DNA of 35,101 nt from positions 1 to 35,101 of the IMG/VR virus record IMGVR_UViG_3300022220_000013, one strand, 5' to 3'. The notes below the pieces were generated by a model. The model was not told the origin of the DNA, did not search any database, and was given only the letters and a program-made list of their open reading frames with translations. Source of the DNA: a virus. The position numbers and the translations under genes were made by a program. Numbering within the stretch: the first letter of the stretch is position 1; every line of letters begins with the position of its first letter. Shown here in pieces: positions 1-35,101 of the stretch.

Positions 1-32
1 AGGCGAAGCGTAAGAAGGCGACCTACGAATAA
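1..32 (+). CDS. 3' end of an upstream phage gene (partial)
   Basis: Only the last nine codons are present, reading AKRKKATYE and then TAA at 30-32, immediately before the terminase ATG at 33. The tail is lysine-rich and ends in YE. It resembles the C-terminus of the 38-aa basic protein at 8022-8138, which ends KGAMYE. In this genome type the gene before the large terminase is often the small terminase subunit or a small accessory protein. The fragment is too short to decide between them. Confidence 0.5.
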   Translation, partial: AKRKKATYE

Positions 33-1445
33 ATGCCTAAGATGCAAATCCCTAAGAAGCTCAGGCGGTTTATAGACACGCCTAAACGCTTCAAGATTGC
101 CATAGGTGGGCGAGGCTCAGGCAAGTCAATGAGCTTTGCTGATATGTGCCTGATGGACGCGCAGACCAAGGGGATTAAGACTGCTTGCTTCCGTGAGTTT
201 CAAAACAGCATAGACGACTCAGTTCATGCCCTACTCAAGTCAGAGATAGAGCGACTCAACCTCCAAGGGTATGAGATACAAAACAACCAAATCCTCCTGA
301 ATGACGAACCAGCGTTTAAGTTCCGTGGTCTAGCAAGAAACCCAGAGGGAGTGAAGTCAATGCACGGCTTCCAACGGTTCTGGGTGGAAGAAGCCCAGAC
401 TATCTCCTTCAACTCCCTCAAAGCTCTAACGCCTACTCTCCGTGAGGAAGGCTCAGAGATATGGTTCAGTGCTAACCCAAGGTCTAGTGTGGATGCGTTC
501 AGCCAGCGGTTCATCAAGCCGTATGAGAAGCAACTTCGTAGGGATGGTTTCTACGAGGATGACTTACACCTAATCGTCATCATCAACATCACTGACAATC
601 CCTTAGCCCCTGATGTCCTCAAGCAAGAGATGGAACACGACCGAGCGTTAATGTCTCCTGCTCTGTTCCAGCATATCTGGGAAGGTGAATACTACGACTC
701 TGTTGAAGACAATATTATTCCAACCGAGTGGTATGACGCTGCGATAGATGCGCACATCAAGCTAGGCTTTGAGCCGTCTGGTGCGTTGATAGCCTCACAC
801 GACCCCTCAGACGAGGGCGGGGACTCAAAAGGCTTTTCGCTGCGTAAAGGCTCGGTAGTCTTAGAGGTGTGTGAAAAGGTAACAGGAGATTCAGGCGAAG
901 GCATGGATTGGGCTTTACAGAAAGCTCGGCAAGCACAAGCTGATTGGTTTGTCTGGGACTGTGACGGTCTAGGTATATCCCTCAAGCGTCAGGTAGACCA
1001 AGAGCTTGAATTTACTGCGATGCAGAAGCACCAGTTCCGTGGCTCAGAGACTCCTGATGATGCCGCTGTACCGTATAGTGGTTCAGACTCCAAGACCAAC
1101 AAGGACACGTTCTTCAACAAGAGGGCGCAGTACTGGTGGAAGCTAAGGGATAGGTTTGAGGCTACCTACCGAGCCGTAGTGAAGGGTGAGTACGTCAACC
1201 CTGATGATATAATCTCCCTATCCTCAGAGATTGAGGTATTAGATCAATTGCGAAGTGAAGTGTGCAGAATACCGCAAAAACGCTCAAACAATGGTAAAAT
1301 CCAGATCATGTCGAAGATAGACATGGCTAAGAAGCCGTATGAGCTACCGTCTCCTAACATGGGTGATGCGCTTATGATGTCAATGTTTTCACCAAAGGCA
1401 GTCCAGAAAGCGGCTGTCAAAATCAATTTTAAGGGCTGGGGCTAA
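33..1445 (+). CDS. terL: Terminase large subunit (ATPase-nuclease)
   Basis: The motor protein cuts concatemeric DNA and pumps it into the prohead through the portal. The 470-aa length is normal for the family. A Walker A loop GGRGSGKS lies at residues 25-32 and a Walker B segment FWVEEAQ at 116-122. A motor-domain coupling segment SANPR is at about 146-150. The C-terminal RNase H-like nuclease domain shows acidic residues in SHDPSDEGG (near 255-263), in WDCDGLG (near 308-314), and in the final MGDAL motif. The layout fits the PBSX/Terminase_3-type large terminases, by eye only. The ATG follows the preceding stop directly, and the gene's own stop overlaps the portal start by one base (TAATG), so terminase and portal are probably translationally coupled. 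The identification is firm; the exact subfamily is less so. Confidence 0.95.
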   Translation: MPKMQIPKKLRRFIDTPKRFKIAIGGRGSGKSMSFADMCLMDAQTKGIKTACFREFQNSIDDSVHALLKSEIERLNLQGYEIQNNQILLNDEPAFKFRGLARNPEGVKSMHGFQRFWVEEAQTISFNSLKALTPTLREEGSEIWFSANPRSSVDAFSQRFIKPYEKQLRRDGFYEDDLHLIVIINITDNPLAPDVLKQEMEHDRALMSPALFQHIWEGEYYDSVEDNIIPTEWYDAAIDAHIKLGFEPSGALIASHDPSDEGGDSKGFSLRKGSVVLEVCEKVTGDSGEGMDWALQKARQAQADWFVWDCDGLGISLKRQVDQELEFTAMQKHQFRGSETPDDAAVPYSGSDSKTNKDTFFNKRAQYWWKLRDRFEATYRAVVKGEYVNPDDIISLSSEIEVLDQLRSEVCRIPQKRSNNGKIQIMSKIDMAKKPYELPSPNMGDALMMSMFSPKAVQKAAVKINFKGWG

Positions 1446-3682
1446 TGGCTACCTACGAAAACGGATACGAAGAGAAAGAAGAAACGGAAGAGTCGGCACA
1501 GATGACCGAGGATGATCTGTCTTATAAAGACAAATACGATGACCATCAAAGTGTGTTGAATCTTCTCTCAGCGTGTCAGGAGGCAGACCACGACAACCGT
1601 GAGATGTCTCGTGAGTCTCACTTGTTCCTTGATAAAAGGGATGGTCAGTGGGAACCGTACTGGTGGGAAGCTAACCAGAACAAGCCACGCTACACCTTTG
1701 ACAACGTGAATCCTATCGTGGATCAGGTGTCCTCAGAGATTGAGCAGGCTGACTTTGATATCCGTGTCAGTCCCGCTGGTGGCAATGCTACTAAAGACAT
1801 AGCCTCTACCTATGACGGCTTGATCCGCAACATTGAAAACATCTCCAACGCCAAGCAAGTCTACGCACAAGCAGCCAGAGGCATGGTTACTGGTGGCTTT
1901 GATGCGTGGCGTGTCAGTCAGAAGTTTGCTGATGACAACTCATTTGATCAAGACATAGTGATTGAGAAGATTGGCAACCCAGTAGACCGAGTATGGTTTG
2001 ACCCTGCTGCGGAGCTACAGGATAAGTCAGACTCAAGGTATGCGTTTGTCCTGCATCCTATGGCGATTGATGAGTACCAACATAGATGGCCTGAAGGTTC
2101 TGAGGAGTCAGTCCCTGATGACCGTGAGGGTGATGCTTACTATGACAAGGCTGAAGCTATTGTTGTTGGTGAGTTCCTGTATGTGGAGTCAGAAGAACGC
2201 GAATTGGTCATGATGTCCAACGGTCAGACCCATGAGGTCAATGATGACTTTGAGAAGGTCGTAGATGACCTAGCCATGATTGGAGTCACAGAAGTACGCA
2301 GAAGGACTCGCAAGGTACACAAGGTCTGCTCAAGGTTCTTTGATAACAAAGATTGGCTAGAAGATGACCGTGAGACTGTGTTCAATAGAATCCCTGTCAT
2401 TCCTGTGTATGGCAACTTCAAGATCTTTGAGGGCAAAACTCTGTACTGGGGCGTGGTTGAGAAGCTGCTAGACCCACAAAGGGTATTGAACTACGCAATG
2501 TCTCGGTCTATTGAGGAAGGCGCATTAGCTCCAAGGGCTAAATACTGGATGACTCCTGCACAGGCTGCGGGACATGAAGACCAGATAGCCACGTTAAACA
2601 CTAACTCTGATCCGGTGCAGTTCTTCAACCCTGATCCTGAGTTTCCGTCTATCCCACAGCAACAAGGCGGCGCACAGGTCAACCAAGGCTTGAACCTAAT
2701 CGCTCAGTCTATGCAGGGCATGATTAACGCCACTGCGGGTATGTTTGCAGCTAACATGGGCGACAACCCTAACGCTCAGTCTGGTGTAGCTATCCAGAAG
2801 CTCCAGAACAAGGGCGACAATGGTACGTTTAAGTACAGCCGCTCAATGGAGATAGCCATCGCTGCTACTGGTAGGCTGATCAAGGACGCTATCCCTAAAG
2901 TCTACGACACTGCTAGAACAGTCAGAGTCCTGCGTGAAGATGAGTCGTTTGACATGGCTGACCTAAACCAGCAGGTGATAGACAACGCCACTGGCGAGAT
3001 AGTGGTTATCAATGATCTGTCTGTTGGTTCGTATGACGTTATTTGCAAGGCTGGCCCAAGTTTCCAAAACCGTCAGGAAGAGACGATTGAGGCTATTGTC
3101 TCACTGGCACAGGTTGATCCTTCCATCATGCAGATAGCTGGCGACCTGATGTTGCAAAGTGTTAATACTCCTGCGGCTTCACAGATAGCTGAACGTAAGC
3201 GGGCGCAGATGCTCCAACAAGGGCTAATCCCTCAGTCACAGATGACCGAAGAGGAAATCATGGAGATGCAGCAAGCGCAGCAGATGGCGCAAGGCCAGCA
3301 AGCCCCAGACCCTGCAATGGTTCTAGCACAGGCCGAGCAGATGAAGGCTCAGGCTGAGATGCTCAAGGCTCAGATAGATCAAGCCAAGCTACAGAACGAG
3401 CAGATGAAGCTACAGATCGAAGCTCAAAAGCTGCAAAGTCAAACTGTCGGAGACGAAGCTGACAACCAGATTGATGCCTTCAACGCCGAGACTAAGCGTA
3501 TGGAGACGCAGATCAAGGCCCAGCAGGCAGGCGCTACTGTAGACAAGACATCCGCTCAGGCAATGGGTGAGCAATTAGACAACCAGAAGAAGATGTCTGA
3601 CATGATGGAAGAGCAGATGATGAAGTCTCGTATACCAATGATGTCTGAAGCGGAGTTAATTAGCCTTGCCAACCGTCGCTGA
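1445..3682 (+). CDS. Portal protein, P22 gp1-like
   Basis: This protein forms the dodecameric ring at the capsid vertex through which DNA enters and leaves. At 745 aa it matches the length of P22-type portals (about 725 aa). Its N-terminal half has family-like segments, for example QADFDIRVSPAGG followed by an AARGMVTGGFDAWRVS stretch at about residues 97-160. The last 150 residues are rich in Gln, Met, Lys and Ala with heptad-like spacing (MKAQAEMLKAQIDQAK and similar). This indicates a long helical barrel or coiled coil, as in the P22 portal. The gene sits directly behind terL with a one-base overlap. The assignment rests on domain layout, size and position. Confidence 0.93.
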   Translation: MATYENGYEEKEETEESAQMTEDDLSYKDKYDDHQSVLNLLSACQEADHDNREMSRESHLFLDKRDGQWEPYWWEANQNKPRYTFDNVNPIVDQVSSEIEQADFDIRVSPAGGNATKDIASTYDGLIRNIENISNAKQVYAQAARGMVTGGFDAWRVSQKFADDNSFDQDIVIEKIGNPVDRVWFDPAAELQDKSDSRYAFVLHPMAIDEYQHRWPEGSEESVPDDREGDAYYDKAEAIVVGEFLYVESEERELVMMSNGQTHEVNDDFEKVVDDLAMIGVTEVRRRTRKVHKVCSRFFDNKDWLEDDRETVFNRIPVIPVYGNFKIFEGKTLYWGVVEKLLDPQRVLNYAMSRSIEEGALAPRAKYWMTPAQAAGHEDQIATLNTNSDPVQFFNPDPEFPSIPQQQGGAQVNQGLNLIAQSMQGMINATAGMFAANMGDNPNAQSGVAIQKLQNKGDNGTFKYSRSMEIAIAATGRLIKDAIPKVYDTARTVRVLREDESFDMADLNQQVIDNATGEIVVINDLSVGSYDVICKAGPSFQNRQEETIEAIVSLAQVDPSIMQIAGDLMLQSVNTPAASQIAERKRAQMLQQGLIPQSQMTEEEIMEMQQAQQMAQGQQAPDPAMVLAQAEQMKAQAEMLKAQIDQAKLQNEQMKLQIEAQKLQSQTVGDEADNQIDAFNAETKRMETQIKAQQAGATVDKTSAQAMGEQLDNQKKMSDMMEEQMMKSRIPMMSEAELISLANRR

Positions 3683-5210
3683 GTTAGCCCAACAAGAACT
3701 GGATAAGCGCAGAGTCCAGCAAGTCTCTGCGTTTCAGTCATCCTACAACCCATTCAACCCTAACTTCCGAGCCACGGTAGGTAGCAAGCTGCGCGAGTTA
3801 ATTGATGACAGCGGCATAGGCGGTGGCTATAGGCAAGGTCTTATCAACGCTGGGGAAGGCATTGAGACAGCCATAGACTTCACGCCTATTGTTGGTGACG
3901 CTGTAGGTGTAGGCGATATACGCACTTCGTACAACCAAGGCGATATGTTAGGCACTGGGATTAACGCTGCGGCTGCGGCTGTTGGTGCGTTGCCTATTGT
4001 GGGGGATGTGGCGGCTAAGGGGGTTAAGTCTGCATTACGATCTTTAAGAGAAAACTCGCAATTTGGGGATGCGATACAAACTGCTAATGCTGGCGATGTT
4101 AATGAATACCCTGTTAGAGATTTTTTTAATGAGAAGGGATACAGTATTAATCCTTTGATGGCAGAAGTAAATCAGGATGTGAGGCCAGAAAATATAGCCA
4201 AAGGAAGTTATAGAAAACTTCTTAGCGAATACAACGAAAACCCAATTATTGCACAGAGAGAAAATGCAAGACTTCTTGGAGGTAGGGTTTTATCTCCAGA
4301 TGATTTGTTTGCTCAAGAAGGGACTTATGAGCAATTACTTGGTAGCCCATTAATTCCTTTGCCTGCCGATAAAACAATTTTTGGCACAGTAGATAGGGTT
4401 GCGGGGGTAGATATAGCTCCATATACGGTTGAAGGTGGCCCTCAGCATTTTGATAGATATGGAAACTGGATGAGCATGAGTGGAGCAGCAAAGTCCAAAC
4501 AAGGCCATGCAAACAGGGTTAGAGCTGAAACCAAAAAAGACCCTGTCTATGTTTATATGGGTATGGATAATTATGGCTCTAATTTTGCAGAACCAGCGTC
4601 TGTAATAGCTTCTAGATATATTAAGTCTATTGGAGGACTAACAAAGCAAGGCGAAGGCATCCTTAATAGACAAATGAAATCACAGCTAAATAAAGGCGAT
4701 ACCAAAGGCATTGCAGAATCTTGGAAAGGTTATACAACGCCAGAGGATTTAGAGGAATGGTTAAAAACCACTGATGAGTACGCGACGGCAGGAAATAAGC
4801 GCAAAGCATTTATGAATGTTTTAACTAATAGAGAGTTACAAGCAGAGGGCGCGCCTATTCCTGAAGATATTTATTCCATTATCAATGAGCAATCAATGTT
4901 AGATAACCCTGCTGGGTTTAGTGGAAGCAGAGTAATGGTTGCCGCTGATGCTGATCCTCTAACAATGGAACGCAACACAGGACTCAATGCTTCTTATGAC
5001 ACTATCATTCAAGGGGAGGGTGGCGCTGTTATAAATCAACCAATGCTACCTTGGGACGTAATGTTTCCTGATCCTGCGGCGGCAAGAGCAAATAAACAAG
5101 GGCCATATCGCTCTTTCCAGACATCTGGAGGGGCGCAAGATTACCAAATGGCTGACGAGCGATGGCTTGAGGGAGTTAACAAATATCTTAGCAGTCTTCG
5201 AGACATTTAG
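3666..5210 (+). CDS. 514-aa head-operon protein, probable virion or ejected protein with a variable C-terminal domain
   Basis: I do not recognise a defined family across the whole length. The TTG start at 3666 overlaps the portal end by 17 bases, and a GGAG lies about 10 bases upstream; no ATG occurs until far into the protein. Residues 1-120 carry two glycine-rich, membrane-active-looking helices with a repeated core (FTPIVGDAVG and ALPIVGDVAA). From about codon 120 the DNA becomes visibly AT-richer than its neighbours. The C-terminal part contains a GGPQHFDRYGNWMSMSGAA segment near residue 257. As far as memory allows, this recalls a domain that recurs in large polyvalent proteins injected by phages. 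It is convergent with two small leftward genes, which it overlaps by 23 bases. A cargo or effector role is inference. Confidence 0.6.
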   Translation: MPTVAELAQQELDKRRVQQVSAFQSSYNPFNPNFRATVGSKLRELIDDSGIGGGYRQGLINAGEGIETAIDFTPIVGDAVGVGDIRTSYNQGDMLGTGINAAAAAVGALPIVGDVAAKGVKSALRSLRENSQFGDAIQTANAGDVNEYPVRDFFNEKGYSINPLMAEVNQDVRPENIAKGSYRKLLSEYNENPIIAQRENARLLGGRVLSPDDLFAQEGTYEQLLGSPLIPLPADKTIFGTVDRVAGVDIAPYTVEGGPQHFDRYGNWMSMSGAAKSKQGHANRVRAETKKDPVYVYMGMDNYGSNFAEPASVIASRYIKSIGGLTKQGEGILNRQMKSQLNKGDTKGIAESWKGYTTPEDLEEWLKTTDEYATAGNKRKAFMNVLTNRELQAEGAPIPEDIYSIINEQSMLDNPAGFSGSRVMVAADADPLTMERNTGLNASYDTIIQGEGGAVINQPMLPWDVMFPDPAAARANKQGPYRSFQTSGGAQDYQMADERWLEGVNKYLSSLRDI

Positions 5211-5343
5211 TTATTTGTTCAGCTTCTTCTTGACTAAACTGCTCTGAGCCAACCATGTCTTCAATCGTTAGCGTTTCGCCAATAGCTAAATCAAGGTGAC
5301 CAAAACAAGACCAATATTTGTCTAGTAATTCTGTGCAGTTCAT
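5188..5343 (-). CDS. Small inverted gene, 51 aa, unknown
   Basis: An ATG at 5343 opens a 51-codon frame ending at 5188. A strong Shine-Dalgarno, AGGAG, lies eight bases upstream, and this decides in favour of a real gene. The product is acidic, starting MNCTELLDKYW and ending in CLEDC, with four cysteines and no membrane segment. It is the second gene of a leftward pair with 5377-5550 (33-base gap) inside an otherwise rightward structural block. It overlaps the 3' end of the 514-aa gene on the other strand by 23 bases. No function is recognised; a regulatory or protective accessory (moron-like) role is possible. Confidence 0.6.
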   Translation of the reverse strand: MNCTELLDKYWSCFGHLDLAIGETLTIEDMVGSEQFSQEEAEQITKCLEDC

Positions 5344-5376
5344 ATAGTCTCCTATTTTGTCAACATAATAGCATGA

Positions 5377-5550
5377 CTATACAGCTTCTACCAAGCTGTT
5401 AATCATATCATCTAGCTTATCCCACAACTCCTCAATGATAGGGCCATCTCCGGCCCTGTCAGCCTCTATTAGCTGACCTATCACATCAAACAGAATGTCG
5501 TGCATCTGCTCTGGGTCATCTGTCTCAAACACATCATACAAGTCGCTCAT
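5377..5550 (-). CDS. Small inverted gene, 57 aa, acidic, unknown
   Basis: The 57-codon frame starts at ATG 5550 with a GAGG ribosome site just upstream. The product is strongly acidic and helical (MSDLYDVFETDDPEQMHDIL at the N-terminus, then a run with IEELWDKLDDMI), with hydrophobic positions spaced as in amphipathic helices. It has no transmembrane segment or cysteine motif. It leads the inverted pair with 5188-5343. An inverted repeat (5561-5575) lies 10 bases upstream of the start and could be its operator. Together the pair looks like an independently expressed insert in the late operon. The function is unknown. Confidence 0.6.
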   Translation of the reverse strand: MSDLYDVFETDDPEQMHDILFDVIGQLIEADRAGDGPIIEELWDKLDDMINSLVEAV

Positions 5551-5560
5551 ACATCCTCTT

Positions 5561-5575
5561 TGGCGTATTTCGCCA
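5561..5575. promoter_or_regulatory. Short inverted repeat in the divergent intergenic region
   Basis: TGGCG-TATTT-CGCCA is a perfect 5-bp dyad with a 5-base centre, located 10 bases upstream of the leftward ATG at 5550. It could be an operator for the inverted pair or a small hairpin in its leader. It is short, so chance is not excluded. Confidence 0.3.
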
Positions 5576-5602
5576 TTAGTTAGCCTAATTTACTACTAAG
5601 TA

Positions 5603-5629
5603 TTGATTATTACCACATTATGCTATAAT
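5603..5629 (+). promoter_or_regulatory. Sigma70-like promoter for scaffold and coat genes
   Basis: A perfect -10 box TATAAT lies at 5624-5629, with TTGATT at 5603-5608 as a -35. The spacing is 15, which is short; an alternative -35 two bases further upstream (TATTGA) would give 17. It precedes the scaffold ATG by about 50 bases. It would restart rightward transcription after the inverted gene pair, which otherwise interrupts the late operon. Confidence 0.5.
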
Positions 5630-5680
5630 CGCCACAGGCCACCTGACCTATTCAGGGCATTTACCTATAAAGGGCATATT

Positions 5681-6511
5681 ATGAGCAAGCTGCAACCAGA
5701 GGATAACTACGAGTACGAATCTGAGGAAGACGTAACCACAGAGACGGAGGTAGAAGAGACTGAAGATTCTGTTGAGGAACAGGATACCGAATCAGCACCG
5801 GAGGCGGGTGAGAACCCAGAGAAACATATCACGTTCAGCGAAGACCAGCAGCGAATACTTGATGAGGCTGTAGGGAAGAAGGTTTTCAAGCTCCGAGAGA
5901 AGGAGCGGGAAGCAGAAGCCCTGAAGAAACGGCTTGAAGAGTTAGAGGCTAAAGTTCCTGAGCAGAGGCGACCTAACGTCCCAGCAATACCTGATCCGTT
6001 TGCAGTATCCGATGAGGAATACAGACGGCAATTGTATTTAAGGGATGAGGCACTCAAACAAGCTATTGCGTTCGACCAGCAACAGCAAATGCTGAAACAG
6101 CAACAAGAACAAGTGCGGTATCAGCAAGCACAAAAGCAGCAAGAAGTAATGACCGAGAAGGTTCAGTCTTATTCCCAAAAGGCCAAAAGTCTGGGGATTA
6201 ATTCAGAAGATTTACAGGTAGCAGGTAACACAGTAGCGCAGTTTGGCATTCATGATGATCTAGTCCAGTACATTCTGGAAGAGGATCATGGGCCATTGAT
6301 TACTGCTTACCTCTCTAAGAACCTTTTGGAGTTAGAGAAGCTGCGTGAGATGTCGCCCACACAGGCGGCTGTTTATGTAGCAACAACGGTCAAGCAGAAA
6401 GCTGCTGCTCTTAAACCCAAGGTAAATAACGCTCCTGATCCATTGGAGCAGCCACATGGCGCTGGCAAAGCCCCCAAACCTAGAGGGCCACAAGGCGCAA
6501 CATTTGAATAG
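5681..6511 (+). CDS. Scaffolding protein
   Basis: Scaffold proteins guide coat assembly and leave before or during packaging. The product is 276 aa from ATG 5681, which has an AAGGG ribosome site; a longer frame opening with TTG at 5603 would run through the promoter and is rejected. Residues 1-50 are extremely acidic (EYESEEDVTTETEVEE). The middle (about 65-170) is a charged, Gln-rich coiled coil (QQQQMLKQQQEQVRYQQ). The C-terminal tail is basic and proline-rich, which fits a coat-binding tail as in P22 gp8. It lies immediately before the coat gene with an 11-base gap. The assignment rests on composition and position, and no sequence family is visible by eye. Confidence 0.8.
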   Translation: MSKLQPEDNYEYESEEDVTTETEVEETEDSVEEQDTESAPEAGENPEKHITFSEDQQRILDEAVGKKVFKLREKEREAEALKKRLEELEAKVPEQRRPNVPAIPDPFAVSDEEYRRQLYLRDEALKQAIAFDQQQQMLKQQQEQVRYQQAQKQQEVMTEKVQSYSQKAKSLGINSEDLQVAGNTVAQFGIHDDLVQYILEEDHGPLITAYLSKNLLELEKLREMSPTQAAVYVATTVKQKAAALKPKVNNAPDPLEQPHGAGKAPKPRGPQGATFE

Positions 6512-6522
6512 GAAACTTTAGC

Positions 6523-7785
6523 ATGGCTAACAATCTCAATAGTAACGTCACTCGGAAAGTCGCTCGTGTCTTTCTAGATGCCTTTGAAGCATCACGAGTG
6601 CTAACAAAGACTGTCAACACTCAACTGTTGTCAGGCAAGTTCAACCCTTCATCGGGTTCAAACGTAGACTTCAAGCGTCCACACGACTACAACTCTATCC
6701 GTACTTCTGGTGGTGATATCAGCGGTTCTGATAAGTCAGACATCATTGCAGGCAAGGCAACTGGTACAGTACAGGACTACTTCACAGCCGCTACTGAGTG
6801 GGGCAATGTTGAAGAGGCTTTGGAGCTAGACCAACTCGACCAGATCCTTGAGCCTATGGCGCGTCGCATTGTGACTGACCTTGAGCTTGATCTTGGTTCA
6901 TACATGAACAAGAACGCTTCACTCAAGTATGGTACTCACGGCACTGCTGTTGATGCTTGGGGCGACGTAGCAGGTGCTGGTGCATTGATGGATTCAATCG
7001 GCGTTCCTATGAGCGACGAGAAGTATTACATCATGAACCCATTCACTACTACTGCGCTGTCTTCAGCTCAGAACGGTCTGAATGCGGCTGATGGCCTTGT
7101 TCGTACAGCATGGGAAAAAGCACAGATCAGCCAATCTTTCGGTGGCATGATGGCGCTTACTTCTAACGCACTGCCTAGCTACACTTCAGGTTCTACTACT
7201 GACCGTGCTGGCGCTTTGGCTTCTGCTCCTGACGCAACTTACGTCACAGCTAAAGACACTATGACTCAGGTTCTTTCTTTGAACGGTCTGGGTACTGGTA
7301 CTATCAAAGCTGGTGACATGGTAACTATTGCAGGCGTTAACCGTCTCAACGTAGCTACTCGTCAGCCTATGCTTGACGCAACTGGCGCTGTTGTTCCTTG
7401 GACTGGCACTGTACTTGCAGACGTAACTATTTCAGGCAACGCTGCTACAGTTACTGTCTCTGGTGCTGCTATCTACGAGGCCAACGGTCAGTACAACAAC
7501 GTAGACGCTGCTCCTGCAAACGCTGCGGTTGTAACGATTCTTGGTGCTGCTTCAACTCTGTACCAGCCTAACCTCTTCTACACGAAGCAAGCGTTCGGTA
7601 TGGGTACTGTTAAGCTACCTAAGCTCTACTCTACGGACACTATCGCTACTACTAGCGACGGTATGTCAATCCGAGTATCTAAGTACGCAGACGGTGACGC
7701 GAATACTCAAAAGATTCGTTTCGACTTACTCCCTGCATACGCAACCTTCAATCCTCTGTTTTGCGGAAAGGGATTTGGGGTCTAG
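6523..7785 (+). CDS. Major capsid (coat) protein, P22 gp5-like
   Basis: This 420-aa protein forms the icosahedral shell and is close in length to P22 coat (430 aa). The N-terminal region has the long-helix style of P22-type coats, followed by ELDQLDQILEPMARRIVTDLELDLG at about residues 100-124. An insertion rich in Thr, Val and Gly with the phrase KAGDMVTIAGVNRLN (around 262-276) matches the place and style of the telokin-like I-domain of P22 coat. Codon use is strongly biased (frequent GTA, GCT and CGT with few rare codons), as expected for the most abundant virion protein. A GC-rich hairpin follows the stop. Confidence 0.92.
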   Translation: MANNLNSNVTRKVARVFLDAFEASRVLTKTVNTQLLSGKFNPSSGSNVDFKRPHDYNSIRTSGGDISGSDKSDIIAGKATGTVQDYFTAATEWGNVEEALELDQLDQILEPMARRIVTDLELDLGSYMNKNASLKYGTHGTAVDAWGDVAGAGALMDSIGVPMSDEKYYIMNPFTTTALSSAQNGLNAADGLVRTAWEKAQISQSFGGMMALTSNALPSYTSGSTTDRAGALASAPDATYVTAKDTMTQVLSLNGLGTGTIKAGDMVTIAGVNRLNVATRQPMLDATGAVVPWTGTVLADVTISGNAATVTVSGAAIYEANGQYNNVDAAPANAAVVTILGAASTLYQPNLFYTKQAFGMGTVKLPKLYSTDTIATTSDGMSIRVSKYADGDANTQKIRFDLLPAYATFNPLFCGKGFGV

Positions 7786-7800
7786 CGACTGACTGAGGAT

Positions 7801-7816
7801 GGGGGCTTCGGCCCCC
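7801..7816 (+). terminator. GC-rich UUCG hairpin behind the coat gene
   Basis: GGGGGC-TTCG-GCCCCC is a perfect 6-bp stem with a UUCG tetraloop, 15 bases after the coat stop. The following tail TGATTCTTTAT is only moderately T-rich, so it may act as a partial terminator or as a 3' stabiliser of the coat message. Confidence 0.7.
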
Positions 7817-7850
7817 TGATTCTTTATGGCAATCAGTACGAGCGCTACTT

Positions 7851-8012
7851 ATGAGTGAAGGTCTGTACGACAACATCCACAAAAAGCGTAAGCGCATCAA
7901 GCGGCAAAAGGCTGAAGGCAAGACTCCTGAACGAATGAGGAAGGCTGGCTCAAAAGGCGCGCCTACTGCTAAAGCGTTTAGGCAATCAGCAAAAACAGCA
8001 ACATTCGAGTGA
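7851..8012 (+). CDS. Small basic phage protein, 53 aa
   Basis: The 53-aa frame starts MSEGLYDNIHKKRKRIKRQK and continues with RMRKAGSKGAPTAKAFRQSA. I recognise this as a type of short basic protein that recurs near head genes of many environmental phages (the GLYxNIHxKRKRI and KPGxKGAPT pattern). No function is established to my knowledge. The high lysine and arginine content suggests nucleic-acid or virion contact. It follows the hairpin behind the coat gene, and the next basic mini-gene starts 9 bases after its stop. Confidence 0.75.
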   Translation: MSEGLYDNIHKKRKRIKRQKAEGKTPERMRKAGSKGAPTAKAFRQSAKTATFE

Positions 8013-8021
8013 GGTAATACC

Positions 8022-8138
8022 ATGCCAATGGTTAAAGGTAAGAAATATCCCTACACGAAAGAAGGCAGAGCAGCGGCTGCTAAGGCTGCAAAGAAGCCTA
8101 AGAAGAAAGCAAAAGCTAAAGGAGCTATGTACGAGTAA
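8022..8138 (+). CDS. Small basic phage protein, 38 aa
   Basis: This 38-aa protein reads MPMVKGKKYPYTKEGRAAAK and then a Lys/Ala run ending KGAMYE. A GAGG ribosome site lies just upstream of the ATG. The VxGKKxPYTxxGRxAA pattern occurs in short proteins of many environmental phages, in my recollection. The stop overlaps the next ATG (TAATG at 8136-8140), so it is coupled to the gp4-like gene. It may be a minor virion or DNA-binding peptide; there is no direct evidence. Its C-terminus resembles that of the truncated gene at the start of the window. Confidence 0.7.
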   Translation: MPMVKGKKYPYTKEGRAAAAKAAKKPKKKAKAKGAMYE

Positions 8139-8623
8139 TGGCTACTGTCGCTCAGGTTGCAAAGGCATCGCTACAGCGAATTCTTGTACAAGCATCTGAA
8201 GCTCCTCTTGAGCCTGATGAGTACCAAGACTATATATTCGCTCTAAATAATTACATGGCTCAGCTAGATGCTCAAGGCATTGTGCTGGGTTATACCGTGG
8301 TTGATAGCCTCGGTGATGAAGTCACAGTCCCTACTGGTGCGTTAAGAGGCATCATCGCTAACATGGCGATTGAAGTCGCGCCTGACTATGGAGGAGTGGT
8401 TTCAGAGGGTCTAGCTCTGGCAGCGCGTCAGGGTATGCAGACCATGAGGACAATAGGACAGCGTATCAGGGCAAGCAAACTGCCTTCTACGTTACCAATC
8501 GGCTCTGGCAATGAAAACGAGTCCTACGGATTAAGTGGACACTTCTACCCAGATCAAGAAGCAGAGATACTCGCCGAGACTACAGGCGCAATAGGTTTGG
8601 AGGTCAGTACCAATGGCGGGTAA
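8138..8623 (+). CDS. Head-tail adaptor, P22 gp4-like tail accessory factor
   Basis: The protein plugs onto the portal ring and connects it to the tail hub. It is 161 aa, against 166 in P22 gp4. The features match that family in order: an N-terminal helix pair with LEPDEYQDYIFALNNYMAQL at about 24-43, then GIVLGY, an APDYGG segment near residue 90, and a LPIGSGNENESY loop near residue 129. A following FYPDQEAE matches the FYPG of P22 gp4. The order (coat, gp4, then gp10-like) supports the call. The last ten bases overlap the next gene. Confidence 0.9.
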   Translation: MATVAQVAKASLQRILVQASEAPLEPDEYQDYIFALNNYMAQLDAQGIVLGYTVVDSLGDEVTVPTGALRGIIANMAIEVAPDYGGVVSEGLALAARQGMQTMRTIGQRIRASKLPSTLPIGSGNENESYGLSGHFYPDQEAEILAETTGAIGLEVSTNGG

Positions 8624-9458
8624 TGCACAAGGTCGCAAGAAGAGTGAATTCGTCCAACAGAATACTGTTCTAGCGAATAGCTACTTGGACTATGTAGTAA
8701 ACGGTTCTAACTACAAGATCAGCTATGACAACTTCGTAGCTAACCTTGGCGTTACTGGCTCAATCATTCAGACAGGCGCTAATACTGGGTCGCCTGTGCT
8801 TGATGTTGATGGGTCTGTTAATAAGATCAGAAACATTGAAAGCGGCTCAGGCGTTAATGCTAACGTCTCTGCCCAGAATGGTATTGTGCTAAGCCACAAC
8901 TTCACGGCTAACGCTGATGGTCTTCCAATACTGTTAAACACAACAGCAGCCTCTCCTACAATTGCTAGTATTGTTGCAGGTAGCGGTATTAGTGTAGCTG
9001 CGGTAAATGCTGGCGGGATTCAGATAACGTCTATTGCTGATGAAATAAACGCGCAAGTGTCTATGCACGGTAATTCAACTGCCACGACAATCTCTACTCA
9101 AAATGTACCTGTAAAAGCCGCAGGGACATTTGTAGCTGGAACTTTTTCTAGTTTTACAGTAGATACGACAGGTAAGCTGACTTACACAGGATCAACGACG
9201 ACTACAATTCTTTTGACGGCTTCTGTGACTCTGGATGTTGTCGGGACAAATCAAAATTTGACAGTGCATTTAGCAAAAAATGGCACTGTTATTTCTGCCG
9301 CTAAAATATCCAGATTAGTGTCCTCATCCAATACGGCAAACGTGGGAGTTTTTTACAACGTCTCCGTGGCTACGTCTGATTATCTTGAAGTTTTTGTTTC
9401 CAACGGCACAGGCACAAATAATATAACCGTAACGGATTGTCTCTTCGGAGTATCTTAG
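8613..9458 (+). CDS. Beta-rich virion protein between gp4 and gp10
   Basis: This 281-aa protein has no family I can name with certainty. The first 50 residues are an independent segment (GRKKSEFVQQNTVLANSYLD) that could anchor it to the virion. The rest is rich in Thr, Val, Gly and Asn with alternating hydrophobics. The final 130 residues have the spacing of a TNF/C1q-like jelly-roll (VHLAKNGTVISAAKI, later YNVSVATSDYLEVFVSNGTG). This resembles fibre heads or decoration proteins. It starts 10 bases inside the gp4-like gene and abuts the gp10-like gene. Tail accessory protein, short fibre or capsid decoration are all possible. Confidence 0.65.
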   Translation: MAGNAQGRKKSEFVQQNTVLANSYLDYVVNGSNYKISYDNFVANLGVTGSIIQTGANTGSPVLDVDGSVNKIRNIESGSGVNANVSAQNGIVLSHNFTANADGLPILLNTTAASPTIASIVAGSGISVAAVNAGGIQITSIADEINAQVSMHGNSTATTISTQNVPVKAAGTFVAGTFSSFTVDTTGKLTYTGSTTTTILLTASVTLDVVGTNQNLTVHLAKNGTVISAAKISRLVSSSNTANVGVFYNVSVATSDYLEVFVSNGTGTNNITVTDCLFGVS

Positions 9459-10895
9459 ATGCCAGTAACCCAGCTACCTATAGCGAACGGCTTCTATGTC
9501 TCAGACTCTTTACCTATCGCAGCGCAAGAGTGTACCAACTGGTATCCGAACATTGTTCAGGGTACTGGCTTGTCTCAAGAGACTCTATTCGGCACTGAGG
9601 GATTGGTACAGGTTGCTACGTCAGGGGTACTGGATAACGTAAACCGTGGGTCGCACGAGATGGCTGGCAAGCCGTACTTTGTGAATGGCGAAAGGCTATA
9701 CAGGCTAGATGAGTCTGACGGCGCTTATACATTGACGTTTATTGGTGACGTTTCAGGCACTACAAGGGTGTCAATGGCTGATAACGGCACACAATTGATG
9801 GTGCTAGTCCCTAACGGTAATGGTTACATCTACAACCACGTTACGGCTACCTTTGCTCAAATCACAGATTCGGACTTCACTGCGAATGGTAACCCCCAGT
9901 TCGTAGTGTTCATAGATGGCTACTTCTTGGTTACCACTGATTCTAAGAAGTTCATAGTAAGCTCCATCAATGACGGCTTGAGCTACAACGCCTTAGACTT
10001 TGGTACTGCCGAGTCCGACCCTGATGACATTGTTGCTCCTGTGGTTTATAAGAACCAATTGTTCATCTCAGGTGGTCAGACCTTTGAGGCGTTTCAGAAC
10101 ATAGGCGGGGCTGACTTTCCTTTTCAGCGTACAGGTCTATTCCTTCAGAAAGGTTGTTATGCACCTTACTCTCTTGTAAACGCACAAGACACGTTCATGT
10201 GGGTTGGTGGTGGAGAGAATGAAGGGCCAGCCATCTGGGCGTTGAACGGTAACAGTACAGTCAAGATATCCACCACAGCGATAGACTCTTTACTTTCTAA
10301 ACTGACTGACTCTCAGGTGGCTTCTATCTACTCATGGGCATACGCTAGCAAAGGAGCATACTTTATAGGCTTCTCACTGCCCTCTACGACGCTTGTCTAC
10401 GATACTACATCCCAAAGGTGGCATGAGCGTAAATCTTTCTTAGAAGGCTCTTTAGGGGCTTTACGAGTGGCTTCTATTGTTAAGGCATATAACAAGATTT
10501 TATGCGGTGACATCATTGATGGTCGCATAGGTGAGTTAAACCCTAATGTCTACACAGAATACGGCAATACCATTGTCCGAAGGGTAGCTACGCAGCCTTT
10601 CCAAAACAATATGCAATCTGTGTTCTTCCCATCATTAGAATTGACTGTTGAGTCAGGCGTGGGTAATTCAGACGTTATAGACCCGCAGATTACCTTAGAA
10701 CGCTCTAAAGACGGCAAGACTTGGAGCGGCCCTATCTCTCGCTCAATAGGCAAGATAGGTGAATACACTAGAAGAGCTATCTGGAGGCGTAACGGCAGGG
10801 CGGCGAGATTTGAAGTATTTAGATTTACCTTAACTGATGCGGTAAAGCCTGTGATTATCCAACTCACAGCTAACATCATTGGTGGTGATAAGTGA
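9459..10895 (+). CDS. Tail hub / packaged DNA stabilisation protein, P22 gp10-like
   Basis: In P22, gp10 forms the hexameric hub below gp4 and retains packaged DNA. This 478-aa product has the same length (472 in P22). The N-terminus, MPVTQLPIANGFYVSDSLPI, is followed by a CTNWYPN segment typical of this family. The body is a series of beta-propeller-like strands (GGQTFEAFQNIGG, FMWVGGGENEGPAIW). Its place directly after the gp4-like adaptor fits. The GTG start of the next gene overlaps its stop by four bases. Confidence 0.88.
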   Translation: MPVTQLPIANGFYVSDSLPIAAQECTNWYPNIVQGTGLSQETLFGTEGLVQVATSGVLDNVNRGSHEMAGKPYFVNGERLYRLDESDGAYTLTFIGDVSGTTRVSMADNGTQLMVLVPNGNGYIYNHVTATFAQITDSDFTANGNPQFVVFIDGYFLVTTDSKKFIVSSINDGLSYNALDFGTAESDPDDIVAPVVYKNQLFISGGQTFEAFQNIGGADFPFQRTGLFLQKGCYAPYSLVNAQDTFMWVGGGENEGPAIWALNGNSTVKISTTAIDSLLSKLTDSQVASIYSWAYASKGAYFIGFSLPSTTLVYDTTSQRWHERKSFLEGSLGALRVASIVKAYNKILCGDIIDGRIGELNPNVYTEYGNTIVRRVATQPFQNNMQSVFFPSLELTVESGVGNSDVIDPQITLERSKDGKTWSGPISRSIGKIGEYTRRAIWRRNGRAARFEVFRFTLTDAVKPVIIQLTANIIGGDK

Positions 10896-11146
10896 CAGGC
10901 CCAAGGCTTAACGCTGCGCAGCCCATTGTTTCTGCTGATGGGACAATGGAGCAACCATTTCGGCAATTCACTCAGGATGCGAGTTTAAGCATTCCTATTG
11001 TCGGCACAGGGTCGCCAGAGGGTGTGCTAGAGGCTAGACAGTACAGTTTATACATAGATGCCAATGGTTCTAGTGGGTCTATCGAATATAGGAAGATGCA
11101 GCCATCCATTGCAGGCGATACGTCAAAAGGCTGGATTGCGGTATAA
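10892..11146 (+). CDS. Small tail-associated protein, 84 aa
   Basis: The GTG start at 10892 overlaps the gp10-like stop (GTGA). The C-terminal half reads GSPEGVLEARQYSLYIDANG and ends KGWIAV. It resembles a module often found at the ends of phage tail proteins (EGxVxAxxGSLYxRxDG ... GWxA). Here it is free-standing. It is probably a minor tail protein near the gp10-like hub. An AT-rich 39-base gap follows before the ejection genes. Confidence 0.65.
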   Translation: MTGPRLNAAQPIVSADGTMEQPFRQFTQDASLSIPIVGTGSPEGVLEARQYSLYIDANGSSGSIEYRKMQPSIAGDTSKGWIAV

Positions 11147-11185
11147 ATGTGTTAAAATTAACAAAATTTAATAGGTGATATTAAT

Positions 11186-11992
11186 ATGCCAATACCTTTT
11201 GTAGCGCCATTACTGGCGGGGGCAGGCAAAGCAGCAGCCGCTTTAGGCGGTGCTAAAGGCGTAGGGGCATTAGCTGGCGGTGCGGCAAGTGTATTAGGTT
11301 CTGCATCTACTAATCGGGCGCAACGCAAAGCGACTGAAGAAGCTCAAGCGATGAACCAAGCAGACAAAGCGATGGCGCAGCAGTACGCTCAGGCGGCTAT
11401 GCAGCAATTGCCTGTCGGTTACCAAAACGCGCAAGCTGTTCGTCAGCAAGGCTTAAATCAAGCGCTTGGTTTAGCGGGTCAGACATTCCAGCCAACTGCT
11501 GAGATGATTAACCAAGGCGGCATGATGAATCAGAATGCGCTTCTGGCTGGTCTACAGCTTCAGCGTAACGCTATTCTTGGTAAAGACATGGACTACAGTA
11601 CTTTGCAGGCTATGTCTCCTCAAATGGACTACTCTGCGCTATCTGGTCTGACTCAGCCGCAAGGATTAAACTTCCAGCCCATTGAGCCTATGAAGAATAC
11701 CTTTACGACTAGTCAGGCTGATATTCAATCTTACCTTGATGAAAACAAAGATATTGAAGAAGACTACAAGCGGCAATTACCAGAACTTAGAGCTGGTGAC
11801 CCTAATAATCCCAACTACAAAGACATTCAGTCTTACGGTAGATGGCATTACGACAATATCGGTAAGTATGAGATTGAGCAAGGCAAGAGGTCATGGAGCG
11901 GACATAAAAGTAGCGCAGCTCCAGCTCAAAGCACTCAGCTAGTTACCACAGAGCAAATGGGTAAAATCCTCAACTTTGGGAAGGGGCGATAA
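11186..11992 (+). CDS. Ejection-type internal virion protein, 268 aa (P22 gp7-like position)
   Basis: The first 40 residues are almost only Ala, Gly, Leu and Val (GAGKAAAALGGAKGVGALAG). This is the membrane-active glycine zipper style seen in phage DNA-transfer proteins. The middle is Gln/Ala/Met-rich helix (AMAQQYAQAAMQQLP). The C-terminal 90 residues are charged (YLDENKDIEEDYKRQLPELR). It starts a run of four large ejection-like genes between hub and fibre, where P22 has gp7, gp20 and gp16. It is likely stored in the capsid and injected ahead of the DNA. No clear sequence family is seen by eye. Confidence 0.6.
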   Translation: MPIPFVAPLLAGAGKAAAALGGAKGVGALAGGAASVLGSASTNRAQRKATEEAQAMNQADKAMAQQYAQAAMQQLPVGYQNAQAVRQQGLNQALGLAGQTFQPTAEMINQGGMMNQNALLAGLQLQRNAILGKDMDYSTLQAMSPQMDYSALSGLTQPQGLNFQPIEPMKNTFTTSQADIQSYLDENKDIEEDYKRQLPELRAGDPNNPNYKDIQSYGRWHYDNIGKYEIEQGKRSWSGHKSSAAPAQSTQLVTTEQMGKILNFGKGR

Positions 11993-11994
11993 GA

Positions 11995-14900
11995 ATGGCT
12001 GCTATTCAAGAAATTCAAAGCCTCATTAGCCAAGGCCAGCCAATCCCTGAGGGCTTGCAAAGAAATGCGCTAAGAGAAGCTGCTGCAAATGGAATGTCTA
12101 ATGCCGACTTAGCTAATACCTTAGGCGTTCCTGCTAGCATGGTAGATGATGCCGCCGCTACTCTGGCTGCAACGCCAGAAATAGGCGCATTGCCTATTGA
12201 TCAATTTATGCCACAAATACCAGCGCCAAACCCCTTAGCTGGCATTGCTGTAGATAATAATTACTCTCAGCAAGAAATAGATCAAGTTAGAGGACTGGTT
12301 GACTCTGGAGCGGTTAGTCTTGATCAGGTAGCGCAAAACTTTGGCGTGACTCCTAACTACGCTGCGGCGGGTTTAGGAATGTCTACTGAAGGCATGGCTA
12401 TTGAAAACATCAACAACCAATCTGCTCAAGAGATTATGAAGTCTATCCCCCCAACAGGGGATTACACTACCGAACAGGTTGAGACAATCACTGGCCTAAT
12501 GAATGCTGGCAAGCTAAACGTCTCAGACGTTAGCAAGCACTTTAACGTAGACGAAAGTTATACGATGGAAGTGATTAGCGGAGTTCCAAAAGAAACTTAC
12601 GCAAAAGGTAATTTCACGCCAGAGCAAACTAAAAAGCTAGAGTCCTTAGTAGTCGCTGGTGTTGCTACAGCTCCACAGGTGGCTAAGTATTTTGACGCTC
12701 CTGTTACTGATGTGACGGACTACCTACAGAACAACACTGGGTTAAGCGAAGAGCAAATCGTAGACAGTATTTTGAGTGATGTAGCTGCTGATTCAGACTA
12801 CAACATGAGCGATGCTGAAAAAGTTAAAAAGCAGATAGATGATGGAAACATCACTGTCGCCCAAGCAGCTAACCAGTTCAAAGTTTCAGAAGATGACATT
12901 AACCGTGTCATGGCTGAAATGAATGCTACTGGCGGCACTATTATAAGCGACCCATTGAAGCAGACCTCTGCTAACACAGGCACGAATATGTCTGCTGGCG
13001 CTGACCTAACTGGCGGCGTTAGTGATATTACTTACGGTCGTGATGGAGATGATATTCCTACAGGTTTGGCTGGTTCAGAAACAGCACTAACAGGCAGCGC
13101 TTCTGATGCTCTAAGTCTTCTTAACACGATCAACCAAGCAGGCCGAACTGATCTAACTGGTCAAACTCAAGTAGGTCTGAATGACTTGGCTGCTGGTGCG
13201 GCAACGGCTAGAGATGATATTACTACAGGCGTTACTTCTGGGTTAGAGGCTCTTAACACAGGTATCACTACTGCTAGAGATGACATTTCCTCCTCTACTA
13301 CCACTGCTCAAGATTTAATCAATGCAGCAGCAGGCACTGCGCGAGGCGATATTACCACTGGAGCAACAACGGCTAGAGGCGATATTTCTTCTGGCGCAAC
13401 TCAAGCTCAAGATTTATTAAATCAAGGCATTACAACTGGGCGAGGCGATTTATCTAGCAGCTTAGCAGCAGCTCAAGAACAGTTATCGTCAGGTATTACT
13501 CAAGGGCGTGGAGATATTTCTACAGGTTCTGAAGAAGCGTACAACCGTTTGGTAGCTGGCTTAGGTCAAGGCAGAACTGATTTAACTGCTGGCTTTGGTG
13601 GAGCTGCTGACGCTATTAGGGCAGCGCAAGCACAGGCTACAGGCCAGATACAGCAAGGAACGGCTCAAGGTTTAAGCGCATTTAACCAAGGCATAGGTCA
13701 AGGGCGTCAGGATATTACTGGCTCATTTGGTCGTGCGGAAGGAATGTTTGATCCTTACCGACAGGCTGGTACTACTGCTCTACAACAGCAGCTTGCTTTG
13801 TCTGGTGCGTTAGGTCAGGAGGCTTTTGATCAGGCTTACCAAGAGTCCCCACAAATGGCATTCTTGCGCGAGCAGGGAATGCGGGCTAACTTGGCAGGGT
13901 CATCAGCTACTGGTGGTTTGGGCGGTGGTAACGTCCAGAAAGAACTTGCTAGATTCGGACAAGGACTAGCTTCTCAGGGTCTACAGCAGCAAATCGCCAA
14001 CTTAGGCACTTTGTCTGGTCAAGGCTTAGGAGCAAGCGGTAGCGCAGCAAACATCGCCACAAGCGGTGGTCAGAATCTCGCCAATCTTGCTCAACAGCAA
14101 GGAGCTACGAACTTACAGGCATTACAGGCACAAGGTCAGAACCTTGCTGGCATTACTACTGGCGCTGGTCAGAACCTTGCGAATCTTGCTCAAGGCGGCG
14201 GTCAGGCTCTTGCTGGATTGTCTCAGCTACAAGCAACTGCTGGAGCGGATATATCTCAGAACCGAGGCCAGAACCTTGCTCAGTTAGCGCAGGCATTAGG
14301 CACTGGTAGCGCGGGAATGACTCAAGCTACAGGCGCAAATCTGTCCAATCTAGCACAACAGCAAGGAACGCTAGGCGCTAACATAGCGCAGTCGCAAGGA
14401 CAGAATCTTGCTAATGTTGCTCAATCTCAAGGTCAGAATCTGTCTAACATTGCTCAGGCTCAAGGCACTCAGGGGGCTAATATTGCCCAAGCAAGTGGTC
14501 AAAATCTTGCGAATTTAGCCCAACAGCAGGGTATGTCAGGTCTTAACACCTACATGACTCAGGGTCAGAACCTTGGCAGGATTGCAGAGAATCTAGGTGT
14601 TAATCAGCTTAATACAAGAACTGCCCTTGGCTCTAATCTAGCTAACTACGGCTTGTCTACAGGGCTTCCAGCGGCATCTACAGTGTCTAACTTAGGTATT
14701 AACTTAGCCCAAGGAAGAACGCAGGCAGGCCGAGACTTAGCGAATCAGGCTGGCAATGTTGCTCAGTTACTTGGTGGTATCCAGCAAGGCCAAGCAACCA
14801 ACCTGTCCAACTTGACTCAAGGCCAGATGAATTACTTAAACAGCTTAACCAATAATGCAGCAGCGGCTGAGGCTATGGCTCAACAGGGTTACAGTGGCAA

Positions 14901-15186
14901 CCAAGCCAACCTTCTGACAGGCACAGGCAGCACCATGCTGGGTATTGGTAATGTGCCTTCGTTTGTTCCTGATTATGGGAATATGGTAGGGAATGCGTTT
15001 AATGCGGCAGGTGCTGGCTACCAGATGTTTGGTAATCAAAACACTAATCAGCAACCTACTGGTTACGGCACTAACATGAATATTGGTGGATACTTACCGC
15101 AAGGTTATTTTAATCAAACGCCACAAACCGGAATGAATTACAACCCAGCATTGTATTCCTCACAACAGCTTCAAGGACTATCATAA
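11995..15186 (+). CDS. Large repeat-rich ejection protein, 1063 aa
   Basis: Three zones are visible. Residues 22-310 hold five helix-turn-helix-like modules (about residues 22, 91, 158, 207 and 272), each with a core like LVDSGAVSLDQVAQNFGV. Residues 370-590 hold imperfect repeats of TTARGDISSGATQAQDLL type. Residues 590-700 carry YRQAGTTALQQQLALSGALG, SPQMAFLREQGMRA, GGNVQKELARFGQGLASQ. This last zone matches a motif I know from phage DNA-transfer proteins (PxxxFxxxQG ... GG ... LxxYGQGLAS). Residues 700-900 are 11-residue repeats of GQNLANLAQQQ type. The whole protein is Gln, Ala and Gly-rich with no signal peptide. It probably helps form the trans-envelope DNA conduit. Its stop overlaps the next ATG (TAATG). 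Confidence 0.7.
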   Translation: MAAIQEIQSLISQGQPIPEGLQRNALREAAANGMSNADLANTLGVPASMVDDAAATLAATPEIGALPIDQFMPQIPAPNPLAGIAVDNNYSQQEIDQVRGLVDSGAVSLDQVAQNFGVTPNYAAAGLGMSTEGMAIENINNQSAQEIMKSIPPTGDYTTEQVETITGLMNAGKLNVSDVSKHFNVDESYTMEVISGVPKETYAKGNFTPEQTKKLESLVVAGVATAPQVAKYFDAPVTDVTDYLQNNTGLSEEQIVDSILSDVAADSDYNMSDAEKVKKQIDDGNITVAQAANQFKVSEDDINRVMAEMNATGGTIISDPLKQTSANTGTNMSAGADLTGGVSDITYGRDGDDIPTGLAGSETALTGSASDALSLLNTINQAGRTDLTGQTQVGLNDLAAGAATARDDITTGVTSGLEALNTGITTARDDISSSTTTAQDLINAAAGTARGDITTGATTARGDISSGATQAQDLLNQGITTGRGDLSSSLAAAQEQLSSGITQGRGDISTGSEEAYNRLVAGLGQGRTDLTAGFGGAADAIRAAQAQATGQIQQGTAQGLSAFNQGIGQGRQDITGSFGRAEGMFDPYRQAGTTALQQQLALSGALGQEAFDQAYQESPQMAFLREQGMRANLAGSSATGGLGGGNVQKELARFGQGLASQGLQQQIANLGTLSGQGLGASGSAANIATSGGQNLANLAQQQGATNLQALQAQGQNLAGITTGAGQNLANLAQGGGQALAGLSQLQATAGADISQNRGQNLAQLAQALGTGSAGMTQATGANLSNLAQQQGTLGANIAQSQGQNLANVAQSQGQNLSNIAQAQGTQGANIAQASGQNLANLAQQQGMSGLNTYMTQGQNLGRIAENLGVNQLNTRTALGSNLANYGLSTGLPAASTVSNLGINLAQGRTQAGRDLANQAGNVAQLLGGIQQGQATNLSNLTQGQMNYLNSLTNNAAAAEAMAQQGYSGNQANLLTGTGSTMLGIGNVPSFVPDYGNMVGNAFNAAGAGYQMFGNQNTNQQPTGYGTNMNIGGYLPQGYFNQTPQTGMNYNPALYSSQQLQGLS

Positions 15187-16457
15187 TGGTTGACGTAGCA
15201 AGAGCCTTAATGGGCTTAGGCGCTGCCTTTAAGAACGAAGTGCCACAGTTCCAACAGCGTATGCAGCAAGAAGACCTGTATAAGATGAAGATGGCTGACA
15301 TGGACACGGCGCGTCAGGATGCTGATGCGAAGCGTGAGGAAGAGAGAAAGAAAACTCTATTCCAAGACGTTGCAACTGCTAAACAGTATTTTGACCGAGG
15401 GGACTTCGGGTCTATTGCTGACATAGCTAGAGACAGATTAGAGATTCTCACTCCGATGGGTGTAAATACTCGTGACTCTCAGGAGATGCTTCAGTTAGCT
15501 GACGCAGCTCGTACTGGAGACCCTACGGCGATTAAAGGTTTAAAAGACCAGCTAGATACCATTTACTCTGTAGGTAGTTTGTATAAGGTCTACGGAGATG
15601 GTCAAACTCCTTCTACAGTGCAAACATTGAAGTTCAGGGCGCAGCAGGCAGGTCTTGTTGAAGGCACACCAGAGTACCAAGAGTTTATGAGGTCTGGTGG
15701 TGGTGGATCAATGGAAGGAAGCTCCGGAATTACCAAGTACAAGAATGGCGTAGCTGTTCAATACTTAGGCGCTGGCAGGACTCGTGTGCTTGATCCGATT
15801 AAAGGTGAAATTACCGACCCCACTGAAAAGCAAAGAGTGATTGAAGCAGCTATTGCTTCAGGCCCAGCCGAGGCGGGTGCGATTGCAACTGCAACTGAAA
15901 CAGCTAAAGGCAATGTAGCACGAGGCCAAGAAGTCATTGATAGTGGTCGTTCCGCTGCTCAGTCTATACCACAAATTAAGGCTTCTCTTGTCTTGTTGGA
16001 TAGGATTGCAACTGGTGGCGTAGCTGGTATTGGATTACGCATTAGAAGAGCGTTAGGCGGAGAAAATGCTGATGAAGGCGAGTTAGCTTACAACCTAAGA
16101 AAGCAAGTACTAGCACAGTTAAAGCCTACATTCGGCGCAGCATTTACTGCTCGTGAAGGTGACTTGCTAAGAGAGATTGAAGCGAGTGAATCACGCAGTA
16201 CAGAGGCTAACGTCAGGCTGCTATCCAACCTTTTAGAAGCTCTACAGCTTGATGCAGAGATTGGCAGAAGCCGTGCTTTGGGAATGGAAGACACTCCTAC
16301 AGTACGAGAAATAGATAGCTATCTAAACGCACAGTTAGGCGCTAATGCTTCTGGTATATTCAATGAGATATATCAAGAGCAAAACCCGTCTGAAGCTGGT
16401 GGTGGTGGCCGTGTCAGAATCAGAGTAGACGCTCAGGGGAATGTTATAAATGAATGA
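15186..16457 (+). CDS. Ejection-type internal virion protein, 423 aa
   Basis: The start overlaps the previous stop by one base. The N-terminus is a long charged helix (FQQRMQQEDLYKMKMADMDT, then KREEERKKTLFQDVATAKQY). It is followed by a helical domain with DFGSIADIARDRLEIL at about residues 74-89. The C-terminal half has IGLRIRRALGGE and FGAAFTAREGDLLREIEASE. Similar segments occur in phage internal or DNA-transfer proteins in my recollection, but I cannot assign it firmly to gp20 or gp16. It overlaps the next gene by 8 bases, so the ejection genes form one tightly coupled unit. Confidence 0.6.
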   Translation: MVDVARALMGLGAAFKNEVPQFQQRMQQEDLYKMKMADMDTARQDADAKREEERKKTLFQDVATAKQYFDRGDFGSIADIARDRLEILTPMGVNTRDSQEMLQLADAARTGDPTAIKGLKDQLDTIYSVGSLYKVYGDGQTPSTVQTLKFRAQQAGLVEGTPEYQEFMRSGGGGSMEGSSGITKYKNGVAVQYLGAGRTRVLDPIKGEITDPTEKQRVIEAAIASGPAEAGAIATATETAKGNVARGQEVIDSGRSAAQSIPQIKASLVLLDRIATGGVAGIGLRIRRALGGENADEGELAYNLRKQVLAQLKPTFGAAFTAREGDLLREIEASESRSTEANVRLLSNLLEALQLDAEIGRSRALGMEDTPTVREIDSYLNAQLGANASGIFNEIYQEQNPSEAGGGGRVRIRVDAQGNVINE

Positions 16458-18513
16458 TGACATCATTGAGGTTGAGCTACCTGATGGCAGGATTATTGAG
16501 TTTCCGTCAGATGTAACTCCAGAAGTAATTAAGGCGACCACACAAAGATTAATGCAGTCATCTGCTCCAGCGGAAGAAAAAGGCTTTTTAGAATCTGTTG
16601 GAGATGCTGCTGGCGAATTAACAGGCGGCGGGTTAAGAGCTTTAGGCTCTATGGCTGACGTTGCTTTGTCTCCTGCCATTGCAGCAGAGCGTCAAATCAG
16701 ACCATACGCTCAAGCCATGCTAGGCCAAAGAGAAATGCCTGCGTCGCCACAGGCTGCTTACAGAGAAACAGAACCGTTTTCCTTTGAGGCGCAGATTCCA
16801 GCAAGAGGCGCTTTTTCTGGTGAAGGCGCTGTGGCTAATGTTGCTGGGGCAACAGGTGAGGTTTTGGGTTCTGCGTTACCGATAGCGCAAGGTATGCGTT
16901 TTGCTCAACAAGCCATTCCAAAGGCTATACCAACTGGTAGGCAGTTTGTAGAAACAGCTAAGCGAGTAGGTAGAGAGTTACTAGAAACCACTCCTCAGCA
17001 AGAAGCTGGGTTTGGTGCAGCCGCTGTTGCAGGCGGGGAAATGGCACAAGAGCTAGGCGGGGAAGATGCTGACATAGTGGGTCAGATTCTTGCGCCTATG
17101 ACTGCTATGGTAGTTAAGGGAGGTGCAGGCAGTTTGTTTGATAGGTTGTTTGCAAACCCACGGTCTGTAGAACAACTCGCTCTTAGCTTAAACTCTGTTC
17201 AAAATGATGCCGCAGCAGATTTGTTGTCCGAGGCTCTTACAAGAGAGGGGATGACTGTTGATGAAGCTATCTTAAAACTGGATGAGCTTGGCCCAGAAGC
17301 TATCCCTGCTGACATAGCACAATCCTTTAGAAGACTTCTTAGGGCTGCTGGCAACCTTAATCCTAACTTGCAAGGCAGAACTGCAAGGGAGTTAGGCGAA
17401 AGGAATGCAGGGCAAGCTGGCAGGGTTGCGGAAGATGTTGATTTTGGTTTGCAGTCTCCTGATATGACTGTGGAGCAAGCTATCGCAGGTCTTAGAGAAG
17501 CAACTAGGCCAGCTATTACGGAATTGTATGCCGAGGCTAGTGCTACGCCATTCCGTGTTAGCGGTAGGCTTAAAGCGCTTTTAGAGGGTGATAGCTCTTT
17601 AGGTCGGGCAAGGCAGGCCGCTGAAACTAGACTAGCCGATAAACGTGCTGCTGGCGATGAGATTACTCACTTTGATGTGATAGATGCCACTAAGCAAGAA
17701 CTGGATGACCAGATTGCTACGGCTCTTAGAGCTGGTGAAAATAATAAGGCTAGAGACTTAACTAGGCTGAAAAACACCATGATTGACGAGGCTGACGCTC
17801 AGATTCCAAAATACAAGCAAGCTAGAGAAACTTTTGCTGGTGAAAGAGCTTTAGAATCAGCAGCACAGCAAGGTGAATTATTCCTGAAAGCTAACCGCAG
17901 ACAAGTGATTGATACTGTCAAAACCATGACACCTGCCGAAATGAATATGTACAGGTTAGGTGCTAGACAGGCAATCATGGACAAGATTGATGTCACTAAC
18001 ATTAGCGCAGATTTAATGAAAAGAATGTTTGGACGGAATGGTGATGTAGTAAAATTAAGAGCAGTCTTCCCTGATGAGCAGTCTTTCCAGCAATTCTTAC
18101 GCGCCATGAAGCGTGAAGCTGAGTTTATGCTAACCAGACGGACGGCGCTAGAAAACTCCACTACAGTTCAGCAGGCGCAAGACATAGGCGGGTTTAGGCA
18201 AACATTTGGTAGAATTACTGCTCTTTTTGGCAACCCTGCTCAGGCCAGTGCGGAGGTAGCGAATATCTTTGACGGTTTAGGTAAAGAGAAAAACAGCAGA
18301 GAATTTGCTGCGGCATTACAAAGTGCTGGTGACATTCTTTTAACAAGTGGGATGAATCCTGCAACAGTACGGTCATTGCTTGAAAGAGGCAACACCAGAA
18401 GACTTAGACAAGAACTTCAAGATAACTTACTTTTGAATCCCTCCAGAGCTACAAGGTTCGGCGCACAAACAGCGCGTTCTGCTACAGCAGCTCAACTGAC
18501 AGGTGAAGAATAA
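16450..18513 (+). CDS. Ejection-type internal virion protein, 687 aa (P22 gp16-like position)
   Basis: The N-terminus reads VELPDGRIIEFPSDVTPEVI (residues 7-26). This is a short beta-helix motif common at the start of large phage virion proteins. A glycine-rich, membrane-like stretch follows (ELTGGGLRALGSMADVALSP, about 55-74). The remainder is mostly helical with many Arg/Glu pairs and ends in a short basic tail. No peptidase or transglycosylase motif (for example an ES...GG pattern) was recognised. It is the last of the ejection series and overlaps the fibre start by one base. By position it would be the P22 gp16 equivalent, delivered into the host on infection. Confidence 0.6.
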   Translation: MNDDIIEVELPDGRIIEFPSDVTPEVIKATTQRLMQSSAPAEEKGFLESVGDAAGELTGGGLRALGSMADVALSPAIAAERQIRPYAQAMLGQREMPASPQAAYRETEPFSFEAQIPARGAFSGEGAVANVAGATGEVLGSALPIAQGMRFAQQAIPKAIPTGRQFVETAKRVGRELLETTPQQEAGFGAAAVAGGEMAQELGGEDADIVGQILAPMTAMVVKGGAGSLFDRLFANPRSVEQLALSLNSVQNDAAADLLSEALTREGMTVDEAILKLDELGPEAIPADIAQSFRRLLRAAGNLNPNLQGRTARELGERNAGQAGRVAEDVDFGLQSPDMTVEQAIAGLREATRPAITELYAEASATPFRVSGRLKALLEGDSSLGRARQAAETRLADKRAAGDEITHFDVIDATKQELDDQIATALRAGENNKARDLTRLKNTMIDEADAQIPKYKQARETFAGERALESAAQQGELFLKANRRQVIDTVKTMTPAEMNMYRLGARQAIMDKIDVTNISADLMKRMFGRNGDVVKLRAVFPDEQSFQQFLRAMKREAEFMLTRRTALENSTTVQQAQDIGGFRQTFGRITALFGNPAQASAEVANIFDGLGKEKNSREFAAALQSAGDILLTSGMNPATVRSLLERGNTRRLRQELQDNLLLNPSRATRFGAQTARSATAAQLTGEE

Positions 18514-20429
18514 TGGCACGATTCGGTGATTTCGACCAATACTTAGATGACGCTGGCGACCCCTTAGTAGAGGGTAAGCTGTACTTCTACGAATCTGGCA
18601 CTACAACCCCAAAGACTACGTTTGCGGATATCAACAACTCTATCCCGAACACTAACCCTGTTCTATTGTCTGCGGCTGGTCGTCAACCCAATATCTTCTT
18701 TGACGGTGTTGCTAAGGTCATATTGACTGACAATGACGACGTACAGATTGCTGTAAGAGACCCTGCGGGTGAGACAGCGACTGACTTTGGTGATGAGTGG
18801 GTTGCTACGAAAATCTACAACGCAGTAGACGTAGTGCTAGGCTCAGACGGTGTTTATTACCGTTCATTGGTCAATGGTAATCAAAACAACAACCCTGTGA
18901 CATCTACTGGCTACTGGACACTCCTTTACTCTGTCGAGTGGAATGCTGGCATTACCTATAGTGTTGGAGATGTTGTCACTTACGGATCAACACAATACCA
19001 ATCTTTACAGAACACTAATCTGAATCAAAATCCATCTACTCAGACTGCTTATTGGGTTTCTCTTGCGTTTGCTTGGCTCTCGACTAGAACCTACGCAATA
19101 AATGAGAACGTGGTCGGTACAGACGGTATTCTCTATACGTCTCTGCAAAATTCCAATATAGGCAATGTTCCTGCAAGCTCTGGTGCTTATTGGGTAGGCA
19201 CAAGTGCGGCGGCTGCGGCAAGTGCTACTGCGGCGGCTTCTAGTGCAACTGCGGCTGCTTCTTCGGCTACTGCTGCTGCGACATCTGCCACGGCGAGTGC
19301 TACCTCAGCCACAGCGAGTGCTACTTCAGCCACGGCCTCTGATACTGCAAGAGCCGCTGCGGTTGTTGCAAAGGATGCTGCTGTTGTTGCAAAGGATGCG
19401 GCGGTTGTAGCAAAAACTGCGGCTGAAACAGCAGAGACTAACGCCGAGACCGCAGAGACAAATGCTGCTTCTTCAGCTACTGCTGCTGCCTCTTCTGCCT
19501 CTGGAGCATCAGGATCAGCTACGGCTGCTTCTTCTAGTGCTACTGCTGCGGCTAGTTCAGCCACTGCTGCTAGTTCTAGCCAGACTGCCGCCGCATCTAG
19601 CGCAACTGCTGCTGCTGCATCTGCTACCACAGCTACCACTAAGGCATCTGAAGCGGCGACTTCAGCAACAAACGCTGCCACTTCGGCTTCTACAGCTACG
19701 ACCAAAGCATCCGAAGCAGCAACATCGGCTACAAATGCGGCTTCGTCAGCTACGGCTTCAGCAAGCTCTGCTACAGCAGCGGCGGGATCGGCCACAACAG
19801 CGGCTGCGACTTTGATTGATTTTGAAGCGTTATATCTTGGCGAGAAGGCATCTGATCCTACAGTTGATAACCAAGGCGGTGCATTGGTGGAAGGCGCTTT
19901 GTACTTCAACACTACTTCAGACGCGATGAAGGTCTATGACGGCGCAGCTTGGTTAAGTGTTGCCCCAGTAGCAACCTCCGTCACAGTGGCTCAGATAAGC
20001 GACCTTGATGCGAATCTGGACAGCTTCTTAAAGCAGGACGGCACTGCCGCAGAGGTAATATCGTTTGATTCTAGTCAGTATTTTGCAGGCACATTCTCTG
20101 ACAAAGTGGTCGTTATAGGCAATACAGGCACAGCTCAGACAATTAACTGCAACGCAGGAACGGTGTATACTGCGACACTTACAGGGAGCTGCACGTTTAC
20201 TCTGGCGACTCCAAACTCAGACTCAAACCGAGCGACATCGTTTACTTTGGTTCTGACTAATGACGCAACCGCAAGTCGGACAGTGGCATTTGCGGGAGGT
20301 ACATTTAAATATCCCGGTGGCTCAGTAAGCAGATCCACAGATGCGAATGTCACAGATATTTGGTTTTTCTTCTCGCCAGACGGCGGGACAACTTGGTACG
20401 TTACATTACCCGCTAAAAATTTAAGCTAG
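18513..20429 (+). CDS. Tail fibre with three carbohydrate-binding-like modules
   Basis: Residues 1-90 look like a virion-attachment domain (DFDQYLDDAGDPLVEGKLYF, GTTTPKTTFAD) seen on many podovirus fibres. Residues 90-230 hold three successive modules with the W...Y..GD.V...G..Y.S......N.P.....YW pattern of CBM5/12-like chitin-binding folds. Residues 230-430 are an Ala/Ser/Thr repeat (ATAAASSATAAA, VVAKDAAVVAKDAA, TTKASEAATSATNAA) that likely forms a trimeric shaft. The C-terminus (from about 500) is a beta-rich tip ending FFFSPDGGTTWYVTLPAKNL. It attaches the phage to surface glycans. No chaperone or lyase motif is visible. Confidence 0.85.
   Translation: MARFGDFDQYLDDAGDPLVEGKLYFYESGTTTPKTTFADINNSIPNTNPVLLSAAGRQPNIFFDGVAKVILTDNDDVQIAVRDPAGETATDFGDEWVATKIYNAVDVVLGSDGVYYRSLVNGNQNNNPVTSTGYWTLLYSVEWNAGITYSVGDVVTYGSTQYQSLQNTNLNQNPSTQTAYWVSLAFAWLSTRTYAINENVVGTDGILYTSLQNSNIGNVPASSGAYWVGTSAAAAASATAAASSATAAASSATAAATSATASATSATASATSATASDTARAAAVVAKDAAVVAKDAAVVAKTAAETAETNAETAETNAASSATAAASSASGASGSATAASSSATAAASSATAASSSQTAAASSATAAAASATTATTKASEAATSATNAATSASTATTKASEAATSATNAASSATASASSATAAAGSATTAAATLIDFEALYLGEKASDPTVDNQGGALVEGALYFNTTSDAMKVYDGAAWLSVAPVATSVTVAQISDLDANLDSFLKQDGTAAEVISFDSSQYFAGTFSDKVVVIGNTGTAQTINCNAGTVYTATLTGSCTFTLATPNSDSNRATSFTLVLTNDATASRTVAFAGGTFKYPGGSVSRSTDANVTDIWFFFSPDGGTTWYVTLPAKNLS
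19360..19800 (+). repeat. Repeat region coding the Ala/Ser/Thr fibre shaft
   Basis: A 21-bp unit coding VVAKDAA (GTTGTTGCAAAGGATGC and variants) is repeated three times near 19360-19425. A second, diverged repeat coding TTKASEAATSATNAA occurs twice at about 19637-19680 and 19700-19745. All units keep the reading frame. Their sequence divergence at third positions suggests old duplications held by protein selection. Confidence 0.6.
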
Positions 20430-20445
20430 TCAGGAGACTATTAAA

Positions 20446-20682
20446 ATGGCCTTATCCTCAGAAATGCAAGCGCAAGTAGAACAGCAGAACGCGACAGAAG
20501 ACAATCGAGCTGCTAATCAAGCTGCGTCAGAAGCGAAGCGAGCCAAGCTAGACATGGTACGCATGGCTAAAGAAATATTGGTAGAGAATCGCCGCACTCA
20601 AGCAGCAGCAGACGCTACAAACATTACAGCAAGCGCAGTCATTGGACTTGCCACAGAATTAACTGCGTTCGTAAATAGCTAA
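20446..20682 (+). CDS. Small helical protein after the fibre, 78 aa
   Basis: The ATG at 20446 has a CAGGAGA ribosome site. The product is helical and Ala/Gln/Arg-rich (MQAQVEQQNATEDNRAANQA, SEAKRAKLDMVRMAKEIL), with a mildly hydrophobic C-terminus (ASAVIGLATELTAFV). No family is recognised. Its location between fibre and oxygenases and its abutting of the next ATG suggest it belongs to the fibre unit. A fibre chaperone or attachment factor is conceivable but unproven. Confidence 0.6.
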   Translation: MALSSEMQAQVEQQNATEDNRAANQAASEAKRAKLDMVRMAKEILVENRRTQAAADATNITASAVIGLATELTAFVNS

Positions 20683-21261
20683 ATGGAAGCCTACTCGTAC
20701 TTCTCGTCTCCAATCTATCGTGAAGAACGACCGGAGTGGGTGGGCAAGACTTTAGAGCATAGTCAGAAGTATTACGACCAGACAGATGATTCGGTGGTTA
20801 AGCAAACCGAACACATGGGCAGCGATCCTGATCTTGAATACTTGACCTCTTACTTTCGAGACAGAGGTGTCAGTATCTTAAAAGACCAAGGTTATCTGAC
20901 TAACGAATACGAGTTTTATGTTTCGGCTATGTGGGCGCAAGAGTTTGGGTGTGGCGGTGGCAATATCATGCATGTCCACGGCGATAGTCAGATTTCTGGC
21001 TTTTACTTTTTAGAAGTTTCTGAAAGCGGTTCCTATCCTATATTTGATGATCCTCGCTCTGGTAAGAAAATGTCAGATTTGTTTTCGGAACAGAAAGAAG
21101 AAGTAAACATGGCGACTCAGCAGATACATTTTAATAATGTACAGTCTGGCACGATGATGCTATTTAACTCTTGGCTACCGCACATGATTACTGGTAATCA
21201 ATCTGAAACTCCTACAAAGTTTATTCATTTTATTTTGTCGCAAAGGAAAAGGTTTATTTGA
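20683..21261 (+). CDS. 2OG-Fe(II) oxygenase-like protein (first of three)
   Basis: The 192-aa product has the layout of the putative 2OG-Fe(II) oxygenases with an HxHxxxxxSGxYYL signature (Pfam 2OG-FeII_Oxy_5 type). H97, H99 and D101 lie in IMHVHGDSQISGFYFL, followed by FDDPRS at 121-126. A distal histidine is in FNSWLPHMI (H167). The usual 2OG-binding Arg is replaced by Lys in PTKFIHF (K179). Such enzymes hydroxylate amino-acid side chains or nucleobases using 2-oxoglutarate and oxygen; the substrate is unknown. The gene abuts the preceding one, and its stop overlaps the next ATG (ATGA). Confidence 0.8.
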   Translation: MEAYSYFSSPIYREERPEWVGKTLEHSQKYYDQTDDSVVKQTEHMGSDPDLEYLTSYFRDRGVSILKDQGYLTNEYEFYVSAMWAQEFGCGGGNIMHVHGDSQISGFYFLEVSESGSYPIFDDPRSGKKMSDLFSEQKEEVNMATQQIHFNNVQSGTMMLFNSWLPHMITGNQSETPTKFIHFILSQRKRFI

Positions 21262-21845
21262 TGCAGCATTTGCTGACACCCTATTCACGGAAGAGAGAGC
21301 CGTTTGCGTGGTGGGATGGAGCGTTTACCGAGGAGCAGCTTGACTGGCTTCAACAGAAAGCCAAGGAGGCTACTGAACAAGCTCAAGTGGGCAATGGGGC
21401 TGACGGACAAGTATCCGAATCTGTTCGCAGATCAGAATTAAATTGGCTCTCTAAAGACGCAGAGTGTTCGTGGGTTTTTGAAGTTTTGTCTCATGTTGTC
21501 TCAAGTATTAATGCGGAGTATTTTGGGTTTGATCTTACTGGTTTCGGAGAGCCTATACAGCTAACTAATTACCATGAGTCTCGACAAGGAACCTATAAGT
21601 GGCATCAAGACTTTGGGGCATCTGGATCGTCAAGAAAGCTCTCACTGGTATTGCAATTATCAAACCCAGAAGACTATGAGGGCGGCGAATTACAAATACT
21701 TACTACAGGTCAGCCTAGCTCTATGCAAAAGAAGCGAGGACTTATAACAGTGTTTCCTGCGTGGACATTGCACCAAGTAACTCCGGTAATAAAAGGCACA
21801 AGGCAAACATTGGTAACATGGGTATCGGGGCCAGAGTTTAAATGA
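21261..21845 (+). CDS. 2OG-Fe(II) oxygenase, PKHD/prolyl-4-hydroxylase type (second of three)
   Basis: The start at ATG 21261 (overlapping the previous stop) is preferred over the TTG three bases upstream. The 194-aa protein has a complete catalytic set: H115 and D117 in YKWHQDFG, H171 in FPAWTLHQVTPV, and R181 in KGTRQTLVTW for 2-oxoglutarate. The double-stranded beta-helix is bracketed by YEGGELQI (139-146). This is the prolyl-4-hydroxylase/PKHD branch. The substrate is likely a protein residue. The short overlaps with both flanking oxygenase genes imply joint translation. Confidence 0.88.
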   Translation: MQHLLTPYSRKREPFAWWDGAFTEEQLDWLQQKAKEATEQAQVGNGADGQVSESVRRSELNWLSKDAECSWVFEVLSHVVSSINAEYFGFDLTGFGEPIQLTNYHESRQGTYKWHQDFGASGSSRKLSLVLQLSNPEDYEGGELQILTTGQPSSMQKKRGLITVFPAWTLHQVTPVIKGTRQTLVTWVSGPEFK

Positions 21846-22438
21846 ATTTTGAGTATAGAGACTTTATTGGCGTATTTTCTGACGTATTCCCAGAGGGATT
21901 CTGCGAGCATCTTATAACTGAGTTTAATCGAAACAAAAACTTGGGAGCGGGGTCAGACAGACAGAAAGGCGAAGGCGCAGATAAACATATAAAAAACGAT
22001 TATCAGATATGCGCCAATGGCAAGAATATAAACTTTGAGCCGTTTAATGATAACGATACAAGAAATATGTTTTTTAAAGGTTTACAGCACTGCTTTGATG
22101 CTTATGCCGAGGAGTTTTCTCCGTTAAAAAATACAAACATAAACTGCAACAATATGAAGATGCAGGAAACCTCTACTGGAGGCGGCTACCATGTGTGGCA
22201 CGGCGAACAAGGCAACGGTGATCAAGCAAATCGAGGCTTGGTTTATATGCTTTATTTGAATACGCTCCCTACAGAAGCCAACGGAGAGACAGAGTTTTTA
22301 TATCAACAGCGAAGACTAAATCCTGTTGAGAATACAATGGTGCTATGGCCCGCAGCGTTTACACACGCGCACAGAGGAAATCCTGTTTATGGCGATAACA
22401 CAAAATATATAGTGACCGGATGGTTTTACCACGAGTGA
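21842..22438 (+). CDS. 2OG-Fe(II) oxygenase-like protein (third of three)
   Basis: The 198-aa product shows a HxE variant of the iron site, H120 and E122 in YHVWHGEQ. It is followed by GLVYMLYLNTL and GETEFLYQQ, then a distal histidine in WPAAFTHAHRGN (H175 or H177), and K188 in TKYIVTGWFY as the likely 2OG anchor. The arrangement matches oxygenases of marine phages that use Glu instead of Asp, in my recollection. It overlaps the second oxygenase by four bases. It is followed after 7 bases by the glycine-rich adhesin gene, suggesting a linked job. Confidence 0.8.
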   Translation: MNFEYRDFIGVFSDVFPEGFCEHLITEFNRNKNLGAGSDRQKGEGADKHIKNDYQICANGKNINFEPFNDNDTRNMFFKGLQHCFDAYAEEFSPLKNTNINCNNMKMQETSTGGGYHVWHGEQGNGDQANRGLVYMLYLNTLPTEANGETEFLYQQRRLNPVENTMVLWPAAFTHAHRGNPVYGDNTKYIVTGWFYHE

Positions 22439-22445
22439 GTAAATT

Positions 22446-23441
22446 ATGCCTATAGGTACTAGCAAAATTGGTTTAATGGGAGCAGGTGTAGTTCCCGGTG
22501 GTTCTGAAACTTTTAACACAAGCGGAACTTTTTGCGCCCCCGCAGGAGTGACTCTAGTTAATTTAACTGGGCTAGGAGGTTCCGGCAATGCGGGGGGTAC
22601 TGGAAATGCGGGTGGTACTGGAGCGGGGGGAAGCGGTGGTTATGGGGGAGGAGCTAACGGTAGCCTTGGGGGTGGAGGTAATACCGCCACCGCTCCCGCA
22701 CAAGCGGGTGCTTCAGGCGGCGCAGGCGGGGGAGCAGGTAACTCTGGTACACCCGGAAATCCGGGCGCTTCTTCTTCTGCATTTTGCCTTTCTTTTTCAG
22801 GTGGCGCGGGTGGCGCGGGTGGCGCGGGGGGCGCACAAGGAACTGCGGGCAATGCGGGCAGTACCGGGGCATCTCAAAATTCTACAAATGGAAATGCGCC
22901 CGGAGGGAATAGCGGCACTCCCGGTGGAGGATATGGGTATAGAGGCTGCTGCTCCTATGCCTACTACGCCGGAAACATAGTTACACAAGGCCGAGGCGGT
23001 ACTGGCGGTGGTGGCGCGGGAACTATAAACTCCGGCGATGGGCCTTCTATAAATACTGTACTTTGGAACTCCGCTTCTAGTGGTGGTAACACAGGAGGCG
23101 GTGGTGGCGGTAGAGGGGGCTGGACGAACTCTAATAGCACCTATTCAAGCAACGCCATAAACTATCCTCCCGCTATTGCGGGATCAGTGTCGGGCGCGGG
23201 AGGTGGCGGCGGCGGCGGGGCTGCAAGATCAGTTTCTCGGGACAGTTGCTTTCTCGGGTATGGACAAGGAGGAGGAGGAGGCGGCGGTGGTGGCCGTGGT
23301 GGGGCGGGAAGTGCCGGAAGTGCCGGAAGTGCCGGAAGTGCGGCAAACCCTACAACGCATAATTGTGTTTCTATAGTCGGCGGGTCTTCGTATCCTGTAA
23401 CAGTAAATGGTCAAGTAAACATATCTTGGTGTCCACAGTAG
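22446..23441 (+). CDS. Glycine-rich adhesin-like tail protein, 331 aa
   Basis: The N-terminus has a beta module (GSETFNTSGTFCAPAGVTLV, residues 19-38) of the kind that precedes glycine-rich domains in phage tip proteins. Residues 40-300 are mainly GGxGG runs, which could form a polyglycine-II-type bundle as in phage S16-like adhesins. Cysteines are scattered (GCC, DSC, HNC, WCP). The C-terminus, GGSSYPVTVNGQVNISWCPQ, resembles the ends of cyanophage structural proteins. No signal peptide is present. A role as a receptor-binding tip is inferred from composition and position next to the fibre. Confidence 0.7.
   Translation: MPIGTSKIGLMGAGVVPGGSETFNTSGTFCAPAGVTLVNLTGLGGSGNAGGTGNAGGTGAGGSGGYGGGANGSLGGGGNTATAPAQAGASGGAGGGAGNSGTPGNPGASSSAFCLSFSGGAGGAGGAGGAQGTAGNAGSTGASQNSTNGNAPGGNSGTPGGGYGYRGCCSYAYYAGNIVTQGRGGTGGGGAGTINSGDGPSINTVLWNSASSGGNTGGGGGGRGGWTNSNSTYSSNAINYPPAIAGSVSGAGGGGGGGAARSVSRDSCFLGYGQGGGGGGGGGRGGAGSAGSAGSAGSAANPTTHNCVSIVGGSSYPVTVNGQVNISWCPQ
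22801..22836 (+). repeat. 9-bp tandem repeat (GTGGCGCGG) in the adhesin-like gene
   Basis: Three exact copies of GTGGCGCGG (22801-22827) plus a degenerate fourth code for GGA triplets. The unit is in frame, so copy-number change would lengthen or shorten a glycine bundle without a frameshift. Confidence 0.7.
23307..23342 (+). repeat. 9-bp tandem repeat (GGAAGTGCC) in the adhesin-like gene
   Basis: Three exact copies and a fourth with one change code for GSA triplets near the C-terminal end of the glycine-rich region. Near-identity at the DNA level indicates recent expansion by slippage. Confidence 0.8.
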
Positions 23442-23443
23442 TT

Positions 23444-23899
23444 ATGAACAAAAAAGATTTTGAAAAAGAGTTTCAAGAAAGGCAGCAACAGCAGCAGCTT
23501 GAAGCGTTAGACTCCAACAGGAATAGAGCGCAGTCAGTTAGCATAGGTATGTCGGGGTCTGGTACTACTGAAATAACAATGCGTGGAGTAAATGGCACTT
23601 TTTTGTGGAACGTGTATCAACCTGTGCAGGTTACAGAGTTTATCCATCAACTAGCCGCCAGTATCGGTTGTCAAATACATATACAACCTAGAAACGATTT
23701 TGGTAGTTGGCGTGAGTGGCGAGAACCAAGTGAAGTTGAAAGATTGCATCTAAACGGACACCCTCCGTTTGCAGGTCAGCAATTAGGACGCGAGAAGGTT
23801 GGACTGTTACCCAAACAAAATACGGAGCAAGTAAATGTGGCAACTAAAAAGACTGTCAACAAACGAACCACTAAGCGCAGCAGGGCCGCTACCAAATAA
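23444..23899 (+). CDS. Hypothetical protein, 151 aa
   Basis: ATG 23444 is preferred over an upstream non-ATG start inside the previous gene. The N-terminus is a Gln/Glu helix (EFQERQQQQQLEAL). A beta segment follows (SIGMSGSGTTEITMRGVNGT), then TEFIHQLAASIGCQIHIQPR, and finally a strongly basic tail (KKTVNKRTTKRSRAATK). No family is recognised. It overlaps the next gene by 65 bases in another frame. The basic tail could bind nucleic acid. Confidence 0.6.
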   Translation: MNKKDFEKEFQERQQQQQLEALDSNRNRAQSVSIGMSGSGTTEITMRGVNGTFLWNVYQPVQVTEFIHQLAASIGCQIHIQPRNDFGSWREWREPSEVERLHLNGHPPFAGQQLGREKVGLLPKQNTEQVNVATKKTVNKRTTKRSRAATK

Positions 23900-24206
23900 C
23901 TGGGGTCCTATTTTCGGCTTGCACGGGTTTTTAGATAAGATAAACGATCTATCGTGGATCGGCCCTAGCTACGCCGATAAAGGTTGGGTTGAGCTTACAA
24001 AGGCTGAGCAAGAGACGTTAAGAAAAGCCGAGGTCATGGCTCGTGTAGATACCGAAAAAACCGTTGCGAACACCGCACTAAGCGACCCTACAATAACGGT
24101 TGGCGAAAAATCTGCTTGGGAAAACTACCTGTTTGCTTTAGACGCAGTTTGCTTGTGTCCAGATTTTGATTGCGACCCTAGGTTCCCGATAAGACCAAAT
24201 GCTTAA
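23835..24206 (+). CDS. Phage accessory protein with NEPLSxxGPLPxxWGPIFG motif, 123 aa
   Basis: The protein begins MWQLKRLSTNEPLSAAGPLP and continues NNWGPIFGLHGFLDKINDLS. I recall this opening from small proteins near tail genes of marine phages. No function is established to my knowledge. The C-terminus has a cysteine cluster (AVCLCPDFDCDPRF). It starts 65 bases before the end of the previous gene and overlaps the next by 8 bases, so the three small genes are coupled. A tail-assembly helper is a guess. Confidence 0.65.
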   Translation: MWQLKRLSTNEPLSAAGPLPNNWGPIFGLHGFLDKINDLSWIGPSYADKGWVELTKAEQETLRKAEVMARVDTEKTVANTALSDPTITVGEKSAWENYLFALDAVCLCPDFDCDPRFPIRPNA

Positions 24207-24423
24207 ATACCGCATAAGGTTTAATAAAGCCCGAGGTCAACCGGGTAGAGGCACCGAAGAACATGTATGGCGCGTGTTGCAAGGCGATACAGAGTGGTTA
24301 GCTAGACACGTTATTATAGAAGTGCCGTCTCGTAGCGAGCAAGAAGGCCCAGATTGGAACATAGTTTGCGAAGGCAATATGATTTTTTTTGAAGACACAG
24401 ATACAATGGTAATAACAGAATGA
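24199..24423 (+). CDS. Hypothetical protein, 74 aa
   Basis: A short alpha/beta protein with alternating strands (MLKYRIRFNKARGQPGRGTE, EHVWRVLQGDTEWLARHVII, ending FFEDTDTMVITE). No membrane segment or metal motif is seen. It overlaps the upstream gene by 8 bases and the downstream start by 4 (ATGA). Tight coupling to its neighbours supports a real gene, but the function is unknown. Confidence 0.65.
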   Translation: MLKYRIRFNKARGQPGRGTEEHVWRVLQGDTEWLARHVIIEVPSRSEQEGPDWNIVCEGNMIFFEDTDTMVITE

Positions 24424-24896
24424 TAGACGTTGCATTAGCCCTAAGCGCGGCTAAGAAAGCCTTCGATTTAATACAGTCTGCAATCGACACAGGCCAGCAA
24501 GCTAGTGGCTTGCTAGATCAGCTTGGTAATTTTTACGATGCCAAAGACAAAGTTCAAGAAGCTAAGCAGCAGCATAAGCCTAATGGCTCTTACGGCGAGG
24601 AGTCAGTAGAGTCTTACGCGCTGAAAATTATCCAAGCCGAGATTGCCTGCGATGACTACGAAGCCAAGATTAAAAAAATGTTTATGGCTCAAGGAAAGAC
24701 TCCGCTGTACCAAAAGATGCTGAGAGTCAGGACTGAAGAGCGTGACCGTAGAGCTGCGGCTAAGCGTGAGCTTTTAAAGCTGCAACGTGAGAAGTTAAAA
24801 CGGCAGCAGGAAGCAAAGAATTTACTCATTGCTCTTGTTGCGCTTGCACTGTGTGCGGGTTCGGCAATTTATATCGCTGCTATAGCAGTAGGATAG
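24420..24896 (+). CDS. Tail-anchored coiled-coil membrane protein, 158 aa
   Basis: The N-terminal third is an amphipathic Ala-rich helix (ALSAAKKAFDLIQSAIDTGQ). A charged coiled coil follows (KRELLKLQREKLKRQQEAKN, about 115-134). A single C-terminal membrane helix lies at about 136-156 (LLIALVALALCAGSAIYI). This layout is common for a small phage protein that sits between tail and lysis genes. It could be a minor tail or lysis-associated protein. It is coupled to the upstream gene by ATGA and lies one base from the next start. Confidence 0.65.
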   Translation: MIDVALALSAAKKAFDLIQSAIDTGQQASGLLDQLGNFYDAKDKVQEAKQQHKPNGSYGEESVESYALKIIQAEIACDDYEAKIKKMFMAQGKTPLYQKMLRVRTEERDRRAAAKRELLKLQREKLKRQQEAKNLLIALVALALCAGSAIYIAAIAVG

Positions 24897-24897
24897 T

Positions 24898-26085
24898 ATG
24901 ACTCTAGTAGATTACGCTAAAACAGAACGTCATCGCGAAGCAATGCAAGTTTGGGAAGAGTGCGGCCGCAATAGTGCAAGGGCTGCGGGGGTACTAGGTA
25001 TCTCTCAGTCCACCATGCGTGACTATGTGTCTATTACTAAGAACACTGCGGCTGCTGCGGGGTACTCAGAAAACTGGGATGCTAGTCGTCACGTTCCCGA
25101 AGGCGAGATGGTCATTGGTCGCTCTATTTACACTGCGGACGATGAAGGCAACAAGGCTTGGTTAAAGACTAGACGTACCATGACCGAAGCGGCGCGAGAT
25201 AAAGCACTGCAAAGTTTTGTGGATGGCTTAACTAAAGGCGTTAAACCGTACAAGCCCAAAGCAAAGCCAAAGATTAAGAAGTTTGCTACGGATTTATTAC
25301 CTGCAATAGTAATAGGTGACGCACACTTCGGGATGAGGGCTGACGCGAGAGAGACCAAAGTTCGTGATTACGACACTAAGATAGCCTCCAATGATATGTT
25401 AGCGGCTGTCGATTACTTGGTTGATCTAGCCCCGGCGTCCGAGAAGTGCCTACTGGTTAACGTAGGAGACTTCATTCACGCCAATGGCAGCAGTGGTACT
25501 ACCTTTGGAGGAACGAAGCTAGACGTAGACACTAGAATAGAAGTAGTGCTTGAAATAGCAGCACAGACGTTTTTGTTTGCAATCGATAAGTTGCTTACGA
25601 AACACAAGAGTTGCGTTGTAGTGATGGCTAGAGGTAACCACGACTCCGATACTGCCATCGCCCTCGCGTTAATCTTAAAGTTCTACTACTCAAAAGAGCC
25701 AAGGGTAACCATATTAGATCCTCACGGTTTCTTTCACACCGTGCAGTTTGGTAAGAACCTGTTGGCTGTGCATCACGGAGACAAGGTTAAGGCTGTTAAG
25801 CTAGGTGCTATTCTCCCTAAGATGTTACCAGAGCAGTGGTCATCTACTGTGTACAGGAAGTGGCTAGTAGGACATATACACCACCAGAACGCCATAGAGA
25901 CAGATAACGGCGTTTTCGTAGAAGCCTTTGGGACATTAGCACCACCTGACTCTTGGCATGCAGGAGCAGGATATGGATCGTCTAGCGTGATGACCCAAGT
26001 AGTATTTCATCGTGACGGAGGAGAGGTTATACGTCACGTTTACCAAATCAGAGACTTGCGTAAAGTCCCTGACCTGACACTATAG
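24898..26085 (+). CDS. Metallophosphoesterase with N-terminal HTH
   Basis: Residues 11-48 form an HTH-like unit (RNSARAAGVLGISQSTMRDY). After a basic linker (KPYKPKAKPKIKK) comes a calcineurin-like phosphoesterase domain with all motifs in order: GDAH (140-143), GDFIH (190-194), RGNHD (245-249), HHGD (292-295) and GHIHH (325-329). These bind two metal ions for phosphodiester or phosphomonoester hydrolysis. Related phage proteins are known but their substrate is not. The HTH suggests a nucleic-acid target. It sits between a tail-anchored protein and the lysis genes, with 7 bases to the next. Confidence 0.88.
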   Translation: MTLVDYAKTERHREAMQVWEECGRNSARAAGVLGISQSTMRDYVSITKNTAAAAGYSENWDASRHVPEGEMVIGRSIYTADDEGNKAWLKTRRTMTEAARDKALQSFVDGLTKGVKPYKPKAKPKIKKFATDLLPAIVIGDAHFGMRADARETKVRDYDTKIASNDMLAAVDYLVDLAPASEKCLLVNVGDFIHANGSSGTTFGGTKLDVDTRIEVVLEIAAQTFLFAIDKLLTKHKSCVVVMARGNHDSDTAIALALILKFYYSKEPRVTILDPHGFFHTVQFGKNLLAVHHGDKVKAVKLGAILPKMLPEQWSSTVYRKWLVGHIHHQNAIETDNGVFVEAFGTLAPPDSWHAGAGYGSSSVMTQVVFHRDGGEVIRHVYQIRDLRKVPDLTL

Positions 26086-26092
26086 GTGTAGT

Positions 26093-26314
26093 ATGGATTA
26101 TCAAGTTATGTTTAATATTACAATAGCAGTCGCAGGATTCGTTGTCGGTTGGTTAGTCAATCGAGTCTTTGCTTTATTGGATAGGATTGACGCTGACATG
26201 AAGTCCATACCTATTATGTATGTAGCTAAAGAAGACTACCGAGATGACATACGAGAGATTAAAGAGATGCTCGGTGCTATCTTTAAACGCCTTGACACCA
26301 AAGCTGATAAATAA
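26093..26314 (+). CDS. Small membrane protein with coiled coil, 73 aa
   Basis: A membrane helix at about residues 8-28 (ITIAVAGFVVGWLVNRVFAL) is followed by a charged helix containing YVAKEDYRDDIREIKEMLGA. The YVxKxDYxxDIxEIKxxL pattern recurs in small phage proteins near lysis genes, in my recollection. It could be a tail or lysis accessory; at 73 aa it is short for an inner-membrane spanin. It precedes another one-helix protein and the holin. Confidence 0.7.
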   Translation: MDYQVMFNITIAVAGFVVGWLVNRVFALLDRIDADMKSIPIMYVAKEDYRDDIREIKEMLGAIFKRLDTKADK

Positions 26315-26323
26315 GGAACGACT

Positions 26324-26446
26324 ATGAAATACGTTAAAGTAATAGGCAAGTTTGTTAAATCTAAGGTTATGAGCGCCACAGAAGAACAGGCGACTGTTGT
26401 AACTATTTTTGCTGTTATCGTCGTGATTGCATTGGCGGTGGCATAG
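26324..26446 (+). CDS. One-helix membrane mini-protein, 40 aa
   Basis: ATG 26324 has an AAGGA ribosome site at 9 bases. The 40 residues start with a basic amphipathic part (MKYVKVIGKFVKSKVM) and end in a single hydrophobic helix (VVTIFAVIVVIALAVA). The stop overlaps the next GTG start by one base (TAGTG). Its size, topology and location in the lysis block suggest a holin modulator or second holin. There is no sequence family evidence. Confidence 0.65.
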   Translation: MKYVKVIGKFVKSKVMSATEEQATVVTIFAVIVVIALAVA

Positions 26447-26826
26447 TGTTGTCCTCGCTGACTGCCTTGGTCGGCCCAGTAACAAATTTGCTAGACCAGT
26501 TTGTTGAGGATAAAGACAAGAAAAACGAGCTTGCTCATCAGATTGCAACGATGGCTGATAAGCACCATCAAGAAATCATGCTGGCGCAAATCGCTGTCAA
26601 TAAAGAAGAAGCCAAAGGAAACTGGTTTCAGTCTTCTTGGAGGCCAGCAACTGCTTGGGTCTGCGTAGCAGGTTTTGCGGTGAACTTTCTTATCTCTCCT
26701 TTAGCTGCGCCTTTTGGTATTGAGGTTCCGCAAGCTGATACTACGGTTATGCTGCCTGTATTAACTGGCCTGCTCGGCTTGGCAGGAGCTAGATCCTACG
26801 AGCGTGTTAAAAATGTAGGGAAATAA
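26446..26826 (+). CDS. Holin, 3TM superfamily type
   Basis: The 126-aa product starts with GTG, overlapping the preceding stop. An N-terminal amphipathic segment and a charged helix (FVEDKDKKNELAHQIA) precede the signature SSWRPATAWVCVAGFAVNFL at about residues 63-82. A hydrophobic segment ending LLGLAGARSYERVK follows. This WRPxTxWVC...NF and GLxGxRxYEK pattern is that of the GTA_holin_3TM family. The protein would permeabilise the inner membrane at the end of infection so that the endolysin encoded just downstream reaches the wall. Confidence 0.85.
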   Translation: MLSSLTALVGPVTNLLDQFVEDKDKKNELAHQIATMADKHHQEIMLAQIAVNKEEAKGNWFQSSWRPATAWVCVAGFAVNFLISPLAAPFGIEVPQADTTVMLPVLTGLLGLAGARSYERVKNVGK

Positions 26827-26828
26827 TT

Positions 26829-27038
26829 ATGACCGACAAGGTGATTGAGTTTCCAAGAACAAAAACGCTCGATGATATGTACAGTAATATGCACTCGCTT
26901 GAATTGGAATTGACAGATTTAAGCACAAAAGCCATCGAATTAGGGTTGCCTATTTATAGTATAGTCGGCGTATTACAAGGTCAGGCACATTTTTTATTAG
27001 CGTTAGAGGCGGGAGAGTTTGACGATGACGAGGAGTAA
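26829..27038 (+). CDS. Hypothetical protein between holin and endolysin, 69 aa
   Basis: ATG 26829 lies two bases after the holin stop. The product is helical and acidic (DDMYSNMHSLELELTDLSTK, ending EAGEFDDDEE), with no membrane segment. Its 3' end overlaps the endolysin start by 14 bases. It is not a recognisable spanin or antiholin. Conservation of the position would be needed to link it to lysis. Confidence 0.6.
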   Translation: MTDKVIEFPRTKTLDDMYSNMHSLELELTDLSTKAIELGLPIYSIVGVLQGQAHFLLALEAGEFDDDEE

Positions 27039-27444
27039 GCGTCTAAGCGATATGCTTATTAAACATGAAGGGAAAAGGAACAAGCCCTACGAATGCACAG
27101 CAGGCAAGCTGACTATAGGGGTTGGGAGAAACCTTGATGACATGGGGCTTACTGAAGACGAGGTTTTGTATCTTTTAGACAACGATATTCAGCGGTGCGA
27201 CACCGAGCTATTACATAACTTTAAGTGGTATTCTGATTTATGCCGAGCCAGACAGGATGCTTTGATTAACCTTTGTTTTAACATAGGTATCACTAGATTG
27301 TTGACGTTTACACATTCTTTATCTTACATGGAAGCCGAAGACTACGAGAAAGCAGCAGACGAATTCTTAAACTCTAGGTGGGCTGAGCAAGTCGGTAACC
27401 GTGCTATAGAAGTTACCGAGCTAATTAGAACAGGGCGATACTAA
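27025..27444 (+). CDS. Endolysin, GH24 lysozyme
   Basis: This T4-lysozyme-type muramidase cleaves the peptidoglycan glycan backbone. ATG 27025 has a GGGAG site 9 bases upstream and is chosen over a TTG two codons earlier. The catalytic triad is E15 in LIKHEGKRNKPY, C24 in YECTAGKLT and T30 in KLTIGVG. The aspartate position of T4 lysozyme (D20) is Cys here, which is common in natural GH24 enzymes. The 139-aa length covers the catalytic domain only. There is no signal-arrest or signal peptide, so export depends on the holin. Its stop overlaps the convergent DUF3310 gene. Confidence 0.92.
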   Translation: MTRSKRLSDMLIKHEGKRNKPYECTAGKLTIGVGRNLDDMGLTEDEVLYLLDNDIQRCDTELLHNFKWYSDLCRARQDALINLCFNIGITRLLTFTHSLSYMEAEDYEKAADEFLNSRWAEQVGNRAIEVTELIRTGRY

Positions 27445-27668
27445 GGTTTCACATTCTCCAACTTCTGCAACTCAGACTCTATGATGAAGTCGCAGAACTG
27501 CTTTATCTTTCGCAGGTCTTCTACCCCTCCCTTCTCTCTCCATCTGGTAGCGTATTTAACAATACAACCCTCCGCAAAGGGCAACTGGTTAGCCATGATG
27601 TATTCAATAGGCTGAATTTTCATCTTTTGGTAATGGTCGCCAGCTACTTGGTAATCTGTTGATTTCAA
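27441..27668 (-). CDS. DUF3310 protein
   Basis: This 75-aa protein has the DUF3310 signature: DHYQ (11-14), IQPIEYIMANQLPFAEGCIV (18-37), KYATRW (38-43), and KGGVEDLRKIK. The family occurs in many phages; a link to nucleotide metabolism has been suggested, but the role is not established. The TTG start at 27668 is supported by GGAGG seven to eight bases upstream. It overlaps the upstream stop as TTGA. It is the last gene of the leftward operon, and its stop overlaps that of the convergent endolysin. Confidence 0.85.
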   Translation of the reverse strand: MKSTDYQVAGDHYQKMKIQPIEYIMANQLPFAEGCIVKYATRWREKGGVEDLRKIKQFCDFIIESELQKLENVKP

Positions 27669-27868
27669 TGTAAATCTCCTCCATCTTTGTCGTACAGAAA
27701 GTCAAACTTCTCTTCTAGTCCTTGTTCTTCAAGAAACTCAGTATGATCTATGAGCATTGCCATCATGGTTGCTATGCACCGTTTAGGGTTGTCCTCAAGG
27801 TCATAAAACTCTGACTCTAAGAATTCAGACATTTCTTCTGCGGACATCGCTATTACATATTCAGGCAT
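27665..27868 (-). CDS. Small acidic protein, 67 aa
   Basis: ATG 27868 is preferred over an upstream non-ATG start because an AAGG lies close before it. The product is acidic and helical (MPEYVIAMSAEEMSEFLESE, later TEFLEEQGLEEKFDFLYDKD). No domain is recognised. It overlaps the upstream nuclease-like gene by 8 bases and the DUF3310 gene by 4, so all are co-translated. Confidence 0.65.
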   Translation of the reverse strand: MPEYVIAMSAEEMSEFLESEFYDLEDNPKRCIATMMAMLIDHTEFLEEQGLEEKFDFLYDKDGGDLH

Positions 27869-28358
27869 TTTTAAGCCTTTTGATTGTGAGTCTTTTCCAC
27901 AGCTCTTCAATTGGTCGTAACTGGTTTTGTTCTAAAGTAAAACCATCTTCACCTAAAGGCTGTGATAACTCAGCAAAATGCTTACAAGTAGTCCAACCAA
28001 TCAACTTAAAACTATTGTCGTTGACCTTAACAACTAATACGCCTACTTGTGATTTGAATGATTCTAAACTTCTAAATATAAGTCTATAGGTAGGTCTAGA
28101 GGCTGCTTTAACATCAATAGTTATGTCTTGAATGGTGTAATCTGTACCACCATCTGAGCCGAGAAGATCCTTCGGGTCTTCCAGATCAAACACTTTAGCA
28201 AAGGCTAACTCACCTTGAACGCCTAACAACTCCACGTTCATTTCAGAGCTGTCTATTCTCAACTGAGTTAATCCTAAATTACGAGAGGTAGCATATCTGG
28301 ACATAGCTACGTCTCTGCACAGAGCTTGTTCGTCTTCTGATAAGGTGACTTCTATCAT
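27861..28358 (-). CDS. PD-(D/E)XK nuclease-like protein, 165 aa
   Basis: The central region has the layout of a PD-(D/E)XK fold: E50 in GVQGELAFAKVF, D73 in GGTDYTIQD, and D82-x-K84 in ITIDVKAASRP, followed by a strand IFRSLESFKSQVGVLVV. Small phage proteins with this layout are often annotated as putative endonucleases or Holliday-junction-like nucleases; no activity is shown here. It follows NinG with an ATGA overlap. Its position fits a recombination or DNA-repair role in the leftward operon. Confidence 0.65.
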   Translation of the reverse strand: MIEVTLSEDEQALCRDVAMSRYATSRNLGLTQLRIDSSEMNVELLGVQGELAFAKVFDLEDPKDLLGSDGGTDYTIQDITIDVKAASRPTYRLIFRSLESFKSQVGVLVVKVNDNSFKLIGWTTCKHFAELSQPLGEDGFTLEQNQLRPIEELWKRLTIKRLKNA

Positions 28359-28783
28359 CTTAAACGATTCTCATGGTATTTAATCTGCTCGTTAAACTCC
28401 GCCAGCATATCTTCGTAATCAGCTTTGTAGAGTTTAATGGGTTCTGACTTGGTGGCTATCATTTGATCTACGAAGTCCCTGCCGTACATATCCTCCATCC
28501 AGAGGGTGTACTGCTGCGCGGCTGATCCGTACCTCATCCCCCACATATTACAAGAGGCACACTGAGGGTGGACGTTTTCTATCTTTAACGCCCAGTAACT
28601 AGATGAGCCTTTCGCCAGGAAGTGTCCACCTTGCAAGGCTGAGTAGTGCTTAACACAACCACAAGACACGCACTCACAGTTACCGTCATCATCCGCTGCG
28701 GCTAGTCTACATAACCGCTGGATGGCTTTGAGGCATTCCTGCCGTAAGACTTTGCTAGATTTGACTTTAGGCTTGCGCTTCAT
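28355..28783 (-). CDS. ninG: NinG/Rap recombination protein
   Basis: Lambda NinG (Rap) promotes recombination and resolves branched DNA. This 142-aa protein has the NinG zinc region: CECVSCGC at 36-43, H54 in GGHFLAKGSSS, ALKIENVHPQCASCNMW at 65-81 (H72, C75, C78), then QYTLWMEDMYG. The N-terminus is basic (KRKPKVKSSKVLRQECLKAI). It is shorter than lambda NinG (about 200 aa) but keeps the core. The ATGA overlaps on both sides place it within the recombination operon. Confidence 0.88.
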   Translation of the reverse strand: MKRKPKVKSSKVLRQECLKAIQRLCRLAAADDDGNCECVSCGCVKHYSALQGGHFLAKGSSSYWALKIENVHPQCASCNMWGMRYGSAAQQYTLWMEDMYGRDFVDQMIATKSEPIKLYKADYEDMLAEFNEQIKYHENRLR

Positions 28784-28989
28784 AATCTGTAAGGCTTTCC
28801 AGTTTGTAGGGAATTAATTACCCGAATTGCTCTTAATCTGGTCTTAGAGTCCATGTTTTTCATTCTGCTTTCTAACAGTTTAATGCTGAACAGCTTAGAA
28901 TTAATTGGATAGATCATAGATAAGAATTTCAATTCATCGCTTACCTGATAGACATTTCTTGCCTCAGTGTCGCCTGTTTGCTTCGCCAT
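28780..28989 (-). CDS. Hypothetical protein, 69 aa
   Basis: A small basic helical protein (YQVSDELKFLSMIYPINSKL, then RMKNMDSKTRLRAIRVINSL). No zinc motif or membrane segment is seen. It overlaps the preceding gene by 49 bases and NinG by 4. The function is unknown. Real coding is supported by the unbroken chain of overlaps. Confidence 0.6.
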   Translation of the reverse strand: MAKQTGDTEARNVYQVSDELKFLSMIYPINSKLFSIKLLESRMKNMDSKTRLRAIRVINSLQTGKPYRL

Positions 28990-29276
28990 TGCTCAAACCT
29001 CATATTCATTACTTGAATCTTATGCCGCAGTAACACCGCTTTTTCTATTGCGACTTTTAATCCTTCTAATAACTCAAGGTACTCAGGATGAGAGTACGCA
29101 TATCTTTCTTGTTTGGCAATCGGCATAGAATGCTCTGATCTTTCTGCTTCTGCCATGAGTATGGCTTTCTTGGACTTGCGAAACTCCATAAGGTACTGGC
29201 GTTCAGCTTCGGCTTGAGCAAACTCTTGAGTAACTTTCTCAAGGTCTGCGAGTGTATTTCCTTCGCTCAAATTCAT
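28941..29276 (-). CDS. Coiled-coil phage protein, 111 aa
   Basis: The protein is a long charged helix: MNLSEGNTLADLEKVTQEFA, then RKSKKAILMAEAERSEHSMP, YAYSHPEYLELLEGLKVAIE, and a C-terminal FEQWRSKQATLRQEM. The ordering (NTLxDLE ... EFRKSKKA ... YAxxHPEY...LEGLKxA ... WRxxQAT) recalls small early proteins of lambdoid and P22-like phages, of unknown function. ATG 29276 is taken as the start; a GTG at 29297 and an ATG at 29285 are alternatives without better ribosome sites. It overlaps the preceding gene by 38 bases. Confidence 0.65.
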   Translation of the reverse strand: MNLSEGNTLADLEKVTQEFAQAEAERQYLMEFRKSKKAILMAEAERSEHSMPIAKQERYAYSHPEYLELLEGLKVAIEKAVLLRHKIQVMNMRFEQWRSKQATLRQEMSIR

Positions 29277-29394
29277 TCTCCACATAAAGTTTGACACGTT
29301 CTTGGTAGTCAGGAGGCACTTTAGATAAAGCCTCCCTCCTTTCCTCTCTGGTCTTGAGTGCCAGTATTTCTGCTGCGTAGTGTCTGGGCTTCAT
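29239..29394 (-). CDS. Small basic phage protein, 51 aa
   Basis: The 51-aa product reads MKPRHYAAEILALKTREERR, then EALSKVPPDYQERVKLYVEN and a basic end. The pattern RHYAxEILALKTxEERRxALxKVP is one I recall from early regions of lambdoid phages. No function is known to me. Its start overlaps the previous stop (ATGA), and its end overlaps the coiled-coil gene. Confidence 0.75.
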   Translation of the reverse strand: MKPRHYAAEILALKTREERREALSKVPPDYQERVKLYVENEFERRKYTRRP

Positions 29395-29564
29395 ACATAA
29401 GTGCCGTTGATATACTCCATCACTAAAGAGATATCCTCAACATCATCGTATTTACAAACACCAAACCCTTTATCATCAAAGACTATGACGTAAGGGATAT
29501 GCTCTGAATCTGCACAGAACACAGCCTCTTCAATCGCGTCTGCTGCGGTGTTAAAAACTATCAT
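29391..29564 (-). CDS. Hypothetical protein, 57 aa
   Basis: The 57-aa frame starts at ATG 29564, overlapping the stop of the XRE gene (ATGA), and ends overlapping the next ATG in the same way. The product is acidic, beta/alpha (MIVFNTAADAIEEAVFCADS, IPYVIVFDDKGFGVCKYDDV). The four-base overlaps at both ends are the main evidence for a real gene. The function is unknown. Confidence 0.7.
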   Translation of the reverse strand: MIVFNTAADAIEEAVFCADSEHIPYVIVFDDKGFGVCKYDDVEDISLVMEYINGTYV

Positions 29565-29761
29565 AAGCCTTTCGCCACAAATTCTAGTTCATCAACGCCT
29601 AACTCATTAGACATCTTGGTAACCAGAGATAAGCTAGCATCTTTCTGGTATCTCCATCTGGAGACTTGCTGCTTATGAACAGCAAAGCGCTTCGCCAGTT
29701 CTACCGACGTTACGCCTTGCTCCTCTTGGGCAGCTCTAAGTGCTTTCCCAAAATCAATCAT
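29561..29761 (-). CDS. XRE/Cro-like HTH regulator, 66 aa
   Basis: ATG 29761 with GAGG five bases upstream is preferred over a longer non-ATG frame. An HTH covers about residues 17-38 (VTSVELAKRFAVHKQQVSRW). The total length is that of a single-domain Cro-like protein. It lies inside the leftward operon, not divergent from it, so it is made together with the recombination genes. It could feed back on the inverted repeat over the leftward promoter (31233-31251). No partner repressor was found in the window. Confidence 0.82.
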   Translation of the reverse strand: MIDFGKALRAAQEEQGVTSVELAKRFAVHKQQVSRWRYQKDASLSLVTKMSNELGVDELEFVAKGL

Positions 29762-29768
29762 AAGTACC

Positions 29769-30044
29769 TCAGAAGGGAAGATCCGAATCAAAGTCATCAA
29801 CAGGCGCAGCAGCGACAGGAACTGTGTCTACTGGGCTGTCAGTGTTGATCGATCCAGAGCCTTTAATTAACGGCTTGTTAGAACCATCGGGCTTATTAGT
29901 AAACGCAGTGGTAGAGATATTCTCTGTGACCACTTGGCAGTTAGGGCAGGTAAACGAAGCCTTGCCTGTCATCTGTGGTGACCTTTCAGACTTAGGCTTT
30001 TCGTTTTTCCACAGGGCAAAATCAATTACTTGTGTGTATGTCAT
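29769..30044 (-). CDS. Small protein with SSB-like acidic C-terminal tail, 91 aa
   Basis: The N-terminus, IDFALWKNEKPKSERSPQMT, resembles a family of short phage proteins with the ALFKNxKK....P..TG pattern. A CPNC pair follows at about 33-36. The C-terminus is disordered (PVDTVPVAAAPVDD) and ends DDFDSDLPF, closely matching the acidic tip by which bacterial SSB recruits repair proteins. No full OB fold (length about 110) seems present. It lies between the exonuclease and the XRE gene, overlapping the exonuclease stop (ATGA). It probably works in recombination, perhaps as a ssDNA-binding or host-SSB-mimic factor; this is inference. Confidence 0.65.
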   Translation of the reverse strand: MTYTQVIDFALWKNEKPKSERSPQMTGKASFTCPNCQVVTENISTTAFTNKPDGSNKPLIKGSGSINTDSPVDTVPVAAAPVDDFDSDLPF

Positions 30045-30628
30045 TCTTCTTTCCTCAATCGTTCAGTTTCAGATTTAATAATATCAGCAGTTTCTATCAG
30101 TAGAGGTTCTGCCAGTTCCAAGAGCTTATTATCGCGTTTAATTTCAATAATAAGCGGTTTCATCTCAGGGTGAAAAGACATAAAGAAATACTTCTCCAGA
30201 CCTAAGACAAGCATTGTCCCTTGTACCTGTTGGACGTAGGTACTGGGGAGTTTGTTAGCGCGTAGATAAGCGCAGTGTGTAGCAGGAAGTGGGCATTTGA
30301 TTTCAATGCCTGTGTCTTCAAACACTCCGTCAGAACTACAACCTATCTCATGCCCTTCCATTTTAATAAGACCTATTTCCTCTACCTCCACGCCCATGAT
30401 GACCTCAAACATCGCTCTGGCCTGTGGTTCTAATTCATTGCCACGCTCCATTGCAGAAGACTTGAATGTCTCAGTAGGTGCGTTAGTAAGTTTTTCAGCT
30501 ATTAGCTGGTTTATAAGACCTTCACGGCTAGTAGATAACTTACCAGCCGTGGTGAAGACCTTAGAGAAATTACTTGCTGTTACTACCCCCACTCGGGACT
30601 GTAACCATTCATCACTACCCTGAATCAT
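30041..30628 (-). CDS. YqaJ / lambda-type exonuclease
   Basis: This family degrades one strand of duplex DNA 5' to 3' to expose ssDNA for annealing. The 195-aa protein shows the usual motifs: QGSDEWLQSRVGVVTAS at the N-terminus, ERGNELEPQA (E67), GCSSDGVFED (D100), IEIKCP (E109, K111) and YVQQVQGTMLVLG (131-143). It is directly downstream of ERF and overlaps it by four bases (ATGA). The exonuclease plus annealase pairing matches lambda Red and similar systems. Confidence 0.92.
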   Translation of the reverse strand: MIQGSDEWLQSRVGVVTASNFSKVFTTAGKLSTSREGLINQLIAEKLTNAPTETFKSSAMERGNELEPQARAMFEVIMGVEVEEIGLIKMEGHEIGCSSDGVFEDTGIEIKCPLPATHCAYLRANKLPSTYVQQVQGTMLVLGLEKYFFMSFHPEMKPLIIEIKRDNKLLELAEPLLIETADIIKSETERLRKEE

Positions 30629-31203
30629 GAAGCCTCCTGCATCTTGGCTTGTTTCTTTTCTAACAGAGGTACGGCGTGTTTGAACTGGTCTAAAGTAAAC
30701 TGCTCAATAGACTCAGCCTTGTATGCCTTAAGGAACTTCTTCTCATCTGTGTCAGTGATTTTTAACATCGCTTTGAGAGATGTAGCTTGACCAGTGTTGA
30801 TTAAAGTCTTAGCAGCTTGGGTAACAGCATTGCCATCGTCATCCTCAGCGGGAATTCCCAGTACGCTTTGCAAACTGAAGCGACGGCAATACGTCACTAA
30901 TAAGCCGTATGTGTGAGGATCATTCTTAGGAGCTGGTATAGAAAAGTTAGACTCCATGAACTGCCCAGAGGAATGCATGAGTCTGGTGGTTACGCCGACA
31001 GTGCCTTCATAAGCAAAGGGAAACTGGACGTAGGATAAGCCGTTTTCAGCCATTGGCTCTTTAACAGCAGCAATGACACTGCCCAAATCGGCGTACTTAG
31101 ATTTAAAAAATGGATTGTCGGCAGTTTTTGACGCGCCGCCCATTTGACCCTGTGCTTTTGATAGCGCAGTAGCCAATTCGTTGATGTTTTCTGATGTTTG
31201 CAT
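30625..31203 (-). CDS. erf: ERF-family single-strand annealing protein
   Basis: P22 Erf promotes annealing of complementary ssDNA and circularisation of phage DNA. Here 192 aa begin at ATG 31203, which has AAAGGAGA 5 bases upstream; a longer frame would cross the promoter. ERF motifs are present: NPFFKSKYADLGSVI (30-44), HTYGLLVTYCRRFSLQSVLG (97-116) and AEDDDGN (119-125). It is the first gene of the leftward operon, 20-30 bases from a sigma70-like promoter. With the YqaJ exonuclease it makes a two-component recombination system. Confidence 0.92.
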   Translation of the reverse strand: MQTSENINELATALSKAQGQMGGASKTADNPFFKSKYADLGSVIAAVKEPMAENGLSYVQFPFAYEGTVGVTTRLMHSSGQFMESNFSIPAPKNDPHTYGLLVTYCRRFSLQSVLGIPAEDDDGNAVTQAAKTLINTGQATSLKAMLKITDTDEKKFLKAYKAESIEQFTLDQFKHAVPLLEKKQAKMQEAS

Positions 31204-31231
31204 ATTAATCTCCTTTAGATAATGCACAAAC

Positions 31232-31260
31232 AGTCTACTGCTGCTGTAGACACTGGTCAA
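31232..31260 (-). promoter_or_regulatory. Leftward early promoter
   Basis: On the minus strand TTGACC (31260-31255) and TAGACT (31237-31232) are separated by 17 bases. They precede the ERF ATG by about 30 bases. This is the only good promoter for the twelve-gene leftward operon. Confidence 0.65.
31233..31251. promoter_or_regulatory. Operator-like inverted repeat over the leftward promoter
   Basis: GTCTAC-(TGCTGCT)-GTAGAC is a perfect 6-bp dyad with a 7-base centre. It fills the spacer and -10 of the leftward promoter. The spacing (19 bp overall) fits a dimeric HTH repressor of the Cro/CI type. The XRE-type protein of this operon (29561-29761) is the natural candidate ligand; this is inferred. 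Confidence 0.6.
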
Positions 31261-31280
31261 CTGTTTTTATTTACAGCAGG

Positions 31281-31406
31281 CAAAAAAAAGCCCCTTGTGG
31301 AAAGGGGCTTGCAATGTCTTACAAAGGAGAATAACATCAAAGATGTCGGTGGGTTGCTGAATCCCTAAATTCCGACTAGAAAGTAAGAAAGAGTTAGAAA
31401 CCCGAC
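31281..31406 (-). ncRNA. Candidate small RNA, about 125 nt
   Basis: A minus-strand promoter (31413-31442) and the strong terminator (31282-31310) bound a stretch with no plausible gene. The predicted RNA has an internal stem candidate (GTCGG near 31375 with CCGAC near 31347) and the terminator hairpin. It carries ATTCTCCTTT, complementary to AAAGGAGA at the ERF ribosome site. The transcript end is well supported; the start and the function are inferred. Confidence 0.4.
31282..31310 (-). terminator. Rho-independent terminator facing left
   Basis: Read on the minus strand, AAGCCCCTT-TCCAC-AAGGGGCTT is a perfect 9-bp stem (31310-31302 and 31296-31288) with a 5-base loop, followed by a run of T. 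It is upstream of the leftward promoter, so it must end a transcript that begins further right (at or beyond 31311). The plus direction lacks a T-run. Confidence 0.85.
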
Positions 31407-31412
31407 AAGCCA

Positions 31413-31442
31413 AGTATACACAATATCTGGTGTCTGTTACAA
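31413..31442 (-). promoter_or_regulatory. Leftward promoter for the candidate small RNA
   Basis: On the minus strand TTGTAA (31442-31437) and TATACT (31418-31413) are separated by 18 bases. The -10 is a 5/6 match. It lies about 100 bases before the leftward terminator. Confidence 0.45.
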
Positions 31443-31849
31443 CCCTTCTCTACTATATCTAGTCCCCCGACCGTGTGGCAAAGCCTGACGTACTCTGGCT
31501 CATGCAAGCTGTCGCCTTTAATGCAGCCCCAGAAATGGGAGGTCAAACCAACACAAACGTCCTGCTCTGTCTTCGCCCTTGACAACAGGCAACCGCAAAC
31601 TCGCAAGAGACTGCCACGAACCGTTGGTGAGATACTTATACAACAGTGGCCTGCTGATCCACGCTGTGAAGCGTCAAGCAGGGGGGAAGCGACTCACTCA
31701 GGTGGGCGTTGAATTGAGTACCAAGCCTTCGGGCTTTTGCTACGGCAGACGTAAGCGTCAGAGTGTATAAGGCTCTGGGTGATTTGCGGGGGAAAAAGGG
31801 CGATTGCGCCTAAAATTCGTGTTAGCAGAAAAAACTGTAAGGAAATCAA
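31443..31849. other. Non-coding, hairpin-rich control region between early operons
   Basis: About 400 bases hold no convincing gene. Frames that stay open lack ribosome sites and start with GTG or TTG. Inverted repeats are frequent: CCTGCT...AGCAGG with inner ACGC...GCGT (31650-31682), ACTCA...TGAGT (about 31695-31719), AAGCC-TTCG-GGCTT (31723-31736) and GACG-TAAG-CGTC (31748-31759). The octamer AAGCGTCA occurs twice (31669 and 31753). No tRNA or known ribozyme was recognised. It may be a structured RNA, a replication origin or a leader region. Confidence 0.5.
31723..31738 (+). terminator. Weak UUCG hairpin with T-run
   Basis: AAGCC-TTCG-GGCTT followed by TT makes a 5-bp stem with a stable tetraloop and a short T-run on the plus strand. 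It could end a rightward transcript from the non-coding region. Confidence 0.35.
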
Positions 31850-32026
31850 ATGGATAACCTATCTGAGAAGCCCTGCCGCTGTGGTGACACAATGGGTGAG
31901 GTTATAGGCTTTCAGGAGCGAGTAACAGACGGTGAGATGGTCAAATACCGTGTGTGTTGGTACTGCCCAGAGTGTCATGCCACTGAGAAGGCAATAGGCA
32001 GAGAAACCTATATTGATACAAACTGA
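31850..32026 (+). CDS. Zinc-ribbon mini-protein, 58 aa
   Basis: ATG 31850 has AAGGA seven bases upstream. Two metal-binding pairs are visible: CRC at residues 9-11 (KPCRCGDTMG) and CPEC at 39-42 (WYCPECHATEKA), with a beta-rich middle (EVIGFQERVTDGEMVKYRV). It resembles a single zinc ribbon. It lies between the non-coding control region and the rightward promoter. A regulatory nucleic-acid-binding role is plausible, not shown. Confidence 0.7.
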   Translation: MDNLSEKPCRCGDTMGEVIGFQERVTDGEMVKYRVCWYCPECHATEKAIGRETYIDTN

Positions 32027-32049
32027 TGTAAATTAGTAAACAAAAAGTG

Positions 32050-32078
32050 TTGACCGATACCTTAGATGCAGGCACAAT
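32050..32078 (+). promoter_or_regulatory. Rightward early promoter
   Basis: TTGACC (32050-32055) and CACAAT (32073-32078) are 17 bases apart. The -35 is identical to that of the leftward promoter; the -10 is weaker (4/6). It lies 33 bases before the ATG at 32111 and starts the helicase-primase transcript. No inverted repeat like the leftward operator is visible here. Confidence 0.5.
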
Positions 32079-32110
32079 AGCCCTAGATTCACTTAATAAG
32101 GTAAATAAAG

Positions 32111-32308
32111 ATGTACAGCAATGAATTTCAAGCAAAGATAGAAGCGCTAATAGCGGAATATCCAGAGCTTACAGAAAGCCAAGTAATAGAGGCGGCTCAA
32201 AACGTAGAGTCATTTGGCTACCCTTTTGAAGAAGAATCTGATCAAGTTTTGGACGCTTATGCAGCTTGCTTGGGTGGAACTTCCGAACAGTATTACGGCC
32301 CTCGATAA
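32111..32308 (+). CDS. Small acidic protein, 65 aa
   Basis: It is the first gene after the rightward promoter. The product is acidic and helical (MYSNEFQAKIEALIAEYPEL, VIEAAQNVESFGYPFEEESD), ending QYYGPR. No domain is recognised. A GC-rich hairpin follows the stop. Small first genes of early operons often act on host functions, but nothing in the sequence shows this. Confidence 0.6.
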   Translation: MYSNEFQAKIEALIAEYPELTESQVIEAAQNVESFGYPFEEESDQVLDAYAACLGGTSEQYYGPR

Positions 32309-32316
32309 ACTAACCC

Positions 32317-32330
32317 GCCCCTTCGGGGGC
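32317..32330 (+). other. GC-rich UUCG hairpin between small early genes
   Basis: GCCCC-TTCG-GGGGC is a 5-bp stem with a tetraloop, without a T-run. The ribosome site GGAG of the next gene lies 3 bases after it. It may protect or adjust translation, or mark a processing point; it is not a classic terminator. Confidence 0.5.
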
Positions 32331-32343
32331 ATCGGAGACTGAC

Positions 32344-32535
32344 ATGAAAGAATTAATCCTAATCGCTGCTTTAATCATTACCATTGCTGGCATGAGCTTT
32401 GCTGGCAAGTTTGACCGTGAAGAGGCTGAACGCGCCTCTGCTGAGTACATCGAGATGGTGTGCCTGTTTCAAGAAACCAGTGGTGAGTTCGGCTGGCCTG
32501 ACTTCCAAAACCTTAAAATTACTTGTGGAGAGTAA
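32344..32535 (+). CDS. Small protein with N-terminal hydrophobic segment, 63 aa
   Basis: The first 20 residues (MKELILIAALIITIAGMSFA) form a signal peptide or membrane anchor. The rest reads REEAERASAEYIEMVCLFQE and GEFGWPDFQNL, a pattern (EYxxMVxLxxxTxGxxGWPD) I recall from short phage proteins of unknown function. The ribosome site GGAG is 7 bases before the ATG. It may act in the envelope, perhaps on host surface properties; this is speculative. Confidence 0.65.
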   Translation: MKELILIAALIITIAGMSFAGKFDREEAERASAEYIEMVCLFQETSGEFGWPDFQNLKITCGE

Positions 32536-32536
32536 C

Positions 32537-32917
32537 ATGAGCTTAATTGACGCGATTGACGCTAACTTAGAAGACTTGGTAGACCCTAAGAACCGCTGTG
32601 TAGAAGCCACGGACGCAGCCGCTAACGAATTAGTTATTGCTGCGACTGAGGAAAGCCCTGACGAGCTTCAAGAGCTAATGTTTCATGAAAGCTCAAACGC
32701 TGTAAACGCGCAGTTCCATGTTGATATGGCTAAAGCATTTGCTGGCAAGATGAGCCATGATGACTTCTTCATCAAGTATGAGCATTATTTTGACATAGCC
32801 AAGCGCTTCATCATGGAAGACTTAGATTCTAAAATCTGGAACAGGTACACAGACCTACATGATGTTCCAGTGTTAGATATGCACGACTACAACGGTGTCC
32901 GCAGGGAGGACTTCTGA
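32537..32917 (+). CDS. Hypothetical acidic protein, 126 aa
   Basis: ATG 32537 has GGAG six bases before and lies 1 base after the preceding stop; a longer frame from 32399 would overlap that gene fully and is rejected. The product is acidic and helical (MSLIDAIDANLEDLVDPKNR, ELQELMFHESSNAVNAQFHV, DLDSKIWNRYTDLHDVPVL). No family is recognised. Its stop overlaps the next ATG. Confidence 0.65.
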   Translation: MSLIDAIDANLEDLVDPKNRCVEATDAAANELVIAATEESPDELQELMFHESSNAVNAQFHVDMAKAFAGKMSHDDFFIKYEHYFDIAKRFIMEDLDSKIWNRYTDLHDVPVLDMHDYNGVRREDF

Positions 32918-33141
32918 TGTTTAGTTTAGCGCGTAACGGTGAAAGGTTTGGCTACTGCGCCAAGGACAAGGCAGGCATAGAGAAATTCCGTGGATGGTAC
33001 ATAGACGATCATGTGGTGGCAGAAGCGGCGCAAATCCAACTAAGACTGTGGAATGAGTCTAAGACTTCTTTACTCCAGTCAGACGCAGAGCAGGTGGCTC
33101 GTGACACGCTTGAAGAGCAAATTACCATTGTGGAGGTCTAA
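32917..33141 (+). CDS. Hypothetical protein, 74 aa
   Basis: The start overlaps the previous stop by one base (TGATG), and its stop overlaps the next ATG by one base (TAATG). The product is a mixed alpha/beta protein (MFSLARNGERFGYCAKDKAG, VAEAAQIQLRLWNESKTSLL). No domain is recognised. The overlaps support a real gene in the helicase operon. Confidence 0.65.
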   Translation: MFSLARNGERFGYCAKDKAGIEKFRGWYIDDHVVAEAAQIQLRLWNESKTSLLQSDAEQVARDTLEEQITIVEV

Positions 33142-33296
33142 TGGATAAGGTAAGAAACATCAAACGCTGTGAAGGCTGTCCCAAGTGGATACGCTCCAAT
33201 AAAGAAATTGTCTTTTGTGAAGAATGCACACGGCTTAATGCAATGATAAATTCTTTGTGGAAGACTCCTGACATTATAGGCGTTGAGTCATGTTAA
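33141..33296 (+). CDS. Zinc-finger-like mini-protein, 51 aa
   Basis: ATG 33141 has GGAGG six to seven bases before. Two cysteine pairs, RCEGCPK (C10, C13) and FCEECTR (C26, C29), predict one zinc finger. It starts at the preceding stop and overlaps the helicase start by 7 bases. It may assist the helicase or be a regulator. It resembles the 58-aa zinc-ribbon gene at 31850 in size and Cys layout, but not in sequence. Confidence 0.7.
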   Translation: MDKVRNIKRCEGCPKWIRSNKEIVFCEECTRLNAMINSLWKTPDIIGVESC

Positions 33297-34765
33297 GACC
33301 ACATCAAGAAGTAGCCGTAGAGGCTTTAAGGCAGTCTCTACGCAAGGGTAAGATGCGACCCTTGCTGGCAGCGCCTTGTAGTATGGGCAAGACGCGAATT
33401 GCAGCGACTATTATGATGAACGCAGCAGAGAAGGGGATTAGGTCTGTGTTCTTTTGTGATAGGGTTAAGTTAGTTTCCCAGACCACGGACACGTTTGACA
33501 GTCTAGGAGCTTCATACAGCGTCTTACAGGGCGATGACCCAAGGTACGATCCTAGCAAGCTGATTCAGATAGCGTCCATCCAGACGGCTGTACGGAGGAA
33601 TCACCTGCCTTTTGGTTTGGCGATAGTGGATGAGTGCCATACCATGTACAAAGGTTTGGTTGATGGGTTCATGAAACGCTATGACAACGTACCCTTCATC
33701 GGACTTAGCGCCACGCCCTTTAGCAAGTCGCTTGGTTTGCATTGGGACGATCTGATAGTCACGACCACTACCAGACAGCTACTGGATCAAGGCTGGCTCT
33801 GTCCTACGGAGTATTACGTTGGGAAGTCTATAGACCTAAAGGGTATCAAGACCAAAGCCTTATCAACTGGTGGCTCAGACTATGACCCAGAGGCATTGGG
33901 TAAGGCGATGATGGATGACACTTTCAATGGCGACATTGTGGAGAATTACCGCAAGCACTCCAATGATTTGCAGAGAAAAGCCATAGCATTTAGTCCTTCG
34001 GTGGCACATTCGAAGTCAATGGTAGAAAGGTTCAACGCTGCTGGCATCCCTGCATTGCACATAGATGGCTACATGGGCGATGAGGAGCGGAAGTACATCT
34101 ACGATGACCATAGGTCGGGACGGTGCAAAGTCCTGTGCTGTAGCCGTCTCCTCGGTGTAGGATACGATGATCCTTCGGTGGAGATACTGATAGACTGCTT
34201 CCCTACTAAGTCTCCGATAGCTTTCGTACAGAGGGCAGGGAGAATCTGGAGAATCGCAGAGGGCAAAGAGAAGGCCACCTATCTTGACCACGCAGGAAAC
34301 CTAAAGACTTTCGGCTTCCCAGAAGACATAGTGCCTTCTAAATTGGACGACGGAACTCAAAAGTTTAATGAGCGTCAGCAGCTCAAGAAAGACGAGCGTG
34401 AAAAGATAACCAGAGACTGCCCTGTGTGTTCCGCAGCGTTCCAAGGCAGAAGATGCGCTTGTGGATATACTATTGAAAGCCGAGACCCTGTGTTTAAAGA
34501 CGATGGCTCAATGCTTAAGAAGGCAGGCAAAGACTTCAAGGTAGAAGACAAGTCAGCATGGATGGGGCAGTTTGTACAATACGGTAAAGATCATAATTAC
34601 GCAGAAGGATGGGCTAGTCATAAGTATAAAGAGAAGTTTGGTGTATGGCCCAAGGGAGTCGATAGAACTCCAAAGTCAGTCACTAAAGAAGTAAGGGGGT
34701 TCATCACCCACACTAACATTAAAAGGAGAATGAGCGATGCTAAACCTCGAACGTATTCTTGGTAA
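33290..34765 (+). CDS. Superfamily 2 DEAD/DEAH-type helicase
   Basis: This 491-aa enzyme has the SF2 motifs in order: RPHQ near the N-terminus (Q-like motif), Walker A APCSMGKT (28-35), DECH (114-117), LSATPF (139-144), RLLGVGYDDP (286-295) and QRAGRIWR (314-321). A C-terminal zinc site (CPVC at 377-380, CACG at 389-392) follows. It resembles phage helicases of the T7-like or UvsW-like class for replication or recombination fork processing. It overlaps the zinc mini-gene by 7 bases and the primase gene by 29 bases. Confidence 0.9.
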   Translation: MLRPHQEVAVEALRQSLRKGKMRPLLAAPCSMGKTRIAATIMMNAAEKGIRSVFFCDRVKLVSQTTDTFDSLGASYSVLQGDDPRYDPSKLIQIASIQTAVRRNHLPFGLAIVDECHTMYKGLVDGFMKRYDNVPFIGLSATPFSKSLGLHWDDLIVTTTTRQLLDQGWLCPTEYYVGKSIDLKGIKTKALSTGGSDYDPEALGKAMMDDTFNGDIVENYRKHSNDLQRKAIAFSPSVAHSKSMVERFNAAGIPALHIDGYMGDEERKYIYDDHRSGRCKVLCCSRLLGVGYDDPSVEILIDCFPTKSPIAFVQRAGRIWRIAEGKEKATYLDHAGNLKTFGFPEDIVPSKLDDGTQKFNERQQLKKDEREKITRDCPVCSAAFQGRRCACGYTIESRDPVFKDDGSMLKKAGKDFKVEDKSAWMGQFVQYGKDHNYAEGWASHKYKEKFGVWPKGVDRTPKSVTKEVRGFITHTNIKRRMSDAKPRTYSW

Positions 34766-35101
34766 TTTGGACAAGCCAAGGCGGTCAGGCAAGAACTACA
34801 TAGCCTGCTGTCCTGTGCATGGGGACAACAACCCTTCAATGTCCATCAAGGAGACAGATGATAAAATTCTTATGTACTGCCACGCCTGTGGCGCTAAAGG
34901 CCCAGAGATAGTACAAGCCCTTGGTATGAAGCCAGACGTACTGTTTGATAAGCCATTTAAGACGGAATACGACCGTCACTGGCTGTTAAACAAGAAAGCC
35001 GATTGGGATGACACCATGCTGATGATGGCGCATGAAACACTATCTCAAGGAAAAACAATAAGTTATAATGACTACAAGGAAATAAAGCAGTCATTGGCTC
35101 G
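34737..35101 (+). CDS. DNA primase, CHC2 zinc finger N-terminus (partial)
   Basis: A frame from ATG 34737 remains open to the end of the window (121 codons plus two bases). AGGAG lies about 9 bases upstream. The N-terminal zinc finger has C25 and H28 (CCPVHGDNNPS) with C48 and C51 (MYCHACGAKG), the CHC2 pattern of bacterial and phage primases. A polymerase or helicase domain would follow beyond the window. It overlaps the helicase end by 29 bases, which suggests a linked replication operon. Confidence 0.82.
   Translation, partial: MLNLERILGNLDKPRRSGKNYIACCPVHGDNNPSMSIKETDDKILMYCHACGAKGPEIVQALGMKPDVLFDKPFKTEYDRHWLLNKKADWDDTMLMMAHETLSQGKTISYNDYKEIKQSLA

Follow-up and report, generated by a model that had tools for sequence, protein, structure and literature searches.

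Why would a tailed phage carry three different 2-oxoglutarate-Fe(II) (2OG-Fe(II)) oxygenase genes side by side among its tail genes? Few unexplained genes are as common in marine phages as those for oxygenases of this kind, which tend to be classed as metabolic genes that alter nitrogen or iron use by the host. The locus analyzed here lies in a 35,101-base virus record of an aquatic bacteriophage (IMG/VR record IMGVR_UViG_3300022220_000013; the whole record is called the window below). A portal (phrog_156), a head closure protein (phrog_578) and a major head protein (phrog_283) are markers of a P22-like podovirus in the window, and the portal is nearest to that of Pseudoalteromonas virus vB_PspP-H6/1 (42%). 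A preliminary description of this DNA had read three distinct oxygenase genes in tandem, placed them between a tail fibre and a glycine-rich gene, and proposed that the enzymes may hydroxylate Lys, Pro, Asn or Asp residues of the fibre or the adhesin.

Three oxygenase genes between a fibre gene and a glycine-rich gene

The three ORFs are present in the window and lie between the fibre gene and the glycine-rich gene as described (Table 1), and all of them score above the Pfam cut-off of 27 bits: E1 with PF13759 (2.7e-13, 50.6 bits), E2 with PF13640 (9.2e-15, 55.8 bits) and E3 with PF13640 (1.5e-11, 45.6 bits). The stop codon of S78 is followed immediately by the ATG of E1, end to start. The gene overlaps had been described as ATGA-type; this holds for E2/E3 (4 bases, the same in 59 of 59 dereplicated relatives), while E1 and E2 overlap by one base in TGATG. 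For E2 we use the ATG at 21261; the ORF list has a TTG at 21258. Judged by their sequences, E1, E2 and E3 are 2OG-Fe(II) oxygenases in one coupled unit that lies between the fibre gene and G.

Table 1 Features of the oxygenase locus in the window
Feature	Position	Strand	Description	Evidence
F1	18513..20429	+	Tail fibre protein, 638 aa	phrog_38058 tail fiber, E 2.5e-37
S78	20446..20682	+	78-aa protein between fibre and E1, without known family	Kept in the gene order of relatives
E1	20683..21261	+	2OG-Fe(II) oxygenase, PF13759/TIGR02466 type, HxH...H (H97, H99, H167)	Pfam, residues, solved relatives 3bvc and 2rg4
E2	21261..21845	+	PKHD-type 2OG-Fe(II) oxygenase (H115, D117, H171, R181 from ATG)	PF13640, phrog_61, solved relatives 3dkq and PiuC 9ghl, residues
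E3	21842..22438	+	2OG-Fe(II) oxygenase of the prolyl-4-hydroxylase superfamily, HxE...H, K188 replacing the usual Arg	PF13640, phrog_61, P4H structures, residues
E3/G junction	22439..22445	.	7 bases; site of E4 (~195 aa) in 34/59 dereplicated relatives, absent in the window	Neighbourhood survey
G	22446..23441	+	Glycine-rich protein, 331 aa, 33% Gly, 4.2% Pro, Gly-X-Y runs; probable tail-tip adhesin, proposed substrate	Composition, model, fold matches
D151	23444..23899	+	151-aa protein; sequence type varies together with the presence of E4 and the type of G	Tree mapping, distance correlations

Relatives were gathered by three scans of IMG/VR and a neighbourhood survey, which found the gene order fibre, S78, E1, E2, E3, G, D151, D123, D74 across ~90 contigs; the conserved C-terminal domain of F1 precedes the enzymes in relatives too. 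E1 and E2 are both present at 91 of the 92 E3 loci that have sufficient upstream sequence. The preliminary description had called for a survey of whether the triplet travels with the glycine-rich gene, and it does: a glycine-rich ORF comes directly next (after the further gene E4 where that is present) in 90 of the 93 relatives with sufficient downstream sequence. At two exceptions (L150 and L151) E2-E3 are present and the glycine-rich ORF lies upstream, not directly downstream.

The enzymes differ in their active sites. In E1, H97, H99 and H167 are invariant among the 59 dereplicated relatives, and this part of the HxHxD site first assigned to E1 stands; D101 is S, N, P or K in relatives, so we rejected it as an iron ligand and read the motif as HxH...H, which leaves E1 without the usual acidic ligand at that motif position. 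The PKHD residues named for E2 (H116, D118, H172 and R182, equivalent to those of Table 1 when counted from the ATG) and the HxE residues named for E3 (H120, E122, H175, H177 and K188) are invariant in the same 59 relatives. P4H structures are found with E3 at E 7e-5 to 3e-4.

E2 resembles PiuC/YbiX in its HxD...H...R site and in alignment (3dkq, E 1e-13), but it scores below the cut-off of the NCBIfam PiuC/YbiX equivalog (67 bits against 143) and is without an iron-uptake context. That the nearest proteins to E2 are of this PKHD type, associated with iron uptake, would fit enzymes whose targets are small metabolites or molecules of the host surface, a changed receptor or a block to superinfection being examples of the outcome; placement in a tail operon fixes late expression only. 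We regard such a role as improbable, because neither the window nor the gene order surveyed in relatives shows a transporter, synthase or other metabolic gene alongside the set.

A fourth enzyme in relatives, a putative prolyl hydroxylase

The tandem triplet had been thought unusual. It is not, because relatives usually have four enzymes, with E4 encoded at the E3/G junction (Table 1), and because cyanophages and pelagiphages also carry arrays of this kind, which are common in marine phages.

E4 is labelled "ferrochelatase" in PHROGs (phrog_2954, phrog_3531), and no Pfam family recognises its sequence. Its HxD...H residues (H104, D106 and H156) are invariant in the 34 relatives, and the HxD, the distal H and a nearby R occur in every member of the alignment, cyanophage and pelagiphage members included. 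A sequence search of the PDB with E4 gave nothing reliable, and the fold search alone found relatives: the AlphaFold model (pLDDT 93.7) has a double-stranded beta-helix fold like that of P4H/PHD, its first match is the prolyl-4-hydroxylase of Pseudomonas putida (4iw3, E 1.1e-9, TM 0.66-0.68), and PHD2 and other 2OG oxygenases follow. Nearly all matches among the 50 listed are named 2OG/Fe(II) oxygenases. The model thus indicates that E4 is most likely a P4H-fold oxygenase and a putative prolyl hydroxylase. The ferrochelatase assignment was rejected: E4 has no ferrochelatase match in Pfam or NCBIfam, and none appears among the 50 fold matches listed.

No significant link emerged when the profile of E4 was compared with the profiles of E2 and E3, or that of E1 with that of E3, so fold and motif are the basis for common ancestry of the enzyme classes. 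At 17 of 72 diverse loci the E4 ORF is long; in L188, the one examined in full, E4 carries a fused PKHD domain like that of E2.

G is a likely tail-tip adhesin rich in Gly-X-Y

Glycine makes up 31-33% of G. The longest run of Gly-x-x triplets in the G of the window has nine triplets, a length reached in 7 of 1000 shuffles; the long uninterrupted Gly-X-Y repeat of collagen is absent from G. The Gly-X-Y runs are rich in Gly-Asn-Pro, Gly-Asn-Ala and Gly-Gly-Ala. Lys and Asp account for ~1% of G each, which disfavours hydroxylation of either as the main activity on G and leaves Pro and Asn as candidate residues.

By sequence, G has no relative in the phage collection or the PDB and no match in Pfam, PHROGs or NCBIfam. 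Its model (pLDDT 90.4) has no assigned helix and gives weak fold matches in the PDB, with a mycobacteriophage tail tip (Bxb1), the Pam3 cyanophage fibre and the glycine-rich domain of human ALK at ranks one to three; the viral fold matches are better, and most of them are glycine-rich-domain proteins, tail fibre or minor tail proteins, or phage proteins without a name. Given weak PDB matches together with glycine-rich and tail proteins among the viral ones, G is likely, rather than proven, to be a tail-tip adhesin. Glycine-rich extended loops at the fibre end, a feature that G may share, occur in gp38 of Salmonella phage S16 and gp24 of cyanophage Pam3, according to the available part of the text of PMC9608196, which mentions no hydroxylation. 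Neither has a significant sequence or fold match to G; the Pam3 fibre (7ypx) ranks second among the PDB fold matches of G at a non-significant E of 0.067.

Proline content of G tracks the presence of E4

Proline makes up 8.7% of G in loci with E4 and 6.6% in loci without it (p 2.8e-6), and among the 20 residues tested in G it is the one that differs most with E4. The relation persists in phylogenetic regression with trees of E3 and E1 (p 1.6e-7 to 2.5e-9); the effect is weak on the N-terminal tree of G itself (p 0.025; p 0.21 under Brownian motion), and E4 and proline may therefore merely share a cassette. With the D151 tree, regression under Brownian motion was degenerate, and the independent-pairs sign test had one supported pair, too few to be informative. 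Four E4-positive loci (L017, L040, L102 and L105) have a G with an N-terminus of the E4-minus type that is proline-rich all the same (8.7-10.3%). The G of the window, which is without E4, has the lowest proline content of all, and one E4-minus locus (L050) is an exception at 10.2%. No E4-linked proline shift was seen in the fibre, E2, E3, D123 or D151; small shifts were seen in E1 (p 0.0025) and D74 (p 0.014). The predicted prolyl-hydroxylase fold of E4 and the proline signal in G were obtained independently, and their agreement suggests that the two may belong together.

E4, G and D151 are exchanged as a cassette

We mapped the presence of E4 onto trees of its neighbour genes for the 59 dereplicated loci, 34 of which have E4. 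E4 changes state twice on the D151 tree, four times on the tree of whole G and six times on a tree of the first 60 residues of G; the other trees require 8 (E1), 12 (E2), 12 (E3), 11 (D123), 8 (D74) and 14 (fibre C-terminus) changes, and shuffled E4 labels a mean of 17-19. Correlation of pairwise distances with E4 is likewise highest for D151 (0.66), followed by the G N-terminus (0.58). The presence of E4 thus follows the lineage of G and D151, not that of E1-E3: E4, G and D151 are exchanged together as a cassette between phages with differing E1-E3. Because block exchange alone would produce this pattern, it is an association and does not speak to catalysis. Exchange of the three as a unit is not predicted if the enzymes act on host molecules.

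The enzymes might instead modify another nearby virion or assembly protein (F1, S78 or D151), with G linked to them only as a fellow tail gene. All of these are encoded with G in one gene run, D151 type tracks E4 more tightly than does G, and in cyanophages S-PM2 and S-RIM32 the enzymes flank a short tail fibre and a tail assembly chaperone. We consider this unlikely, since a strong E4-linked shift of a plausible target residue is found in G only, the proline of fibre and D151 being unchanged, and since glycine-rich ORFs are enriched near E4, as set out below.

The same enzyme classes in other phages

In pelagiphage HTVC033P, the 50 kb examined contain just two glycine-rich ORFs, and genes of the E2, E1 and E4 classes follow them directly; in cyanophage S-CAM8, the one glycine-rich ORF in 150 kb lies 1.6 kb before an E2-E4 array; and in S-PM2 and S-RIM32, genes of the E3, E2, E1 and E4 classes come after the short tail fibre. 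Among diverse E4 loci of IMG/VR, another enzyme class lies within 1 kb of E4 in 54 of 72, and a glycine-rich ORF within 6 kb in 33 of 75, many of the contigs being short. Glycine-rich ORFs numbered 36 in 440 kb beside the enzyme classes and none in 480 kb around 80 loci of the control gene uvsX (p 3e-12), and within 4 kb of E4 their density was 0.082 per kb, against 0.021 farther out (p 8e-4). Within one phage group, adjacency partly reflects shared ancestry. A scan of bacterial genomes with E4 gave five metagenome-assembled contigs only, none pointing to a host; one of them (L257) carries a glycine-rich ORF together with the E1, E2 and E4 classes.

Some phage 2OG genes stand outside the glycine-rich association: MW202545 has a lone E1-like gene far from fibre genes, and S-CAM8 has three further 2OG genes in a replication cluster. 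Genes in the latter position would suit enzymes that oxidise bases in phage DNA or RNA. For the present set we give this reading the slimmest chance, as the genes here lie among tail genes and the closest solved structures belong to protein hydroxylases or to families without assignment.

Sullivan et al. interpreted the 2OG oxygenases of cyanophages in terms of 2OG and NtcA control (PMC3037559), a proposal for cyanomyoviruses that is repeated in a report on S-SCSM1, which has 24 2OG-Fe(II) oxygenase genes whose functions were not investigated there (PMC9602691). In papers on pelagiphages and on time series, "2OG-Fe(II) oxygenase" and "ferrochelatase" appear as paired auxiliary metabolic genes, with every ferrochelatase noted to adjoin an oxygenase (PMC9599517, PMC11561400). 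These published genes share their PHROG families (61, 81, 2954, 3531) and their adjacency with those studied here; they have been read in terms of 2OG control or haem, whereas we find a predicted P4H fold for E4 and a set tied to glycine-rich tail proteins. If the enzymes tuned cellular 2OG and thereby drove nitrogen-response transcription during infection, as proposed for cyanophages, the same classes would not be expected in a P22-like podovirus group and a pelagiphage, where the NtcA logic should not apply; moreover, three to four divergent active-site types, the glycine-rich linkage and the proline tracking would be left unexplained. We therefore think this very unlikely for the present set.

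Discussion

Our analysis of sequences and models leads us to propose, with confidence and doubt in about equal measure, that E1-E3, joined by E4 in most relatives, constitute an adhesin-linked hydroxylase set that would act on G. The coupled genes would yield the enzymes along with the glycine-rich tip protein. In the host cytoplasm, before or during its assembly on the tail, the enzymes would hydroxylate this protein, as animals do with collagen, and perhaps also the fibre that partners it. E4, most likely a prolyl hydroxylase, would act on triplets of the Gly-Asn-Pro-Gly type in G; X-Pro-Gly is the classic P4H site. For E1-E3 the location points to G as the substrate; they would probably act on other residues of it, our best guess being Asn in Gly-Asn-X. 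The likely benefit would be an altered receptor-binding surface or a stabler polyglycine-II bundle. The catalysis, substrates and benefit of E1-E4 are what we infer, and hydroxylation is supported most strongly for E4 and proline, E4 being absent from the window. The adhesin hydroxylation put forward in the preliminary description is thus partly supported, by the glycine-rich linkage, the E4 fold and the proline tracking, with lysine and aspartate dropping out as poor candidates.

A viral P4H has a precedent in PBCV-1 (Eriksson 1999, as cited in PMC9301287), and the Baltic study that cites it noted a viral P4H along with this precedent and called its use cryptic (PMC9301287). The present locus resembles the collagen and PBCV-1 systems in pairing a virus-coded enzyme of the P4H superfamily with a Gly-X-Y rich candidate substrate, Gly-Asn-Pro being common in G. 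It differs from them in that a tailed phage here has three to four distinct putative oxygenase classes in tandem, and in that G has more the look of a polyglycine-II adhesin than of the triple helix of collagen.

We found no report in the open-access literature that links these oxygenase genes to glycine-rich adhesins. Beyond this locus, we tentatively suggest that several tailed-phage lineages may each carry three to five protein hydroxylases dedicated to modifying their glycine-rich receptor-binding tips, each class matching particular residues of the tip and enzyme and adhesin being swapped as a cassette, and that the widely reported phage "ferrochelatase" may be the prolyl hydroxylase among them. 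We suggest equally tentatively, together with the cassette reading, that this would be a system of adhesin maturation by post-translational modification, new for bacteriophages as far as the open-access literature shows. If true, maturation of the tail tip would give a large gene family a different role, would open the chemistry of host recognition to test and would correct the "ferrochelatase" label of recent ecological studies.

Annotation and gene context of the 2OG enzymes

PHROG families 2954 and 3531, labelled "ferrochelatase", are predicted to be 2OG oxygenases of the prolyl-hydroxylase fold; this label covers genes of the E4 type (the fourth 2OG enzyme of most relatives), and is probably a misnomer both where phage genomes are annotated with it and where ecological studies use it. 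Cyanophage genes that lie within the 2OG arrays and are annotated as "DNA endonuclease" or "DNA endonuclease V" may be further 2OG enzymes: the S-CAM8 member weakly matches the model of E2 (the PKHD-type enzyme), and E2 and E3 of the window match PHROGs 2297 and 274, which bear those names. S-CAM8 has three other 2OG oxygenase genes among its replication genes, where one of them is flanked by recombinase and primase/helicase; these three probably have a separate role.

The fibre protein matches carbohydrate-binding module CBM_5_12 weakly (E 6.5e-4, under the cut-off); it also contains a long Ala/Ser/Thr-rich region. D151, encoded after the glycine-rich gene, falls into two deep sequence types that agree near-perfectly with E4 presence, and may serve the adhesin as a chaperone or adaptor. 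L257, a contig assigned to an Anaerolineales bin, has a glycine-rich ORF together with two E1-like ORFs, E2 and E4, and is probably viral.

The E4 ORF is long in L188 and 16 similar loci; in L188 it is a natural fusion of E4 and PKHD (E2-type) domains, hinting that the two enzymes share a single substrate.

Coordinates of the genes and loci discussed
Locus	Position	Feature
Window	18513-20429	Fibre protein
Window	23444-23899	D151
L010	11749-12330	E4-type, "ferrochelatase"
L168	8513-9118	E4-type, "ferrochelatase"
L171	8762-9403	E4-type, "ferrochelatase"
L168	10927-11442	Array "endonuclease"
L169	10250-10759	Array "endonuclease"
L188	9953-11074	E4-PKHD fusion
L257	1510-5389	Glycine-rich ORF, two E1-like ORFs, E2, E4
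L262	12504-13079	S-CAM8 replication-cluster 2OG
L262	26777-27475	S-CAM8 replication-cluster 2OG
L262	37140-37730	S-CAM8 replication-cluster 2OG
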